From: Alphaproteobacteria bacterium
Lineage (GTDB): Bacteria; Pseudomonadota; Alphaproteobacteria; CAAHEQ01; UBA3637
Assembly (NCBI GenBank): GCA_017962565.1
Contig: JAGCVC010000018.1
Span: 1-64,000 of the forward strand
Direction of reading: 5' to 3'
Length of the DNA: 64,000 nucleotides
This document shows, piece by piece, positions 1 to 64,000 of the stretch (position 1 is the stretch's first letter; each line of letters begins with the position of its first letter). The position numbers and the translations under genes were made by a program. The notes under the pieces are model-generated. The model saw nothing but the letters and a program-made list of their open reading frames with translations, made no database searches and was not told the origin of the DNA.

Positions 1-187
1 CGCAGCCGGTCCGGCTTCTTATGGTATGACAGATACCATGGGTCGTATGCATTCAGACGCACAATTTGCGGGATCTTCATCAGTTCCGGCTCACGTCGAG
101 ATGATGGGACTTATCGGTATGGGAAACAACCCAATGGTGGGTGCTTCCGTTGCCGTCGCTGTTGCAGTTGAAGAAGCTTTGAAATAA
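1..187 (+). CDS. C-terminal end of an unidentified protein (partial)
   Basis: The window opens inside a gene; reading from base 2 gives about 61 codons ending in TAA at 185-187. The visible tail is rich in Gly, Ala, Met and Val, with the segment GMGNNPMVGASVAVAVAVEE before the end. I do not recognise the family from this piece. A strong hairpin terminator follows 20 bases after the stop, so it is the last gene of its transcript. Codon use matches the neighbours. The rest of the protein lies outside the window. Confidence 0.75.
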   Translation, partial: AAGPASYGMTDTMGRMHSDAQFAGSSSVPAHVEMMGLIGMGNNPMVGASVAVAVAVEEALK

Positions 188-207
188 AAAGCAGATTATA
201 AAAAAAG

Positions 208-237
208 CACCGTCCGAATTAATCGGGCGGTGTTTTT
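208..237 (+). terminator. Rho-independent terminator of the upstream partial gene
   Basis: CACCGTCCGA pairs with TCGGGCGGTG (one G-U pair) across a short AT loop and is followed by five T. It lies 20 bases past the partial gene's stop. Confidence 0.9.
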
Positions 238-283
238 GTGTATTGTTACAGATTTATTTGACGAAACAAAGGTTTTTCTAAAT

Positions 284-312
284 TTGACTTTTTGTCGTTT
301 TTATGCGATAAT
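284..312 (+). promoter_or_regulatory. sigma70-like promoter of the 349-1005 gene
   Basis: TTGACT (284-289), 17-bp spacer, GATAAT (307-312). Predicted start near 319 gives a leader of about 30 nt that contains GGGAGG just before the ATG at 349. Confidence 0.65.
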
Positions 313-348
313 ATAATATGTGATGAAAGTTGAAAAGGGAGGGATATT

Positions 349-1005
349 ATGGAAAAAACAGATAAAAAAGAATTGATGGAAGAATTCGAACGCCGATGGA
401 AAGAAATGGTCGGAACTCCAACGCCTGAACGCAGAGGATTAAGAACTAGTGATGTAATGGAAGCTAATGCAGAATCCGAAATTTTGGGTTGTTGGGACAG
501 CTATTTAGGTGCCGAATTTGATGCACATGGAATAGCAAAAGGTTCTTTGCTTGATCAGAAAAAAGCTTTGTTTGCCCTTTTAGATAATGGAATATCGGAA
601 GGAACATATACGGCACCATTTTGTTTTACACCGGAAGATGCTGCATGGATGGGTGCTGGATTGGGTGCCGCGGGGGGTGCTTATAAAGACGGTTTAGCTG
701 TTATTGTTTCCGATTATGAAGGATCTTTGGATGACGGAATAAAATTAGTTTTGTTGACAGATTTGGCAGAAAAATTGATTCCTCCGTTGCAGAAAATGTA
801 TCCGGATGTTATGTTTTCCAAATTATCAGATGCGCAACAAGCGTTTGAGACGCTTTATGAAAAGTCCACCGGAAAAAAATATGAACCAAAAGAAAGTTCC
901 GGAACCATGAAAGATACGTTGAAAAATTTGAAAGTTAATGAAACGGAAAATCAGATTGACAGAAATTATCTTATTGAGGCTCTTGAGGCACAAAAGAATC
1001 GATAA
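349..1005 (+). CDS. Hypothetical soluble protein (218 aa)
   Basis: The start at 349 follows a GGGAGGGA ribosome binding site and a good promoter. The protein has no signal peptide or membrane segment. It begins with a charged, probably helical stretch (residues 1-35), has a glycine-rich centre (MGAGLGAAGG, about 103-112) and a Lys/Glu-rich C-terminus that may be coiled. I see no motif that identifies a family. It stands alone, with its own promoter and a terminator directly after the stop. Function unknown; a cytoplasmic protein is the safest statement. Confidence 0.8.
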   Translation: MEKTDKKELMEEFERRWKEMVGTPTPERRGLRTSDVMEANAESEILGCWDSYLGAEFDAHGIAKGSLLDQKKALFALLDNGISEGTYTAPFCFTPEDAAWMGAGLGAAGGAYKDGLAVIVSDYEGSLDDGIKLVLLTDLAEKLIPPLQKMYPDVMFSKLSDAQQAFETLYEKSTGKKYEPKESSGTMKDTLKNLKVNETENQIDRNYLIEALEAQKNR

Positions 1006-1010
1006 AAGAT

Positions 1011-1038
1011 AACGGGTGTTTTTGCAAACGCCCGTTTT
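1011..1038 (+). terminator. Rho-independent terminator after the 218-aa gene
   Basis: AACGGGTGTTT pairs with AAACGCCCGTT (one G-U pair), with a T-run running out of the stem, 5 bases after the stop codon. Confidence 0.85.
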
Positions 1039-1059
1039 ATTACGAACTATCACAATATC

Positions 1060-1344
1060 TTATTTCTTTGAAGAATTGTTCTTTAATGCAGTTAACACAT
1101 TTGTTGCAGCCGTGACGGATTCTTGATTCAATCCGGCTTTTTGTAAAGCAAGTTGTTGTAAGCAAGTTGACGAAATGTTCTTTGCCAAAGTTTTCAATTC
1201 TGTTGTAAACAGTGAACCATCATTTAATGAAGCGTATGCTTTTTGTGTTAAGCAAGCATTTAATGATGCATTGGAAGTATTTGCTGTTTGTCCTGCGCAT
1301 GCGCTGAGTGCTAAAGCCAAACCGATAAGTAATAATTTACGCAT
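1060..1344 (-). CDS. Small predicted lipoprotein (94 aa)
   Basis: A signal peptide of about 15 residues ends in the lipobox LSAC, so Cys16 should be acylated and the mature protein held in a membrane, probably the outer one. The mature part is about 79 residues, rich in Asn, Ala and Leu, with two further Cys (about 31 and 60) that could form a disulfide. No family is recognised. The ribosome site GAAAGGA lies 8-10 bases before the ATG. It is divergent from a second tiny lipoprotein gene at 1514. Confidence 0.75.
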   Translation of the reverse strand: MRKLLLIGLALALSACAGQTANTSNASLNACLTQKAYASLNDGSLFTTELKTLAKNISSTCLQQLALQKAGLNQESVTAATNVLTALKNNSSKK

Positions 1345-1382
1345 AATTTAATCCTTTCTTTTTTACGGTTAACCTGCAGCGT

Positions 1383-1411
1383 AATTTTGCACATATTTTT
1401 TCTTTTGTCAA
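1383..1411 (-). promoter_or_regulatory. Predicted promoter of the 94-aa lipoprotein
   Basis: On the minus strand TTGACA (1406-1411), 17-bp spacer, AAAATT (1383-1388). The -35 is perfect; the -10 is weak. Confidence 0.45.
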
Positions 1412-1442
1412 ATGTAATGGTTAAAAATTTTTTAAAAAGTGC

Positions 1443-1470
1443 TTGCATAACATTTTAATCCGATTATACT
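1443..1470 (+). promoter_or_regulatory. Promoter of the 49-aa lipoprotein
   Basis: TTGCAT (1443-1448), 16-bp spacer, TATACT (1465-1470); start near 1477, about 37 nt before the ATG. Confidence 0.6.
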
Positions 1471-1513
1471 TTGAAACGTGGTTATTTTTATAAACTTATG
1501 AAAGGATAAAAAA

Positions 1514-1663
1514 ATGAGAATCGTAGCTTTATTGGCATTGACATTGGCTTTAACAGCTTGCATGGGTACACGTGGTAAAGTTGGTGGTCAAAAAGTATGT
1601 GAAAATGAATACTTGTTGGGTGTCATTTCCATTTCTGAATTGATCTCTCCATGTGGAAAATAA
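1514..1663 (+). CDS. Tiny predicted lipoprotein (49 aa)
   Basis: A 50-codon gene below usual length cut-offs. The ATG at 1514 has GAAAGGA 7 bases upstream and a promoter at 1443-1470. The protein begins MRIVALLALTLALTAC: a textbook lipoprotein signal with Cys16 as acylation site. The mature chain is only 34 residues with two more Cys (29 and 47), which could form a disulfide. A strong terminator follows 14 bases after the stop. The promoter, ribosome site, lipobox and terminator together make a real gene likely. Small lysis-protein-like or entericidin-like lipoproteins are comparable in size, but no homology can be claimed. Confidence 0.75.
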   Translation: MRIVALLALTLALTACMGTRGKVGGQKVCENEYLLGVISISELISPCGK

Positions 1664-1676
1664 TCAATTGATTTCA

Positions 1677-1712
1677 AAATCCCCTGCTTTTTCGTAAGCA
1701 GGGGATTTTTTT
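1677..1712 (+). terminator. Rho-independent terminator of the 49-aa lipoprotein
   Basis: AAATCCCCTGCTT pairs with AAGCAGGGGATTT around a short loop and is followed by a run of T. It may also stop the convergent gene, since the opposite strand carries T tracts too. Confidence 0.9.
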
Positions 1713-1728
1713 ATTGTTCTTAATTGTG

Positions 1729-2481
1729 TTATTTTCTGTTACCTGTAAAACGAAGCAAGGCGATAAACAGATTAATAAAATCCAAATAAAGTTCCAAAGC
1801 ACCGTAAATGGCCTTTGTTCTTACTAAATCGGATTCATCCGATTCGTCATACATTCTTTTAATGTTTTGTGTGTCGAAGGCTGTCAGACCAACAAAAACG
1901 ATAACACTGATGATTGAAATAGCATAAGCCAATGGCGAGCTGTTCAAGAAGAAATTGATAATCATCGCAATAATAAGTCCCCATAATCCCATGTGCATAA
2001 ATGCGCCTAACCCTGTTAAATCACGTTTTGTTGTATATCCGTACAGGCATAAAGCACCGAAAGATCCGGATGTTATGATAAAGGTTTGAAACAAGCTTTC
2101 TGCCGTAAAAGCCAATAAAATAGCAGAAAAAGAAAATCCTGTTAAAGCAGAAAAGATCCAAAAAATCGCCTGTGCTTTTGTTGGGTTTATTTTACGAACT
2201 GCAGAACCAAACATAAACACCAAAATTAATGGAGCTATCATAACGATAATTCCAAGAATGCTAAAGTCAATGCCTTGCGGCGTTTGTGTAAACAGTAAGT
2301 TAAAGAATAGTGGTGTTGTACCTAAAAAAGCTGTCAGAGCCGATACCAATAATCCTAAACCCATCAATTTGTAGACCTGCATTAAATAAGAACGCAAACC
2401 TTCATTAACCAATGAAAAACCTTGTGATTTCTTTGTTCCTTCTAAAAAGGAAGAATTTCGTTTTGTTTCATTTAAGTCCAT
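1729..2481 (-). CDS. BAX inhibitor-1 / YbhL family membrane protein
   Basis: A 250-residue protein with about seven hydrophobic segments after a polar N-terminus of about 40 residues. It matches the bacterial Bax inhibitor-1 (UPF0005, YbhL/YccA) pattern, including the late segment with FDTQNIK and the acidic YDESDES loop before the last helices. Family members are inner-membrane proteins tied to calcium leak or membrane protein quality control; the role here is inferred. The start at 2481 is chosen because AAAGGAGA lies 6-8 bases upstream; an in-frame ATG 10 codons earlier has no such site. Single gene with its own promoter. Confidence 0.85.
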   Translation of the reverse strand: MDLNETKRNSSFLEGTKKSQGFSLVNEGLRSYLMQVYKLMGLGLLVSALTAFLGTTPLFFNLLFTQTPQGIDFSILGIIVMIAPLILVFMFGSAVRKINPTKAQAIFWIFSALTGFSFSAILLAFTAESLFQTFIITSGSFGALCLYGYTTKRDLTGLGAFMHMGLWGLIIAMIINFFLNSSPLAYAISIISVIVFVGLTAFDTQNIKRMYDESDESDLVRTKAIYGALELYLDFINLFIALLRFTGNRK

Positions 2482-2516
2482 TTTTGTATCTCCTTTTAAA
2501 ATCAACTTCACTTTTT

Positions 2517-2545
2517 TATATATACTCGTGTATAAAATTTTGCAA
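2517..2545 (-). promoter_or_regulatory. Promoter of the BAX inhibitor-like gene
   Basis: Minus strand TTGCAA (2540-2545), 17-bp spacer, TATATA (2517-2522), leaving a leader of roughly 30 nt. Confidence 0.55.
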
Positions 2546-2554
2546 TATTTAAAA

Positions 2555-2586
2555 CAAAAAAAGCTTTTATCAGCAGATAAAAGCTT
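2555..2586 (-). terminator. Rho-independent terminator of rpmG
   Basis: AAGCTTTTATC and GATAAAAGCTT form a perfect 11-bp stem with a 4-base loop, followed on the minus strand by seven T. It lies 24 bases after the rpmG stop. Confidence 0.85.
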
Positions 2587-2609
2587 TTGCGTCTGAAATT
2601 AAACAAAAC

Positions 2610-2777
2610 CTATTTAATTTTCTTTTCAACGTACTTTGTATGTTTACGTGTTTTTGGATTGTACTTATTGACTTCCATTTTTTCAGGTTTTGTTCTTGGA
2701 TTCTTTCTTGCGACATAGAAGTGCCCTGAACCATCTGTTGCTTCCAGTCTGATTTGAATAGTTGTCGGTTTTGCCAT
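2610..2777 (-). CDS. rpmG: 50S ribosomal protein L33
   Basis: A 55-residue basic protein starting [20 protein letters not shown] and ending in YVEKKIK. This is the alphaproteobacterial form of L33, which lacks the zinc-binding cysteines of the other L33 type and has the KYNP and KTRKHTKY core. It is a component of the large ribosomal subunit near the E site. The gene is too short for many gene callers, and a longer open frame in another phase covers it. GAAAG precedes the ATG. It has a near-perfect promoter and its own terminator, so it is a strong single-gene unit. Confidence 0.95.
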
Positions 2778-2816
2778 AATCTTTCACCATAATAAAAATT
2801 AAACTTCAAGAGCGCT

Positions 2817-2844
2817 ATTATACACAAAAAAAAGCATCTGTCAA
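2817..2844 (-). promoter_or_regulatory. Strong sigma70-like promoter of rpmG
   Basis: Minus strand TTGACA (2839-2844), 16-bp spacer, TATAAT (2817-2822): both hexamers match consensus, fitting a ribosomal protein gene. Confidence 0.8.
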
Positions 2845-2880
2845 GAGCTATTATTAAAAAATCAAAGTTTTTTATATGGT

Positions 2881-3837
2881 TTATGCTTTTGGTAACAATC
2901 GTGTCATGGCCATAAATTTTTGTCGCCGTGCAATGCGAATTGTGTTACCGTCCATTTTATCATAAGCACGCAAATGCTTTTCAATGGATTTTCCAAGGGC
3001 TTCAATGACTTCCAGACGATGACGTTGAGCCCCGCCAAAAGGTTCCGGGACAATTTCATCAACAATTTTTAAATCGTGTAAATCTTGTGCTGTTAAGTGT
3101 AAGCTGTTTGCAGCTTGTTCCGCCTTTTTTGCATCTTTATACAAAATAGCTGCGCAACCTTCCGGAGAAATAACAGAATAAATGGAATGTTCCAACATGA
3201 TAACGGTGTTTGCTGTTGCAATTGCAATAGCTCCGCCCGAACCGCCTTCGCCGATAACAGAGGCAATAACCGGAACAGTCAAATCAAAGGATTCTTCCAT
3301 AGCCCTTGCAATGGCTTCGGCTTGTCCGCGTTCTTCACCTTCTACGCCCGGAAAAGCACCCGCCGTGTCCACAAAAGTCAATATAGGAATTTGAAAATGT
3401 TCTGCCATCTTCATTAAGCGGATAGCTTTGCGATATCCTTCCGGACGTGCCATCCCGAAGTTGTGTTGAACTCTGGTCGGTGTGTCGTGGCCTTTTTCTT
3501 GGCCTAAAATCATTACGGTGCGTCCGTTAAAACGACCAATGCCACCGATGATAGCTTCATCTTCACCAAAACAGCGATCGCCTTTCAGTTCAAAAAAGTC
3601 CTTAATCAACGTTTGAATATAATCCACGGTATGCGGGCGATTCTCATGGCGAGCAACACACGCTTTTTGCCAAGCAGTTAAATGTGTATAGGTTAATTCC
3701 ATGTGTTTTTGTAATTTTGCCTGCAGACGTGTTAACTCGGCTTCTATATTAATGCCTTCAGGTTCGCTTAAATGGCGCAAGGCATCTATTTTTTCTTCGA
3801 CTTCGCCGATTGTTTTTTCAAAATCCAAAGCTTTCAT
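2881..3837 (-). CDS. accA: Acetyl-CoA carboxylase carboxyltransferase subunit alpha
   Basis: A 318-residue protein, the usual AccA length. The coiled N-terminus (MKALDFEKTIGEVEEKIDAL) precedes the carboxyltransferase domain, with GDRCFGEDEAIIGG, GQEKGHDT, RPEGYRKA, FVDTAGAFPG and GEGGSGGA motifs that are typical of the family. With AccD it transfers carboxyl from biotin to acetyl-CoA to make malonyl-CoA, the first step of fatty acid synthesis in the cytoplasm. AAAAAGGAA lies upstream of the ATG. It is not next to accD. No clear terminator follows it; the rpmG promoter begins about 40 bases downstream. Confidence 0.97.
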   Translation of the reverse strand: MKALDFEKTIGEVEEKIDALRHLSEPEGINIEAELTRLQAKLQKHMELTYTHLTAWQKACVARHENRPHTVDYIQTLIKDFFELKGDRCFGEDEAIIGGIGRFNGRTVMILGQEKGHDTPTRVQHNFGMARPEGYRKAIRLMKMAEHFQIPILTFVDTAGAFPGVEGEERGQAEAIARAMEESFDLTVPVIASVIGEGGSGGAIAIATANTVIMLEHSIYSVISPEGCAAILYKDAKKAEQAANSLHLTAQDLHDLKIVDEIVPEPFGGAQRHRLEVIEALGKSIEKHLRAYDKMDGNTIRIARRQKFMAMTRLLPKA

Positions 3838-3939
3838 TTAATAAAATCGTTCCTTTTTCACTTTTTTAATGTTTTTTTATAAAATATATGATATTGTGAA
3901 AATCATCAAATCAACTTTTATAACAGAAAGGAAATATTT

Positions 3940-4023
3940 ATGGTTTGGCGTGCTTTGATTGCTTTGGCTTTAATTTTTGCGTTTATATTTTTTACGGCTG
4001 TTGTTATGAGATCTTCTTTTTGA
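3940..4023 (+). CDS. Predicted 27-aa single-span membrane peptide
   Basis: An ATG at 3940, with AGAAAGGAAA 5-9 bases upstream, opens a 27-codon frame: MVWRALIALALIFAFIFF, then TAVVMRSSF. It is one continuous hydrophobic helix with Arg near both ends. It stops 9 bases before the next gene, which is also a membrane protein and overlaps yejA. The good ribosome site and operon-like spacing suggest a real small membrane protein, possibly an accessory of the 134-aa protein or the transporter. No homologue is claimed. Confidence 0.5.
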   Translation: MVWRALIALALIFAFIFFTAVVMRSSF

Positions 4024-4032
4024 GGTGCTAAA

Positions 4033-4437
4033 ATGATGCCATTGGTGTTTTTCTTAGGTGCTTGTGTTGCCGCTTCTTTGTTGTGGATAGGATTTATTAT
4101 TTCCTTTTTAAAACAAGGGCAAATTACTTCCGGTATGAGTTACATAGTCACTTTAATGGGACTTTTTTTACCGTTGGTTATTGTTGCCATGTCCTTGTTT
4201 TTGGTATATTTAAGTCTCGAAATAAAACGATTACAATTAAGATTGAGTGATTTGATAAAAGCTTTGAAATGTAATGTATTGAATGACCCGGTGGCTGTGC
4301 ATGAGCAAGTAGGAGACTTAATCAAAGAAAAAATGAAAGAACCGCCCGCGGTTTTAAATATTTCAAAAGATGAACCGATTACCAAATATCAAAATATGGA
4401 ATTGCCGGAAGATGTGGAGTTGCGTTTTAAAGAATGA
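4033..4437 (+). CDS. Hypothetical membrane protein upstream of yejA (134 aa)
   Basis: Two hydrophobic segments (about residues 3-25 and 36-62) are followed by a basic, probably coiled cytoplasmic stretch (KRLQLRLSDLIKALK) and an acidic tail. The start may be either of two adjacent ATGs; GAGGTG lies 6-9 bases upstream. The last codons overlap the yejA start (ATGA), so it is translationally coupled to the transporter. I do not recognise the family. The coupling suggests a job linked to the importer or to the same stimulus, but that is inference. Confidence 0.75.
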   Translation: MMPLVFFLGACVAASLLWIGFIISFLKQGQITSGMSYIVTLMGLFLPLVIVAMSLFLVYLSLEIKRLQLRLSDLIKALKCNVLNDPVAVHEQVGDLIKEKMKEPPAVLNISKDEPITKYQNMELPEDVELRFKE

Positions 4438-6209
4438 AAGTTAAGTTTATCGCTTTTTTGATTTTTATTCTTTATTCTGTTTCGGTATTTGCTGAACCGA
4501 CACATGCAATTGCCATGCATGGATATCCAAAATATCCGGCGAACTTTACACATTTTGATTATGTTAATCCGGACGCGCCAAAAGGTGGCATTTTGCGTGA
4601 AGCATCCTTTGGATCTTTTGATACATTTAATCCTTTTGTAATAAAGGGCAACAGTGCGCCCGGCAATGGTTTAATTTTTGAAACATTAATGACTTCATCA
4701 TCCGATGAGCCGTTTTCAGAATACGGTTTAATTGCCGAAAAAGTGGAAATGCCGCAAGACAGGTCTTGGGTTGCTTTTCAAATTAATCCGAAAGCAAAAT
4801 TTTCGGACGGAACGCCGGTGACGGCAGATGATGTGGTTTTTACTTTTGAAACATTACGTGATAAAGGTGTTCCGCAATATCGTTATTATTACAGCGGGGT
4901 AGATAAAGTCGAAGCTACGGATAAATTGCGTGTTTTATTTACGTTTAAAGATAAAAACAATCGTGAATTGCCTTTGATTTTGGGGCAAATGCCCGTTTTA
5001 TCCCGTAAGGATTGGCAAGGCAAAGATTTTGAAGCAACGACTTTGCAAATGCCTTTGGGATCCGGCGCTTATCGATTAAAAGAATTTGAGTTGAACAGAT
5101 ATATTGTTTATGAACGTGATCCGAATTATTGGGGTGCTGATTTACCGGTTAATCGCGGGATGAATAATTTTAATGAAATCCGTTATGATATTTATCGTGA
5201 TACGGCGGTTGCTGTCGAAGCATTAAAAGCCGGTGCTTATGATGTTCGTGTCGAAAACGAAGCAAAAAAGTGGGCAACGGCATATGATATTCCGGCTGTT
5301 GAAGAAGGAGAGTTGATAAAAAAAGAATTTACACATGGGTTGCCCAGTGGTATGCAAGGTTTTGTAATGAATACGCGCCGACCGATTTTTGCTGATATTA
5401 AAGTACGTGAAGCAATGCAGTATGTATTGGATTTTAATTGGTTAAACGATAAATTATTCCATGGTTCTTATATCAGAACGAAAAGTTTTTTTGATAATTC
5501 GGATTTGGCGGCAACAGGCTTACCTAAAGAAGACGAATTGGCTTTGTTGAAACCGTTTAAAGAACAATTAGATGAACGTGTTTTTACGCAAGAAATTTAT
5601 GTGCCAGAATTGGACAGTAAAAATCCTCGCCCGCAGTTGTTAAAGGCTTTGGATTTGTTAAAACAAGCCGGTTGGGAAGTCAAGGACGGTGTTTTAAAAA
5701 ATGCACAAGGACAACCTTTTGAGTTCGAAATTTTATTGGACAGCAGTGGTGCATCTGCTTGGGAAAGAATTGCTTTGCCTTTTGTTCGCAATTTAAAGAA
5801 AATAGGAATTACGGCGCGCATTCGTGTAATGGATGCTTTGCAATATAAACACAAATTGGACAGTTTTGATTTTGATATGTTTGTTATGGTTTGGGGACAA
5901 AGTTTATCGCCGGGTAATGAACAACTTTATTTTTGGGGTTCCGAAGCGGCCAATCAAAATGGCAGCTATAACTTTGCGGGTATTCAAAGTCCTGTTGTTG
6001 ACGGGTTGATTGAAAAAATTATTGGTGCAAATACGCGTGAAGACTTGCTTGCCGCCACACGCGCTTTGGACAGAGTTTTAATGTGGGGATTTTATGTGAT
6101 TCCTCAGTGGCACACAAACAAAACGCGTATTGTTTATTGGGATAAATTCGGTATGCCGGATGTAACGCCGTTACACGGACCCAGCGTAATGACTTGGTGG
6201 GTAAAATGA
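4434..6209 (+). CDS. yejA: Peptide ABC transporter substrate-binding protein, YejA-like
   Basis: A 591-residue family-5 solute-binding protein with a Sec signal peptide (MKVKFIAFLIFILYSVSVFA, cut before EPTHAIA). The opening HAIAMHGYPKYP and YVNPDAPKGG match YejA proteins of the YejABEF system. It would capture oligopeptides in the periplasm and hand them to YejB/YejEF; relatives import microcin C and murein or antimicrobial peptides. No lipobox Cys is present, so it should be free in the periplasm. It overlaps the upstream gene and yejB by 4 bases each. Substrate here is unproven. Confidence 0.93.
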   Translation: MKVKFIAFLIFILYSVSVFAEPTHAIAMHGYPKYPANFTHFDYVNPDAPKGGILREASFGSFDTFNPFVIKGNSAPGNGLIFETLMTSSSDEPFSEYGLIAEKVEMPQDRSWVAFQINPKAKFSDGTPVTADDVVFTFETLRDKGVPQYRYYYSGVDKVEATDKLRVLFTFKDKNNRELPLILGQMPVLSRKDWQGKDFEATTLQMPLGSGAYRLKEFELNRYIVYERDPNYWGADLPVNRGMNNFNEIRYDIYRDTAVAVEALKAGAYDVRVENEAKKWATAYDIPAVEEGELIKKEFTHGLPSGMQGFVMNTRRPIFADIKVREAMQYVLDFNWLNDKLFHGSYIRTKSFFDNSDLAATGLPKEDELALLKPFKEQLDERVFTQEIYVPELDSKNPRPQLLKALDLLKQAGWEVKDGVLKNAQGQPFEFEILLDSSGASAWERIALPFVRNLKKIGITARIRVMDALQYKHKLDSFDFDMFVMVWGQSLSPGNEQLYFWGSEAANQNGSYNFAGIQSPVVDGLIEKIIGANTREDLLAATRALDRVLMWGFYVIPQWHTNKTRIVYWDKFGMPDVTPLHGPSVMTWWVK

Positions 6210-7291
6210 AAAAATATATTTTAAAACGATTGCTTTTAATCCCATTGACTTTGTTTGGCATTATGCTGATCAATTTTATGTTTATTCAGTTGGCTCCCGG
6301 TGGTCCTGTGGAACAAATGATGATGAAGATGGAAGGTAGTGCGGTATCGGCTACGGCTCGTATCTCTGGTGCTTCTAGCGGTGCGGCCGAAAGTGTTGCC
6401 AGTAATTCGAAATATCAAGGGGCACAAGGTGTTCGCGAAGAATTAAAAAAACAATTGGAACATGAATTCGGTTTTGATAAACCTATACATGTGCGTTTTC
6501 TGTTGATGATGAAAAAGTATTTAGTGTTTGATTTCGGAAAAAGTTTTTATCGCGACAAAAAGGTAACGGATTTGATATTGGAAAAAATGCCGGTTTCTAT
6601 ATCTTTGGGCGTTTTTTCGACTTTGATTATTTACTTAATTTCAATTCCGCTCGGTATTCGAAAAGCACAAAAGGACGGTACAAAGTTTGATGTTTGGACC
6701 AGTTGGCTTGTCATTATCGGATATGCTATTCCATCATTTTTATTTGCTATCTTTCTGGTTGTTTTATTTGCCGGCGGACGTTATTTAAATTGGTTTCCTT
6801 TGCGTGGTTTGGTTTCTGATAATTGGGATTCTTTGTCTTGGTTTGGAAAGATTACGGACTATTTATGGCACATGGCGTTACCTGTTTTTGCAATGGTAAT
6901 AGGTGGTTTTGCCGGTCTGACGATGCTGACAAAAAATTCATTTTTGGATGAAATGCACAAAAATTATACTATAACGGCAGCTGCTAAAGGTTTAACATCA
7001 ACGCAAGTTTTATATCGGCATGTTTTCCGTAACGCAATGTTGATTATTGTTGCGGGATTTCCGGCTGTTTTGGTCGGTATGCTTTTTACCGGATCGGTTT
7101 TAATAGAAGTAATTTTCTCTTTGGACGGATTGGGGTTGCTTGGTTTTGAATCGGTCATGAACAGGGATTATCCGGTTATTTTCGGTACACTTTATATGTT
7201 TGCGTTATTGGGATTGGTTTTGAATTTAATCAGCGATTTAACTTATCGTTTGATCGATCCCCGGATCGATTTTGAACGGAGGCAATCATGA
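6206..7291 (+). CDS. yejB: Peptide ABC transporter permease YejB-like
   Basis: A 361-residue permease starting MKKYILKRLLLIPLTLFGIMLINF, the usual DppB/YejB beginning. It keeps the YejB hallmark of a long periplasmic loop after the first helix (about 35-90, with EFGFDKPIHVRF) and the EAA motif AAAKGLTSTQVLYRHVFRNA that contacts the ATPase. Six membrane segments are expected. The start at 6206 overlaps the yejA stop (ATGA); an in-frame upstream GTG would only add four residues. It overlaps the next gene by 4 bases. Confidence 0.93.
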   Translation: MKKYILKRLLLIPLTLFGIMLINFMFIQLAPGGPVEQMMMKMEGSAVSATARISGASSGAAESVASNSKYQGAQGVREELKKQLEHEFGFDKPIHVRFLLMMKKYLVFDFGKSFYRDKKVTDLILEKMPVSISLGVFSTLIIYLISIPLGIRKAQKDGTKFDVWTSWLVIIGYAIPSFLFAIFLVVLFAGGRYLNWFPLRGLVSDNWDSLSWFGKITDYLWHMALPVFAMVIGGFAGLTMLTKNSFLDEMHKNYTITAAAKGLTSTQVLYRHVFRNAMLIIVAGFPAVLVGMLFTGSVLIEVIFSLDGLGLLGFESVMNRDYPVIFGTLYMFALLGLVLNLISDLTYRLIDPRIDFERRQS

Positions 7292-9828
7292 TGAGGGCTT
7301 TTCGTTATCGTTTTGAAATTTTCAAAAAGCAACGCAGGGCTTTTTATGCGCTGATTATATTTATCGGTATTTTTATTTTATCTTTGTTGGCTCCGATTAT
7401 CGCTAATGATAAGCCGTTGTTTATTTGGTACAAAGGAAATGCCTATTTTCCGATTGTGACGGATTATACAGATGAATTCTTTGGCGGTTCTTTACCAACC
7501 TATGCGGACTACAAAGATGCTTATACCATTGAGCAAATCAATCAAAACGGCTTTATGGTTATGCCGCCGATTGAATTTTCTTATGATACCATCAATTATG
7601 ATTTACAGGAACCGTCACCATCCAGACCGACACTTCAAAATTGGTTGGGAACGGATGATCAAGGGCGTGATGTTCTGGCGCGTTTGCTTTATGGTATTCG
7701 CATCAGTATTTTGTTCGGTTTAATTTTGACTTTAATATCTTCGATCATAGGTATTTTTGTGGGCGCTATACAAGGTTATTTTGGCGGAAAAACGGACTTA
7801 CTTATGCAACGTTTTTTGGAAATTTGGGGCAGCCTGCCGCAAATGTTTATTTTGATTATCGTATCCAGCATTTTGTTACCCGGTTTTTGGACATTGTTGA
7901 TTGTTCTGTTATTATTCAGTTGGACGGGATTGGTTGGCGTTGTTCGTGCTGAGTTCTTGCGTGGGCGCAATTTTGAATATGTCAAAGCAGCACATGCTTT
8001 GGGCGTTTCCGATATGCGTATTATTCTTCGCCACATTTTACCGAATGCTTTGGTTGCTTCTGTAACATACATTCCGTTTATTTTGTCATCAGGAATAGTT
8101 GCTTTGACCGCTTTGGACTTTTTGGGTTTCGGTATGCCGGCGGGCTCACCTTCTATGGGTGAATTAGTGCGGCAAGGTAAAGAAAACATCAATGCACCAT
8201 GGTTGGGATTGTCGGCCTTTGTTTCAATGGCAACTTTGTTGATATGTTTGGTCTTTGTTGGGGAAGGTGTCCGGTATGCTTTTGATCCAAGAAGAAAGGC
8301 TTTGGTAAAACCTTGTCATAAAGCATTTACGGATTTGCCGCAATCAAAAATGTTGTTGAGTGTTCGTCATTTATCCGTTTCTTTGGGTAAAAGAAAAATT
8401 GTAGAAAATGTTTCATTTGATATTCAAAAAGGTGAAACGGTTGCTTTGGTTGGTGCCAGTGGCAGCGGTAAATCTTTGACAGCATTATCCATTTTGGGAT
8501 TGGTGCCGGATGCTTCTTTGCGTGGCAGCATCCAATTGGACGGACAAGAGTTAATCGGTGCACCGTCAAATGTAATGCGTCAAATCAGGGGACGCAAAAT
8601 TGCTTTGATTTTCCAAGAGCCGATGACGGCTTTAAATCCGTTGCATAAGATGAAAAAACAAATTGCCGAAGTTATGAAAATTCACTTTAAAAAAGCATCT
8701 GAAAAGCGAATTTTTGAATTGATGGATTTGGTTGGTTTAACTGATGATAAAGAACGTATTTTAAACAGTTATCCGCATCAATTATCTGGTGGTCAAAGGC
8801 AACGCGTGTTAATTGCTATGGCTTTGGCGGGGGATCCGGAATTGTTGATTGCTGATGAGCCGACAACGGCTTTGGATGTTTCTTTACAAAAACAGGTGTT
8901 GGATTTATTAAAAGATTTACAAAAAAAGTTGGGATTATCCATTTTGTTTATCAGTCATGATACAGCCGTTGTTTCTTATATGACAGATCATATTTACCGC
9001 ATGGAACATGGGCGCATAATGCCATTTATTTTGAAGAAAAATAATGCGCTGTTGGCTCACAAAAAAATATATTCGGAAAAACCGCTTTTACAAGTTAAAA
9101 ATTTAAGTGTTCGTTATGGTAATTTAATCGCTTTAAAACCGTTAAACTTTAAATTATTTCCAGCACGGACTTTGGCAATAGTCGGCATGAGTGGTAGCGG
9201 TAAAACCAGTTTGGCAATGGGATTGTTGAGATTAACAAAAGCAACCGGTAAAGCGTATTTGCAAGGTAAAGAAATTTTATCTTTATCTTCAAAGAAATTT
9301 AATCAGTTACGCAGTCAGATCCAGATTGTTTTCCAAGATCCGTTTTCTTCACTCAATCCACGTATGACGGTATCTCAAATAGTGGCAGAAGGTTTAAATG
9401 TTCATGCACCGCAATTGAAGTTTAAAGAAAAGCAAAAATTGGTGCGTGATGCGTTGGCACAAGTTGACTTAAAAAGCAATTTATTGAATCGTTATCCTCA
9501 TCAATTATCCGGCGGTCAAAGACAACGTGTAGCAATTGCCCGTGCTTTAATCTTAAAACCAAAAGTATTGATTTTGGATGAACCGACAAGCGCTTTGGAT
9601 GAAAAAAACAGGCAAGCGGTTTTGTCTTTGTTGAATCGAATCCGTCAAAAAACAAAAGTGGCCTATTTGTTGATTACGCACGATATGAATGTTGTTCGTC
9701 AAATGGCCGATGATGTGTTGGTTTTAAAGGAAGGTTCATGTGTCGAAGTCAGTGATATGCGTAAAATCTTTGCCGATCCCAAAGATGATTACACTAAAAA
9801 ATTGCTGGAAGCATCTTTGATAAATTAA
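7288..9828 (+). CDS. YejE-YejF fusion: permease plus tandem ABC ATPase
   Basis: One 846-residue chain carries what is normally two proteins. Residues about 1-340 are a YejE-type permease (first helix 17-40, the DQGRDVLARLLYG motif, EAA loop AAHALGVSDMRIILRHILPNA, and the typical ending GEGVRYAFDPRRK). After a linker of about 15 residues, two ABC ATPase domains follow as in YejF: Walker A GASGSGKS near 390 and GMSGSGKT near 635, each with an LSGGQRQR signature. It completes the importer with YejA and YejB. The ATG at 7288 follows GGAGG. An internal ATG at codon 355 marks where a separate yejF would start, so a shorter ATPase product cannot be excluded. Confidence 0.93.
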   Translation: MMRAFRYRFEIFKKQRRAFYALIIFIGIFILSLLAPIIANDKPLFIWYKGNAYFPIVTDYTDEFFGGSLPTYADYKDAYTIEQINQNGFMVMPPIEFSYDTINYDLQEPSPSRPTLQNWLGTDDQGRDVLARLLYGIRISILFGLILTLISSIIGIFVGAIQGYFGGKTDLLMQRFLEIWGSLPQMFILIIVSSILLPGFWTLLIVLLLFSWTGLVGVVRAEFLRGRNFEYVKAAHALGVSDMRIILRHILPNALVASVTYIPFILSSGIVALTALDFLGFGMPAGSPSMGELVRQGKENINAPWLGLSAFVSMATLLICLVFVGEGVRYAFDPRRKALVKPCHKAFTDLPQSKMLLSVRHLSVSLGKRKIVENVSFDIQKGETVALVGASGSGKSLTALSILGLVPDASLRGSIQLDGQELIGAPSNVMRQIRGRKIALIFQEPMTALNPLHKMKKQIAEVMKIHFKKASEKRIFELMDLVGLTDDKERILNSYPHQLSGGQRQRVLIAMALAGDPELLIADEPTTALDVSLQKQVLDLLKDLQKKLGLSILFISHDTAVVSYMTDHIYRMEHGRIMPFILKKNNALLAHKKIYSEKPLLQVKNLSVRYGNLIALKPLNFKLFPARTLAIVGMSGSGKTSLAMGLLRLTKATGKAYLQGKEILSLSSKKFNQLRSQIQIVFQDPFSSLNPRMTVSQIVAEGLNVHAPQLKFKEKQKLVRDALAQVDLKSNLLNRYPHQLSGGQRQRVAIARALILKPKVLILDEPTSALDEKNRQAVLSLLNRIRQKTKVAYLLITHDMNVVRQMADDVLVLKEGSCVEVSDMRKIFADPKDDYTKKLLEASLIN

Positions 9829-9836
9829 AATTTTTC

Positions 9837-9865
9837 TTGCATTTGTGTAAAAGATTCGATATACT
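9837..9865 (+). promoter_or_regulatory. Promoter of the ileS leader and ileS
   Basis: TTGCAT (9837-9842), 17-bp spacer, TATACT (9860-9865). The predicted start (about 9872-9873) falls on the ATG of the leader peptide. A GANTC site (GATTC, 9853-9857) lies in the spacer. Confidence 0.7.
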
Positions 9866-9872
9866 GCAAAGT

Positions 9873-9920
9873 ATGAAAAAGATAAACAACATAATTATTA
9901 CCATCCGAATTAGTGGCTAA
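9873..9920 (+). CDS. Isoleucine-rich leader peptide of ileS (15 aa)
   Basis: A 16-codon frame encodes MKKINNIIITIRISG followed by TAA. Six of 15 residues are Ile (4, 7, 8, 9, 11, 13), using ATA, ATT and ATC codons, directly upstream of the isoleucyl-tRNA synthetase gene. The ATG sits 7-8 bases after the -10 element, so the message probably begins at or next to the AUG with no ribosome site, as known for the rhizobial trpL leader. Stalling at Ile codons when charged tRNA is scarce would alter the folding of the RNA that follows. The stop codon lies in the loop of a hairpin. Confidence 0.7.
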   Translation: MKKINNIIITIRISG

Positions 9921-9929
9921 CAGCCGCTA
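9911..9929 (+). promoter_or_regulatory. Hairpin overlapping the end of the ileS leader peptide
   Basis: TAGTGGC pairs with GCCGCTA (one G-U pair) around the loop TAACA, which holds the leader stop codon. AAGATAA (9879-9885), inside the leader, is a perfect complement of TTATCTT (9938-9944), giving an outer helix. No U-run follows, so this is not an ordinary intrinsic terminator. The segment 9927-9964 has no G at all but several C, a composition compatible with Rho loading. Confidence 0.5.
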
Positions 9930-9998
9930 TCATCCTATTATCTTAAAACAATTTCCTAAATATAAGCAAAAAACAGTAAATGAAGAAAGAGAAAAACT

Positions 9999-12900
9999 AT
10001 GTCTGAAAAAGAAAAATTTTATCCTGAATTAGATGCCAAAAACGATGTCGTTGCACGTGAAAAGATGACCATCGAATTTTGGCGTCAAAATCGTACGTTT
10101 GAAAAATCTGTTGAACGCAGAAAAGGCGCTGATGAATTCGTATTTTATGATGGCCCTCCGTTTGCAAACGGTATGCCGCACTACGGACATATTATGATTT
10201 CTTATGTGAAAGATATTGTTGCACGTTATCAAACTATGCGCGGCAAAAGGGTCGAACGTCGTTTGGGTTGGGACTGCCACGGATTGCCGGCTGAAATGTC
10301 TGCCGAAAAGCAATTGGGTGTTTCCGGTCATAAAGCAATTGAAGAATACGGTGTTGCCAAATTTAATGAATTTTGCCGTCAAGACGTTTTAAAATATTCG
10401 GGTATTTGGAAAGATACTTTCCGCCGTATCGGTCGTTGGGTGGATTTTGATGCTGAATATAAAACAATGGATCTGCCTTTTATGGAATCCGTTATCCATA
10501 ACTTTAAAGAATTGTATGATAAAGGATTGGTTTATGAAGATTATCGCGTTTTACCATATTCTTGGGCAGCTCAAACTCCGTTATCAAACTTTGAGGTCAA
10601 TCAAGGTTACCGTGATAAAACAGATACAGCGATTACTGTTTTATTTAAATTGGAAGACGGTCGGCATTTGCTTGTATGGACGACAACGCCGTGGACTTTA
10701 CCGTCAAACTTGATGATTGCTGTTGGTGCGGATATTGATTATTCCGTGATGCAGGAAGGTGATGAAAAATACATTTTGGCATCTGCTTTGAAAGACAGAT
10801 ATAAGCAACAACTTGCCAATGCAACCGAAGTCGGTGTTGTTAAAGGTCGTGATTTGGTTGGATTATCTTACGAACCGATGTTCCCTTATTTCAAACATTT
10901 GAAAGAAAAGGGCGCATTTAAAGTATTGTCCGGTGAATTTGTTTCTACCGAAGACGGTACAGGTATTGTCCATATTGCTCCGGGTTTTGGTCAAGACGAC
11001 TTTGATGTTTGTCGTTCCTATAACAAAGATTTTCCGGTTGTTTGTCCTGTTGATGAAGGTGGTTGCTTTACAGCTGAAGTTCCGGATTATCAAGGCAAAC
11101 AGGTTTTTGAAGTCAATGATTTAGTTTTAGCTTGGCTGAAAGAAAATCGCAAATTGGTTAAACGCGAACAAATTACGCATACATATCCGTATTGTTGGCG
11201 AACAGATACACCGTTGATTTACAAAGCTATGTCCAGTTGGTTTGTAAAAGTTTCCGATTTTAATGATGAAATGGTCAAGTTAAATGAAAACATTACTTGG
11301 ATTCCGGAACATATCAAACATGGTCGTTTTGGTAAATGGTTGGAAGGTGCAAGAGATTGGTCTATTTCCCGTAATCGTTTCTGGGGAACACCGATTCCTG
11401 TTTGGAAATCCGATAATCCGAAGTTCCCGCGTATAGATGTTTTTGGCTCTATTGCTGAAATTAAAGAAAAAACGGGCATTGAAGTTAAGGATTTGCATAA
11501 ACCATATATTGACGAAGTTGTTTATCCGAATCCGGACGATCCAAGTGGTCAAACAATGATGCGTCGTGTTTCTGACGTATTCGATTGTTGGTTTGAATCG
11601 GGTTCAATGCCTTACGGACAAATTCATTATCCGTTTGAAAATAAAGAATGGTTTGAAAAACATTTCCCGGCTGACTTTATTGTCGAAGCTTTGGATCAAA
11701 CGCGCGGTTGGTTCTACACTTTGCATGTTTTGGGAACAGCTTTGCATCATACAAATGCATTTAAAACATGTGTTTGTACGGGGCTGATTATGGCCGAAGA
11801 CGGACAAAAGCTGTCGAAGCGTTTAAAGAATTATCCGGATCACAATTTAATTTTGGATTCGATGGGCTCAGATGCATTGCGTTGGTGGTTAATGGCTTCC
11901 CCGATTGTTAAAGGCGGTACGGTCAATGTTGATATGAAGGGTGTTGAAATTTCAAAAGCGGCCCGTAAAGCTTTGATCCCGTTGTGGAACGCATTTTATT
12001 TCTTCTGCCTGTATGCAAATGCAGAAGGAATTAAAGCCGAAAAGACTTCTGACTCGCATGATGTTTTGGATAAATACATTTTATCAAAATTGAAAAAATT
12101 AGGTCAGAAGTTAACCAAATTAATGGATGGTTATGAATTGGCGGCAGCTTGTGCGGAATGTTCTGATTTCTTGGAAATTTTGAACAACTGGTATATTCGT
12201 CGTTCACGGGCTCGTTTCTGGGATGGAACAGATAAAGATGCATTTAATACTTTATTCACAGTGTTGGTTGAAGTTTCCAGATTGATGGCCCCTTTGATGC
12301 CGTTTATGACTGAATATGTCTATCAATCATTAACCGGTGAAGAATCTGTTCATTTGACAGATTGGGTTGAAAATTTACCAATTGCCGATAATAATGAATT
12401 GATCGAAAAAATGGATAAAGTACGTGCAATTTGCTCAACAGCAAAATCAGTGCGAGAAGACGCAAAATTACGTAACCGTTTGCCGTTGAAGAGTATGACT
12501 ATTGCCGGTGTTCATGAAAGTGATTTGGCAGAGTTTACAGACTTAATCAAAGACGAAATCAATGTTAAAGAAGTTGCTTTTGCAGACGATGTTTTGGCAG
12601 TTGCTAATAAATTCTTATATTTGAAAACACCTTTAATCGGTAAACGTTTGGGCGCTTTCATGAAAGATATTATGGCAGCTAGCAAAACAGATGCTTGGCA
12701 TGTTCAAGATGACGGAACCTTATCCATAGCAGGACAAACTTTGAATGCTGACGAATTTGAATTGCGGTTGGTTTTGAAGGAAAGCTTAAAAGGACTGGCT
12801 TTGCCTGACAATACGGCTGTTGTTCAATTGGATACACAAGTTTATCCTGAATTGGAAAAAGAAGGTATTGCGCGTGATTTTGTTCGTATGGTTCAAAACT

Positions 12901-13115
12901 TACGTAAAGAAAAGAACTTGGACGTTTCAGACAGAATAGTTTTAAGTTATGAAGCTTCGACAGATTTAATCAATCAAGCTTTGGAACTGCATAAAAATTA
13001 CATTATGGAACAAGTTTTGGCTTTGAACATTATATCTAATCAAGCTTTGGACAATGCACCTGTTTCGGAAGAAATTGGTGACGGTAATGTCAAAGTTGAT
13101 TTGGAAAAAGCTTAG
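9999..13115 (+). CDS. ileS: Isoleucyl-tRNA synthetase, eukaryote-like (type 2)
   Basis: A 1038-residue class I synthetase that charges tRNA-Ile. The HIGH-type motif is HYGH within DGPPFANGMPHYGHI, followed by GWDCHGLPAE, and the KMSKR loop reads KLSKR in EDGQKLSKRLKNYPDH. These forms, plus RWVDFD..YKTMD and TPLSNFE, belong to the type 2 clade shared with eukaryotes, mupirocin-resistant IleS2 and some alphaproteobacteria, not to the usual type 1 with its C-terminal zinc finger. An editing domain (about 190-380) and anticodon-binding domain (about 690-850) are present. A 120-base leader with a leader peptide suggests control by Ile supply. GAAGAAAGAG is the ribosome site. Confidence 0.96.
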   Translation: MSEKEKFYPELDAKNDVVAREKMTIEFWRQNRTFEKSVERRKGADEFVFYDGPPFANGMPHYGHIMISYVKDIVARYQTMRGKRVERRLGWDCHGLPAEMSAEKQLGVSGHKAIEEYGVAKFNEFCRQDVLKYSGIWKDTFRRIGRWVDFDAEYKTMDLPFMESVIHNFKELYDKGLVYEDYRVLPYSWAAQTPLSNFEVNQGYRDKTDTAITVLFKLEDGRHLLVWTTTPWTLPSNLMIAVGADIDYSVMQEGDEKYILASALKDRYKQQLANATEVGVVKGRDLVGLSYEPMFPYFKHLKEKGAFKVLSGEFVSTEDGTGIVHIAPGFGQDDFDVCRSYNKDFPVVCPVDEGGCFTAEVPDYQGKQVFEVNDLVLAWLKENRKLVKREQITHTYPYCWRTDTPLIYKAMSSWFVKVSDFNDEMVKLNENITWIPEHIKHGRFGKWLEGARDWSISRNRFWGTPIPVWKSDNPKFPRIDVFGSIAEIKEKTGIEVKDLHKPYIDEVVYPNPDDPSGQTMMRRVSDVFDCWFESGSMPYGQIHYPFENKEWFEKHFPADFIVEALDQTRGWFYTLHVLGTALHHTNAFKTCVCTGLIMAEDGQKLSKRLKNYPDHNLILDSMGSDALRWWLMASPIVKGGTVNVDMKGVEISKAARKALIPLWNAFYFFCLYANAEGIKAEKTSDSHDVLDKYILSKLKKLGQKLTKLMDGYELAAACAECSDFLEILNNWYIRRSRARFWDGTDKDAFNTLFTVLVEVSRLMAPLMPFMTEYVYQSLTGEESVHLTDWVENLPIADNNELIEKMDKVRAICSTAKSVREDAKLRNRLPLKSMTIAGVHESDLAEFTDLIKDEINVKEVAFADDVLAVANKFLYLKTPLIGKRLGAFMKDIMAASKTDAWHVQDDGTLSIAGQTLNADEFELRLVLKESLKGLALPDNTAVVQLDTQVYPELEKEGIARDFVRMVQNLRKEKNLDVSDRIVLSYEASTDLINQALELHKNYIMEQVLALNIISNQALDNAPVSEEIGDGNVKVDLEKA

Positions 13116-13120
13116 AAAAA

Positions 13121-13155
13121 GAAAGGCGTTGTTTTTAAACGGCGCCTTTTTTAAT
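13121..13155 (+). repeat. 35-bp direct repeat, copy 1 (left of acyltransferase)
   Basis: Nearly identical to 14180-14215: the first 19 bases of the core (AAAGGCGTTGTTTTTAAAC) are identical, then one G/A change, then GCGCCTTTTTT and AAT shared, with one T difference in length. It includes the ileS terminator. Its loop is conserved as well as its stem, so it is a true duplication and not two independent terminators. Confidence 0.85.
13122..13152 (+). terminator. Rho-independent terminator of ileS
   Basis: AAAGGCGTTG pairs with CGGCGCCTTT (two G-U pairs) and ends in a T-run, 7 bases after the ileS stop. Confidence 0.85.
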
Positions 13156-13166
13156 CTAAAAAAAAG

Positions 13167-13195
13167 TTGAAAAGTAACAAATAAAATAATATGAT
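13167..13195 (+). promoter_or_regulatory. Promoter of the acyltransferase gene
   Basis: TTGAAA (13167-13172), 17-bp spacer, TATGAT (13190-13195). The predicted start is on the ATG at 13202, and no Shine-Dalgarno precedes it, so the message is probably leaderless. Confidence 0.65.
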
Positions 13196-13201
13196 AGCGC
13201 T

Positions 13202-14152
13202 ATGGAAGCAAAATATAGAAATACAAATTTAGATCTTTTAAAAGCACTGAGTGTTTTTTTGGTCATTGTTGCACATTTTGGGCAAGATTGCCCACTCTTT
13301 GTACGCAGTATAGCACCTTTGGCTGTGCCGATTTTTATGATTCTTTCCTTTTATTTCTTTTATCAAAAGATTTCTACTGTCGACTTAAAAAAGAGAATTT
13401 GCAGATTGTTTGTGCCTTTAATTGGTTGGGGAGCCATATATTTTATAATCTATTATCTTTTATCAGGAAAGGTAACAATATATGATTTTCTCTGGCAAAT
13501 CACAACAGGCCACAGTCCACAACTTAATCCAAGTATGTGGTTTTCAAATAATTTAATTATTTTAACAATAGTTTTATTTGTTATATTCAAAAAGCTTAAT
13601 AAGTACTTCTGGAGTATTATGTTATGTCTTTTGTTTTCTTCATATTTTCTTGAATATTCAGGCATTAGTTACGAACTTTTTTCTGATTTAAGATATGAAT
13701 TAAAGTATCCATTAGGCAGATTAATAGAAATGATTCCTTTTATGGTGACGGGAATTGTCTTAGCAAGATATAACGTATTTAATCATCTTAAATGGATATT
13801 GATTCCTCTATGGCTGATTTTGTTTTATTTGGATGGTAGATATTTTTCCATTCTGACTCCAAATGGTTTTGGTTATTCAGGAATAAAAATACTTTCACTT
13901 TCTGTCTTATCAATACTAATTTTTGCCTCAATTCCACAAAGCAAGGGAGAATTAAATAAGATATTGAGTCTTGTTGGTAGAAATACTTTAGGTATCTATT
14001 GTATCCACCGGTTAGTAGATGTATTTTTATATCCTTACTTTTTTGTAAAAGGCGATATGTCTTATTGTTTTCTTGTTTATCTAGTTTCATATCTTATTTG
14101 TTTCGGAATAAGTAAAATTCCATTGCAATATGTTCGTATGCTTGTTAAATAA
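13202..14152 (+). CDS. Acyltransferase family 3 membrane protein
   Basis: A 316-residue protein with about ten hydrophobic helices. The opening NTNLDLLKALSVFLVIVAHF contains the family's RxxxhDxLRxlAxxxVxxxH-like start, with His26 as the expected catalytic residue. Such enzymes O-acetylate (or succinylate) surface sugars or lipids at the inner membrane. Codon use differs from neighbours: many AGA Arg and ATA Ile codons, and a lower G+C. The gene lies between two near-identical 35-bp repeats, with its own promoter. This looks like acquired DNA. Its substrate cannot be told. Confidence 0.85.
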   Translation: MEAKYRNTNLDLLKALSVFLVIVAHFGQDCPLFVRSIAPLAVPIFMILSFYFFYQKISTVDLKKRICRLFVPLIGWGAIYFIIYYLLSGKVTIYDFLWQITTGHSPQLNPSMWFSNNLIILTIVLFVIFKKLNKYFWSIMLCLLFSSYFLEYSGISYELFSDLRYELKYPLGRLIEMIPFMVTGIVLARYNVFNHLKWILIPLWLILFYLDGRYFSILTPNGFGYSGIKILSLSVLSILIFASIPQSKGELNKILSLVGRNTLGIYCIHRLVDVFLYPYFFVKGDMSYCFLVYLVSYLICFGISKIPLQYVRMLVK

Positions 14153-14179
14153 GGTTTTGTTAAAGAAAGTGTTAAACAG

Positions 14180-14215
14180 AAAAGGCGTTGTTTTTAAACA
14201 GCGCCTTTTTTTAAT
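14180..14215 (+). repeat. 36-bp direct repeat, copy 2 (right of acyltransferase)
   Basis: Second copy of the repeat at 13121-13155. On the minus strand its bases also encode the last residues of RsmB (KKGAV and stop). Copy 1 read the same way would also encode LKKGAV and a stop, so copy 1 looks like a duplicate of the rsmB 3' end. Confidence 0.85.
14181..14212 (+). terminator. Rho-independent terminator of the acyltransferase gene
   Basis: AAAGGCGTTG/CAGCGCCTTT stem with seven T after it, 28 bases past the stop codon. It overlaps the 3' end of the convergent rsmB gene. Confidence 0.8.
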
Positions 14216-15171
14216 GTTGCAATATAAAAACCATCTGTTTGTGTTGTTGCCGGTGTATAATGTTTTTCAAGAGCGCATTGCCAACCAGAATGAGAAGATA
14301 AAAACGATTTGATTTGATTTTCATTTTCATCTTGTGTCAATGAACATGTCATGTAGCAAATTCGTCCGTCCGGCTTAACGTAAGCAACAGCCTTTTCTAA
14401 CAATTCTTTTTGAGTTTTTAAAAGGTGCTTAAATTGTTCTGCCGTTAATTTATGTACATTATCGGGTGCTCTGCGATAAGTGCCTGTGCCGGAGCAGGGG
14501 GCATCAATAACAACAACATCAAACTTTTCATTTGGAATTTGTAAAGTTGTTTGAATAATATGAACATTTGCACGTTTTGCTCTTTTTCCCAATTCAGCAA
14601 GTGAACGGGCAGAAATATCGGATGCAACGATTCGTCCTTTACCTTGCATCATTTGTGCAAACAGCAAAGATTTACCACCGGCACCGGCACATAATTCCAA
14701 AACAGTTTCATTTGCTCGGACACCTGTGTCCAATCCAATCATTTGAGAACCTTCATCTTGAACTTCAATTAAACCTTTTTTGAATGTATCCAACGTTGTC
14801 AGATTAATGCGTTTTTCCAATATCAAACCCAAAGGGGACAAATTTGTTAAACGACATTCAATCCCTTCTTTTTTTAATGCATCTGCGATTTTTTCACGAT
14901 CGCCGTTGGCACGTAAAGTTGTAGGTGCTTGTGACGAGTTCATTGATTTAAATTCATCATCAAAATTCGGAATTTTAATTTTAAGCCATTTTGGATAGTT
15001 TTTTTGTCGCCAGAGGGTCCATACACCTTCCGTAATTAACTTACGGTCTTTTGAGCCTATATAACGCCTTGCTCGTGTATATTCATTGATGATTTCGGAT
15101 GCGGGGCGGTGAGCATCTTGTGTCAATGCCCACAATTCATCTATGGCTTTTTGGATTTGTTCGCTTTGCAT
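14194..15171 (-). CDS. RsmB/NOP2-family RNA m5C methyltransferase
   Basis: A 325-residue SAM-dependent methyltransferase. The SAM-binding loop is LELCAGAGGKS, motif IV is DAPCSGTGTYRR and motif VI is TCSL; the two cysteines are the catalytic pair of RNA m5C methyltransferases. The N-terminal part (about 1-130) is a short RNA-binding region, and the NusB domain of full-length RsmB is missing or reduced. The likely target is 16S rRNA cytosine. The ATG touches the rlmE stop (TAAATG) with AAAGGACG before it, so the two are coupled. Its last codons lie in a repeat shared with the ileS terminator. Confidence 0.88.
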   Translation of the reverse strand: MQSEQIQKAIDELWALTQDAHRPASEIINEYTRARRYIGSKDRKLITEGVWTLWRQKNYPKWLKIKIPNFDDEFKSMNSSQAPTTLRANGDREKIADALKKEGIECRLTNLSPLGLILEKRINLTTLDTFKKGLIEVQDEGSQMIGLDTGVRANETVLELCAGAGGKSLLFAQMMQGKGRIVASDISARSLAELGKRAKRANVHIIQTTLQIPNEKFDVVVIDAPCSGTGTYRRAPDNVHKLTAEQFKHLLKTQKELLEKAVAYVKPDGRICYMTCSLTQDENENQIKSFLSSHSGWQCALEKHYTPATTQTDGFYIATLKKGAV

Positions 15172-15840
15172 TTAACGTCCTTTAAAGCCTTTTGCGACAA
15201 CGTAGTATTCAACAGAATCTTTACGACTTGCAGGTGGTTTTACATGTTTGACAACAGCAAAGTCTTTTTTCATTTTTGCTAAAAAGTCGCTGTCTGTTCC
15301 GCCGGCAAAAATTTTTGCAATAAACCAACCGCCCGGATTAAGTACCTGTACGGCAAAGTCATATCCCAATTCAATCAAATTCATAATACGTAAATGATCT
15401 AATGACTGAACCCCTGTTGTATTAGCTGCCATATCACTCATGACAATATCGGCCGGGCCATTCATCATTTCTTTTAAAACTTCAGGAGCTTTTTCATCAT
15501 TAAAGTCCATTTGAACTAATTTTGCACCGGCAATCGGATCCATTGGCAAAATATCCAATCCGAAAACCAACGGCTTTTCAGCCGTTGAACCGTCTTTTTG
15601 AACGGCAACTTGAGACCATCCGCCGGGGGCAGCTCCCAAATCAACAACGCGAGCCCCTTTTTTAAAAAAGTGAAATCGCTCATTTAACTCCATGATTTTG
15701 TAAGCAGCACGCCCGCGATAGCCTTCTTTATGGGCTCGAACAACATAAGGATCATTCAGCTGTCTTTGCAACCATGCGGTTGAGCTTTTTTTTCGACCTT
15801 TTGCTGTTTTGACTCGTGTATGAAGTAAATGTTCCGCCAT
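15172..15840 (-). CDS. rlmE: 23S rRNA 2'-O-methyltransferase RlmE (FtsJ)
   Basis: A 222-residue RrmJ/FtsJ-type methyltransferase for U2552 of 23S rRNA, a late step in large-subunit assembly. Seen are RGRAAYKIMELNERF, the SAM loop VVDLGAAPGGWSQVA, MSDMAANTTG and the catalytic K-D-K-E elements (Lys in AAYK, Asp in SDMA, Lys in FIAKIF, Glu in SVEYYVV). The start at 15840 overlaps the stop of the preceding pilR-like gene (ATAAAATG). A longer in-frame reading would run back into pilR and is unlikely. It ends the pil operon together with rsmB. Confidence 0.93.
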   Translation of the reverse strand: MAEHLLHTRVKTAKGRKKSSTAWLQRQLNDPYVVRAHKEGYRGRAAYKIMELNERFHFFKKGARVVDLGAAPGGWSQVAVQKDGSTAEKPLVFGLDILPMDPIAGAKLVQMDFNDEKAPEVLKEMMNGPADIVMSDMAANTTGVQSLDHLRIMNLIELGYDFAVQVLNPGGWFIAKIFAGGTDSDFLAKMKKDFAVVKHVKPPASRKDSVEYYVVAKGFKGR

Positions 15841-15841
15841 T

Positions 15842-16948
15842 TTATCCCATGCCTGTAACCATTTGGTCTTGCATGTCAAATGTACCGGCAACAACCCAAG
15901 CAACAATCAAAGCAATGCTCATAATTGCAATACCGTTTAAAACAGCAGCTTTTTGTTCGATATCACGAATGGCATCTTCCAACCATTCGTTTGCCATCTG
16001 AGTCAATGCGGCAGGGAAGTTATCCAATTCGGCGTAAATTTGTAAGTCTCCGATAACTTCTTTATCCGGGAAACCCAGCCCTGTTAAGAATAAAGCTTCA
16101 CCTAAGTTTTCACCATTGTTGACGTAAATTAAAGCGCGTTCTAATCGATAAAGTAAGTAAGGAGATGAATCCGCACGTAACATACGCAACGCCTTTGAAA
16201 CAGGAGTACCGGCATTAATCAATGCAGACAAGGACAATAACCATGAAACACCAACAAAAATACGATATAAGTTCCAAGGTGGATAATTATCGAATCTAGA
16301 CCTTAAACGCCCTTTCCAACGTGGTAACGTCCATGCGATTACAAAAAAGATGATAGGTAAAGAAGCAAATAAAATCAAAGAATTATTACGTACCCAGTTT
16401 GACAAACTGACCAAGCTTCTGGCCTGTCCTCGCCAAATCAAATCGGGGACGGCATCAACCATAGGCGGAACCATGTAGGCACCAACTGCATAAATAATTA
16501 AAACAACCATGAACATTAAGAACATCGGGTAGGCTAATGCCCCGACTAAAGGTGCCTTCATCTTTTTGGTGCCTTCTACAACGTGAATTAAGTTCATTAA
16601 TGCGTCTTCCAAGTTTGCGATATCACCAACGGACAGCATCAATAATTCACTTTGCGGTGCCCAACCTCTTAATGCTACGGAAAAGCTCATACCATTTTGT
16701 AAGGATTCCATCCAACAAGTCATTGCAACAGCGATTGTTTCGGTAGGCTTTTTTCCGTTATCAGAAGCAATGTTTTTCAAACGTTCCAAGGCATCCATTA
16801 ATGAAAAACGGTTACGCAAGAGAGATGCTAATTTACGGTAAATTCTCAAACGATCGCTTTGAAAAAGCTTCAGCATTATTTGTGCATAACGGATCGTAAA
16901 AGAACCGTAACGTTTATCATTGTTATTATAAGAAGCTGTTTTTTGCAT
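15842..16948 (-). CDS. pilR: PilR/GspF-like inner-membrane platform protein
   Basis: A 368-residue protein with the T2SS F layout: two cytoplasmic helical GspF domains (about 45-150 and 240-345), each followed by hydrophobic segments (about 160-190, 215-240 and a C-terminal one at 340-360). It lacks the long N-terminus of PilC and resembles PilR of type IVb pili, including NAGTPVSKALRML. It would form the membrane platform on which the ATPase works. It sits after the pilQ-like ATPase with a 12-base gap and is coupled to rlmE downstream. Confidence 0.85.
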   Translation of the reverse strand: MQKTASYNNNDKRYGSFTIRYAQIMLKLFQSDRLRIYRKLASLLRNRFSLMDALERLKNIASDNGKKPTETIAVAMTCWMESLQNGMSFSVALRGWAPQSELLMLSVGDIANLEDALMNLIHVVEGTKKMKAPLVGALAYPMFLMFMVVLIIYAVGAYMVPPMVDAVPDLIWRGQARSLVSLSNWVRNNSLILFASLPIIFFVIAWTLPRWKGRLRSRFDNYPPWNLYRIFVGVSWLLSLSALINAGTPVSKALRMLRADSSPYLLYRLERALIYVNNGENLGEALFLTGLGFPDKEVIGDLQIYAELDNFPAALTQMANEWLEDAIRDIEQKAAVLNGIAIMSIALIVAWVVAGTFDMQDQMVTGMG

Positions 16949-16960
16949 TTTCTGTTTTCC

Positions 16961-18742
16961 TTAATAGCGTACGCGTTCGTTCAACAAACCTGTCCAACGT
17001 TCGACTTCTTCAATATCTACACGACCTTCCAACATACGTGAAACCGCATTTTCTTTCAAGGTTCGACCACCTAAATTTTCTTGCCAATAGTCAATGGCTT
17101 TTTTTGTTTCGCCTTGCAGCATCAAATCTAGGAAAGTTGAATCCGGAATAATGAATTCACCAACAACTATACGTCCGATAATTCCTCTGTAATCACAGTG
17201 AGGACATCCTTTTCCGCGTAAATAAGCTTTTTCCAAACCAAAATCACCAAAAGCTTCTCTCAAACGTTGAACTGCCGGATCATCTAAGGCATCTTTTGCA
17301 AGAATACGACAGTGAGGACAAATCGTACGGAACAAACGTTGAGCAACCATTCCACGAATCAAACTTGGATCTTCCAGTTTAAAGTTTTCAACCCCCATAT
17401 CACGCAAACGAATCAATGTTGCAGGAGCACTGTTTGCGTGCAATGTTGTCCAAACACCGTGGCCTGACAAAGCGCCACGGAAAGCCAAATCCGCGGCTGA
17501 TAGGGTACGAATTTCACCGATCATCATCATATCCGGGTCGGAACGTAAAGCAGCTGATAAGGCTTTTGTAAATTCTCTTTCTTTTATCTCTTCTACACCA
17601 GCATTTGTAACAGGCATCTGACGAGCGCCTGGAATAGGATATTCCGGCGGGTCTTCCACCGTGATCAGGTTAATTTCGTAGTTACGCTCTTTAAGCATGT
17701 TAATCATGTTACGTTGTAACGTTGTTGATTTACCAGAACCTGTCGGTCCGGTCACAAAGACCAGTCCAATCGGCATGGCGCGCAAGCGATAAAATAACTG
17801 TACATCTTCTGGTGTCCAGCCTAATGATAACAGATTACTTTGAGGATCATTGGCGTTGGCACTCGCATCGGCATACAACAAACGCATAACCACATAACGA
17901 GTACCAAAAGCAATCGGGTTAAATTGAAGACGAATAGCCAAAACTTCAGGAGGCAACATCAAACGTCCTCTGGATCCTCTTAAAGGTGTTTTACCGGATT
18001 TTTGTGCAGCCTGATATTCATTTTGAGCATAGTTTGCATCGGAAATATCGGCAGAAGCAAACGCCGCACGAACAAACGCTTCTCCCCATTCATTATTGTA
18101 TTCCATTTCCGCTTGTAACAAGCCGTTAACACGGAATTGAACCGTTGTATGATCCGCAACAATAATATGAATATCGGACACGTGCATCTTTGCCGCATGA
18201 GAAACAATTGTCACGAAGTCTCTCTGCATACGAACTTGGTCTTGCTCTTCCGCGGACATTTCTTCTGAACGAGTTGGTTTTTTATTAACGTATTCGTAAA
18301 TATCGGAGATAACAGCCATTGAAACGGCTTCCGGTTGTCCGATTTGCAAGTTACGTTTACGTGCTAATACTTGAAATGATAAGACACGTCCATCATGTAA
18401 GTAAGGTTCTGCGACCAAAAAACGTCCGTTTGAAAATAGAGCCAAGATCAAACGAGTTTCATCTTTTACAGGGAAAATACTGTTTGGTGCAGTAATACAT
18501 TCATTTCCGTCAGTAAATAGAGATTCTATGAATTCAGGACTGGAAGTAACCAAACGGCGAGGCCCGTCTTGATCGTCATCTTCCTCTGTATTGTTTGATG
18601 ATGTTGTTGTTTTTGATATAGCAGGGACAGAGGGTTCTTCAACCGGTTGACTTTCTTCCGACTGACCGACAACAGGCACAACGATTTCTTGCGCCTGATT
18701 TTCATCTCCTGTCGTCAAGTCTTGCTCTGTTTGTGTATTCAT
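16961..18742 (-). CDS. pilQ: PilQ-type assembly ATPase of a type IVb pilus-like system
   Basis: A 593-residue GspE/PilB-superfamily ATPase. After an acidic, low-complexity N-terminus (1-60), the Walker A GPTGSGKST is at about 332-340, the Asp box VEDPPEYP at 362-369, Walker B DPDMMMIGEIR at 402-412, the His box GHGVWTTLHAN at 427-437, and paired CPHC motifs at 475-478 and 513-516 that bind zinc in assembly ATPases. It would power assembly on the cytoplasmic face. It follows the pilP-like gene closely (ATG 4 bases after that stop) and is followed by the PilR-like platform. Confidence 0.92.
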   Translation of the reverse strand: MNTQTEQDLTTGDENQAQEIVVPVVGQSEESQPVEEPSVPAISKTTTSSNNTEEDDDQDGPRRLVTSSPEFIESLFTDGNECITAPNSIFPVKDETRLILALFSNGRFLVAEPYLHDGRVLSFQVLARKRNLQIGQPEAVSMAVISDIYEYVNKKPTRSEEMSAEEQDQVRMQRDFVTIVSHAAKMHVSDIHIIVADHTTVQFRVNGLLQAEMEYNNEWGEAFVRAAFASADISDANYAQNEYQAAQKSGKTPLRGSRGRLMLPPEVLAIRLQFNPIAFGTRYVVMRLLYADASANANDPQSNLLSLGWTPEDVQLFYRLRAMPIGLVFVTGPTGSGKSTTLQRNMINMLKERNYEINLITVEDPPEYPIPGARQMPVTNAGVEEIKEREFTKALSAALRSDPDMMMIGEIRTLSAADLAFRGALSGHGVWTTLHANSAPATLIRLRDMGVENFKLEDPSLIRGMVAQRLFRTICPHCRILAKDALDDPAVQRLREAFGDFGLEKAYLRGKGCPHCDYRGIIGRIVVGEFIIPDSTFLDLMLQGETKKAIDYWQENLGGRTLKENAVSRMLEGRVDIEEVERWTGLLNERVRY

Positions 18743-18746
18743 AATT

Positions 18747-19697
18747 TTATTCTTCCTCGTCTGAATCTTCGTCCAGAGATTCTTTTTCGGCGTAAGCTTT
18801 TGCCAGTTCTTCGATGTTAAACGTTTGAGCTATACCATTTTTTTCAAAAGTAATATCTGTTTTTGTAATTGATTTAACAACATGTCCGGAAGGCAATTTT
18901 GTACCGACTTTCAAAGTCAGGTTCTTACCATCTGCGTCAATAGCACGAGCTGTCAAACGACCCTTCATTCCTTTAACATCAATAATTTTTTGAATACCAA
19001 AGGCAGGCTCTTTTTTTGTTTCTTCAACTTGTGCTTTTGCGGAACTTTCTGCTTTTTCAGCTGCTGCTGCCTCTCTATCAGCAGCTTCTTTAGCCGCTGC
19101 TGCAGCTGCCGCTGCTGCGGCTTCCGCTTTCATTTGAGTTTCTTTCAACAAATTTTCTTTTGATATTTCAGCTTCTTCTAATTGCTTTTCCAACAATTCT
19201 GTTTTTAACCTTTTTTCCAGAATTTCTTGGCGTGCCTGTTCTTGTTCTTGTTGCCATTTAACACGAGTACGAATGATATCTTCACGTTTTTCAATTTCGG
19301 CCAAACGTGCTTCACGATATTTTGCTTTTAACTCTTCGACATCATTTCTTAATTGTTCACGTTGAGCTTGCAATTTTAAGAAAACGTTTCCACGTTCCAA
19401 ATCTGCCATTTCATGGAAAACATCGGCATTGATGTGACCCAACAATTGTTCACTCGGCAATTCCTTTCTGGAAACAACACGATCCATTGGTGTAGGATCT
19501 TTGATGATACTGTCCGATAAGCTGGGTAAGGGAGCTTCTTTTACTTCCGACAAAGAAGAACGACCCGGGAAATCTACAGGTGTCGGTTCCGCAACATTAT
19601 CAAAAACTTCGATTTCCTGTGCACCTGCGGCAAATGCCGTAAAGCACATGCTTAAAATCAATCCTAAGCTTAAAAAGTGTAATGTTCTATTTTTCAT
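18747..19697 (-). CDS. pilP: PilP-like periplasmic pilus biogenesis protein
   Basis: A 316-residue protein with a Sec signal peptide (about 1-26, ending AAGA). Residues 85-210 form a long Glu/Arg/Ala-rich coiled coil, with an alanine stretch (about 194-202). The C-terminal domain (about 235-300: KGRLTARAIDADGKNLTLKVGTK and following) matches the compact beta domain of type IVb PilP, which links inner-membrane parts to the secretin. It is longer than plasmid R64 PilP (about 150 aa), mainly through the coiled coil. The acidic tail DEDSDEEE is unusual. Confidence 0.75.
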   Translation of the reverse strand: MKNRTLHFLSLGLILSMCFTAFAAGAQEIEVFDNVAEPTPVDFPGRSSLSEVKEAPLPSLSDSIIKDPTPMDRVVSRKELPSEQLLGHINADVFHEMADLERGNVFLKLQAQREQLRNDVEELKAKYREARLAEIEKREDIIRTRVKWQQEQEQARQEILEKRLKTELLEKQLEEAEISKENLLKETQMKAEAAAAAAAAAAKEAADREAAAAEKAESSAKAQVEETKKEPAFGIQKIIDVKGMKGRLTARAIDADGKNLTLKVGTKLPSGHVVKSITKTDITFEKNGIAQTFNIEELAKAYAEKESLDEDSDEEE

Positions 19698-19712
19698 CGA
19701 TATGCCCCTTTA

Positions 19713-21170
19713 CTACTTGTTAATTTCAAAAATGCGCCCTTCATATCTCCAATTTTCCGTTAAAGCCGATTCTGCCGTTGGATTATATTCTATTTTTGTG
19801 ATTTCTAATGCAGAGAACGGCTTAAAGAAGGATTCCCATGCGGGTGGATCCATCGAAGACGAGAAAGAAAACGACAAATAATTATATACTCTTGACATCT
19901 GCGGTTGTTGTTGCTGCATTTTTCCAGCATTTTGATTTTCCGGCGCTGCAGCTTCAATAACAACTTGCCCGACAGACATTTGAACGGGTAAAGACAAAGC
20001 TTGTGAAATATCTGTCAGCTCTCGACGTAATTTTTGAATTGAATACATCGGAGTTGACGCTGCAAACGGCAAGTCAGTAAACGGAATTTCAATAGTCGCT
20101 TCCGTTGCAGTTTCATTAACTTGCACTTCACCCTTTATCTTATACTGATCACGAAGTGCTGTTTCCAACCATGCAATACGTGTTTTTTCACCTTTTTTCC
20201 ATCCCGTGGAAATGCCCTTTGGAGTGCAAACGATTTGATTTAATTTCCAACCAGGTATGTCCATTGTTTTCAATTGATAAGAAGAAATCCAACATTTTTG
20301 TAAAAATTCAGGGACACTGACTAATTTTTCCCATGGCTTTTCTTCCTCTCGCTGAGGTTCTACCGGTTGAATCGTTACCTGCGGTATGATAGGTTCAATA
20401 ATTGTAGTCTGTGACTTTTCTTGATCCATAAAGAAAATGATTGAATAAACAATACCGGCAATAACAATCAAAAGTAAAGCAACAATAGTTAACAAAACTC
20501 TTGTTCCTCGAATAGCACTCAGACTGTATAAACGTACTTGAAGACCTGTTTTTAATAAGTCTTCTGCACGCATTTCTTCTGCGCCGTCAATATTCCAAGA
20601 TGCGGGAGCAACTTTGTAACCCCAATCCGGAACCGCCATCATGGAATAGAAGGCGTCTTTTGCTTCTTTTTCCGTATGATACAGAACATCTTCTTCCGGT
20701 AAAATTAAATCATTACGGGCAGCTAAAAACCACCAACCTTCTTCAACTTCAAATACAGCTACAAAAGATGTTTTATCCGATAAAGAATCCAAAACGGCAA
20801 CAGAACCGACAATTTGACCTTCTTGATGTCCTTTGTCTGAACGACCGATACCATATTGCGGTGCACGACCGTAATGAATCGCATAAAGATTGGATCTTTC
20901 ATCAGATTCCATCGTTTCACGAATTTCGGAAATAGGATCATCCACATCCTGCAACGGCTGCCAAAACAATCCAACTGCATAAGTATTTCTTCCGAAATGT
21001 ATTAAACTGTTAGAACCTCTCTGTTCTGTGCTTGCATCTGAATCAGAGGAAGCTAAATCAGGTGAAATTGCACCGGCTGAGGCAGATTTTGGGGCAGACG
21101 AAGGCGACGCTGCAGCGGGTGTCGCAGAATTTGATTTTTGTTCATTATTCAATACGTCTTTATCTGCCAT
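19713..21170 (-). CDS. pilO: PilO-like type IVb pilus inner-membrane protein
   Basis: A 485-residue protein. After a Ser/Ala-rich leader (1-50) the cytoplasmic domain shows FGRNTYAVGLFWQPL, WWFLAARNDLILPEEDV and a WGYKVAPASWNI element typical of the PilO2 family of type IVb pili. One membrane span follows (about 225-250), then a Pro/Glu-rich linker and a periplasmic domain. It likely bridges the ATPase and platform to the secretin. Spacing to pilN is 21 bases and to pilP 15 bases, so they are co-transcribed. Confidence 0.8.
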   Translation of the reverse strand: MADKDVLNNEQKSNSATPAAASPSSAPKSASAGAISPDLASSDSDASTEQRGSNSLIHFGRNTYAVGLFWQPLQDVDDPISEIRETMESDERSNLYAIHYGRAPQYGIGRSDKGHQEGQIVGSVAVLDSLSDKTSFVAVFEVEEGWWFLAARNDLILPEEDVLYHTEKEAKDAFYSMMAVPDWGYKVAPASWNIDGAEEMRAEDLLKTGLQVRLYSLSAIRGTRVLLTIVALLLIVIAGIVYSIIFFMDQEKSQTTIIEPIIPQVTIQPVEPQREEEKPWEKLVSVPEFLQKCWISSYQLKTMDIPGWKLNQIVCTPKGISTGWKKGEKTRIAWLETALRDQYKIKGEVQVNETATEATIEIPFTDLPFAASTPMYSIQKLRRELTDISQALSLPVQMSVGQVVIEAAAPENQNAGKMQQQQPQMSRVYNYLSFSFSSSMDPPAWESFFKPFSALEITKIEYNPTAESALTENWRYEGRIFEINK

Positions 21171-21191
21171 TTGACAAATCTTTCACTCTAA

Positions 21192-22874
21192 CTAAAAGTT
21201 TTCCATACGCGTTTCCGGAGAAAGCGGAGAGACCAAAATTTCAGGCGTTAATAAAATCACCAAAATACTTCTGTTTTGATTTGCATTCGCTTTTCCACCT
21301 AAAATAGAAATGCGGGGTTGTCCGATACCTGCCGAGCTTGTTTTGTTTTCAACAGTCTCAAAACCTGTTAAAACCAATGTGGAACCGGAACGCATAGCTA
21401 TTTCTTGTACAAAACCACGTGTTTGCATCTTTGGTAATTGAACAACAGTACTTTCGCCACCTTCATCATTGCTACTGGTGTTACTGTTATTTGAATTATT
21501 GTTGTTATTATTATTTTCTCCATTTGAATTATTCGAACTCGAATCGGGTGAAACCGGTCCGCTTGATGAGGAGAATGTATTCAAAGCAACCAAATCGGTT
21601 AGGGTCATTGAGAACAAAACAATCAAACGACCATTATCCAAAATTCGTGGTAAAATTTCCATTGTGAAACCATAGTTCAACGTATCCGTATCAACATCAA
21701 CGGATGTGCTGCCGCTACCGGAACTATAACTGTCTTTTTCAACAGTCGTTTCTTTCACATAGTTTTCTTGAGTTGTAACTTGAACCGGAGCAACTTTGTT
21801 GTTTAAAGTCGTAACGGATGTACTTGTCACCAAAGACGTTCTACCTTGTGTGGAAAGTGCCTGAATAATACTTTGAGAATCTTTCCAGTTTGTATCCAAC
21901 AATGTCATAGTGATTGTTCCGGAAGTCGGTGTCGTAAATGTCGGAGTTACCGCAGTCATTGATATACGAGAGGATTTGAATGCTGCACTTAAATCCAATC
22001 CGTACTGATCGGTATTTTCCAAGACGACATTCAACACTTTAACGGAAATTGCAACTTGACGTGATAATTTTTCATTCAAATCTTGAACATAACGAGCAAT
22101 TTTTTGCATAACAAACGGAGGTGCCGTTACCGTTATGGATCCGGAAGTTTGATCGATAAGCATTTCACCTTGTCCGTTCATAACTTGTGTGATGCCGCTT
22201 TCGATATTTTCCCAGAAAGATAATTTAACATCTGTTGACATAGACAATGTTGTGCTGGCACCTGAACCACCACTGTTGGAGTTGCTGATAGGCGTACCGC
22301 TTAATGAAGCAGACATAGAACTTTCAACCGGTAAAGCATAAATAGTAAAGACACGTGTTTCCATCTTATAGAAAGAAATTTGTCCTTTACGGTTTTTCCA
22401 CCAAATGGAATATTTATTGGAGATATAATCCAACAGACCGCTCAAAGAACCCGTATAATTTAATTGAAATGCTTCATCTGGTAATTCTTCACTTACACGT
22501 AATTCATCCAAAGAAAACTTCAATCCGGTCATTTCACGTAAATCAACAGCCAAATCAGCCAAAGTGATAGGTTCTGCATATGAAACTGTCAAAGCATCTG
22601 AAACTTCCATATCCGCAGGAAGAGGTTCTCCTCCTGTGATTTTGAAACTGTCTTGGCCCAACCAAATATCTTCCTTTACCGTAACAGTATCAATTGGTTC
22701 CGGTTTATACGGAATTTTTGCTTGATCAATATATTTTTCAGTTTCATCCAAAACTGTCAGAACATTATCTTCAACTTCTTCAACGTGGCCAAAATCACCA
22801 CAAGCCGTTAAGGCAAGTGTGGCCACCGTCAAAGCCAAGATATTTAGCAGACGAATTGTCTTTTTAATCTGCAT
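21192..22874 (-). CDS. pilN: PilN-type secretin lipoprotein
   Basis: A 560-residue secretin. A lipoprotein signal ends in LTAC (Cys about 25), as in PilN/BfpB. The N-terminal domain (about 80-160, LADLAVDLREMTGLKFS) is followed by secretin N1-like and secretin domains (VAISVKVLNVVLENTDQYGLDLS; late VVQLPKMQTRGFVQEIAMRSGSTLVLTGFE). It would form the outer-membrane channel. An Asn/Ser-rich insert (about residues 450-475, near 21470-21550) breaks the secretin domain. The second ATG is preferred because GGGAGG abuts the first. It overlaps the preceding gene by 11 bases. Confidence 0.92.
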   Translation of the reverse strand: MQIKKTIRLLNILALTVATLALTACGDFGHVEEVEDNVLTVLDETEKYIDQAKIPYKPEPIDTVTVKEDIWLGQDSFKITGGEPLPADMEVSDALTVSYAEPITLADLAVDLREMTGLKFSLDELRVSEELPDEAFQLNYTGSLSGLLDYISNKYSIWWKNRKGQISFYKMETRVFTIYALPVESSMSASLSGTPISNSNSGGSGASTTLSMSTDVKLSFWENIESGITQVMNGQGEMLIDQTSGSITVTAPPFVMQKIARYVQDLNEKLSRQVAISVKVLNVVLENTDQYGLDLSAAFKSSRISMTAVTPTFTTPTSGTITMTLLDTNWKDSQSIIQALSTQGRTSLVTSTSVTTLNNKVAPVQVTTQENYVKETTVEKDSYSSGSGSTSVDVDTDTLNYGFTMEILPRILDNGRLIVLFSMTLTDLVALNTFSSSSGPVSPDSSSNNSNGENNNNNNNSNNSNTSSNDEGGESTVVQLPKMQTRGFVQEIAMRSGSTLVLTGFETVENKTSSAGIGQPRISILGGKANANQNRSILVILLTPEILVSPLSPETRMENF

Positions 22875-23802
22875 TTTCATCCTCCCGTGTGCTTACGACC
22901 AATACTTTATTTCCTTTATAGAATACACCTTTTGGTGCAGGTACGGCGCGAGCAAAGGATCTCAACAATGCTGATGCAACTTCAACAAAACGTCCCCGGA
23001 ATATTGCACCGGCTTCCAATGTATAGTCACGATCCATGTTCCATACAACACGCCAACCAACGTGGTTACCCCAATCTATCAATAATGAACGTAATGTTGT
23101 GCCCTCTGCTGCAACCCAATCTTTTACTTCATCACAAGCTTCTGTGCTTGATTGTTGAATTTGTGTAATACGTACCTGTTCATCTTCCAAAGATTTTCTT
23201 TCTGTTGTCAAACTTTCTAATTCTTTCTTCAGACGATCACGTTCAGCTTTTAAATTTGCTTCTTCTTCACTGTCTCCATCTACTGTTTTATCAAGAACGG
23301 CATAACCATCATTTTCTTCAACAACTGCGATTTCCGTAGTTGCTCCTTCATTAGCCAGAATAATTTCTTCATCCTCTGCAATTTCTGCCGTTACCGTTGG
23401 AGTAGCTTTGGCTTTCTTCGTGCAGGTTGGACAATTCTTTTCTTCTCTGATTGGAACAACGCGTGGTGCCGCCGGTGTTGATGCAGCAACTGAAATCTGT
23501 TCTTCGGTGAGAACAATTGGTCCATTGTCTTCATATCCAGAAGCATCTACAATTTCAAATTGACCGTCTGATATATCCTCATCAGTTAAGAACAATACAT
23601 CATCGTCATAGGCTGTGTCGTCTTCGATGTAAACATCACTTTGAACAGTTCTTTCTTGAACCGGTTCATAACTGACAACCTGAGTGTCCTCTTCGTAATA
23701 GTCAACGCCATTTTCGGAAACAGGGGCACAACCAAACAACAAAATTCCACTGAATGCAATTGTCGCTTTTAAGATTTTCTTTGTATTTAAAGTATTTTTC
23801 AT
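22864..23802 (-). CDS. TcpQ-domain (PilL-like) lipoprotein
   Basis: A 312-residue protein. The signal peptide ends in LLFGC, giving an acylated Cys near residue 24. A long acidic, low-complexity region follows, with a CPTC pair in REEKNCPTCTKK, then a coiled coil (ERDRLKKELESLTTERKSLEDE) and a C-terminal TcpQ domain (WVAAEGTTLRSLLIDWGNHVGWRVVWNMDRDYTLE in two parts, then FVEVASALLRSF). TcpQ/PilL proteins help the secretin assemble. The start at 23802 gives a 9-base gap to GGAG; in-frame starts upstream sit on top of that site. Confidence 0.82.
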   Translation of the reverse strand: MKNTLNTKKILKATIAFSGILLFGCAPVSENGVDYYEEDTQVVSYEPVQERTVQSDVYIEDDTAYDDDVLFLTDEDISDGQFEIVDASGYEDNGPIVLTEEQISVAASTPAAPRVVPIREEKNCPTCTKKAKATPTVTAEIAEDEEIILANEGATTEIAVVEENDGYAVLDKTVDGDSEEEANLKAERDRLKKELESLTTERKSLEDEQVRITQIQQSSTEACDEVKDWVAAEGTTLRSLLIDWGNHVGWRVVWNMDRDYTLEAGAIFRGRFVEVASALLRSFARAVPAPKGVFYKGNKVLVVSTREDENAD

Positions 23803-23901
23803 TAATGTCATCTCCAACTTTTAAAATGCACATTTGGGTGCGTGTACACAGATACTCTTTTTCTCTTATAAGCTACAAATATTAACAATTGGTATAAATT
23901 T

Positions 23902-25071
23902 TTACCATTTTTGAATTATTTGTTGAGAAATTTTTCCGTTTTTGCCCGCTTGATATAAAAATTCTTGATCTTCTGGCAGTTGAATATCACGTAACACAAC
24001 GGAATCGCAGTCTCTGTCTGTGAAGACAAAACGAATTTGACGTGGTGTTAAACCGTTTGCTAATAAAGCACCCTTCATTAAAGCAAAACGACGCGATTGC
24101 AAATCCAAATCCCGTGGACTTAGACGTATTTCAACTGCAGAGCCGACTGTTCTTTGAGGATTGTAAGAAAAAACCTTCAACCATTTGAATGCTTGATTGG
24201 ATAAGTCGGCACTTCCCGGTAAGAAGCTGACTTTCATTTCCTTTGGAATAGAGCGCAAAATCATTTCATCCGATTGTGACGGATTGAACTTTCTTGCTTT
24301 ACTGCGTTCAATAGCTTCCAAAATGAAATCGACATAATCTTTTTTCGCTTCGGCGGTATTAGTTAAGTCAACTACAACTTCTTCATCCTCTTCTTCTTTG
24401 CTGGCGGCAACAGCGCGAACAGGAGCTAATGGCAACAATAGTGGTGAACGGGGTTTGCTGTCATTTTTCACTTCGCTGTCTTCGCAAACATATTCATATT
24501 CATCCTCATCTTCTTTTTCTACTTCAATTACGTTTGTTCTGGTATTACGAACTTTTGTATTGTTTTTAGAATAATTTTCAATATCTTTTTCCAATGCTGC
24601 TAAGCGTTTTTCCGTATTTTCCAACAAAGCGGCAGTATTTTGATATTGTTTTTCGATATTTTCCAATAAAGCTTTTTCACCATTGCTCGTTTGTGGTAAG
24701 TCCAGGGTAGAAGTTACGGTTGAGCGAGTGCTTCTCTTTATGGAAACATCTGATTGCGTTTGTGGCTTTCTCCAAGGATTTTGACTGTCTACAGCAACAA
24801 CATTTTTAGGAACATCTCCTTGTGCTTCCGGCAAAATGTAAGTCGGCAACAAAAATCCGCCTTCTTCTGTCGGAGATTGCAAAGTTTGAGTAGTTGTTTC
24901 TTTTCCGTCTGCTAAATTTGTAGGTTGGTCATCTTTATCCCCTTGCGCAACGGTTTTAAAGTCTTCTTGTTCCAACCAAATAGTTTCAGCTTTTAAATTG
25001 CCGGAAAAACCAAGAGCAACGACCAAGGAAATGGCCGTTGACAATACCAATAATGATTTAGAATTGTTCAT
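23902..25071 (-). CDS. Periplasmic protein with OmpA-like C-terminus, first gene of pil operon
   Basis: A 389-residue protein with a Sec signal peptide (cut near LKAETIW). A Gln/Thr-rich region leads to a coiled coil (about 135-170) and an acidic segment. The C-terminus (about 275-350: MKVSFLPGSADLS, AVEIRLSPRDLDLQSRRFALMKGALLANGL) has the spacing of OmpA/MotB-type peptidoglycan-binding domains, with Asp and Arg in the expected helix. I infer it anchors the machine to the cell wall; no exact family name is claimed. It leads the operon behind a GANTC-bearing promoter and lies 99 bases before the TcpQ-like gene. Confidence 0.7.
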   Translation of the reverse strand: MNNSKSLLVLSTAISLVVALGFSGNLKAETIWLEQEDFKTVAQGDKDDQPTNLADGKETTTQTLQSPTEEGGFLLPTYILPEAQGDVPKNVVAVDSQNPWRKPQTQSDVSIKRSTRSTVTSTLDLPQTSNGEKALLENIEKQYQNTAALLENTEKRLAALEKDIENYSKNNTKVRNTRTNVIEVEKEDEDEYEYVCEDSEVKNDSKPRSPLLLPLAPVRAVAASKEEEDEEVVVDLTNTAEAKKDYVDFILEAIERSKARKFNPSQSDEMILRSIPKEMKVSFLPGSADLSNQAFKWLKVFSYNPQRTVGSAVEIRLSPRDLDLQSRRFALMKGALLANGLTPRQIRFVFTDRDCDSVVLRDIQLPEDQEFLYQAGKNGKISQQIIQKW

Positions 25072-25103
25072 TTTTTTACCCCATTTTGAATACCACTAAG
25101 ATA

Positions 25104-25132
25104 TTTATATAAAAATTTCACGACTCCGTCAA
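25104..25132 (-). promoter_or_regulatory. Promoter of the pil operon with GANTC in the spacer
   Basis: Minus strand TTGACG (25127-25132), 17-bp spacer, TATAAA (25104-25109). The spacer holds a GANTC site (25122-25126) next to the -35. Three more GANTC sites lie upstream at 25180-25184, 25203-25207 and 25213-25217. The start near 25097 leaves a leader of about 26 nt. Confidence 0.65.
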
Positions 25133-25255
25133 TGGTTAAAATCAAAAAAAATGAAAAAAATTAAAAAAGTTAATCTTTCGAGTCGGTTAGAGCCAAGTAT
25201 TTGAATCAAAAAGATTCATCAAAGGTAAAAATTTGGTAAATTTTTCGATAAAAAA

Positions 25256-25287
25256 TAAAAAAAGCGCTTTCGGTTGAAAGCGCTTTT
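25256..25287 (-). terminator. Rho-independent terminator of rplS
   Basis: AAAGCGCTTTC and GAAAGCGCTTT make a perfect 11-bp stem with a 4-base loop; the minus strand continues in seven T. The plus strand also has six T, so it can act both ways. Confidence 0.9.
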
Positions 25288-25309
25288 TTGAAATATAGTT
25301 CGTTTTTTA

Positions 25310-25681
25310 TTAAGCTTCTTCTTTGCTTGTTTGTGTATCTTCGGCAATACGAGCTTTTTTACCAAACAATTGACGCAAATAGTAAATCTTTGAACGGTGA
25401 ATTTTACCGCTACGAATCAATTCGATTTTTGCTACATTTGGAGAATAAAGCGGGAAAATACGTTCTACACCTTCACCAAAAGAGATTTTACGAACTGTAA
25501 AGTTTGAATTCAAACCGTCATTATTACGAGCAATGCAAACGCCTTCAAAAATCTGAATACGTTCACGATCACCTTCTTTAATTTTGCAATGTACTTTCAA
25601 AGTATCGCCGGCTTTAAAAGCAGGGATATTCTTTGCTAATTTTTCAATTTGTTCTTTTTCAAGATTTTGAATAATATCCAT
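25310..25681 (-). CDS. rplS: 50S ribosomal protein L19
   Basis: A 123-residue protein: [20 protein letters not shown], then [47 protein letters not shown] and [20 protein letters not shown], all core L19 motifs. It sits at the interface of the large and small subunits. The start at 25681 follows GAAAGGAT; longer in-frame readings overlap trmD and are not credible. It is the last gene of the ffh-rpsP-rimM-trmD-rplS unit, 4 bases after trmD, with a strong terminator. Confidence 0.96.
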
Positions 25682-25685
25682 TTTT

Positions 25686-26381
25686 TTATCCTTTCTTATG
25701 TTTAGCCTTATATTCTTCCCAAATATCAGGCCGATTTTGTTGAGTAATTTTAATTGACTGTTCTTTACGCCATGCTTCAATGTTTTTGTGATGACCGGAT
25801 AATAAAACTTCCGGTACGGATTTTCCGTTCCAAACCGCCGGTCTGGTGTATTGCGGATATTCCAATAAACCGTCTCCGGCAAACGTTTCATCCGTTACAG
25901 ATTCTGCATTTCCCAAAACACCGGGGAGATACCGTAAAACAGCGTCCATCAATGTTAAGGCAGCAGGTTCACCACCTGATAAAACAAAGTCACCAATGCT
26001 GATTTGTTCAAACGGCCAACTTTCGATAACACGTTCATCAATACCTTCAAAACGCCCGTTTAAGATGGTAATTTCATCTTCTTTGGCCAAGCGTATAACA
26101 GTATCTTGTGTCAGTGGTTTGCCTTTCGGTGTCATGTATAGTAAAGCGCCTGTATGGTAAGTTGCTTTAATTGCAGCATCCACAACATCGGCTTTCATGA
26201 CTTGTCCGGCACCACCGCCAAAGGGCGTATCATCAACCGTTTTGTAATTGTCGGTTGCAAAATTGCGAATATCAACTGTCTGATAGGACCATAAGCCTTT
26301 TTCCAAAGCTTTTCCCATCACAGAATATCCCAAAAATCCCGGAAACATTTCAGGATAAAGAGTCAGAAAATTAACTTTCAT
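25686..26381 (-). CDS. trmD: tRNA (guanine-37-N1)-methyltransferase
   Basis: A 231-residue SPOUT-class enzyme that makes m1G37 in tRNAs, preventing frameshifts. [21 protein letters not shown] opens the chain, [14 protein letters not shown] follows, and the trefoil-knot SAM site appears as [21 protein letters not shown] and [13 protein letters not shown]. The C-terminal PQYTRP and LLSGHH elements are present. The start at 26381 overlaps the rimM 3' end, inside GGAAGGAGAAGATAATG; a longer in-frame reading is rejected because of this strong ribosome site. Confidence 0.97.
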
Positions 26382-26880
26382 TATCTTCTCCTTCCACCAT
26401 TTGCGGAACTGCAACTTCAATTTGACGATTTTCCAAATCCACTTTTAACACAGTGGATGGACACATTGCCAATAACAATTCATCATCTTCACATTTTATT
26501 TGTAAAATATCACTTGCACCATAATTCAAAACATCTGTAACGCGCCCGATTTTTTGGCTGTTTTCGATAACATCTAATCCGATTAAATCGCAAACATAGT
26601 ATTCGTTACTTTTCAGTTTCGGTAAAACTTTATGTTCGACAAATAATGTCGTACCACGTAAAGTTTCTGCCGTATTTCTGTCACAGACATCATTGACAAG
26701 AGCAATTACTTGATTTTTACAAATATGCTTGACTTTAACTTCCAAAGCATGACCGTCAGCATCATAAAAAGGCGCATAAGAAGCAAACACATTAGCTTTG
26801 CAGAACGGAGTGATTTTCACTTCGCCTTTAATGCCATGCGCTGCAACTATTTGTCCCATTTCAATGAAGCGATCAGTCAT
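26371..26880 (-). CDS. rimM: 16S rRNA processing protein RimM
   Basis: A 169-residue RimM. The N-terminal barrel begins IEMGQIVAAHGIKGEVKITPF, and the C-terminal PRC-barrel has YYVCDLIGLDVIENSQKIGRVTDV and LLAMCPSTVLKVDLENRQIEV. It helps mature the 3' domain of the 30S subunit by binding S19. It lies between rpsP (9-base gap) and trmD (11-base overlap), the standard order. The family usually has IPAV or similar where this protein has MCPSTV, a mild departure. Confidence 0.96.
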   Translation of the reverse strand: MTDRFIEMGQIVAAHGIKGEVKITPFCKANVFASYAPFYDADGHALEVKVKHICKNQVIALVNDVCDRNTAETLRGTTLFVEHKVLPKLKSNEYYVCDLIGLDVIENSQKIGRVTDVLNYGASDILQIKCEDDELLLAMCPSTVLKVDLENRQIEVAVPQMVEGEDNES

Positions 26881-26889
26881 TTTAATTCC

Positions 26890-27420
26890 TTATTCAGCCG
26901 GTTTTTCTTCTTCAGCTGGTGCTTCGGCCGGAGCTTCTGCAGGGGCAGCTTCTTCAGCCGGTTTTTCTGCTTCTGCTTTTTCGGCTTCTTCAGCGGCTTT
27001 TGCAGCAGCTTCTGCTTCTGCCTTAGCGGCTTCAGCGGCAGCTTTTGCTTCAGCTTCTGCTTGTTTACGAGCTTCTTCGGCTTCCTTTGCAGCGGCTAAA
27101 CGTTCTTGAGCCTTTGCTTTTGGAGCTGATTTTTTCGGTTGTTGTTCATTTGTTTTAACAGCTTTTGCTTCAATGATACCGGCAGCAGCCATTAAACGTT
27201 CCATACGATCTGTTAATTCAGCACCTTTTGCAATCCAAGCTTTTGCTTTTTCGGCATCAATCTTGAAATGTTCAGGATGATCTTTTGGTACTAATGGATT
27301 ATAGTAACCGATTTGTTCAATGAAACGACCGTCACGAGGAGCGCGCTTATCAGCGACAACAATCTTGTGAAACGGACGTTTTTTTGACCCACCGCGGGCT
27401 AATCTGATACGAACTGACAT
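26890..27420 (-). CDS. rpsP: 30S ribosomal protein S16 with long Ala/Glu-rich tail
   Basis: Residues 1-85 are standard S16: [35 protein letters not shown] and [18 protein letters not shown]. The protein then continues to 176 residues with a basic linker and a very Ala/Glu/Lys-rich helix (about 105-155), ending in [17 protein letters not shown]-type repeats. Normal S16 has 80-110 residues; some alphaproteobacteria carry tails, but this one is long. The tail would project from the small subunit body. The biased composition creates long open frames on the other strand that are not genes. Confidence 0.95.
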
Positions 27421-27450
27421 ATATTTTCCTTTCTTTTCTTTTGTTCGAGT

Positions 27451-28848
27451 TTAAAACGGCGAAAACCCTCCGCCGTTATTCATAAAAGGGTTCCCTGATG
27501 CGCCGGCCATAGATGACATTTGCTTCATCATACGCATAGCGCCCAAAGGACCCAACTTTTTGAATTTCTTTGATGTCAAAGCCATTTGTTCATATTGTTT
27601 GAGCAAACGATTGACGTCATTCACGGTAACACCGGCACCTTTTGCAATTCGGATTTTACGAGATGCTTTAATAATATCCGGATTTTTACGTTCGGCCGGT
27701 GTCATTGATAAAATAATTGCTTCTTGATGTTTAAAAATTTTGTTGTCAATATTGGCATTTTCGATTTTGTCACGGAATTTAGCCATACCCGGTATCATCA
27801 TCATGATTCCTTTAATATCACCAAGTGATTGAATTTGGCGTAATTGAGCAAGCATGTCTTCCATATTAAATTTACCGGAAAACATTTTTTGCGCCATATC
27901 CATGGCTTCTTCCTGATTGACTTTTTCCATAGCTGTTTCGACCAAGCCAACTACATCACCCATGCCTAAAATACGACCGGCAATTCGTTTTGCATCGAAA
28001 ACTTCCAAAGCATCTGTTTTTTCTCCGACACCTAAAAATTTAATCGGTTGACCGGTCATTTGTTTCATGGATAAAGCCGCACCGCCACGTGCATCACCAT
28101 CAACACGTGTTAAGATAATGCCGGTGATGTTTAATGCTTTATGGAAGGCATCAGCAACGTTGACAGCATCTTGTCCGGTCAAAGAATCAACAACCAACAA
28201 TTTTTCGGTCGGGTTTGCAATTTCTTCGATGGCTTTAACTTCTGCCATCATTTCTTCATCAATATGCAAACGTCCAGCAGTATCCAAAATCAAAACATCA
28301 TAGGCACCGCTTTTCGCTTCGTTTAATGCGCGTTTTGTAATTTCAACCGGTTTTTGATCTTTGATAATTTCCAAACAATCAACACCAATTTGATTTGCTA
28401 GTCCTGTTAATTGTTCTTGAGCAGCCGGACGATAAACGTCCAAAGATGCCAACAAGACTTTTTGACCGTCTTTTTTTAAACGAGCAGCCAATTTACCGGA
28501 AGAGGTTGTTTTTCCGGAACCTTGTAATCCAACCATTAAATAAATGCTGGGAGCCGTTGTGGCGCGCTTTAATTCTGTGTTTTCTTCACCCAATAGTTCG
28601 ATTAAAGCATCATTGACGATTTTAACTACCATGTTTGCCGGAGAAACGGATTTGATAACTTCTTGCCCAACTGCTTTTTCCTTGACGGAAGCAATAAATG
28701 ATTTAACAACGGGCAGGGCAACATCAGCTTCTAACAAAGCAATTTTGATTTCACGCATGGAATCATCAACAATGCTTTCCGTTAAAACACCGCGTCCTTT
28801 TAATCTGTCAAAAACACCGGCCAATTTGTCGGCCAAACTTCTAAACAT
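27451..28848 (-). CDS. ffh: Signal recognition particle GTPase Ffh
   Basis: A 465-residue SRP54 protein. The N domain (MFRSLADKLAGVFDRLKGRG) is followed by the G domain with GLQGSGKTTSSGKLA, DVYRPAAQEQL, DTAGRLHIDEEMM and TRVDGDARGGAALS, then the Met-rich M domain (about 300-465, MRMMKQMSSMAG). It binds signal sequences and 4.5S RNA and delivers ribosomes to the FtsY receptor. The start at 28848 follows AAAGGAGC. An in-frame GTG reading upstream would cross a strong leader hairpin and is rejected. It heads the ffh-rpsP-rimM-trmD-rplS operon. Confidence 0.97.
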   Translation of the reverse strand: MFRSLADKLAGVFDRLKGRGVLTESIVDDSMREIKIALLEADVALPVVKSFIASVKEKAVGQEVIKSVSPANMVVKIVNDALIELLGEENTELKRATTAPSIYLMVGLQGSGKTTSSGKLAARLKKDGQKVLLASLDVYRPAAQEQLTGLANQIGVDCLEIIKDQKPVEITKRALNEAKSGAYDVLILDTAGRLHIDEEMMAEVKAIEEIANPTEKLLVVDSLTGQDAVNVADAFHKALNITGIILTRVDGDARGGAALSMKQMTGQPIKFLGVGEKTDALEVFDAKRIAGRILGMGDVVGLVETAMEKVNQEEAMDMAQKMFSGKFNMEDMLAQLRQIQSLGDIKGIMMMIPGMAKFRDKIENANIDNKIFKHQEAIILSMTPAERKNPDIIKASRKIRIAKGAGVTVNDVNRLLKQYEQMALTSKKFKKLGPLGAMRMMKQMSSMAGASGNPFMNNGGGFSPF

Positions 28849-28881
28849 TTTTGCTCCTTTAAAGCATATAAATAACACTAA

Positions 28882-28909
28882 CACCAGTGCGCGTACTCGC
28901 GGACTGGTG
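28882..28909 (-). promoter_or_regulatory. Strong hairpin in the ffh leader
   Basis: On the minus strand CACCAGT pairs with ACTGGTG and, inside single C bulges, CGCG pairs with CGCG around the loop AGTA. This makes an 11-bp helix, GC-rich in an AT-rich genome, about 45 nt into a roughly 104-nt leader and 33 bases before the ffh ATG. No U-run follows. It could be an aptamer stem, a protein-binding site or a processing site; no known family is recognised. Confidence 0.7.
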
Positions 28910-28958
28910 GATCTCCGTAAAGACTGCTTTCTCACAGCTATTGGAAATTTATGTGCCT

Positions 28959-28987
28959 AATATATACAATATTTATTTAGTTGTCAA
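28959..28987 (-). promoter_or_regulatory. Strong promoter of the ffh-rplS operon
   Basis: Minus strand TTGACA (28982-28987), 17-bp spacer, TATATT (28959-28964), 14 bases after the rpoH stop. The start near 28952 gives a leader of about 104 nt. Confidence 0.8.
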
Positions 28988-29000
28988 CAGTTTTTTTGCT

Positions 29001-29855
29001 TTAAGCCAACATATAATTTGAAATTTTCTTAAAAGCTTTGCTTTCAATCTGACGTACACGTTCACGACTGATGTTAAATTGTTTGCCTAAATCTTCCAAA
29101 GTTGTCGGATTTTCGCTTAAAAAACGGGCTTTGACAATTTCTTGTTCTCTTTCAGACAAAGTTGCAACAGCAGATGCCAATTTTTTATTGCGAATGGTTT
29201 GTTCTTGGTTTTCTATAAACGTTTCTTCCAAAGTCGGCATATTGTCCGTTAAGAAGGATTGTTTTTCTTCATTAGAATCATCAAAAGCAAATTCATTTAA
29301 GGATGCATCACCGTGTAAGCGTTGTTCCATGTCCCAAACATCTTTTTCCGGAACACCCAATTGAGTGGAAATTTTTGAAACGGTTTCATCATCCAAATCA
29401 GTGCTTTGGTAAAGTCCTAATTTCGCTTTAATCTTGCCCAGATTGTAAAACAATCTTTTTTGGGTAGCAACTGTGCCGATTTTAACCAAAGACCATGATT
29501 TTAAAATAAAGTCAGAAATGGCCGCTTTTATCCACCAAATTGCGTAAGTTGACAGACGGAAACCCTTATCCGGATCAAATTTTTTAATTGCTTGCATTAA
29601 TCCGATATTGGCTTCTGAAATTAAATCTGCTAAAGGAAGTCCGTAATGACGAAATGACAACGCCACTTTTGCGGCAAGGCGCAAATGCGAAGTTGTCAGT
29701 TCATGTGCGGCTTGTAAATCGTTATAGTTACGATAACGTTGCGCTAACATGTACTCTTTTTCAGCACTGAGCATCGGAAATTTTGCAATTTCACGCAAAT
29801 ACACAGATAGAGAAGTTCCTGATAAATTCGGTATTAAAGCCGTTGTTTGAGCCAT
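29001..29855 (-). CDS. rpoH: RNA polymerase sigma-32 factor
   Basis: A 284-residue sigma factor of the RpoH group. Region 2 reads LRLAAKVALSFRHYGLPLADLISEANIGLMQAIKKFDPDKGFRLSTYAIWWIKAAI (given here as family evidence in parts: LPLADLISEANIGL and GFRLSTYAIWWIK); the RpoH box is QKRLFYNL; region 4 ends ERVRQIESKAFKKI. It directs heat-shock transcription. Of two ATGs two codons apart the second is chosen because AAAGGA is 8 bases before it. It has its own promoter and a folded leader, so control at the RNA level is possible. Confidence 0.95.
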   Translation of the reverse strand: MAQTTALIPNLSGTSLSVYLREIAKFPMLSAEKEYMLAQRYRNYNDLQAAHELTTSHLRLAAKVALSFRHYGLPLADLISEANIGLMQAIKKFDPDKGFRLSTYAIWWIKAAISDFILKSWSLVKIGTVATQKRLFYNLGKIKAKLGLYQSTDLDDETVSKISTQLGVPEKDVWDMEQRLHGDASLNEFAFDDSNEEKQSFLTDNMPTLEETFIENQEQTIRNKKLASAVATLSEREQEIVKARFLSENPTTLEDLGKQFNISRERVRQIESKAFKKISNYMLA

Positions 29856-29889
29856 TTTCATATCCTTTCATTTAGCAATATGAGCGTTC

Positions 29890-29930
29890 CTTGAAACCAA
29901 GCGAACAGGTGTTTAACCTTGACCTTCAAG
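29890..29930 (-). promoter_or_regulatory. Folded leader upstream of rpoH
   Basis: On the minus strand CTTGAA pairs with TTCAAG and, further in, TCAAG with CTTGG, around an AGGT/ACCT-like inner part. It lies 35-75 bases before the start and does not include the ribosome site as drawn, so a thermosensor role is only a suggestion. Confidence 0.45.
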
Positions 29931-29944
29931 CATTAAACAAATAA

Positions 29945-29974
29945 ATAATACCACCGATTATTAACATAAGTCAA
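29945..29974 (-). promoter_or_regulatory. Promoter of rpoH
   Basis: Minus strand TTGACT (29969-29974), 18-bp spacer, TATTAT (29945-29950); leader of about 80 nt. Confidence 0.6.
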
Positions 29975-30002
29975 GTAAAAAAGTTAATTTTTTTATTTTG
30001 CT

Positions 30003-30031
30003 TTGACTCTGAATATTTTTTTATGTATAGT
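30003..30031 (+). promoter_or_regulatory. Promoter of rubrerythrin with two GANTC sites
   Basis: TTGACT (30003-30008), 17-bp spacer, TATAGT (30026-30031). GACTC occurs at the -35 edge (30005-30009) and again at the predicted start (30034-30038). Confidence 0.65.
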
Positions 30032-30094
30032 TTGACTCATTGATGCTTTTATGGCGTTGAGTTTTTTTATCACACTATTGTCAAGGAGAATAAA

Positions 30095-30634
30095 ATGGAT
30101 TTAAAAGGTTCAAAAACAGAAAAAAATTTGCAAATGGCTTTTGCGGGCGAATCTCAAGCACGTAACAAATATACGTACTATGCCGGTAAGGCACGTAAAG
30201 AAGGTTTTAATCAAATTGCTGATTTGTTTGAAGCAACTGCTAATAATGAAAAAGAACATGCAAAATTGTGGTTTAAAGCTTTGCATGACGGACAAGTACC
30301 GGCAACCGAAGTTAATTTGGAGGATGCTGCAGACGGAGAAAACTTCGAATGGACAGACATGTACGTTGAAATGGCAAAGGTCGCTGAAGAAGAAGGTTTT
30401 ACACAGATTGCTGCTCAAATGAAAATGGTGGCTGCTATTGAAAAACGCCATGAAGAACGTTATCGTAAATTGTTAGCAAACATCAAAGCAGGTGAAGTTT
30501 TCAAAAAAGGAAGCATTATGATGTGGGAATGCGGCAATTGCGGTCATATTCATGTTGGTGAATCTGCTCCGGAAGTTTGTCCGGTTTGCAATCATCCAAA
30601 AGCATATTTCTTTATTGAAAATACCAATTTTTAA
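30095..30634 (+). CDS. rbr: Rubrerythrin
   Basis: A 179-residue non-haem di-iron peroxidase. The four-helix domain carries the ExxH-type iron ligands ([41 protein letters not shown]), and the C-terminal rubredoxin domain has the Cys4 iron site as CGNCGH and [11 protein letters not shown]. It reduces hydrogen peroxide to water in anaerobes and microaerophiles, so the organism likely lives with little oxygen. CAAGGAG precedes the ATG. It is a single gene with its own promoter, containing GANTC sites, and its own terminator. Confidence 0.96.
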
Positions 30635-30652
30635 AGAAGTTTTTGAGTAATA

Positions 30653-30687
30653 AAAAAGTCCCTGTTTTAATGCAGGGACTTTTTTTA
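30653..30687 (+). terminator. Rho-independent terminator of rubrerythrin
   Basis: AGTCCCTG and CAGGGACT pair around an 8-base loop and end in seven T; the A-run on the other side lets it also end the convergent lipoprotein operon. Confidence 0.9.
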
Positions 30688-30700
30688 CTGTTTTCTATTA

Positions 30701-31408
30701 TTAGAAATATTGACGAGCATCTAACGCTTCATAGATTGCGAGTCCGTTGCCACAATTGTGTTTTACAACTTTTCCAAACGGGGTATTGTACATGTTGCCA
30801 ACTTTGTCTTTAATGCTGACACCATTGACCCAATCGAGTTGAACCATTTCAGCACCGGCCGGTTCGGTAGAGATGCAATATTGTACATTGCCACCACGGA
30901 ATTCACTAAAGCGTGGAACAGTACCTGTGCCGCCATAATTAACATTTCCGCCACGTGGTGCAGGATTTGTCTGTTGCGCAGGGGCCGGATGATGATGGTG
31001 AGCAGGAGCACTATTGTTATTTAAAGATTGAAGTGTCTTATTGATAACTGTTATATTAGCATTATTATTGTCGTGATTCATGCTTTTTACGGTATGATAA
31101 TATTCTGAATTTGACTTATACTGTAAAGCTGAACCAACTATTGAAGCAGCAGCCGGTGCAGTAGCTTTAGCAAGGCCAGTGGCACCACCGAAAACAGAGT
31201 TAATAACATTTACAGCATTATTTGTTCTGACTGTTTCCAACCAACCCACTTTTTCTGTGTTGTCAACAATACCATTAACTTGACCATTTTGATCCATGTA
31301 GTATTGTGTCGTGACACCATAAGTTCCGCAAGAAGTCGCAACCAATGTGCCTAAAGCACAAAAGCTTACTAATGCACTATTTTTAATAATTTTTTTAGTA
31401 TTTTCCAT
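30701..31408 (-). CDS. Hypothetical lipoprotein, second gene of a pair (235 aa)
   Basis: The start at 31408 (MENTKKIIKNSALVSF) is taken because AAGGAGAAGG lies just upstream; a longer frame exists but has no site. The signal ends in VATSC, so it should be acylated near Cys27. The mature part is Asn/Thr/Val-rich with a His/Pro/Ala tract (NSAPAHHHHPAPAQQ) and a C-terminal domain containing YCISTEPAGAEMVQLDW and two further Cys. The His tract could bind metal. No family is recognised. The gene lies 22 bases after another lipoprotein gene, so they form one operon. Confidence 0.75.
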   Translation of the reverse strand: MENTKKIIKNSALVSFCALGTLVATSCGTYGVTTQYYMDQNGQVNGIVDNTEKVGWLETVRTNNAVNVINSVFGGATGLAKATAPAAASIVGSALQYKSNSEYYHTVKSMNHDNNNANITVINKTLQSLNNNSAPAHHHHPAPAQQTNPAPRGGNVNYGGTGTVPRFSEFRGGNVQYCISTEPAGAEMVQLDWVNGVSIKDKVGNMYNTPFGKVVKHNCGNGLAIYEALDARQYF

Positions 31409-31430
31409 TTTCCTTCTCCTTAAATTCTTA

Positions 31431-32060
31431 TTATCTTGTTTTTTGTGGGAATAAGTGATCGTCATAGTATCTGACCGGCATATGGTCACCCATTGTTCTA
31501 TCTAACATAGAACCTGCAGTTTCTTCACGACCATTATTGTAATAATATGTTGACCCACCCGTTGTATAAGAAGTGCTCTGTGTGGAGCCTGTACTGACAC
31601 TGACGTTTGTACCATTGCTTGTTTTTCCGCCATTGATGCTGATTGAAGCATTAACTTGTGGACCCGGTGTTACAGGAATTTCGGTAGCCGGAGCTACTTG
31701 CGGAATCATCATACCGCCATTTGCAAAACCCAAGCCATTTCCTAATATAACAGGAACACCAATACTACGATTATAGCCGTAACCACCAACTACAACAACC
31801 TCTTGGTCTTGACTGTATTTAGCGTTTGCTATACCAACTTGACCATTTGTTATCATTGCGGTTTCTTGTAAATTTTCAACAGATTTTACCAATCTTTGGT
31901 TAGATGCGTTGTTAATTTGAGCAAACTTATTCTGATTTGCAATGAAGTTATCACCTGTTACCCAGATTTCTTCTCTTGTTCTTCCGGTTGTGCAACCAGT
32001 TGCAATAGCTAAAGCTCCAACTGTGTATACAAAACCAAGTACTTTTTTAATATTTTTCAT
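31431..32060 (-). CDS. Hypothetical lipoprotein, first gene of a pair (209 aa)
   Basis: The signal peptide ends in IATGC (Cys23), so it is a lipoprotein. The mature part has a helical segment (about 40-80), a glycine-rich centre with GGYGYNRSIGVPVILGNGLGFANGG split across 95-120, a Pro-rich linker and a Ser/Thr/Gly-rich tail (STGSTQSTSYTTGGST). The low-complexity tail suggests a surface or periplasmic location. I do not recognise it. Two possible promoters and a hairpin with a U-run precede it, so the pair may be attenuated. Confidence 0.75.
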   Translation of the reverse strand: MKNIKKVLGFVYTVGALAIATGCTTGRTREEIWVTGDNFIANQNKFAQINNASNQRLVKSVENLQETAMITNGQVGIANAKYSQDQEVVVVGGYGYNRSIGVPVILGNGLGFANGGMMIPQVAPATEIPVTPGPQVNASISINGGKTSNGTNVSVSTGSTQSTSYTTGGSTYYYNNGREETAGSMLDRTMGDHMPVRYYDDHLFPQKTR

Positions 32061-32099
32061 TTTATCCCTCTCAATAATTAATAGGTTTACGTTTAAACT

Positions 32100-32154
32100 A
32101 AAAAAAATAACAAAGTTTCAGATTTTTGGTTCTCCCGCCTATCTTTCGAACTTT
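32100..32154 (-). promoter_or_regulatory. Possible attenuator in the lipoprotein operon leader
   Basis: On the minus strand AAAGTT pairs with AACTTT and AGAT with ATCT around an AGGCGGGAGAACC core, followed by GTTA and eight T (32100-32107), about 40 bases before the ATG. It resembles a weak intrinsic terminator inside the leader. GTTC just upstream could pair with GAAC in the core as an alternative fold. Confidence 0.4.
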
Positions 32155-32162
32155 ATGGAACT

Positions 32163-32191
32163 AGTATATCATAACATTAACAAAAAGTAAA
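32163..32191 (-). promoter_or_regulatory. Promoter of the lipoprotein pair
   Basis: Minus strand TTTACT (32186-32191), 17-bp spacer, TATACT (32163-32168). A second possible promoter, TTGACA (32265-32270)-17-TAGTAA (32242-32247), lies upstream. Confidence 0.55.
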
Positions 32192-32278
32192 GAAAAATTT
32201 TCAATAAAAAAATACATATTTTCAATTAGTTAAATATTTATTTACTATGTTTGTACAAAAAGTTTGTCAAAAAATAAC

Positions 32279-32313
32279 GAATCGATTCGATTCTTTTTAC
32301 ATAAAAACGAATC
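32279..32313. other. Tandem GANTC cluster
   Basis: GAATCGATTCGATTC (32279-32293) is three GANTC sites head to tail, with a fourth at 32309-32313. The first part is also inside the 12-bp palindrome CGAATCGATTCG (32278-32289). It lies between the murA stop and the upstream lipoprotein promoter. Confidence 0.8.
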
Positions 32314-32331
32314 CTTATTTAGTGTCTTTGA

Positions 32332-33600
32332 TTATTCATCGATTTTTTCTTTTATGCGTTCGATATTTGCACCGCAACTGCGTAACTTTTCTTCCATGTG
32401 GTCATAACCGCGGTCCAAATGATAGATACGATTGACAATGGTTTCGCCTTTTGCGGCCAATCCGGCCAATACCAGTGCGGCTGAGGCACGTAAGTCCGAA
32501 GCCATAACTTGTGCACCGGACAGTTGATCAACACCCTTGATAATAGCTGTTCGACTGCCTTGCAAACGGATGTCAGCTCCCATACGTACCAATTCTTGCA
32601 CATGCATAAAGCGGTTTTCAAATATGTTTTCCGTGACGGTTGATGTGCCTTCCGCTAAACACATCAAAGCCATAATTTGGGCTTGAACGTCTGTCGGAAA
32701 GCCTGGAAATTCTTCTGTTGCTATGTCTGTTGCTTTTAATCGATTGCTGGATGCTTTGACAAACAGGCAATCATTTTTTTGGGAAATATTCAATCCCATA
32801 AGATTTAAAGAAAAGGCTATATTTTCTATCAAATCTAAACGCGCATTTTCAATATAAAGCTGTCCGCCAGTAATACCTGCGGCAATTGCATAGGTTGCAG
32901 CTTCAATTCTGTCCGGAATAACTGTATGTGACACGCCATGCAATTTTTCAACACCGTTAATTATCAAATGGGAAGTGCCTATTCCATCAATATTTGCACC
33001 CATTTTAACCAAACATTTTGCCAAATCCGTTACTTCCGGTTCTGCTGCCGCATTGATAATTTCGGTTGTGCCGTTGGCCAATACAGATGCCATTAAGGCG
33101 TTCATTGTGCCACCGACAGTTTTAATTTGAAAATAGATTTTATTACCTTGCGGTTTTCCGGAAGCCAAAACATATCCGCCCTCGATATCGATTTTAATTC
33201 CCAGTTGTTCCATGGCATATAGGTGCCGATCTACCGGACGTGTACCGATGGCGCAACCGCCCGGCAAAGAAACTCTGGCTTGATGAAAACGGGCGACCAA
33301 AGGACCAAGTACCCAAAAACTGGCACGCATTTTAGATACCAATTCATAAGGCGCCTCAAAACAGTTAATGTTATTTGCTTTAATACGTAAGGTATCACCT
33401 TCAAAAGAAACTTGTGCACCCAAATGTTCCAAAACCTTTGTCATTGTCCGAATATCAGACAAGTTTGGAACATCATGCAAAATAACTTCTTCTTCTGTTA
33501 ATAAAGATGCCGCCATCAAGGGCAATACGGCGTTTTTTGCGCCTTTGACACGAATGCGTCCGCTTAATGTGTTTCCCCCAATGATGCGAATTTTATCCAT
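32332..33600 (-). CDS. murA: UDP-N-acetylglucosamine 1-carboxyvinyltransferase
   Basis: A 422-residue EPSP-synthase-fold enzyme. It transfers enolpyruvate from PEP to UDP-GlcNAc, the first committed step of peptidoglycan synthesis, in the cytoplasm. The catalytic loop is [16 protein letters not shown] with Cys116, the residue attacked by fosfomycin, so the enzyme should be fosfomycin-sensitive. [16 protein letters not shown] (Lys22 site) and the C-terminal [15 protein letters not shown] are present. Its start overlaps the dtd stop, so pepA-dtd-murA form an operon. No clear terminator follows; a GANTC cluster lies directly downstream. Confidence 0.97.
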
Positions 33601-34183
33601 TTTTTCTTTCCTTTTGTTGTTTGCGTAAGTTGATGTTACGCTTTAACATTTGTGCTTCTCGATTAAATTTTTCTAATTCTTTTTCCGATAATCCCAAATA
33701 ATTTTCTGGCTCTGTTTTGGGTGCGTTTTGTTTCATAATAACGTTTGGTGTTTCAATAATCATTGTTACCGGCCCGTCATTGATGATTTCGACCTTCATA
33801 TCCGTTTGAAAAATACCGGTTTCAACGGGAATATCGTATTTTTTTAACGCTTCAATAAACTTTTCGTATAGTTGATTTGCAATTTTAGGATGGGCTGCGT
33901 CTGTAAAAGACGGTCTGCGCCCTTTTTCACAATTACCGTAAAGAGTGAATTGAGAAATAACCAAAGCAGCACCATTAATATCTTTTAATGACAAATTCAT
34001 TTTGGCGTTTTCATCTTCAAATATACGCAGATGAGCGATCTTTTCTGCCAACCATTCGACTTGTTTTTCACCATCGTTTTGACCGACACCTAATAATATA
34101 TTGAATCCTTTGCCGATTTTACCGACAATTTTTCCATCAACGCTGACGGATGAAGACAAAACTCTTTGAACTACTGCACGCAT
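33593..34183 (-). CDS. dtd: D-aminoacyl-tRNA deacylase with C-terminal extension
   Basis: Residues 1-147 are a Dtd protein: [18 protein letters not shown], the SQFTLYGN motif with the active Thr, KGRRPSF and the cross-subunit Gly-Pro loop as NDGPVT (family mostly NSGPVT or NDGPFT). It removes D-amino acids wrongly attached to tRNA. A further 48 basic residues ([14 protein letters not shown] and following, ending KQQKERKNG) exceed the usual 145-residue length and may bind RNA. TAATG couples it to pepA, and it overlaps murA by 8 bases. Confidence 0.93.
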
Positions 34184-35619
34184 TATTCTTTATCCAAAAC
34201 AACTTGAGTTAATAAAGCAACGCCAAAACCGGTTGCACCTTTGGGTGCTAATGGTTTGTCCGCGTCATTCCAACAAACAGAAGCCATATCAATGTGTGCC
34301 CATGGCGTATCTTTTTTGATAAACTTTTTCAAGAAAGTTGCTGCCATAGCAGAACCGGCCGCTCCGTTGCCGCCAATATTTGTCATATCAGCAATATTGG
34401 ATTTGAGCATTTTTTCATAGGCCGGACTTAACGGCAATTCCCATACTTTATCTTGTGTTTTTGCACCTGCACTTGAAACAAGCGTGCGCAATCTGTCATC
34501 ATTTGTAAATAATCCGGCATATTCATCGGCAAATACATAACGCATAACACCGGTTAATGTTGCAATATCGATAATTTCAGACGGTTTATAATTTTCTTGC
34601 CCGTACCAAAGAGCATCAGCCAAGATTAAACGACCTTCCGCATCTGTATTGCCGACTTCTACTGTTTGACCGGACATACTTTGCCATACATCATCAACGT
34701 GTTGCGCTGTTGAAGAAAGCATATTTTCAACCAAAGGTACGATACCAACAACATTTTGCTTTACCCCGATTTTCGATAAAGCCAAAATCGTTCCGACAAC
34801 TGCCGCACCACCGGACATATCATATTTCATGTGTGTTAATCCCGAGGCAGGTTTCAAATTCATACCACCACTGTCATAGCAAACACCTTTGCCGACTAAA
34901 ACGGTCGGTTGGTCATTTTTTTTGCCATTCATATATTCCATAACTAAAAGATAAGGTTCTTTGGCGGCACCGGCAGCAACATTTAAAAGCAGATTCATAT
35001 TTAATTTTTCCATCTGCTTTTTATCCAAAACATTGATTTTAACGTTGGATAATTTCATTTCTTTGACGGCTTCGACAAAATCGGCCGGTGAAAGCATATT
35101 GGCTGGTTCGGAAATCAAATCGCGCGCTTCAAAAATACCATCCATGACTGCAAAAAGCGGTTGAAAAGCTTTTTCATCATCGGATGCAGTTTTACTGACA
35201 ACTTCAATTGTGTGTTCATCTGTTTTTTCGGATTTATATTCATCGAAACAATAAGAGCCTAATCCCAATCCGTAAGCCAAATGAGCAGCTGGCGTTGCTG
35301 TTTTTGTTTTATCATGTCCCAAACCGCAGGCACAGACAGAAACTGTTTTTTGAGGTAATGTTTTAATGAAACCGGCAATTTTTCCACCTAATTCTTGTAA
35401 AGATAAATCCAGATTAGATTCATCTTTTTTACCTGCACCGAATAAATAAGTCAAAAAACCATCCATCATAAAAGATACCATTTGACCGGCTTTACCTTCA
35501 AATTGATACGCTTTAATTGCTTTTGAATCAAAGTCGCTTGATAATTTTTGCCCTTCAAATATCGGGATAATCAAAACAGATGTTTTGTTTTGTGCCGGTG
35601 TTATAAATTCGATTTTCAT
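34183..35619 (-). CDS. Leucyl aminopeptidase, M17 family
   Basis: A 478-residue cytosolic aminopeptidase of the PepA/PepB type. The metal-binding domain shows [26 protein letters not shown] and [17 protein letters not shown], the family signature; the C-terminal domain ends [14 protein letters not shown] and [12 protein letters not shown]. It trims N-terminal residues from peptides, which fits with the peptide importer in this window. The start at 35619 follows AGAGGAAAT; a longer in-frame reading has no ribosome site and would overlap the divergent promoter. It heads the pepA-dtd-murA operon. Confidence 0.94.
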
Positions 35620-35629
35620 ATTTCCTCTC

Positions 35630-35658
35630 TTGTTTTTTTGTTCGTAGTTTGTTATGCT
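35630..35658 (+). promoter_or_regulatory. Predicted promoter of the HAD hydrolase gene
   Basis: TTGTTT (35630-35635), 17-bp spacer, TATGCT (35653-35658); start near 35666. Only moderate match. Confidence 0.4.
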
Positions 35659-35679
35659 GACAGACAGTTTAATCAAAGA

Positions 35680-36381
35680 ATGAATGAAATTCAAATGAAA
35701 AATTTAATTTTACAAGATTCTATTTCTTTTCCCGACATTAATCTTGATGGCGTAAAGGGTGTTTTAATCGATTTGGATGATACGCTTTATTTTTATAAGC
35801 AGGCACATGAAAAGGCTTTTCGGTCTATGTATGATAAAGTAATAACGTCCCTTTGCAAAATATCTTTTCAACAATTTGTGAAACAAATAGAAGATATTTG
35901 GCAAGACTTTTATAAAGATTTCGGTGCTACGGTTTTTACACACAACAGAATGGTTACTTTTCAACGATTTGCCGAAAAAAATAATATTAAAAAGCCTTAT
36001 ATTGTGGCAGAACGGATGCAACGCATATACTTTGATTCGTTCATGAAAACTTTAAAAACACAAGGTCCAGCATTACAAGCAAAAGAGTTTTTAAAAAAAT
36101 GCAAAGAACAAAAAATCCCTGTCTGTTTGGTAACAGATATGTACGCCATAATACAAGTAAGAAAATTAAAGTCTTTAGGTTTGACAAATTATGTGGATTT
36201 AATGGTGTCAAATGATGAAGTGGGATCAGATAAGCCAAATCCTAAAATGTTTAAACGTGCTTTGCAAAAATTAAATTTAAAACCAAAAGATGTTATTATG
36301 GTCGGCAACGATCTTGAAAGAGATATTGAAGGAGCAAGAAAATTGGGTATTTCAACTTATCAAGTTGTTGTACACAAATAA
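35680..36381 (+). CDS. HAD-family hydrolase
   Basis: A 233-residue haloacid dehalogenase-like protein. Motif I is LIDLDDTLYFYK (the two Asp of DxD are nucleophile and acid), motif II is VCLVTDMYA, motif III has Lys in GSDKPNPKMF, and motif IV is VMVGNDLERDIEGA. The helical cap lies between about 30 and 105. It most resembles phosphatases that act on small phosphates such as phosphoglycolate or sugar phosphates, but the substrate is open. The start is uncertain: 35680 has only a weak AAAGA site; 35695 is an alternative. Confidence 0.85.
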   Translation: MNEIQMKNLILQDSISFPDINLDGVKGVLIDLDDTLYFYKQAHEKAFRSMYDKVITSLCKISFQQFVKQIEDIWQDFYKDFGATVFTHNRMVTFQRFAEKNNIKKPYIVAERMQRIYFDSFMKTLKTQGPALQAKEFLKKCKEQKIPVCLVTDMYAIIQVRKLKSLGLTNYVDLMVSNDEVGSDKPNPKMFKRALQKLNLKPKDVIMVGNDLERDIEGARKLGISTYQVVVHK

Positions 36382-36384
36382 TTC

Positions 36385-36413
36385 TTGTCAAGTTAAATAA
36401 AAATTGCTATTTT
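36385..36413 (+). promoter_or_regulatory. Promoter of the PBP1A gene
   Basis: TTGTCA (36385-36390), 17-bp spacer, TATTTT (36408-36413). The predicted start coincides with the ATG at 36421; there is no Shine-Dalgarno, so the message is probably leaderless. Confidence 0.55.
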
Positions 36414-36420
36414 AACCATT

Positions 36421-38844
36421 ATGAAAAGACATTTTTTTGTATCTTTATTGGCTTCTATTGCCGGTTGGTTGTTTTTATGTGCGTTTCTTGTTTTGGGAAC
36501 CGCCTTTTTCGTAATTGTTTATTATACACAGCAATTGCCTGATTATAAACAACTTGCAAAGTATGAACCGATTATTACAACCCGTTTTTATGCGTCTGAC
36601 GGACAGTTGTTGGCTGAATATGCTTCTGAAAAACGTATTTTTGTTCCGGTTACATCTATTCCAAAACTTGTTATTAATGCATTTTTGTCAGCAGAAGATA
36701 AAAACTTTTATAAACATAACGGTATAGATTACGCAGGTATTGTGCGTGCCGTTTTATCCAATATTAAAAACAGAGGAAGCGGAAAACGATTGGTTGGCGC
36801 TTCTACAATTACACAACAGGTTGCAAAGAATTTCTTTTTGTCTTCCGAAATGAGTTTTTCACGTAAAATCAAAGAAGCTTTATTAGCACGTCGAATCGAA
36901 CAGACTTTTGATAAAGATCATATATTGGAATTGTATATGAACGAAATTTATTTAGGAAGGCGTTCTTATGGCGTTGCGTCTGCCGGTTTAATGTATTTTG
37001 ATAAATCTTTGGATGAATTAACGTTAGCAGAAGCTGCTTTTTTGGCTGCACTACCGAAAGGACCGAACAATTACGATCCTGATAAGAAATACAAAGCTGC
37101 TTTTGACCGTCGTAATTACGTGTTGGACAGAATGTATGAAAACGGCTATGCAACGGCAGAAGAAGTCGAAAAAGCAAAAAAAGAGCCCATCAATGCAGTG
37201 CATCGTGAATTAAATGATACAGTAAAAAATGCAGATTATTATAATGAAGAAATTCGCCGCTTTATAGAACAAAAATACGGTGAAAATATATTAAAGCAGG
37301 GTGGTTTATCGGTCAGAACTTCATTGGATCCGAAATTGCAAAATATTGCGGTAGATGTTTTGGAAAAAGGATTGTTCGAATACGATAAACGGCATGGTTA
37401 TCGCGGTGTCGCTGATCATATTGATGATATGGAAAATTGGCAAAAAAAATTATCTGAACACCAGATGCCGGAGTATTTCCCGGCTTCATGGAATAAAGCC
37501 GTCGTGTTAGAAATTTCAGAGGATGCGGCAACTATCGGTTTGACGGATGGTTCGCAAGGTCTAATTCTACTCGATACGATAAAATGGGCGCGTAAATGGA
37601 TGGAAAATCAACGTGTTTCGGATGAAGAAGTTGATGAAATTACAGACGTAATGAACGTTGGTGATATAATATATGTATCTGAACGAAAGAAAACGGATGA
37701 AGGGATTTTATATTCTTTACAACAGTATCCGGAAGTGAACGGAGCCGTTATTGCTTTAGATCCTCATACGGGGCGTATTTTGGCTATGGCAGGGGGGATT
37801 TCTTATGCAAAATCTCAATTCAACCGTGCGGTTCAAGCATATCGTCAACCGGGGTCGTCTTTTAAACCGTTTGTTTATTTAACGGCTTTGGATAGTGGCT
37901 TTACACCATCCACCTTAATTTTGGATGCTCCGATGGTGGTGGATCAAGGTCCCGGTTTGGAAAAATGGAAACCGAAAAACTATACCAACATTTTCTATGG
38001 TCCTTCAACTTTGCGCACGGGAATTGAAAAATCCAGAAATTTAATGACGGTTCGTTTGGCTCAAACAGTTGGAATTGAAAAGACGGTCGAATATGCTAAA
38101 AAATTTGGTATTTCGGATAATTTAATGCCTGTTTTGGCTATGTCCTTGGGTTCCGGAGAAACAACATTACTAAAATTGACATTGGCTTATGGTATGTTGG
38201 TCAATGGCGGTAAAAAAATAACGGCAAATTTAATCGATCGTATTCAAGATCGAACAGGAAAAACAATTTATAAACATGACAATCGTCCTTGTCCTAATTG
38301 TCAGGGAGAAGACGCTACAAGTGCTGAAGTTCCTCAAATAGAAGATACCAGAGAACAAATTCAAGATCCTATCAGTGCTTATCAAATGGTGAATATTATG
38401 ACGGGGGTTGTCGAACGTGGTACGGGAAAGATTGCTCAAACGGTTAAAAGAACGTTGGCCGGAAAAAGCGGAACCAGTAATGACAGTTTTGATACTTGGT
38501 TTATCGGTTTTTCACCTGACTTGGTTGTTGGTGTTTTTGTCGGGTTTGATAATCCGCAAACATTGGGACCGCATGACACAGGATCGGTTGTTGCTGCACC
38601 TATTTTCCGTGACTTTATGTTGGCAGCATTAAAAGACAAACCAGATATTCCTTTCCGTCTTCCGGAAGGTGTACGTATGGTACGCGTTGATGCAAAAACA
38701 GGAAAACCGGCAAAAGTCGGAACAAAAGATGCTATTTGGGAAGCGTTCAGAAAAGAAACAAACGTCAATGAACAAACACCCGTTATTGGACAAGATGTTA
38801 TTATGACACCGGAAGAAGAACCGGATTTGGGAGGACTGTATTAA
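36421..38844 (+). CDS. mrcA: Penicillin-binding protein 1A
   Basis: An 807-residue class A PBP. A single membrane anchor (about 12-37) is followed by the glycosyltransferase domain (SAEDKNFYKHNGIDYAGI, GASTITQQVAKNFFLS, EIYLGRRSYG) and an OB-like linker region, then the transpeptidase domain with SxxK in RQPGSSFKPF, SRN in EKSRNLM and KSGTS. It polymerises and cross-links peptidoglycan at the inner membrane. The gene at the far end of the window encodes an LpoA-like lipoprotein, which activates PBP1A in gammaproteobacteria; such a pairing here is inference. It overlaps prfB by one base. Confidence 0.96.
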   Translation: MKRHFFVSLLASIAGWLFLCAFLVLGTAFFVIVYYTQQLPDYKQLAKYEPIITTRFYASDGQLLAEYASEKRIFVPVTSIPKLVINAFLSAEDKNFYKHNGIDYAGIVRAVLSNIKNRGSGKRLVGASTITQQVAKNFFLSSEMSFSRKIKEALLARRIEQTFDKDHILELYMNEIYLGRRSYGVASAGLMYFDKSLDELTLAEAAFLAALPKGPNNYDPDKKYKAAFDRRNYVLDRMYENGYATAEEVEKAKKEPINAVHRELNDTVKNADYYNEEIRRFIEQKYGENILKQGGLSVRTSLDPKLQNIAVDVLEKGLFEYDKRHGYRGVADHIDDMENWQKKLSEHQMPEYFPASWNKAVVLEISEDAATIGLTDGSQGLILLDTIKWARKWMENQRVSDEEVDEITDVMNVGDIIYVSERKKTDEGILYSLQQYPEVNGAVIALDPHTGRILAMAGGISYAKSQFNRAVQAYRQPGSSFKPFVYLTALDSGFTPSTLILDAPMVVDQGPGLEKWKPKNYTNIFYGPSTLRTGIEKSRNLMTVRLAQTVGIEKTVEYAKKFGISDNLMPVLAMSLGSGETTLLKLTLAYGMLVNGGKKITANLIDRIQDRTGKTIYKHDNRPCPNCQGEDATSAEVPQIEDTREQIQDPISAYQMVNIMTGVVERGTGKIAQTVKRTLAGKSGTSNDSFDTWFIGFSPDLVVGVFVGFDNPQTLGPHDTGSVVAAPIFRDFMLAALKDKPDIPFRLPEGVRMVRVDAKTGKPAKVGTKDAIWEAFRKETNVNEQTPVIGQDVIMTPEEEPDLGGLY

Positions 38845-39957
38845 TGCAGGCAGAGCAAGAGAATATCAAACGAACTATCGAGCAATCATTGGATTTGCTC
38901 AGGAGGCGTCTTTGACTGGGATAATGCACTTTATCGCCAATCGGAATTAGAAAGCCTGACATCTGATCCGAACCTTTGGGATGATGCCCCGAAGGCACAG
39001 AAATTAATGACAGAAAAAAATAAATTGGATGCGGCTATTGAAGCGGTAAGATCTTTTGAAACACGCTTGAAAGATTGTTGTGATTTAATTGAACTGGCTG
39101 AAATGGAAGAGGATGAAAACGTTTTAAAAGAGTCATCTGCATCTTTGGAAAATCTGCAAAAAGAAGTGGCTCAAAAAGAATTGGAAAGCTTGCTTTCCGG
39201 AGAAGCTGACGGAAATGATACATTTTTGGAAATTCATCCGGGTGCCGGTGGAACAGAAGCACAAGATTGGGCTCAAATGTTACTCAGAATGTACACATTT
39301 TGGGGAAATAAACACGGCTATCAAGTGGAAGAAATGGAAGTTACGGCCGGTGAAGAAGCTGGCATAAAGTCAGCCATTATTAAAATAAAAGGTAATAATG
39401 CTTACGGTTGGTTGAAAACTGAAAGCGGAGTGCATCGGTTGGTCAGAATTTCTCCGTTTGATGCAAATGCCCGTCGTCATACCAGTTTTGCTTCCGTTTG
39501 GGTTTATCCGGTTGTTGATGACAGTATCCAAGTGGATATAGATCCGTCTGATTGCCGAATTGATACATATCGTGCTTCGGGTGCGGGGGGACAGCACGTA
39601 AACAGAACCGATAGTGCCGTTCGTATTACACACTTACCGACCGGTATTGTTGTGCAATGTCAAAATCAGCGTAGTCAGTTTGCTAATAGAGATGAAGCTT
39701 GGAGTATGTTACGTGCGCGTTTATATGAATTGGAATTACAAAAAAGACGTGAAAAGACGCAAGCCGTTGAAGCTTCAAAATCTGAAATTGGTTGGGGGTA
39801 TCAAATCCGTTCTTATGTTTTGCAACCCTATCAGTTAGTGAAGGATTTACGGACAGAAGCGGAAACCTCTGATACGTCGGGTGTTTTGGATGGGGATATT
39901 GATTTATTTTTAAATGCGTCGTTGGCAGCGGGATTAGAAAACCAATCTGAAAAATAA
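38844..39957 (+). CDS. prfB: Peptide chain release factor 2, with programmed +1 frameshift
   Basis: RF2 reads UGA and UAA stops. The gene starts at ATG 38844 and runs 23 codons to an in-frame TGA at 38913-38915. A +1 slip on CTT (38910-38912) continues in the next frame at GAC (38914) with [20 protein letters not shown] and on to the stop at 39957, giving about 370 residues. The later part has the SPF tripeptide ([17 protein letters not shown]) and the catalytic GGQ ([16 protein letters not shown]). AGGAGG lies 3 bases before the slippery codon, as in the classic autoregulatory site. A caller that ignores the shift would begin wrongly at 39007. Confidence 0.96.
38901..38916 (+). promoter_or_regulatory. 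prfB programmed frameshift site
   Basis: AGGAGG-CGT-CTT-TGA-C: internal Shine-Dalgarno, spacing of three, CTT slippery codon and a UGAC stop. When RF2 is scarce, the ribosome slips +1. Confidence 0.95.
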
Positions 39958-39970
39958 AGGAGAGAGAAAA

Positions 39971-40624
39971 ATGGAATTTGCATTATTTAAAAAAACACGG
40001 GAACTAGATAATAAAATAACAGAGTTTTTGGATAATATTTCAGAGGCCGGTTTGGTTTATGCTCGTGCTATTTCTTTATATTTGGAACAGGGGGCAAGTG
40101 AAGAATTTACCCAGAAGCGTCAGGAAGTTAGTGCGTTCGAAAGCAGAAATGATCAACTGCGCAGAGATGTAGAAGCCGAACTTTATGAACATACTTTATT
40201 ACCGGATTCTCGTGCGGATGTGTTGCATTTGTTGGAAAATGTGGATCGAGTTATCAATAAATACGAAAGTAATTTATATATGTACACAATAGAACAGCCG
40301 GTTATTCCAAAAGAATTTCACGCGCAAATAAAACAGTTGGTTCAAACGGTTTTAGATTGTGTCGAAGCATTGGTTGTGTCAGCACGTAGTTTTTTTGCTA
40401 TGAACGGAGAAATTAAAAATTCTTTACATAAAGTGATGTTTTTTGAAAAACAAGCGGATCAGCAAGGAACCGCATTAAAGACAGCTTTTTTTGAACAAAA
40501 AAAATTAGAATTAGCGCATAAACGTCAATTACAAGATTTTGAAATGGCAACGGAACAAATATCCGATTTTGCGGAAGACGTTGCCGACAGCTTAACTATC
40601 GTTTCTGTTAAAAGGTCATTTTAA
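39971..40624 (+). CDS. DUF47 / PhoU-like phosphate transport regulator
   Basis: A 217-residue all-helical protein of the DUF47 (TIGR00153) family, which resembles PhoU. Seen are the opening FALFKKTRELDNKITEFLD, the middle ESRNDQLRRDVEAELYEHTLLPDSRADVLHLLENVDRV (quoted here only as ESRNDQLRRDVE and LPDSRADVLHLLE) and the Glu/Asp metal-ligand pattern. In many bacteria this gene sits before a PiT permease and controls phosphate uptake. Here the permease follows 2 bases later, and AAAGGAGAG gives a very strong ribosome site. Confidence 0.9.
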   Translation: MEFALFKKTRELDNKITEFLDNISEAGLVYARAISLYLEQGASEEFTQKRQEVSAFESRNDQLRRDVEAELYEHTLLPDSRADVLHLLENVDRVINKYESNLYMYTIEQPVIPKEFHAQIKQLVQTVLDCVEALVVSARSFFAMNGEIKNSLHKVMFFEKQADQQGTALKTAFFEQKKLELAHKRQLQDFEMATEQISDFAEDVADSLTIVSVKRSF

Positions 40625-40626
40625 AA

Positions 40627-41673
40627 ATGGATATTTCAACACTCTTCTTTTTAAGTAGCGGACTTTTTTTAGGTTGGACATTCGGAGCCAATAATATGAG
40701 TTCTGTTTTCGGAACAGCCATCGGAACACGAATGTTGTCATTCAGAACTGCTGCTATAATAGCCAGTATTTTAATTGTGTTAGGGGCAGTTATCAGCGGT
40801 GCCGGTGTATCGGCTACATTACAAGATTTAGGCCAAGTAAACACATTAGCAGGTGCTTTTATGACGGCTTTATCGGCAGCAATATCGTTGTTTTTAATGA
40901 CAAAGGCTGGTTTGCCGGTATCGTCTACACAAGCAATTGTCGGCGCTTTGATTGGTTGGAGTTGGTTTGTTCATGTGGATATTCAATGGGAAATTGTCGG
41001 ACAAATAGTTATTTCTTGGTTTACCAGCCCGTTGTTAGCTATTTTGATTGCTTTCATTTTAACATTAATAGTAAAAGGATTTTTGAAAATTCATCCGGTG
41101 CCGATGCTTTATCGTGATGCTTATACGCGTTTGGGATTGGTTTTAGCCGGTGCTTTTTGTGCTTATGCTTTGGGAGCAAATAATATCGGAAATGTAATGG
41201 CACCTTTTGTTCGGGTTATTTCTTTGCCTACTTTGGATTTTGGTCTTTTTGAACTTTCTTCTGCTCAGCAATTATTTTTTATAGGTGGTTTGGCAATTGT
41301 CGTGGGCATTTTTACCTATTCCCAAAAAGTTAATAAAACAATCGGACAAAATGTTTTTCAAATGTCCCCGATTGAAGCATTTATTGTTATTATGAGCCAG
41401 GGAATTGTCTTATTGTTATTTTCTTCTGTTGCTTTACGTCAGTTTTTGATTAGTAATAAGCTGCCTGCTTTTCCTTTGGTTCCAATTTCAAGTATAGGTG
41501 CTATTGTAGGGGGATTAATCGGTGTTTCTTTGTCGAAAAAAGGACAGGGATTGAAAGTAAAGATGTTATTGCGTATTATGTCAGCATGGTTGGTTACGCC
41601 AATCATTGCAGCGACAACGTGCTTTTTGGCATTGTTTTTTATGCAAAACGTTTTTGGTCAAGAGGTATTTTAG
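40627..41673 (+). CDS. PiT-family inorganic phosphate transporter
   Basis: A 348-residue membrane protein with about ten helices. The two inverted-repeat PiT signatures are present: WTFGANNMSSVFGTAIGTR near residue 20 and AYALGANNIGNVMAPF near 180, and VSSTQAIVGALIGW between them. It is a low-affinity, cation-coupled phosphate carrier of the inner membrane. The DUF47 gene directly before it is the usual partner. The following gene starts at the next base after its stop, so the three are one operon. Confidence 0.93.
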   Translation: MDISTLFFLSSGLFLGWTFGANNMSSVFGTAIGTRMLSFRTAAIIASILIVLGAVISGAGVSATLQDLGQVNTLAGAFMTALSAAISLFLMTKAGLPVSSTQAIVGALIGWSWFVHVDIQWEIVGQIVISWFTSPLLAILIAFILTLIVKGFLKIHPVPMLYRDAYTRLGLVLAGAFCAYALGANNIGNVMAPFVRVISLPTLDFGLFELSSAQQLFFIGGLAIVVGIFTYSQKVNKTIGQNVFQMSPIEAFIVIMSQGIVLLLFSSVALRQFLISNKLPAFPLVPISSIGAIVGGLIGVSLSKKGQGLKVKMLLRIMSAWLVTPIIAATTCFLALFFMQNVFGQEVF

Positions 41674-44600
41674 ATGGCAAAAAAATTACTTAAATGTATT
41701 TATCGTCTTGTCGAGTTTGCTTTGGGATTTATTATAATCCTAACAGTACTATTGTTTATTCGTTTGTCAAAAGGTCCTATTGATATTAAAGATTTAAGTT
41801 CCTTCATTTTAGGTTCTTCACTCAGTGAAGATGCCGGTGTTAAGGTTGATATGAAAAATGCCGTTTTGGAATTGGCCTTGTCACAGGGGCAATTGATGAA
41901 AATTCAAATTGATGAATTGAGTGTCCTTGATAAAGAAGGTTTTGCACTTACCATAGAAAAAGCAGATGTTTCGTTTAATCCTTTTTGGTTATTATTGGGG
42001 CGGTTTGTGCCTCGCAACATTGAACTGGAAAAACCGTATGTACAAGTTGACTTAAACGCTTCACAACCATCTGTTCAAACACAAGAAGATAAAAGGCCTC
42101 TTTGCCGAAAATTAAATCGGGTACGCAGATATGCAGAACAATTGGATACATTGAAAGTTGTTCAAGGAGAAATGGCTGTAAAAATTCAAGATGATGAATC
42201 TATCCTTTTACCCAAATTTGATTTGTCTTTAATTCAAAAAGAAAATGATATAATGGATATTTCATCTGAAGGGCAACTGTATTTTGGTGATACTTCCACA
42301 CAATGGAAAATAACAGCGGATTATAATTTGGATAACAAGGCAATGAAAATTAATGCTTTTATCGATGATATTGATTTATCCAAATTTCATTCGATCATTC
42401 CTGTTTTAAATGGTACGGAATTGGCATTTGATGCCGATATTAAAGCAGACTTGAATTTAATCACATTGAAACAAAGTTGTCAGGGCGTTGTCGAAGATAT
42501 TTCATTTGAATTAAAGACAAAAAAAGAAGGTGTTTTACAATTACCTGATCCATTAAATACAATTTACCAGATTCAAAGCGCTGTTATTCGTGGAAAGGTA
42601 GATGCCGGATTTAATCAAATAAGTTTAAATGATAGTCAAATTAAAATTTTGGATAAAGTCGCACTGGTAGATGGAAATGTTTCCGGCTTATCGAACTTTT
42701 TTAATACAAAGGACCTTTCAAAAATTCTTATTTCGTTAAATGCGTCCCTTGATGATATCCCACTTACAAAAGTTCCTGACCTGTGGCCGTCTTATCTTGC
42801 TACCGATACACATCAGTGGATCAAAGAAAATATAACGGAAGGTAATATTAAAAAAGCAACTTTACAATTAAATATGGTCGGAGATGATGTTGATAAATTA
42901 GTGTCTGTTTTAGATGTTCAAGATGCCACGGTTCGTTATGTTGATGAAATGAAACCCGTTAAAAAGGCAAATGCCGTTGTAACATTAGAAAAAGACAATG
43001 TAAAAATAAAGGTAATTGACGGGCAAATAGACGGAGTAGAAGCAACAGGCGGTTATGTTAATTTTTTGGATTTGGATAAAGATATTCCTGTTTTTGATAT
43101 GGATGTCGAATTTAAAGGAAATATTCCGGCTGGATTATCGATTGTATCAACAAAGCCTTTGTTAGTATGTGATGATATGCCAATCCCTTGCAAAGGAATT
43201 AAAGGAAATGCTACCGGACATGTTCAACTTAATTTTCCGTTTGTCGATGAAAATTTAGAAGATTCTATTAAATTTAGTGTTACCGCTGATTTGGAAGATG
43301 TTGTTCTTCCTGTTCCTAAAACGGAATGGGATGTTTCGGAAGGTTCATTTAAGTTGTTTGTTAATAACTCACGTTTGACGTTACAAGGGCGTGGTTTATT
43401 AGACGAAAAACAAATGCAGTTGGATATTACAAGCTTATTTGATGATAATGAAAATTCAAGTTATAATATTCGTTTACCGGTTACGGCGTCAATGATACAC
43501 CCTTATTTTGACCGAATAGATAACTTTTTAAAGGGTAGTTTATTTACGAATATCACGATTCGTCCTGTGAAGGATAATGAAATGAGTGTTGGGCTGGAAT
43601 TTGGATTGCATGATGCGGAAATTTCTCTGCCAATCGGTTATGTCAAAGAGTTTAATAAAAGAGGTACCATAAAGGCAACTTTGTCGATTATCAATGAAGA
43701 ATTAGCTTCCATTCCGAGCATATATTTGTCAATGCCGGATGAAGATATTTCATTTAAAGGAAAAGTTACTTTTCCGAAAGATAAAGTGTTTGAACTGAAT
43801 TTGACGGAAATAAAAGCTCCGCGAACAGATGCTAATTTGACGCTTTCTTACTTTAAAAATGAAAATTTTGATGTAAAAATGACTGGAAAGAGTGCAGATA
43901 TATCAGATTTGTTGCATGGAGATTTCTTCTCTGTACGTCAATTGAATAAAAATGAAGAAGAACTTTCAAAAGTTCAGGATTTTTCGATTGTTGCATCCGT
44001 TGATACACTTTATTTGTCCGACAAAGAACCGTTTAGAGATGTTTCTGTTCAAATTATCAAAAAAGACGGATATTGGCAGAAAATTGAAGGATCTTTGGTG
44101 GGGGCTTCACCGTTAACTGTTTCTTTAAGCCCGGAAAAAACGGCTTTGAAAATAAAAACACAAGACGTTGGTGATGTTTTAAACCGTGCAGGCTTTACGG
44201 ACAGAATTAAAGGCGGTTTGTTGGATTCAACATTATCACAAGAAAAAGATGGTTCTTTAAAAGGAACAATCAAAGTGAAAAATTATAAATTAACGGATAC
44301 AGACTTTTTTATGCAAGCAGCAACTTTGTTGGGTATAGTAGATGCTATTCGAGGCGATTCAATTAGCTTTGATAAAGCCATTATTCCATTTACTTTGACC
44401 CCGACAAATCAAGTAAAAATAGAAGATGCAGTTGCTTTTGGAACGGCTGTCGGTATAACAATGAGCGGGACAATAGAATCAGGTAATATTGATTTAACCG
44501 GTTCGGTGGCACCGGCATATGCTTTAAACAGTTTGCCGGGTAAAATTCCTGTAGTTGGTTCTTTGCTTTCAGGTGAAGAAGGCGGCGGTTTATTTGGTGT

Positions 44601-44703
44601 TTCTTATTCAATCACAGGAAAAACAGAAGATCCAAAAACATCATTTAATCCGGCCAGCTTGTTGGCTCCGGGTATTTTCAGACATGTTTTTGATATGTTT
44701 TAA
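41674..44703 (+). CDS. Large AsmA-like (DUF3971/YhdP-type) protein
   Basis: A 1009-residue protein with one N-terminal membrane helix (about 10-30) and a long, beta-rich periplasmic body of repeated short strands. The middle part (about 350-400, VPDLWPSYLATDTHQWIKENI) is the DUF3971 element, and the C-terminus (about 880-1009, TGSVAPAYALNSLPGKIPVVGSLLSGEEGGG in family form: NSLPGKIPVVG) is an AsmA_2 domain. YhdP/TamB/AsmA proteins are thought to carry phospholipids between membranes. Its stop overlaps that of the convergent gpsA gene by 4 bases. Confidence 0.88.
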   Translation: MAKKLLKCIYRLVEFALGFIIILTVLLFIRLSKGPIDIKDLSSFILGSSLSEDAGVKVDMKNAVLELALSQGQLMKIQIDELSVLDKEGFALTIEKADVSFNPFWLLLGRFVPRNIELEKPYVQVDLNASQPSVQTQEDKRPLCRKLNRVRRYAEQLDTLKVVQGEMAVKIQDDESILLPKFDLSLIQKENDIMDISSEGQLYFGDTSTQWKITADYNLDNKAMKINAFIDDIDLSKFHSIIPVLNGTELAFDADIKADLNLITLKQSCQGVVEDISFELKTKKEGVLQLPDPLNTIYQIQSAVIRGKVDAGFNQISLNDSQIKILDKVALVDGNVSGLSNFFNTKDLSKILISLNASLDDIPLTKVPDLWPSYLATDTHQWIKENITEGNIKKATLQLNMVGDDVDKLVSVLDVQDATVRYVDEMKPVKKANAVVTLEKDNVKIKVIDGQIDGVEATGGYVNFLDLDKDIPVFDMDVEFKGNIPAGLSIVSTKPLLVCDDMPIPCKGIKGNATGHVQLNFPFVDENLEDSIKFSVTADLEDVVLPVPKTEWDVSEGSFKLFVNNSRLTLQGRGLLDEKQMQLDITSLFDDNENSSYNIRLPVTASMIHPYFDRIDNFLKGSLFTNITIRPVKDNEMSVGLEFGLHDAEISLPIGYVKEFNKRGTIKATLSIINEELASIPSIYLSMPDEDISFKGKVTFPKDKVFELNLTEIKAPRTDANLTLSYFKNENFDVKMTGKSADISDLLHGDFFSVRQLNKNEEELSKVQDFSIVASVDTLYLSDKEPFRDVSVQIIKKDGYWQKIEGSLVGASPLTVSLSPEKTALKIKTQDVGDVLNRAGFTDRIKGGLLDSTLSQEKDGSLKGTIKVKNYKLTDTDFFMQAATLLGIVDAIRGDSISFDKAIIPFTLTPTNQVKIEDAVAFGTAVGITMSGTIESGNIDLTGSVAPAYALNSLPGKIPVVGSLLSGEEGGGLFGVSYSITGKTEDPKTSFNPASLLAPGIFRHVFDMF

Positions 44704-45701
44704 AATTGAAAACCTTCGTCTTTAAATGGACGGGAAAGTAATCCGTCTATTGCATCTTTTAACGGCATGCCATTAAACAGAACATTGTTGACTATCTCAC
44801 AAATAGGCATTTCAATATTCAATTCTTTTGCACGTTTTATAACAGCAGGAGCAGTCAAAATTCCTTCTACGGTTTTATTGTTATTTTCAATTAAAGTTTT
44901 TGCTGTTCCTAATCTGCCGACTTCATATCCGAAACTGAAATTTCTGGATTGCGTTGCTGTTGCGGTTAAAACTAAATCACCTAATCCGCTCATCCCCATC
45001 ATGGTGCGCATATGACCGCCCAATGCTTTTGCCAAACACGTCATTTCGTGTAATCCGCGACAAATCAAAGCCGCACGTGCATTGTCACCTAAGCCGGCTC
45101 CTTCAACAGCACCGGTTGCCAAAGCGATAACATTTTTAACTGAACCGCCGATTTGGGGTGCAATAATATCCGTTGTTGTATAAGGACGGAAGAACTTTGT
45201 ACCGATCATTTCTGCTAAATCTGCGGCGCAATGTTCCTCTTCACAAGCTAAAGTTGTTGCAGTCGGTTTCATTAAAGCGACTTCATGAGCAAATCCCGGA
45301 CCGGATAAAACAGCTATTTTAGCAGCCGGACATACTTGTTTAACAACTTCACTGAGCAAACATCCCGTATTCAGTTCAATTCCTTTTGCACACAGAATTA
45401 AACGATTGTTCGGATGAATCATATCTTTTATTTGCTCGATAACAGAGCGTGTATGTTGAGCAGAAACGACCAATAAAACATTGTCCGCAAAATCCAATAC
45501 TTCATTAATGTTTTGCGTTGCTTTAATCGAATCAGGTAAAGGAATATCGGGCAAATATACGGTGTTGCAATGCTGACGATTAATGGCAAAGACAACTTCC
45601 GGTTCCAATGCCCATGCTAACACTTCACATCCTGCGCGTGCGGCAGTTAAAGCCAATCCTGTTCCCCAAATACCAGCTCCGATTAAACCTATTTTTTTCA
45701 T
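44700..45701 (-). CDS. gpsA: Glycerol-3-phosphate dehydrogenase [NAD(P)+]
   Basis: A 333-residue enzyme that reduces dihydroxyacetone phosphate to sn-glycerol 3-phosphate for phospholipid synthesis. The Rossmann loop is GLIGAGIWGTGLALTAA, and ILCAKGIE, LSGPGFAHEV, GSVKNVIALATGAVEG (catalytic Lys) and MMGMSGLGDLVLT are family motifs. The start at 45701 follows AAGGAG; the in-frame extension upstream is untranslated leader. It ends convergently against the AsmA-like gene, sharing TTTAAA, with no room for a terminator between them. Confidence 0.96.
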   Translation of the reverse strand: MKKIGLIGAGIWGTGLALTAARAGCEVLAWALEPEVVFAINRQHCNTVYLPDIPLPDSIKATQNINEVLDFADNVLLVVSAQHTRSVIEQIKDMIHPNNRLILCAKGIELNTGCLLSEVVKQVCPAAKIAVLSGPGFAHEVALMKPTATTLACEEEHCAADLAEMIGTKFFRPYTTTDIIAPQIGGSVKNVIALATGAVEGAGLGDNARAALICRGLHEMTCLAKALGGHMRTMMGMSGLGDLVLTATATQSRNFSFGYEVGRLGTAKTLIENNNKTVEGILTAPAVIKRAKELNIEMPICEIVNNVLFNGMPLKDAIDGLLSRPFKDEGFQF

Positions 45702-45735
45702 TGCACACTCCTTAAAATGTTGTTTGCTACTGAAA

Positions 45736-45764
45736 ATAGTAGCCTTTTTTGAAACTGAATGCAA
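45736..45764 (-). promoter_or_regulatory. Promoter of gpsA
   Basis: Minus strand TTGCAT (45759-45764), 17-bp spacer, TACTAT (45736-45741). GCTACT/AGTAGC flanking the -10 can pair as a small hairpin. Confidence 0.55.
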
Positions 45765-45833
45765 CGATTTTAATAAAAAAGTATGAAAACCGAAAAATAA
45801 AGGCGTTTTTTTATCAAAAAATCCATATTATTT

Positions 45834-45862
45834 TTGACAAGTAATTTTTTGTCCGTTATACT
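45834..45862 (+). promoter_or_regulatory. Promoter of the cdsA-lpxB envelope operon
   Basis: TTGACA (45834-45839), 17-bp spacer, TATACT (45857-45862). The start near 45869 leaves a leader of about 40 nt with AAAAGGA before the ATG. Confidence 0.75.
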
Positions 45863-45908
45863 AGCGCCGACGAAAATTTTATTTAAAAAGGTAAAAAGGA
45901 TTGAACGA

Positions 45909-46727
45909 ATGAAAAGTAACTTATTTTTGCGTGTTATATCAGCTTTGATTCTAGCACCAATTGTTCTTACAGCAATATTCTATGGCACTCCGGCATATGA
46001 TATTTTGGTCGCCGTTATGGGCGCTTTGATGTCGTGGGAATGGGAAAAAATGCTCTGTGATAGAAAAAGTTATGTTTCTGTCAGTTTGACTTTGATGTCG
46101 GCATTGGTTGTTTTCTTGATAAAAGACATAAATCCTGTATTGGTACTTGGAATTATAGCCTTTTTCGCACTGTTTCTTTATGTTAAATCAAATAAAAATT
46201 TGTTGCTTTCGTTTGGGGCTTTTTATATCGGATTGCCGTTACTTTCTATGATGTATATTGCTTATTTTACAGATTCCGGTTTGAGTGATTTAAATTACAG
46301 CTACAATCACATTTTATGGTTATTGTTCGTCGTTTGGGCAACGGATGTCGGAGGTTATATCTTTGGTAAGAGTATTGGTGGTCCGAAGTTGTGTCCGAAA
46401 ATCAGCCCGAACAAAACATGGGCAGGATTGTTGGGCGGTATGTTTTTAAGTGCCGTTGTAACGTATATTTTTGTTGTTTCGATGAATCATTACTACGATT
46501 CTGAGTTATCGATGAAATACTTCCTTTTGTCCAGTGTTGTTTTGGCTTTTATTTCACAGGTTGGGGATATTTTCGAATCAAAAATCAAACGTTACTTGAA
46601 TATCAAAGATTCCAGCAATTTAATACCCGGCCATGGTGGTATATTTGATCGTGTTGATGGATTATTGTTTGCAGCGCCTGCTGTTGCTTTATTTGTTTTG
46701 TTGAATAATTTGGAGATTCTTTTGTAA
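45909..46727 (+). CDS. cdsA: Phosphatidate cytidylyltransferase
   Basis: A 272-residue polytopic membrane enzyme (about seven to eight helices) that makes CDP-diacylglycerol from phosphatidate and CTP. SPNKTWAGLLGG and the signature KRYLNIKDSSNLIPGHGG, then IFDRVDG, hold the metal-binding acidic residues. The start at 45909 fits AAAAGGATTGAACG upstream and the promoter; an in-frame reading from 45834 would begin inside the -35 box. It leads the envelope operon. uppS and dxr, which often flank cdsA, are absent here. Confidence 0.94.
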   Translation: MKSNLFLRVISALILAPIVLTAIFYGTPAYDILVAVMGALMSWEWEKMLCDRKSYVSVSLTLMSALVVFLIKDINPVLVLGIIAFFALFLYVKSNKNLLLSFGAFYIGLPLLSMMYIAYFTDSGLSDLNYSYNHILWLLFVVWATDVGGYIFGKSIGGPKLCPKISPNKTWAGLLGGMFLSAVVTYIFVVSMNHYYDSELSMKYFLLSSVVLAFISQVGDIFESKIKRYLNIKDSSNLIPGHGGIFDRVDGLLFAAPAVALFVLLNNLEILL

Positions 46728-46729
46728 AA

Positions 46730-47827
46730 ATGACTACGCTTATATACTTATTTTCTTTTGTTTTAATTTTATCGTTGGTTGTTATTGTTCATGAAGGCGG
46801 ACACTTTTTTGTTGCGCGTTTATGTGGCATTCAAGTAGAAGCTTTTTCCATTGGTTTTGGCAAAAAGTTGTGGGTACATAAGGACAAAAAAGGGACAGAG
46901 TGGAGATTATGTGCAATTCCCTTGGGCGGATATGTTCAAATGTTGGGAGATGAAGATGCTGCCAGTACCAAAAAAAGTAAAAAAGTTTTGACGGATGAAG
47001 AAAAAGAAAGAACGTTCTTTGCTCAACCGGTTTATAAACGTGCGGCTGTTATTTTTGCCGGACCTTTTATGAACTATGTATTGGCTGTTGTGATTTTTGC
47101 GGCTATTCTGGCAACTGTCGGTTATCCCCGTATTCCGGCAAGAGTCGGTCAGGTTATGGAAGGGTCTGTTGCTCAAAAAGTAGGTATTCAGGTTGGCGAT
47201 TTAATTTTGTCCGTAAACAATAAAAAAATAGAAGACTTTTCAGATTTAAAACGTGCTATTGTTTTGGGAAATTACGGGCAATCCATTGATTTACAGATTC
47301 AAAGAAATGAGGAAATTTTAAGTTTGTCGGCAACTCCTGAATTGGTGGGGAAGGATGAAGTTCCTCAATTGGGAGTTATTTCCGAAGCAATAGTAGAACC
47401 ATCATATAAAAAATATAATTTGATAGGTGCTATTGGTAAGGCCATTCAAGAAGTTTATCAAATGAATGTCGATACGTTTGTTTATTTGAAGCAAATCGTT
47501 ACGGGAAAACGAAAAGCAAATGATTTGCGCGGACCTGTCGGAATTGCAGAAGCATCCGGAGATGCAGCTCGTGGCGGTTGGTTGTCATTTATTTTATTTT
47601 TGGCACAAGTTTCTGTTGGGATAGGGTTTGTAAATTTATTACCTGTTCCTATATTAGACGGAGGACATTTGGTGTTCTTACTGTATGAAGCGATTGTGCG
47701 TAAACCGGTCAGTGAACGTGTTCAAAATGCGTTACTGAAAGTGGGTATGGCATTATTGTTATTCTTGTTCTGTTTTACGTTATTCAAGGATATTCCACGT
47801 GTGATAGGACGTGTTTTTGGGTTATAA
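46730..47827 (+). CDS. rseP: Site-2 protease RseP
   Basis: A 365-residue zinc metalloprotease of the inner membrane. HEGGH in VVIVHEGGHFFVARLCG is the zinc site, a PDZ domain spans about 125-210 (MEGSVAQKVGIQVGDLILSV), and LLPVPILDGGH supplies the third ligand Asp. It cuts membrane-bound anti-sigma factors and leftover signal peptides. The PDZ appears single, where E. coli RseP has two. It lies 2 bases after cdsA and 1 base before bamA. Confidence 0.95.
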   Translation: MTTLIYLFSFVLILSLVVIVHEGGHFFVARLCGIQVEAFSIGFGKKLWVHKDKKGTEWRLCAIPLGGYVQMLGDEDAASTKKSKKVLTDEEKERTFFAQPVYKRAAVIFAGPFMNYVLAVVIFAAILATVGYPRIPARVGQVMEGSVAQKVGIQVGDLILSVNNKKIEDFSDLKRAIVLGNYGQSIDLQIQRNEEILSLSATPELVGKDEVPQLGVISEAIVEPSYKKYNLIGAIGKAIQEVYQMNVDTFVYLKQIVTGKRKANDLRGPVGIAEASGDAARGGWLSFILFLAQVSVGIGFVNLLPVPILDGGHLVFLLYEAIVRKPVSERVQNALLKVGMALLLFLFCFTLFKDIPRVIGRVFGL

Positions 47828-47828
47828 A

Positions 47829-50105
47829 ATGAGAAAAAAAATAATCGTCTTCTTTTTTATACTGATTTTCTTCAATTGTTCACTTTTTGCAGGAACAGTT
47901 GTGGATGATTTTAAAGTTGAAGGTAATCAACGTTTGGAAAAAAGTGCGGTTTTATCCTATTTGCCTTTTGAAGAAGGGGATGAAATTTCAGATGCGGATT
48001 TAAATAAGGCTTTAAAGGCTTTATATAAAACGGGTTTCTTTGACGATGTTCAAGTGGATTTGGACGGACAAACAGTTCATATTAAATTAAAAGAACGCCC
48101 AATCATCAGTTCTATTTCTTTTGAGGGTAACAGTAAGATTAGTACAGATGTTTTAAAGGGTGAAGTTCAAATTAAAGTTCGCGATATTTATAATCCGACA
48201 AAGGTACAACAAGATGTCGAGCGAATGAAGATGATTTATCAGCGTATGGGACTGTTAAATGCTGTTATTGAGGCGGATGTAAAAAATAAGACACGTAATC
48301 GTAAGGATATCACTTTCAAAATACAAGAAGGTTCCAAAAAATACATAGAAAATATCCGTTTTGAAGGTAATAAGGAATTTTCGGATTCTGATTTAAGGGA
48401 AAAAATAGTCAGTAAGGAACATCGTTGGTACCGTTTTTTGGCCAGTACGGATACATATGATCCGGATCGTTTAAATTATGATAAAGAATATTTACGTCGT
48501 TTTTACTTTCAACATGGTTATATTGATTTTGAAGTCCTGGATACCGTTGTTAATAAAGATGCCGCAGAGGATAATTTTGATATCTTAATTAAAATATCCG
48601 AAGGAACGCGCTACAAAGTTGGGGATGTCAGCATTTCAACACATATTGCGGATGTAAATGTGAATGATTTAAAGAAAAAAATTGTGTTAGAAAAGGGGGA
48701 TTATTATCAGGCATCCTTAATGGAAGAAACGATCCAGAATTTGACGGATGAATTGGGACGTGAAGGTTATGCCTTTGTGGATGTTCAACCGGATTTCAAA
48801 AAAAATAAAAATGGTGTAGTTAATATTGTTTTCAAAATAAAAGAGGGCGCTCGCGTTTTTATTAATCGTATAGATATTTTAGGTAACTCACGGACTTTGG
48901 ATAAAGTTATTCGTCGTGAATTTCGTTTAAATGAAGGTGATCCGTTTAATACGGACAAAATTCGGCGTTCTCGTCAAAGAATCGAAAATTTGGGATATTT
49001 TGATCAGGTAGATTTAAAAACTGTTCCGGTGGCAAATGCTCCCGATAAGACAGATTTGGCTGTAACAGTTTCCGAAAAAGCAACAGGTGCTTTTAATGTG
49101 GGTGTCGGTTGGTCAACTTATGACGGCATTATGTTTGAAGTCGGTGTGCAGGAACGCAACTTTTTGGGAACAGGAAACATTATCGGTGTTACAGCTTCAA
49201 CTTCAGATTCTCAAAAACAAATTGATGTCAGTTTAACTGATCCGTACTTTATGGATATGCCTTTATTAGCCGGTATTGATGTTTATCATATTCTTTATGA
49301 CTACTCAGATGAAAGTTCATATAAATCCTTGACAACCGGTGCCGCTTTGCGTTTTGGTTGGGATTACACAGAACGTTTAAGACAAACAATGAAATATACT
49401 TTACAACGCGATAATGTAAAAGATGTTGATAGCAGTGCTTCTCTTTACATTAAAAATCAAGAAGGCAGAAGAATTACTTCTATGATTGGAACAGTTCTTT
49501 CTTACGATGTTCGGGACAGTTCGATTATGCCAACAACAGGATATATTACTTCTGTGGGCCTTGATTTTTCAGGTTTAAGTAAAAAAGACGACAATCTGTA
49601 TAACCGTTTTGTTCGATTGAATTTAAATGCAACGCGTTATTTTGAACTAATAGATAAATGGGTGTTTTCTTTAAATGCAAATGCCGGTATTATTGAAGGA
49701 ATTCACCAACCTGTTCGTATTAACAATGCGTACTTTTTGGGAGGTTCGAATTTACGTGGTTTTGAAAGTAGCGGTGCCGGTGCTCGTGATATGGTGACAG
49801 ATGATGCTTTGGGTGGGGACTGGCGTTTGTCGGCAACTGCGCAGTTAATGTTCCCGTTGGGTTTGCCGGAAGAATTTGGTTTGCGCGGAAAGTTATTTGT
49901 TGATGCCGGTACACTCGGTAAGCCAAGTGGAGATATTGATTGGAGCAGAACGGAGTATTCCAAAAAAATGCGTGTTTCAACCGGTTTTGGTTTCTTGTGG
50001 CGTTCGCCTATGGGGCCTATTAACATTGATTTTGGTTTCCCGATTGTGAAAGAAGACTATGATAAACGAGAAATCTTCAGATTGAATTTTGGTACAGGAT
50101 TTTAA
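47829..50105 (+). CDS. bamA: Outer membrane protein assembly factor BamA
   Basis: A 758-residue Omp85 protein. After a signal peptide (about 1-21, ending LFAGTVV) five POTRA domains span about 22-410 (e.g. FEGNSKISTDVLKGEV, FEGNKEFSDSDL), followed by a 16-strand barrel. The barrel has the conserved GGSNLRGFES, the lid-lock RGF motif, and ends in a phenylalanine (NFGTGF), the outer-membrane insertion signal. It folds barrel proteins into the outer membrane. The start at 47829 follows the rseP stop by one base. Confidence 0.96.
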   Translation: MRKKIIVFFFILIFFNCSLFAGTVVDDFKVEGNQRLEKSAVLSYLPFEEGDEISDADLNKALKALYKTGFFDDVQVDLDGQTVHIKLKERPIISSISFEGNSKISTDVLKGEVQIKVRDIYNPTKVQQDVERMKMIYQRMGLLNAVIEADVKNKTRNRKDITFKIQEGSKKYIENIRFEGNKEFSDSDLREKIVSKEHRWYRFLASTDTYDPDRLNYDKEYLRRFYFQHGYIDFEVLDTVVNKDAAEDNFDILIKISEGTRYKVGDVSISTHIADVNVNDLKKKIVLEKGDYYQASLMEETIQNLTDELGREGYAFVDVQPDFKKNKNGVVNIVFKIKEGARVFINRIDILGNSRTLDKVIRREFRLNEGDPFNTDKIRRSRQRIENLGYFDQVDLKTVPVANAPDKTDLAVTVSEKATGAFNVGVGWSTYDGIMFEVGVQERNFLGTGNIIGVTASTSDSQKQIDVSLTDPYFMDMPLLAGIDVYHILYDYSDESSYKSLTTGAALRFGWDYTERLRQTMKYTLQRDNVKDVDSSASLYIKNQEGRRITSMIGTVLSYDVRDSSIMPTTGYITSVGLDFSGLSKKDDNLYNRFVRLNLNATRYFELIDKWVFSLNANAGIIEGIHQPVRINNAYFLGGSNLRGFESSGAGARDMVTDDALGGDWRLSATAQLMFPLGLPEEFGLRGKLFVDAGTLGKPSGDIDWSRTEYSKKMRVSTGFGFLWRSPMGPINIDFGFPIVKEDYDKREIFRLNFGTGF

Positions 50106-50702
50106 ATGAAAAAGATATGGAATTTTTTGAAAAATAAAAAAATATCTTTGCCGCTACATACAATAGTGATTGCAGTGTGTGTTCTGTTGTTGATGTTTTC
50201 ATGTAGTTTTCATACATCAAAAATTGCTGTTGTAAATATGAACCGTGTTTATGCAGAAGCAAAAGTATTTCAAAATATTCGCAACGATCAACAAATTTTT
50301 GAAAACGAATGGAAAGAACAAGCATTGGTCGAAAAAGAAAAATTAGAAAAAGCAGATAAAGAATTATCGCGGAAAAAATCACGTATGCGTAAAGCTCAAT
50401 TTGAAAAGGAAGCAGCAGCTTTAAAGACAAAAATTTTGGATTTTCAAAATCAACAGATGGCTAAATTGGATTTAATTCGTTATCAAGCAAGTTTGGTGAC
50501 AACTCAAGTTGAAACAACAATGAAACCGATAATTGCAAAAATCGCAGAAAATAAAAAATTGGATTTTGTTTTATCTGTTTCAAATACTTTTTATTACTCG
50601 GAAAGTGTGGATATAACCGAAGATGTAATAAAGCAATTAGATAAAGCTTTTAAAGCGGGAAAATTACCCGCCTTACAAATCAGTTTAAATGAAGGAGAAT
50701 AG
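50106..50702 (+). CDS. skp: OmpH/Skp-family periplasmic chaperone, membrane-anchored form
   Basis: A 198-residue protein with an unusual N-terminus: a basic stretch, then a hydrophobic helix (about 18-32) ending LLLMFSCS, which could be a non-standard lipobox at Cys33 or a membrane anchor. The rest is Skp-like: KIAVVNMNRVYAEAKVFQNI, a Lys/Glu-rich coiled coil (about 60-130) and LDFVLSVSNTFYYSESVDIT. Skp holds unfolded outer-membrane proteins. The gene starts the base after the bamA stop and precedes lpxD, the standard position. Confidence 0.85.
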   Translation: MKKIWNFLKNKKISLPLHTIVIAVCVLLLMFSCSFHTSKIAVVNMNRVYAEAKVFQNIRNDQQIFENEWKEQALVEKEKLEKADKELSRKKSRMRKAQFEKEAAALKTKILDFQNQQMAKLDLIRYQASLVTTQVETTMKPIIAKIAENKKLDFVLSVSNTFYYSESVDITEDVIKQLDKAFKAGKLPALQISLNEGE

Positions 50703-50705
50703 ATT

Positions 50706-51740
50706 ATGGCTGATACGCGTTTTTTTAAGAAAGTAGGTCCTTTTAAATTATCGGAGATTGCAGCTAAGTGCGAATGCAAATTGGGTGAAGGTGCTAATCC
50801 GGATTTGTTGATTCAAGATGTACGCAGTGTTGATGCTGCGGGCGAAGGTGATTTGACATGGGCTTTTATCGCTTCTGTTCGGGATGCTTTGAAAAATACA
50901 AAAGCATCGGCATGTATTACATCAGAAAAGTTTGCTTCTTTTGTGCCGGAAGGTGTCGTTGTTTTACTTTCAAATGATCCGCATCGTTCTTATGGATTGG
51001 CCGCCCAAATGTTTTATCCGACCGTTCAAACGGGTGGTATTTCAGATAAAGCAAACATTGATCCGACTGCTCAGTTGGGTGAAGGGTGCCGCGTTGATGC
51101 CGGTGCTTTTATCGGTGCAAATGTAAAATTAGGACGTGGTTGTTGGATTCAGGCAAATGCAACTATTCACGAAGGTGTTGAAATGGGTGATGCTTGTATT
51201 GTAGGTTCAAATGCATGTGTCAGCCATTGCATTGCACAAAATAAAGTCTATATTTATCCGGGGTGTATGGTCGGACAGGACGGATTTGGTTTCGCCATGG
51301 GTATTTTAGGGCCAACAAAGGTACCTCAATTGGGACGTGTCTTGATAGGTAATGATGTTGAAATCGGTTCTAATACAACTGTTGATCGTGGTGCTATGGG
51401 TGACACGGTTATTGGGGACGGTTGTCGCATTGATAATTTGTGCCAGATTGCGCATAATGTAAAGATGGGCAGTTGTTGTATTTTGGCAGCGCAAGCCGGT
51501 ATAGCCGGTTCAACAGAGTTAGGCGATTTTGTTGTTTTAGGCGGTCAAGTCGGATTAGCCGGACATTTGAAAGTCGGCTCGGCAACGCAGATTGCAGCAC
51601 AAGGCGGTTTGATGCGTAACACGGAAATGGGAGAAGTTTTAATCGGTTCTCCGGCAATACCTCACATGGATTTTATGCGTCAAAATGTGATTTTGAAGCG
51701 TATGGTAAAAGAAACAAAAAAAGGAAATAAAAATGAGTGA
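50706..51740 (+). CDS. lpxD: UDP-3-O-acylglucosamine N-acyltransferase
   Basis: A 344-residue hexapeptide-repeat enzyme, third step of lipid A synthesis, adding a second acyl chain to UDP-3-O-acyl-glucosamine. An N-terminal uridine-binding domain (about 1-100) precedes the left-handed beta helix with many IGANVKLG-type repeats. The catalytic His lies in [12 protein letters not shown], and QDGFGFAMG and [13 protein letters not shown] are family motifs. GGAGAA precedes the ATG. It overlaps fabZ by 8 bases. Confidence 0.96.
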
Positions 51741-52197
51741 GCAAACAGAACAAACAAAAAGTTATAATATTAATGATGTTATGAAGATGTTACCGCATCG
51801 GTATCCGTTTTTATTAGTTGATAAAGCAATTGATGTTGTCGCCGGTGAAAGAGGAATTGGGTTTAAAAATGTGACGGTTAATGAACCCTTCTTTCAAGGT
51901 CATTTTCCAGGCAATCCGGTTATGCCGGGTGTTTTGCAAATTGAAGCAATGGCGCAAACGGCCGGTATCGTGATGATGGCAACTTTTTCAGAAGAAGAAT
52001 TGAAAAAGAAAGCAGTTTTATTTATGTCAATTGACGGTGTTAAGTTCAGAAAAACCGTTCTTCCGGGTGATGTATTGGAGATGCGTGTTGAACGCATGCA
52101 AACAGTTCGCAATGTTCATAAATTCAAATGTGAATCTTTTGTTGAAGGAAAAAAAGCCTGTGAAGGTATTTTGACTGCTATGATTTTTGATAAGTAA
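51733..52197 (+). CDS. fabZ: 3-hydroxyacyl-ACP dehydratase FabZ
   Basis: A 154-residue hot-dog-fold enzyme that removes water from 3-hydroxyacyl-ACP in fatty acid elongation. [39 protein letters not shown] (split: the His of GHFPGNP and the Glu of QIEAMAQ are catalytic) and [17 protein letters not shown] are standard. It lies between lpxD and lpxA, which balances acyl-ACP use between phospholipid and lipid A. AAAGGAAATAAAA is the ribosome site. Confidence 0.97.
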
Positions 52198-52211
52198 TAA
52201 GGAGAATTAAA

Positions 52212-53018
52212 ATGACAAATATCCACCCCACAGCCATTGTTGATGCTCATGCCGACATAGCAGACGATGTTGAAATCGGACCTTATTGTACAGTTGGACC
52301 GCATGTAAAAATCGGTTCCGGAACACGGTTGATTTCTCATGTTGTTGTGGACGGACATACAACAATGGGACAAAGGAATTTGGTTTATCCTTTTGCTGCT
52401 ATTGGTACTTTGGCACAGCACAAACGCTCTCATGCCGAAGATGCACAATTGATTATTGGTGATGATAATACTTTCCGTGAACATGTGACAGCGCATGTCG
52501 GTTCGGAAGTTGATAATAATATCACCATAATCGGTAGTCGTAATTTGTTTTTGGTTGCTTCTCATATTGCACACGATTGCGTGTTGGGGGACGATATCGT
52601 GATGAGTAATAATGCAACATTGGCCGGACATGTTCATGTGGAAGACAGAGCTATTATCGGCGGACTTTCAGCCGTTTTGCAATTTTGCAGAATCGGTAAA
52701 GGCGCAATGATCGGTGGTATGTGTGGTATTGGTCAGGATGTTATTCCTTATGGTATTGTAAAGGGTGGATACGAAGCGCCGTTGGCGGGTATAAACTTGG
52801 TCGGATTACGTCGTGCCGGTGTTGATAATAAGTTGATTTTTGGATTACAGAAAGCTTATGAAGATTTGTTCGCGGCTGATGATAAAAATTTTGCAGACAG
52901 AGTTGCTGCGCTATCTGCTAATGAAGCATACAAAGATAATCCGTTGGTTCAAGATGTGATTAAATTTGTTCAAAATCCGTCAAAATATAATATACTTCAA
53001 CCAAAAGTGGGAGGATAG
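52212..53018 (+). CDS. lpxA: UDP-N-acetylglucosamine O-acyltransferase
   Basis: A 268-residue left-handed beta-helix acyltransferase, first step of lipid A synthesis. IHPTAIVDAHADIADDVEIGP opens the helix, the catalytic His is in LVASHIAHDCVLGDD (ASHIAHD), and GLRRAGVDN with a C-terminal helical domain follows. AAGGAGAA precedes the ATG, 14 bases after fabZ. The lpxA-lpxI-lpxB order that follows is typical for alphaproteobacteria. Confidence 0.97.
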   Translation: MTNIHPTAIVDAHADIADDVEIGPYCTVGPHVKIGSGTRLISHVVVDGHTTMGQRNLVYPFAAIGTLAQHKRSHAEDAQLIIGDDNTFREHVTAHVGSEVDNNITIIGSRNLFLVASHIAHDCVLGDDIVMSNNATLAGHVHVEDRAIIGGLSAVLQFCRIGKGAMIGGMCGIGQDVIPYGIVKGGYEAPLAGINLVGLRRAGVDNKLIFGLQKAYEDLFAADDKNFADRVAALSANEAYKDNPLVQDVIKFVQNPSKYNILQPKVGG

Positions 53019-53020
53019 AT

Positions 53021-53857
53021 ATGAAGAAACTGGGAATTGTGGCCGGTCGAGGAACATTGCCTTTGATGATTATTAAGGCGTGTCAAGAACAAAATCGTCC
53101 TTTTTATGTTCTGGCATTAAAAGATCATGCGGAAGCGGATTTATATTCGCCGGATTTACCACTTTCTTGGATTCGTTTAGGTGATGTTGGTAAGGCTATT
53201 CAAATTGCTCATGAAAATAAGGTTGAAGAAATTGTAATGATCGGGGCTGTACGTCGTCCGACTTTTTCGGAATTACGTCCGGATTGGCGTGGAGTGAAAT
53301 TTTTTGCAAAAGCCGGTATCAAAGCATTGGGTGATGACGGTATTTTGAAAGCTGCTATTGAGGAAATTGAAAAAGAAGGTTTTTCCGTTGTCGGTGCGGA
53401 TACGATTTTAAAAGATTGTGTATCAACTATGGGGTTATACGGAAAAGTAAAACCGGATAAACAAGCATTAAAAGATATTGCAAAAGGGTATCAAGTTGCT
53501 AAAGTACTGGGACAGGCAGATGTAGGACAATCTGTTGTTGTTGCCGATGGTTTGGTGTTGGGGGTTGAGGCCATAGAAGGAACTGATGCTTTGATTATGC
53601 GTTCTGCTTCGTTGGCTCGTTCCAAAGTTAAACCGGTATTGGTTAAAGTTAAAAAGCCCAAACAAGAAACTCGTGCAGATTTACCGACAGTCGGAACACA
53701 AACATTATTAAATGCCTTTTCTTCGGGTTTTTGCGGTATTGCAATTGAAGCTGGCAGTGCTTTCGTTGTCGATAAAGAAGCCGTTGCAAAAAAGGCTGAT
53801 GAATTGGGAATTTTTGTTTTAGGAATTGATGAAACATGTCTGAAAGACGCAGATTAA
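53021..53857 (+). CDS. lpxI: UDP-2,3-diacylglucosamine pyrophosphatase LpxI
   Basis: A 278-residue DUF1009 protein. LGIVAGRGTLPLMIIKACQEQ opens it; later SVVVADGLVLGVEAIEGTDAL and GTQTLLNAFSSGFCGIAIEAG are conserved. LpxI hydrolyses UDP-2,3-diacylglucosamine to lipid X by attack at the alpha phosphate. It replaces LpxH, which is absent here, and is the usual alphaproteobacterial form. It overlaps lpxB by 22 bases. Confidence 0.96.
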   Translation: MKKLGIVAGRGTLPLMIIKACQEQNRPFYVLALKDHAEADLYSPDLPLSWIRLGDVGKAIQIAHENKVEEIVMIGAVRRPTFSELRPDWRGVKFFAKAGIKALGDDGILKAAIEEIEKEGFSVVGADTILKDCVSTMGLYGKVKPDKQALKDIAKGYQVAKVLGQADVGQSVVVADGLVLGVEAIEGTDALIMRSASLARSKVKPVLVKVKKPKQETRADLPTVGTQTLLNAFSSGFCGIAIEAGSAFVVDKEAVAKKADELGIFVLGIDETCLKDAD

Positions 53858-55011
53858 AAGTTTATCTGGTAACCGGTGAACCGTCAGGCGATTTGTTGGC
53901 TTGTCGTTTAATGCGTGCTTTAAAAGCGCAAGACAATGTCGATTTTTTCGGGGTCGGTGGCGAAGGTATGCAGGCAGAAGGTTTGCAGACATTATTTCCT
54001 ATTTCGGATTTGGCAGTAATGGGGATTTTTGAGGTTATACCTCATCTACCTAAAATTTTGGGACGTATTCGTCAAACATTAGATGATATAGAAGAAAAGA
54101 AACCGGATATTGTTATTACTGTTGACAGTTGGAGTTTTTCAAAACAAATCCATTTGGGATTAATTAAACGTAAGGTTCAAGTACCACATATTCATTATGT
54201 TGCACCACAAGTTTGGGCTTGGAAAGGTAAGCGTGCGGATCAAATAAGAAAATGGGTAGACCATTTATTGATGTTATTGCCTTTTGAAAAAAAATTCTTT
54301 GAAAAAAAAGGTGTTTCTTTTACTTATGTCGGGCATCCGGTGACGGAAGGCGGATCAGATAAGGGTAATGCAAAACGTTTCATCACAATGCATAATTTAT
54401 CGCAAAAAGATTTTGTTTTAACAATTCTTCCCGGAAGTCGAAAAACAGAAATTAAGTACTTGTTACCGATTTTTGAGCAGGTTGTAAGTAAAATGGCGGA
54501 AAAATACAAAAATTTACGTGTTGTTTTGCCGACTGTTGAAACCGTAAAAGATAAAATAGCGCCGATTGTTTCAAAATGGAAAGTGCCGGTTATGATTGTG
54601 ACGGGGGAATTAGCACGTTATGATGCTTTTGCAGCATCTGATTTGGCATTAGCAGCTTCCGGAACAGTCAGTTTGGAGTTAGCAATGGCGGGCGTTCCTC
54701 ACGTGATCGTTTATAAAATGAACTGGTTGACAGGAAAATTGGCGAAACCTGTTTTAAAACGCAAAATTCGGTTTGTAAACTTAATTAACATCTTAGCAGA
54801 TAAAGAAATTATTCCGGAATGTTTACAAGATGATTGCAATTTGGAAAAAATTATGCTTCAATTAGAAAAAGTTGCCGGTGAAGATGGAAAAAAACAAGTT
54901 GTATCAGCTCAAAAAGTTATGCAACAGTTAGGTGCGGGACAAGCCTTGACACCCAGTCAAAAAGCGGCAAATGTTGTGCGTGATATCATAAGGAAAAATA
55001 AAGAAAAATGA
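53836..55011 (+). CDS. lpxB: Lipid-A-disaccharide synthase
   Basis: A 391-residue GT19 glycosyltransferase that joins UDP-diacylglucosamine and lipid X at the inner membrane. VYLVTGEPSGDLLACRLMRAL opens the chain, and GVGGEGMQAEGL, YVAPQVWAWKGKRADQI, FVGHPV-like YVGHPVTEG, LPGSRKTEI and AASGTVSLELAMAGVPHVIVYK follow. It begins inside lpxI and overlaps the next gene by 4 bases. This completes a lipid A segment of the pathway; lpxC, lpxK and the secondary acyltransferases are elsewhere. Confidence 0.96.
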   Translation: MSERRRLKVYLVTGEPSGDLLACRLMRALKAQDNVDFFGVGGEGMQAEGLQTLFPISDLAVMGIFEVIPHLPKILGRIRQTLDDIEEKKPDIVITVDSWSFSKQIHLGLIKRKVQVPHIHYVAPQVWAWKGKRADQIRKWVDHLLMLLPFEKKFFEKKGVSFTYVGHPVTEGGSDKGNAKRFITMHNLSQKDFVLTILPGSRKTEIKYLLPIFEQVVSKMAEKYKNLRVVLPTVETVKDKIAPIVSKWKVPVMIVTGELARYDAFAASDLALAASGTVSLELAMAGVPHVIVYKMNWLTGKLAKPVLKRKIRFVNLINILADKEIIPECLQDDCNLEKIMLQLEKVAGEDGKKQVVSAQKVMQQLGAGQALTPSQKAANVVRDIIRKNKEK

Positions 55012-55694
55012 CACAGGAAAGGAAACATTGTACTTTATATCATTATCCTTTGTGCCCGTTTTCCAGAACGGTGCGTCTGTGTTTGTATGAAAAAAACATT
55101 TCTTATGTACTGGTTTTTGAGAAACCGTGGGAACGCCGAATGGATTTTATGCGATTAAATCCGGCGGGAACAGTTCCCGTTTTCGAAGATGAAGATGAGA
55201 CGGTTTTATCTGATTACAGATCAATTTGTGAATACTTAAATGAAACGCGTGTCGGATTAGAATTGTTCGGAGATAATCCAAAATCAAGAGCAGAAGTAAG
55301 GCGTTTACTCGGATGGTTTGACAGTTTGTTTTATCCGGAAGTATATCAAAATTTGGTTGTACAAAAAGCATTGAAGAAAATGCAGAATCGGGGCGAGCCC
55401 AATGCAACGGCAATTCGAATCGGACGCCAAAATTTGAAAAGACATTTAGATTATTTGGAATGGTTATGTGAACGCCGGTCTTGGTTGGCTGGCGAAAGTT
55501 TGTCTATTGCGGATTTAAATGCGGCAGCGCACTTATCTGTTTTGGACTATTTGGGGGAAATAAATTGGGACTTATATCCGGAAACGAAGGAGTGGTATGC
55601 AAAAATAAAATCACGTCCTTCATTTCAGTACTTGCTAACTGATCGATTACCTGGTATAATACCTCCAGATGCGTATTCGAATTTGGATTTTTAA
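55008..55694 (+). CDS. Glutathione S-transferase family protein
   Basis: A 228-residue protein with a thioredoxin-like N-terminal domain (YHYPLCPFSRTVRLCLYEKN, with a CPFS active-site-like segment; then FMRLNPAGTVPVFEDED, the cis-Pro of TVPV, and SDYRSICEYLNE for the glutathione gamma-Glu) and a helical C-terminal domain (GESLSIADLNAAAHLSVLDYLG). It may conjugate or reduce with glutathione; a specific substrate cannot be told. It overlaps lpxB, so it is part of the same transcript. Confidence 0.9.
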   Translation: MTQERKHCTLYHYPLCPFSRTVRLCLYEKNISYVLVFEKPWERRMDFMRLNPAGTVPVFEDEDETVLSDYRSICEYLNETRVGLELFGDNPKSRAEVRRLLGWFDSLFYPEVYQNLVVQKALKKMQNRGEPNATAIRIGRQNLKRHLDYLEWLCERRSWLAGESLSIADLNAAAHLSVLDYLGEINWDLYPETKEWYAKIKSRPSFQYLLTDRLPGIIPPDAYSNLDF

Positions 55695-55712
55695 GTAAAA
55701 AGGATAAATAAA

Positions 55713-56114
55713 ATGCGAAAAATAAAACATCTTTTTCTTTTTTCTTTACTGTTTGTTTTAGCGGCTTGCGGATATAAAGGCCAAACGATTTTCTATTGGG
55801 AAAAACCAGATGTCGGACCTGTTTGGTTTGCAAAAGAACATAACGAATGCTTGGCTGCTGCTGACTGGTGGCCGTGGCAAGCGCCAACTTGGCCTTTGGG
55901 AACAGCCAGATTGCCGGAAGCGCGTTTTGATAATGATGCCGATAATGGTATTTGGGCTAATTTTATACCTTATCCGGGTGCTCAACCGGTATATGTAAAT
56001 TCTTTGGTAAATGATTCGACTATGTCGCCTTCCAAATATGAAAGTTGTATGGAAGGAAAAGGTTATGTCCAACGTCAACCCAAAATCGTACGCAGACAGG
56101 TGTTACCCGAATAA
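55713..56114 (+). CDS. Hypothetical small lipoprotein (133 aa)
   Basis: The signal peptide ends in VLAAC (Cys19), so it is a lipoprotein. The mature part is rich in Trp and Pro, including ADWWPWQAPTWPLG, and has two further Cys (NECLAA and YESCMEGKGY) that may form a disulfide. The pair resembles small outer-membrane lipoproteins whose C-terminal CMxxKGY element is common in bacterial DUF families, but no exact name is possible. AAAAGGATAAATAAA precedes the ATG. It lies 18 bases after the GST gene. Confidence 0.75.
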   Translation: MRKIKHLFLFSLLFVLAACGYKGQTIFYWEKPDVGPVWFAKEHNECLAAADWWPWQAPTWPLGTARLPEARFDNDADNGIWANFIPYPGAQPVYVNSLVNDSTMSPSKYESCMEGKGYVQRQPKIVRRQVLPE

Positions 56115-56126
56115 AAGAGGTCTTCT

Positions 56127-57260
56127 ATGAAAGTATTGCAAGTTTTACCGGCAATGCAGGGGGGCGGTGTTGAACGAGGAACAATTGAAGTTGCATCAGC
56201 TATGCAAAAAAATCATATCGAAAATATGGTTGTTTCTGCCGGTGGTCGTTTAGTTTCTGAATTGGAAAAAATAAAAGTTCCTCATATTTGTTTAGATGTC
56301 GGAAGTAAAAATCCCTTTAAGTGGTGGAAGAATATCCAAACATTACGTAAAATTATTCAAGATGAAAAAATAACAATTGTTCATGCACGTTCCAGAATAC
56401 CGGCTTGGATTGTGCATTTTGCTTTGAAGAAATGTCCGGGTGTTAAGTTCTTAACGACTTTTCACGGAAAATACGGAACAAAGCCGGCATGGTTCAAAAT
56501 TCCTTACAACAAAATTATGGTTTCCGGCGATTTGGTTATTTCTATTTCAAATTTTATATCCGAACATATAAAGAAAACTTACCATGTACCGGAAGAAAAA
56601 ATTCGTTTAATTTATCGTGGCGCGGATATAAGTAAATTTGATCCCGTTTTGGTGTCTTCTTTACAAATAGAAGAACTGACAAATAAATGGCAAGTTCCAA
56701 CCGATAAACCTGTTATTTTAATGCCATCACGTTTGTCGCGTATGAAAGGACATTTGGTCGTTTTGGATGCATTGCATCAGATGAAACATAAAAATGTAAC
56801 ATGTATTTTTGTCGGTTCAGACCACGGTAAAGCAGAATTTCATAAAGAATTACAGCAAAAAATCAATGCATTGGACGGACAAACTACCGTCTTGTTGGAG
56901 GATCATTGTAATCAAATGCCAACGGCTTATGCAATCAGCAGTGTTGTTTTATCTGCCTCTTTGTATCCAGAAGCTTTTGGGCGGACAATCACGGAAGCGC
57001 AAAGTATGGAACGCATCGTTATTGCAACGGCACATGGTGGTGCAATGGAAACAATTAAGGACGGAGAGACAGGTTTTTTAGTCCCTGTCGGGGATGCAAC
57101 AGCTTTAGCACAAACTTTGGATAAGGTTTTGGATATGCCTGTGTCAGAACGTGAAAAAATTGCAAAAGATGCTTCAACTTCGGTTATTCAAAATTTTTCA
57201 ATTGAACAGATGTGTCAGAAAACATTAGGTGTTTATCAAGAGTTGGAAAATCAAAGATGA
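56127..57260 (+). CDS. Glycosyltransferase family 4
   Basis: A 377-residue GT-B enzyme. The acceptor domain opens with KVLQVLPAMQGGGVERGTIEVA and has HARSRIPAWI, and the donor domain has LMPSRLSRMKGHLVVLDAL and the EX7E motif in PEAFGRTITEAQSMERIVIA. It should transfer a sugar from a nucleotide donor with retention, on the cytoplasmic side. Its place after the lipid A genes suggests lipopolysaccharide core or another envelope glycan, but this is inference. It overlaps prmA by 4 bases. Confidence 0.9.
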   Translation: MKVLQVLPAMQGGGVERGTIEVASAMQKNHIENMVVSAGGRLVSELEKIKVPHICLDVGSKNPFKWWKNIQTLRKIIQDEKITIVHARSRIPAWIVHFALKKCPGVKFLTTFHGKYGTKPAWFKIPYNKIMVSGDLVISISNFISEHIKKTYHVPEEKIRLIYRGADISKFDPVLVSSLQIEELTNKWQVPTDKPVILMPSRLSRMKGHLVVLDALHQMKHKNVTCIFVGSDHGKAEFHKELQQKINALDGQTTVLLEDHCNQMPTAYAISSVVLSASLYPEAFGRTITEAQSMERIVIATAHGGAMETIKDGETGFLVPVGDATALAQTLDKVLDMPVSEREKIAKDASTSVIQNFSIEQMCQKTLGVYQELENQR

Positions 57261-58144
57261 CAGAAGATTTAACGCAATATCAAACTGTAATAACTATTCC
57301 GGAAAAAGCAGTCCCTTTTTTTGAAAAGGCATTGGATCCGTATGCGGTCGCTTTGATGGCATCTTTAATCGAAAAAGGCGAAGATAAAAATAAATGGAAA
57401 ATGGAAGCCATCTTTGATGGTAAACCGGATGAAAATGTCCTAGATGTTACAATGGCAATTGCGGCAATGAGTGCGGAAATAGATGAACCCGAATGGGATT
57501 TGTTGCCGGTTCCCAAGAAAAATTGGTTGCGTGAAAATTTGCTTGACTTTCCTCCATTGGAATTAGGCAAATATTACATTTATGGTTCTCATATCGAAAA
57601 CCCGAGAATACCAAAAGGGATGGTTGCTTTGCAAATTGATGCAGCAACGGCTTTTGGTTCCGGTGAACATGCAACAACGCAGGGGTGTTTGCAAGCTTTT
57701 GAAGATGTTTTAAAGACAACAAAGCCTAAGAGAGTTTTAGATATGGGGTGTGGTTCAGGTATTTTATCAATGGCAGCCGCAAAAGTTTTAGGAAAAGATG
57801 TTAAGATTGATGCGGTAGATATAGATCCTGAATCTGTTCGAGTAACAAAAGAAAATATTAAAATTAATGGTGTCGAAAAAAATATAAAAGTCTTTCAAAG
57901 CGAAGGGTATGCAAATGTTACCGATCAATATGATTTAATTTTTGCTAACATTTTGGCTCGTCCCTTGATGGAAATGGCACCAGATTTATATAAGCATTTA
58001 AATGCGGGGGGAATGGCTATCTTATCCGGTTTTCTGAATGGTCAAAAGTCCTGGGTTTTAAGGGCTCATGCAAAAGCCGGATTAGAATTTGTTCGGGTAT
58101 ATAAAATAAAAGAATGGAGTACGGCAATTGTTAAAAGAAATTAG
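57257..58144 (+). CDS. prmA: Ribosomal protein L11 methyltransferase
   Basis: A 295-residue PrmA. The N-terminal L11-recognition domain (about 1-115) leads to AFGSGEHATTQGCLQAF, the SAM loop VLDMGCGSGILSMAAAKV, AVDIDPESVRVTKENI and FANILARPLMEMAPDL. It trimethylates Lys and N-terminal residues of L11. The start at 57257 overlaps the glycosyltransferase stop (ATGA); an earlier in-frame ATG inside that gene is less likely. The downstream peptidase begins within its last codons. Confidence 0.95.
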   Translation: MTEDLTQYQTVITIPEKAVPFFEKALDPYAVALMASLIEKGEDKNKWKMEAIFDGKPDENVLDVTMAIAAMSAEIDEPEWDLLPVPKKNWLRENLLDFPPLELGKYYIYGSHIENPRIPKGMVALQIDAATAFGSGEHATTQGCLQAFEDVLKTTKPKRVLDMGCGSGILSMAAAKVLGKDVKIDAVDIDPESVRVTKENIKINGVEKNIKVFQSEGYANVTDQYDLIFANILARPLMEMAPDLYKHLNAGGMAILSGFLNGQKSWVLRAHAKAGLEFVRVYKIKEWSTAIVKRN

Positions 58145-59822
58145 AGCTTATTTAAGACGTATCGGAGCTAATGCGATTGTAATACCGCATAATGATGATT
58201 ACTTTAATGAAGATTTGCGTCCGGAAGATGAACGTTTAGCTTATGTAACCGGTTTTACAGGCTCAGCCGGAATGGCGATTATTACACCCAGACAAGCTGT
58301 TTTATTTGTGGATGGTCGCTATGTTAACCAAGCAAAAAAGCAAACGACTTTTAAAGTATTACAGGTGCCACGTCAAACAACGGTGAGTGAATGGTTTGCT
58401 CGTTTTTTACGTCCTAATTATATCGTTGCGTATGATCCTTGGTTGCAAAGCGTTGCACAAATTGATAAATGGGCAGAAATCTTTACAAGACGTGGTGCAC
58501 ATTTGTTGCCAACACCTTTTAATCCGGTCGATAAGTTTTGGATTGAAAAACCAAAAGCAAAACCGGTGAAAACTTTTGCTTTTCCTTTGTTGTGCGCAGG
58601 TAAAACAACATTGCAAAAAGTGCAACCAGTTCGCAAAATATTAAAACAAGAAGAATATGACGCTTTTATATTAACAAATGCAGATACGGTTTCTTGGTTA
58701 CTAAATAAGCGCAGTGATGCGTTTGAATATAATCCGGTTTATTTAAAACGTTTGATTATTTATCCGAAAGGGGAACCCGTAGAATTAAACAAAAATACCA
58801 TTAAGGCTTTGAAAGGAAAAATTGTTGCGATAGATACATATGAAACACCAGTTAAAGTAAAACAAGATTTGATTGATGCCGGTGCTTCAATTCATCATTT
58901 GCGTAATCCGTTTGCAGAATTTCAAGCTGTGAAAAATGATTTTGAATTAAAGGGTATACATCAAGCAACTTTGGCCGACAGTATTGCAGTTTGTCGCTTT
59001 TTTGCTATATTGCCTGAAAAAGCACCGGTATGTAATGAATTTAATGTAACAAAATTTTTACAAGAATTCAGACAGGAAAATTTATCCTATAAGCACAGAA
59101 GTTTTGCGGATATTTCAGCAGTTGGAAAGAATGCCGCATTACCCCATTACCAAGCAACAGAAGAACAAAATTCTAAATTAGATGGGGCTAAACTTTATTT
59201 GTTGGACACGGGTGGTCAATATCGTTGCGGAACAACAGATATGACAAGAACGGTTGCTTTGTTGGATGAAGTAAGTCCGGAAATTAAGACACGTTATACA
59301 CAAGTTTTGAAAGGACATATTGCGTTGGCACGTCAAATTTTCCCTGCCGGTACAACCGGGGCATCTTTGGATGCTTTAGCTCGTCAGTATTTATGGCAAG
59401 ACGGAGCTGATTTTGACCATGGAACAGGCCACGGCGTGGGATGTTATTTGAATGTGCATGAAACACCGCCATCAATCAGTCCTCGCTCCAGAGAAGTTTT
59501 AAAAGAAAATATGATAGTGACAAATGAACCGGGTTTCTATGCAAAAAATAAATTCGGTATCCGCATTGAAAATATGATGCAAGTTGTTCGTGCCCCTTTC
59601 AGAAAAAAAGGTTTCCTGATGTTCGAAATGTTGACATTTGTTCCTTTTTGCGATGAATTGATTGACACTAAAATGTTAACCGCAGAAGAAAATGCTTGGA
59701 TTGCATCTTATTATACGGAAATTTTAAAACGAGTTTATCCTCATGTGGATGAAACCACAAAGAAATGGATATTAAAGCAGGTATCAAGATGGGTGAATGT
59801 GAAAGACGTTTTGACTTGTTAA
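58128..59822 (+). CDS. Aminopeptidase P family protein (M24), TTG start
   Basis: A 564-residue Xaa-Pro aminopeptidase-like enzyme with two creatinase-type N-terminal domains (GFTGSAGMAIITPRQAVLFVDGRY region, about 40-65) and a C-terminal pita-bread domain. Metal ligands are seen in YLLDTGGQYRCGTTDMTRT, DHGTGHGVGCYLNVHE and TNEPGFY, and a Glu in RIENMMQV. It removes residues before proline. The first codon is TTG (58128), supported by GGAGT 8 bases upstream and by the protein beginning LKEIRAYLRR; it overlaps prmA by 17 bases. No ATG is available nearby. Confidence 0.9.
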   Translation: MLKEIRAYLRRIGANAIVIPHNDDYFNEDLRPEDERLAYVTGFTGSAGMAIITPRQAVLFVDGRYVNQAKKQTTFKVLQVPRQTTVSEWFARFLRPNYIVAYDPWLQSVAQIDKWAEIFTRRGAHLLPTPFNPVDKFWIEKPKAKPVKTFAFPLLCAGKTTLQKVQPVRKILKQEEYDAFILTNADTVSWLLNKRSDAFEYNPVYLKRLIIYPKGEPVELNKNTIKALKGKIVAIDTYETPVKVKQDLIDAGASIHHLRNPFAEFQAVKNDFELKGIHQATLADSIAVCRFFAILPEKAPVCNEFNVTKFLQEFRQENLSYKHRSFADISAVGKNAALPHYQATEEQNSKLDGAKLYLLDTGGQYRCGTTDMTRTVALLDEVSPEIKTRYTQVLKGHIALARQIFPAGTTGASLDALARQYLWQDGADFDHGTGHGVGCYLNVHETPPSISPRSREVLKENMIVTNEPGFYAKNKFGIRIENMMQVVRAPFRKKGFLMFEMLTFVPFCDELIDTKMLTAEENAWIASYYTEILKRVYPHVDETTKKWILKQVSRWVNVKDVLTC

Positions 59823-60076
59823 TGAATGCAGCCGGTGAGGTGATGATTGCTTTTGATGCAACAACAAGCAAACCAATCAGCCCTGTATTTGTTTATGATG
59901 GCCGAACCAAAGGTGTTTTATGTAAAACGGAAAATGAACGCATACCTTTTTATCCTCTGCCGAGAGAAGCTTGGGATTCTTTAAGAAGAGTAAAAAAGAT
60001 TTTATGTGTTGAAGTTTTAAACCAACATATTGTTGCTGAATATAAGGTACCGTTGGAGGTCAGGTCTAATGGCTGA
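59789..60076 (+). CDS. Hypothetical protein between aminopeptidase P and smpB (95 aa)
   Basis: The likely start is the ATG at 59789 (MGECERRFDLLMNAAGEVMI), with GCAGGT upstream; an earlier in-frame ATG at 59765 is possible. The first 34 bases overlap the aminopeptidase gene in another frame, and the last 8 overlap smpB. The product is a small soluble protein with alternating hydrophobic residues, without a known motif (PVFVYDGRTKGVLC, REAWDSLRRVKKI). Overlaps on both sides show it is translated with its neighbours. Function unknown. Confidence 0.75.
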   Translation: MGECERRFDLLMNAAGEVMIAFDATTSKPISPVFVYDGRTKGVLCKTENERIPFYPLPREAWDSLRRVKKILCVEVLNQHIVAEYKVPLEVRSNG

Positions 60077-60548
60077 ACGTAAGCAAATTATCACAACCGG
60101 AACAGCGTGTCAAAATCGTAAAGCGCGATTTCACTATACGATTGTTGAAACTTTGGAAGCAGGTATTGTACTGGAGGGCAGTGAGGTTAAATCCTTGCGC
60201 ATGGGGGCTGCAAATATTTCTGAAGCATATGCCACTGAAAAAGACGGCGAATTATATTTAAATAATGCACTGATTACATCTTTGGGAAATAGCGGGCATT
60301 TTAAGCATATAGAAGGTCGTGCGCGTAAATTGCTTTTGCATAAAAAAGAAATGAACAAACTGTTGGGAATGATTGCACGTAAAGGGTATACAGTTGTTCC
60401 TTTGGAAATTTATTTTAATGATCGCGGATTGGCAAAAGTACGTTTAGGCGTTGCTGTCGGTAAAAACGCAGCAGATAAACGCGAAACAGAAAAAAAACGC
60501 GAATGGAATAAAGAAAAACAACGTATTTTGAATTACAAAAACCGCTGA
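60069..60548 (+). CDS. smpB: SsrA-binding protein SmpB
   Basis: A 159-residue SmpB that carries tmRNA to stalled ribosomes. The OB-fold core reads NRKARFHYTIVETLEAGIVL, LEGSEVKSLRMGAANISEAY, and KLLLHKKEMNKLLGMIARKG, with a basic C-terminal tail (DKRETEKKREWNKEKQRIL) that inserts into the decoding path. The start at 60069 follows TTGGAGGTCAGG; longer in-frame readings overlap the upstream gene. The convergent ribbon-helix-helix gene ends 2 bases away, so no separate terminator fits between them. Confidence 0.96.
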   Translation: MAERKQIITTGTACQNRKARFHYTIVETLEAGIVLEGSEVKSLRMGAANISEAYATEKDGELYLNNALITSLGNSGHFKHIEGRARKLLLHKKEMNKLLGMIARKGYTVVPLEIYFNDRGLAKVRLGVAVGKNAADKRETEKKREWNKEKQRILNYKNR

Positions 60549-60550
60549 AT

Positions 60551-60757
60551 CTAATTATTGCCGAAGAAATGGATGTTGGGACGATCGTCTAATGAATCCA
60601 TGGATTCAACACTGTCATAAAAATCATCAAACATATCTAATGCATCGCAAACAGCACGAACAAAAAATTCATTGATGCTTTCCCCGTTGCGTCTTGCGTG
60701 TTTTTCTAAACGTGCATACAATGCATCATCAATACTTAAAACCATTTTTTTTGACAT
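60551..60757 (-). CDS. Ribbon-helix-helix (CopG/Arc-type) DNA-binding protein
   Basis: A 68-residue protein: a short beta strand (KMVLSIDDALYARL) and two helices (EKHARRNGESINEFFVRAVCDAL) give the ribbon-helix-helix fold of CopG/Arc/MetJ repressors, followed by an acidic tail (DMFDDFYDSVESMDSL) and HFFGNN. It should bind DNA as a dimer through the N-terminal strand. There is no toxin gene beside it, so an antitoxin role is not supported. Its promoter has a 14-bp palindrome at the start site and seven GANTC sites within 114 bp. GGGAG lies before the ATG. Confidence 0.82.
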   Translation of the reverse strand: MSKKMVLSIDDALYARLEKHARRNGESINEFFVRAVCDALDMFDDFYDSVESMDSLDDRPNIHFFGNN

Positions 60758-60782
60758 TTTTTAGCTCTCCCAAATTTGTTTT

Positions 60783-60796
60783 ATTCTTATAAGAAT
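60783..60796. promoter_or_regulatory. 14-bp palindrome at the RHH gene start site
   Basis: ATTCTTATAAGAAT is a perfect palindrome centred near the predicted transcription start of the ribbon-helix-helix gene. It is a natural candidate operator for autorepression. Confidence 0.55.
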
Positions 60797-60797
60797 G

Positions 60798-60826
60798 GTT
60801 ATAATCTGTCGAGTCGCTGTTTGCAA
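60798..60826 (-). promoter_or_regulatory. Promoter of the RHH gene, GANTC in the spacer
   Basis: Minus strand TTGCAA (60821-60826), 17-bp spacer, TATAAC (60798-60803). The spacer contains GACTC (60811-60815). Confidence 0.65.
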
Positions 60827-60924
60827 CAAAAAAATTTATTTTTTCTTTTTCGAGTCGATATATGGATTCCCTAAAACGACTCGAAACGCGCAGTTTTACT
60901 GAATCTGAACGACTCGTTAGATTC
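60811..60924. other. Dense cluster of seven GANTC sites
   Basis: GANTC at 60811, 60852, 60865, 60878, 60901, 60911 and 60920 (starts, plus strand). Four are inside CGAGTCG or CGACTCG heptamers. At this base composition about one site per 300 bp is expected. The cluster lies upstream of the ribbon-helix-helix gene and includes its promoter spacer. The rest of the gap between genes is AT-rich with no coding frame. Confidence 0.85.
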
Positions 60925-60965
60925 ACTAAAAAATTTTAAATTGCTGCTTAATTTTTAAGCAGTTT

Positions 60966-61541
60966 TCAATTTTCATATGATTTTCGGACGTGAGAAATGA
61001 CTTTTTCGATGCCTTCGGTTGCCTGAATAATGTCCATAACTTTTTTCAGTTCTTCTTCACTTTTGGCAATTCCCATCATATATAAAATACCTTTATCAAC
61101 AGTAATTTTATAATTGACGGAAGTGATACCACTGCTCATCATTAACTGTGTACGTATAGATGAAGCAATCAAGGCATCTTGTGTCGTAACATCCAAGGAG
61201 GACGGCTGTTCTAATCGAATGTAATTATAAACCTTTGTCACAGTTGGTGTTTGCCAAGCAATTTCAACAATTCGTTCCATATCTTCTATTGTCGGAATAG
61301 CACCGTTTAACAAAACCTCGCCTTCAAAAACGGTAATTTCTACATCCAAAACATAGTTTATTTTGTCCTTTAAAAAATTGTTGCGAATGGTCATATTGAT
61401 TTTTGTATCGTTCCAATCGTCTTTCAATTCTCGTTCGTCCATAACAACAGCACCGACTTTTGATCCAACGTTGTATGCTGTTCCGATAAAGGAGCAGGCT
61501 GAAAGGAAAAATAAAGACAATAAGAAAAGAAGTTTTTTCAT
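60966..61541 (-). CDS. BON-domain lipoprotein, DolP (YraP)-like
   Basis: A 191-residue protein. The signal ends in FLSAC (Cys16). Two BON domains follow (about 45-110: IRNNFLKDKINYVLDVEITVFEGEVLLNG, and about 120-185: SIRTQLMMSSGITSVNYKITVDKGILYMMG, both quoted in part as family evidence). DolP is an outer-membrane lipoprotein that supports envelope integrity and the BAM complex. The neighbourhood rsmI-yraN-dolP with a divergent lpoA-like gene is close to the enterobacterial yraL-yraM-yraN-yraP set, which supports the call. It overlaps yraN by 4 bases. Confidence 0.9.
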   Translation of the reverse strand: MKKLLFLLSLFFLSACSFIGTAYNVGSKVGAVVMDERELKDDWNDTKINMTIRNNFLKDKINYVLDVEITVFEGEVLLNGAIPTIEDMERIVEIAWQTPTVTKVYNYIRLEQPSSLDVTTQDALIASSIRTQLMMSSGITSVNYKITVDKGILYMMGIAKSEEELKKVMDIIQATEGIEKVISHVRKSYEN

Positions 61542-61921
61542 GATTCCTCTATTACGTTTTGTAAGTGGACAGGTTCTTGATTAGGAACAATTAAAACAAC
61601 ATCAAAGCGACAATCTTTGTTGACGTATTCTGGATGCTTGGATAAGAAAATTTCTGCGGCTCGATATAAACGCTTTTGAACACGTACACCAATGGCTTCC
61701 GCGGCATCCGAAAGATTCGTACGTTTTTTGACTTCAATGAAAACCAAAGTTTTTTTATCCATCATAACCAAGTCTAACTCATTAGCGCCAATACCGCGTT
61801 TTGCATGTACATTTTTTTCGATGAAGCGATATCCTTTTTTCTTCTTCAAATAATCACACGCGGTATCTTCTGCCGCGTGTCCTGTTATGTAAGAAATAAG
61901 CCCGCGTAACTGTCTATTCAT
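61538..61921 (-). CDS. YraN / UPF0102 nuclease-fold protein
   Basis: A 127-residue UPF0102 protein. HAAEDTACDYLKKKKGYRFIEKN at the start and the PD-(D/E)xK-like core NELDLVMMDKKTLVFIEVKKR (acidic Glu/Asp, then ExK) are seen, followed by RVQKRLYRAAEIFL. The family resembles Holliday-junction resolvases, but its role is not settled. It lies between rsmI (8-base overlap) and the DolP-like gene (4-base overlap), the order in many bacteria. Confidence 0.93.
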   Translation of the reverse strand: MNRQLRGLISYITGHAAEDTACDYLKKKKGYRFIEKNVHAKRGIGANELDLVMMDKKTLVFIEVKKRTNLSDAAEAIGVRVQKRLYRAAEIFLSKHPEYVNKDCRFDVVLIVPNQEPVHLQNVIEES

Positions 61922-62753
61922 TTTTTATCTCAATTGCTTGTTTATAGATCTTTCGTCTGTCTAAACCGGTTGTTTTTGTCACTTCATCAACAGCATCACG
62001 AACACTTTTATTTTTCTTCAAAGCTTCCTTTAATAAGGCATTTATATCAAAAGATTGTGCAACAGCATCTTCATCTGCTCGAGCTACAACCAAAACGACT
62101 TCCCCTTTGGGTTCTCCATTTTGGGTATAGTATGAAATAAGTTCACTTAATTTTCCGCGTTTACTTTCTTCAAATTTTTTTGTTAATTCACGAACAACAG
62201 CGGCCGGGCGATCGCCGAAAATGTCCAACATATCGACTAATGTATCAATAGTTCTGTGTGGTGATTCGTAAAAAACCATTGTAGCCGGAACATTTTTTAA
62301 ACTTTCTAACTCTGTGCGTCTGGCGGACTTTTTCGATGCCAAAAAGCCATTAAATAAAAAACGATCACTGGCCAATCCGGACAACTGTAACGCCGGTAAT
62401 ACAGCATTTGCACCCGGCAACGGAACAACTGTTAAATTTGCATCTAATACATCCCGAACCAAACGATAGCCCGGATCCGAAATCAAAGGTGTCCCCGCAT
62501 CTGATACCAAAGCAATATCTGTGCCGGATGACAATTTTTCCAGTAAAACGGGACGCATTTTATCCGCATTATATTCGTGATAAGAAATAAATTGTGCATC
62601 TGTTTTAATCGCCAGCAGGTTCAACAGCTTTTGTGTGGTTCTTGTGTCCTCGCAAGCAATTAATTGTACGTCTTGCAGAACTTGTCTTGCACGTTCGGTT
62701 ATATCATTCAAGTTTCCAATCGGTGTTGGGACCAAAAAAAGCTGCCCACTCAT
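61914..62753 (-). CDS. rsmI: 16S rRNA 2'-O-ribose C1402 methyltransferase
   Basis: A 279-residue tetrapyrrole-methylase-fold enzyme. LFLVPTPIGNLNDITERAR opens it, and ACEDTRTTQKLL, ALVSDAGTPLISDPGYRLV and PLPGANAVLPAL, FLFNGFLASKK follow, all RsmI hallmarks. It methylates C1402 of 16S rRNA and supports decoding. It heads the rsmI-yraN-dolP operon. It is divergent from the LpoA-like gene, with 87 bases between starts and T/A-rich tracts but no clear promoter match that I would defend. Confidence 0.96.
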   Translation of the reverse strand: MSGQLFLVPTPIGNLNDITERARQVLQDVQLIACEDTRTTQKLLNLLAIKTDAQFISYHEYNADKMRPVLLEKLSSGTDIALVSDAGTPLISDPGYRLVRDVLDANLTVVPLPGANAVLPALQLSGLASDRFLFNGFLASKKSARRTELESLKNVPATMVFYESPHRTIDTLVDMLDIFGDRPAAVVRELTKKFEESKRGKLSELISYYTQNGEPKGEVVLVVARADEDAVAQSFDINALLKEALKKNKSVRDAVDEVTKTTGLDRRKIYKQAIEIKNE

Positions 62754-62840
62754 TTTTTTATTCCTTTTAGTATTGTTTTTTTTCTTTTTTTAAAGTATAT
62801 CAGAAGAAGAGAAAAAAAGGAATTAAAAAAAGGTCAAAAA

Positions 62841-64000
62841 GTGAAGAAGTTTTTTTTAGTATTTCTGATTGTTGTTTCCGGTATTTTGACGGCTTGTCAA
62901 TCAACACAAGATTCCGAAACACTTTCAATTGGTAAACCGAGTTCCATTGTGCCTTTTTATGAAAGTCGCCCAATGGATATTTCCAATAAAGTTAAAGAGT
63001 ACCCGGTACATGTCGGTATGTTATTACCTTTGTCGGGAAAGAACAGTGCAATAGCGGATGACTTAAGAAATGCCGCCATTTTAGCACAATTTGAGTTGGC
63101 CGGTGAAAATTATACTTTGTCATTTTATGACACAAAAGGAACTGAAGAAGGTGCTCGGGATGCATTTAACCAGGCAATAGATGAAAATGTTGAAATGATT
63201 TTAGGGCCTTTATCGTCAACGGAGGTGGATGCTATTCGTTCTATGTCTTTCCGTCATAATGTCCCCGTTTTTTCTTTTACGTCAGATCAAGATAAATTGG
63301 GTAACGGAATTTACAGTTTGGCTTTGACAATTCCCAACCAAACAGAACGCATTATTCGTTTTGCATGTGAAAGAGGGGCAAAACGGTTAGCTATTATGGC
63401 TCCGGACAATAAAGCCGGTGATTTGGCTATTGATACGGCAAAAGATGTTGCGGATGAGTGTGGTATAGAGGTTACAAGGTTATCTGTCTATAACCCGACA
63501 TTCATAAATTTCGAACCATACGTTTTATCTGTTTTGCCGGAAGACTTTGCTCAAATGCGTAAAGAAAAAGTGGCAGAAAAGAAACGTGCACGGTTGACGA
63601 AAAAAGATAAAAAAGAGAAAGAAAACGAGAATGAAGAAGCACAAGAAGAAGTTCCATTGAAAGATCGTTTGGATTTTGACGCGTTATTTATTGCTGATGA
63701 AGGTAATCGTTTGAAATCCATCTCTTCTTTGTTTGGTTTATATGATATTTATCCGGAAGATGTTTTATTTTTGGGGTTATCTAAATGGCGTGAATCTTCC
63801 TTATCTAATGAAGGTTCTTTAAAGGGATCTTATTTTCCTTTGTTGCCGGAGCAGGGATACAATGTATTTGCTCAAAAATTTAAAGAAACTTACGGTAAAA
63901 AGCCAACTCGTTTAGCATCTTTAGCGTACGATGCGGTTGCTTTGTCCCTTGCTTTAACTTCACAAGGTACCCCGAATTTAAAAATTCTTGATACGAAAGT
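62841..64000 (+). CDS. LpoA-like penicillin-binding protein activator (partial, GTG start)
   Basis: The frame opens with GTG at 62841 (MKKFFLVFLIVVSGILTAC) after AAAGGTC and stays open to the window end (386 codons). The signal ends in LTAC (Cys19). The mature part (from about 55) is a type I periplasmic-binding fold: VHVGMLLPLSGKNSAIADDL, FYDTKGTEEGARDAFNQAI, ILGPLSSTEVDAI and PVFSFTSD, as in the C-terminal domain of LpoA. A Lys/Glu-rich insert (about 232-265) is unusual. LpoA activates PBP1A from the outer membrane. It would partner the PBP1A gene in this window, by inference. The C-terminus is missing. Confidence 0.88.
   Translation, partial: MKKFFLVFLIVVSGILTACQSTQDSETLSIGKPSSIVPFYESRPMDISNKVKEYPVHVGMLLPLSGKNSAIADDLRNAAILAQFELAGENYTLSFYDTKGTEEGARDAFNQAIDENVEMILGPLSSTEVDAIRSMSFRHNVPVFSFTSDQDKLGNGIYSLALTIPNQTERIIRFACERGAKRLAIMAPDNKAGDLAIDTAKDVADECGIEVTRLSVYNPTFINFEPYVLSVLPEDFAQMRKEKVAEKKRARLTKKDKKEKENENEEAQEEVPLKDRLDFDALFIADEGNRLKSISSLFGLYDIYPEDVLFLGLSKWRESSLSNEGSLKGSYFPLLPEQGYNVFAQKFKETYGKKPTRLASLAYDAVALSLALTSQGTPNLKILDTK

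Follow-up and report, generated by a model that had tools for sequence, protein, structure and literature searches.

The window analyzed here, a stretch of 64,000 nucleotides (positions 1 to 64,000 of contig JAGCVC010000018.1, assembly GCA_017962565.1), carries a gene for isoleucyl-tRNA synthetase (ileS) that is separated from the stop codon of a yej-type transporter gene at 9828 by an intergenic gap of 170 nt, ending at 9999. The gap and the gene behind it contain the following features:

9837 to 9842, + strand: -35 element TTGCAT, read from the sequence; mostly TTGATT in relatives, which were compared by eye
9860 to 9865, + strand: -10 element TATACT, read from the sequence; TATAAC or TATAAG in relatives
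9873 to 9920, + strand: leader ORF MKKINNIIITIRISG-stop, 15 codons with six Ile, probably leaderless; read from the sequence, with five homologues in the family
9879 to 9885, + strand: 5' arm of the outer helix P1, AAGATAA; predicted fold and swap test
9911 to 9929, + strand: hairpin P2 with the leader stop codon (9918 to 9920) in and next to its loop; from the fold, with compensatory changes and UAA to UGA in relatives
9927 to 9965, + strand: G-free, C-containing linker, a candidate Rho loading region; from the sequence and the linker composition in relatives
9938 to 9944, + strand: 3' arm of P1, TTATCTT; predicted fold and swap test
9982 to 9991, + strand: purine-rich ribosome binding region of ileS, read from the sequence and, together with the start codon, predicted to be 67% unpaired
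9999 to 13115, + strand: ileS, isoleucyl-tRNA synthetase of 1038 aa; TIGR00392 with 879.7 bits (cut-off 621.4)

The transporter gene upstream of ileS is an 846-aa ORF (7288 to 9828) that appears to be a fusion, in which a single reading frame encodes both a YejE-like permease and a YejF-like ATPase. The synthetase itself (9999 to 13115) reaches 711 bits with the MupA profile, which is less than the cut-off of that profile and in line with an IleRS of the eukaryote-like type.

The two promoter elements are spaced by 17 nt, and the leader ATG at 9873 sits 7 nt past TATACT. The -35 element of the window matches at 3 of 6 positions only, so that the promoter was missed by a simple promoter scan; the layout with TTGATT as -35 recurs among relatives. 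P2 is composed of TAGTGGCT-AAC-AGCCGCTA, thus of 8 bp closed by an AAC loop (-10.5 kcal/mol), with the UAA codon (9918 to 9920) in and next to the loop. The initial annotation of this DNA, made from the letters alone, had described a 15-residue frame with six Ile codons upstream of ileS that starts 7 to 8 bases past a good -10 element, and had proposed that the transcript probably begins at its AUG, that the stop codon lies in the loop of the hairpin at 9911 to 9929, and that a G-free, C-containing stretch takes the place of a U-run terminator. The frame was found again at 9873 to 9920, the stop codon is in the loop as described, and 9927 to 9965 hold no G; no U-run or intrinsic terminator was found between leader and ileS in the window. 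The promoter, whose layout recurs in relatives, predicts a transcript start at or near the leader AUG.

To judge conservation, ileS was looked for in sampled genomes of the window's own family, some assemblies of which had no usable ileS start. A leader of the window's kind, here called type A, is present in six species of three genera, the window included. The peptides read MKKINNIIITIRISG in the window and MTKMYSMNNIIIIARISG, MKEISNHIIIRRIRN, MIKVMNNIIIIRRISG and MMMKLIYKHFFLIRIRG in four relatives, while the sixth ends in QKIILIRRIRG, with four Ile near its end; common to all six is a C-terminal R-I-[SR]-[GN]-stop, and in one species (G007) the leader is down to three Ile codons. The P2 stems are compensated between species (GUGGCU/AGCCGC, AGGAACU/AGUUCCU, CGUGGC/GCCGCG), and the stop codon stays in or at the loop despite a switch from UAA to UGA, in the five further species as in the window. 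The promoters have a TATAAC-like box and mostly TTGATT as -35, and the leader AUG follows the -10 box by 5 to 10 nt in all six species, the promoter-consistent AUG having been taken where several are in frame; this spacing predicts a leaderless mRNA. Linkers contain 0 to 7% G and 15 to 24% C in all six. In an IleRS tree, the five type A enzymes included form one clade (98/98). The other readable genera of the family mostly show a TTGATT-type promoter without such a leader. In one species (L002/L087, genome G008), the linker segment AACGCCACGATTTA, of which the 3' arm of the hairpin with the stop codon is a part, occurs a second time immediately ahead of the ribosome site of ileS, a possible competing pairing seen in this species only.

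Analogous leaders occur in another order. A scan for IleRS yielded 80 loci with record titles, mostly from uncultured Alphaproteobacteria of gut samples, and 57 of them carry what we call a type B leader: 51 distinct peptides of 13 to 15 codons with 38% Ile. Every one of them terminates in Pro-stop, which is preceded by Ile-Ile in almost all cases, and the stop codon occupies the loop of an AUCCC(C)...GGGGAU hairpin. Leaders of this type were found in nearly every genus of the order and also in a further family (L198). The core pattern is present in 120 of 153 genomes of the order, as a single copy in 119, against 1 hit for a reversed-pattern control; at 29 of 30 loci checked it lies directly upstream of ileS, 223 to 257 nt before the IleRS motif DGPPFANG, the remaining locus running to the contig end. 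Several genomes without the exact core have retained the stop codon, either in the form of UGA or in combination with a longer loop. No such leader was seen in the genomes read from one genus of the order, and the nesting of this genus among leader-bearing rows of the IleRS tree points to loss. Within the window's own order, the 14-nt type B core was not seen. At one locus of the window's family that has no leader (L095, genome G021), the gene preceding ileS seems to end in ...LFRIIP-stop, about 150 nt upstream of ileS, with ATTATCCCCTAGGGGGGAT, almost the same letters as the type B core; this may be a chance terminator or the relic of a leader fused to a gene.

The outer helix P1 was assessed by an alignment-independent swap test, in which the own arms of a species are compared with arms exchanged between species. 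For type B, where P1 surrounds the leader start codon (mean unpaired probability 0.20), own arms pair with -11.1 kcal/mol versus -7.6 kcal/mol for exchanged ones (p < 5e-5). A covariance model from an automatic alignment of type B comprised only 4 base pairs because P1 changes register between species, which is why the swap test was used instead. For type A, the same test gave p = 0.049 with six sequences, and we consider P1 the weakest item of what the window sequence suggests. The helix AAGATAA/TTATCTT of the initial annotation thus has its place in the predicted fold and a strong counterpart in type B, but it is weak in the window's own type. The type B linker contains 4.3% G compared with 14.9% in other genes of the same loci, ileS excluded (Mann-Whitney p = 2e-21, a value that counts related species, which are not independent, separately). 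The frame signal of type B is modest, the synonymous share of single changes amounting to 36% in frame versus 21 to 22% in the other frames; coding selection on the short frame would accordingly seem only modestly visible apart from the Ile content and the conservation of the stop. Taken together, the comparison between species establishes, at the level of sequence, the leader ORF, the hairpin with the stop codon in its loop, the distance to the promoter, the low G content of the linker and the association with ileS.

A family of genomes of about 0.9 Mb represents a third lineage, in which ileS is preceded by M-x4-I-I-I-I-(K/R/Q/E)-stop. This type C leader has 10 codons with four Ile (one leader is a codon shorter), and nearly all of 30 loci read, for which an alignment and a consensus fold were also drawn on, have stems rich in GC as well as a terminator whose U-run counts about six; judged by its sequence, it is a textbook attenuator layout for ileS. 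Since the type C enzymes lie on a long separate branch of the IleRS tree, control of ileS by a leader peptide probably has more than one origin. Conservation in close relatives, on which the initial annotation had made its reading depend, was thus found: five more species of the family have the leader, and two other lineages have analogous ones. For 18 ileS-like loci elsewhere in the class that are more distant, a simple scan for upstream ORFs gave scattered, chance-like matches only. In the window genome, neither the valS-like nor the leuS-like gene was found to have an upstream ORF rich in the cognate residue. At several type C loci (L219, L246, L258), the leader lies directly behind a tRNA-Thr(CGU) gene, and tRNA and ileS may share a transcript.

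A search for ilvC gave no family match in the window genome and was positive in all 14 control genomes, and the window genome probably cannot make isoleucine; the absence of ilvC makes ileS a plausible target of isoleucine-dependent control. A rho gene is present. We favor, with a probability of roughly two in three, the reading that the window leader attenuates ileS in cis and senses the charging of tRNA-Ile via translation of the leader peptide, with termination, most likely by Rho, as its output. The sensor half of this reading is well supported by the comparative data. For the output step, termination is favored and would probably be Rho dependent, since the linker is G-poor and C-retaining in both type A and type B and the genome has rho. 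As far as a composition test can tell, the linker has the excess of C over G to be expected of an unstructured Rho region between leader and ileS; its paucity of G would also fit a mere requirement for RNA without structure.

From this anatomy we infer leaderless translation of the ORF, ribosome stalling, the sense in which control acts and the role of Rho in termination, as follows. The transcript would start at or next to the leader AUG, so that the ribosome begins at the 5' end. With ample charged tRNA-Ile, the ribosome would reach the stop codon and depart, P2 would fold, probably within P1, and the ribosome-free, G-poor linker would let transcription end before ileS, most likely via Rho. 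When Ile-tRNA is short, the ribosome would stall on the Ile codons and block P1, and P2 as well in the case of late codons, such that ileS is made. By footprint reasoning, a ribosome stalled on codons 4 to 9 would sit on the 5' arm of P1, and one stalled on codon 13 would also cover the 5' arm of P2. It speaks against the attenuator model that a stalled ribosome would not cover the linker and that the anatomy gives no account of how stalling stops Rho. In the predicted folds of six type A and 57 type B leaders, no conserved antiterminator that would create two exclusive folds stood out. The weak P1 of the window's family, the modest frame signal of type B and the species with three Ile codons count against the model as well. 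More tentatively, and at somewhat less than even odds, we envisage an architecture in which the stop codon of a (leaderless) ORF lies in an apical loop and ribosome occupancy gates the leader without antiterminator or U-run, which would stem from an ancestor of two orders of gut Alphaproteobacteria, would have been lost in several genera and would sense isoleucine via ileS. With respect to the attenuation by charged tRNA-Ile proposed in the initial annotation, frame, promoter, hairpin and the relation to ileS were seen to recur, while the output step has to be deduced; of the two outputs it had offered, Rho-dependent termination agrees with the lack of a U-run and the conserved G-poor linker, whereas translational control in its simple form, the hiding of the ileS site by a 3' arm, did not find support.

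The last point bears on the possibility that the same sensor has another output, in that the leader acts on how the ileS mRNA is translated or how stable it is, a ribosome stalled at the 5' end protecting the message or exposing a ribosome site. Leaders of the erm type provide a precedent. The predicted leaderless AUG, the window without a terminator, and the type B start codon that lies within P1 with its low mean unpaired probability would all suit such an output. According to the review PMC9031893, leaderless Cys-codon ORFs regulate downstream translation in M. smegmatis. However, the idea that the 3' arm masks the ribosome site of ileS gained no support: in type B, own pairs of arm and site (-5.2 kcal/mol) are weaker than swapped ones (-6.2 kcal/mol), and the type A ileS start is predicted to be 44 to 77% unpaired in the full leader. 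Coupling by reinitiation across 73 to 81 nt would also seem long. On balance, we regard an output at the level of translation or stability as rather unlikely. Termination could alternatively be intrinsic, P2 nested in P1 together with the pyrimidine-rich tract acting as a weak terminator whose action a stalled ribosome prevents. Such a view gains from type C with its true terminator before ileS and from type B, where six or more T fall into an 8-nt window no farther than 18 nt from P2 at 39 of 57 loci, and five or more T follow P2 directly at 30 of 57; some type B loci may have a weak intrinsic terminator. The window, however, has no terminator-like site, the tract after the type A P2 is mixed, and the U-rich part precedes the 3' arm of P1 in many type B loci, which renders the proposal improbable.

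Two further explanations concern the sensor and the reality of the leader. TnaC senses tryptophan with a terminal Pro-stop, and one might suspect that here, too, isoleucine is sensed by the growing peptide or by the hairpin's stop codon, instead of by slow decoding of Ile codons. The uniform Pro-stop ends of type B and the likewise conserved end of type A fit an arrest peptide, but types A and C end differently (RISG, RIRN; IIIIK) and have no arrest motif in common, the hairpin itself dictates some of the conserved letters, and an aminoacyl-tRNA synthetase gene would be expected to answer to charging and not to the free amino acid; we thus consider an arrest peptide very improbable. Taken alone, the window leader is only modestly unlikely to be of chance origin, as an ORF of 10 to 31 codons with at least six Ile arose in 0.5%, and a hairpin as long as P2 in 11%, of dinucleotide shuffles of the 170-nt gap, and most other genera of the family are without the leader. 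Its significance comes from conservation across species: with six species conserving it under compensatory changes and with analogous leaders in two other lineages, it can hardly be a chance ORF in an AT-rich promoter region next to an unrelated hairpin.

Ribosome-mediated attenuation of transcription is classical for amino-acid operons such as trp, his and ilv, and among aminoacyl-tRNA synthetase genes for pheST. The window leader shares with these systems a short ORF rich in the cognate codon (6 of 15 codons are Ile) directly before the regulated gene and a hairpin right behind the codons; it differs by the lack of a U-run terminator, by the stop codon in the hairpin loop and by the predicted leaderless start, and no conserved antiterminator was seen. 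The type C leader fits the classical form. We did not file the window leader as a classical attenuator because the terminator was looked for and not found; we read it as working like a ribosome-mediated attenuator, albeit one whose AUG would be leaderless and which lacks a classical terminator. The leaderless trpL of rhizobia, which the initial annotation had mentioned, can be substantiated for S. meliloti, where the attenuator RNA (rnTrpL/peTrpL) begins with the AUG of the 14-codon leader (PMC7298713). The window leader would resemble it as an alphaproteobacterial attenuator with an RNA starting at the leader AUG, as predicted from the promoter, while S. meliloti trpL has Trp codons, acts on trpE(G) and possesses a true terminator. 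In mycobacteria, leaderless polycysteine ORFs attenuate downstream expression (Canestrari et al. 2020, as cited in PMC9031893). They resemble the window leader as leaderless short ORFs with cognate codons and differ in belonging to Cys genes, to Actinobacteria and to a translational output. These ORFs are not known to have a conserved hairpin with the stop codon in its loop.

In the papers found, RNA control of ileS takes the form of the T-box, present upstream of the gene in Actinobacteria (PMC1262725). As proposed for the window leader, it couples ileS to the charging of tRNA-Ile by means of RNA, but through direct sensing of the tRNA without a leader peptide. A T-box at the window was rejected, with no Rfam match above chance in 9500 to 10300 and none at gathering score in eight related loci. 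Leader-peptide control of synthetase genes has been predicted for leuS and trpS in Streptomyces (PMC1262725) and for hisS in bacilli (PMC2965389, where ileS is not mentioned); these cases differ from the window in the synthetase, the phylum and the presence of terminators. No description of an ileS leader peptide was found in the freely accessible literature searched. The present leaders would add ileS to the genes under leader-peptide control, in uncultured gut bacteria and with counterparts in more than 100 related species. The compact layout with the stop codon in the loop recurs in two orders, while ileS has the textbook form in a third lineage. Different attenuator designs for a single enzyme can thus be compared as they occur in nature, and it can be tested clearly whether a ribosome that occupies a short ORF is able to gate transcription without an antiterminator. 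No Rfam family matches the window leader or covers the ileS leader, such that annotation of these genomes misses it. Locus L062 (JAISVX010000003.1), titled 'Lactobacillaceae bacterium', carries an alphaproteobacterial-type ileS with a type B leader, so that this assembly looks mislabelled.
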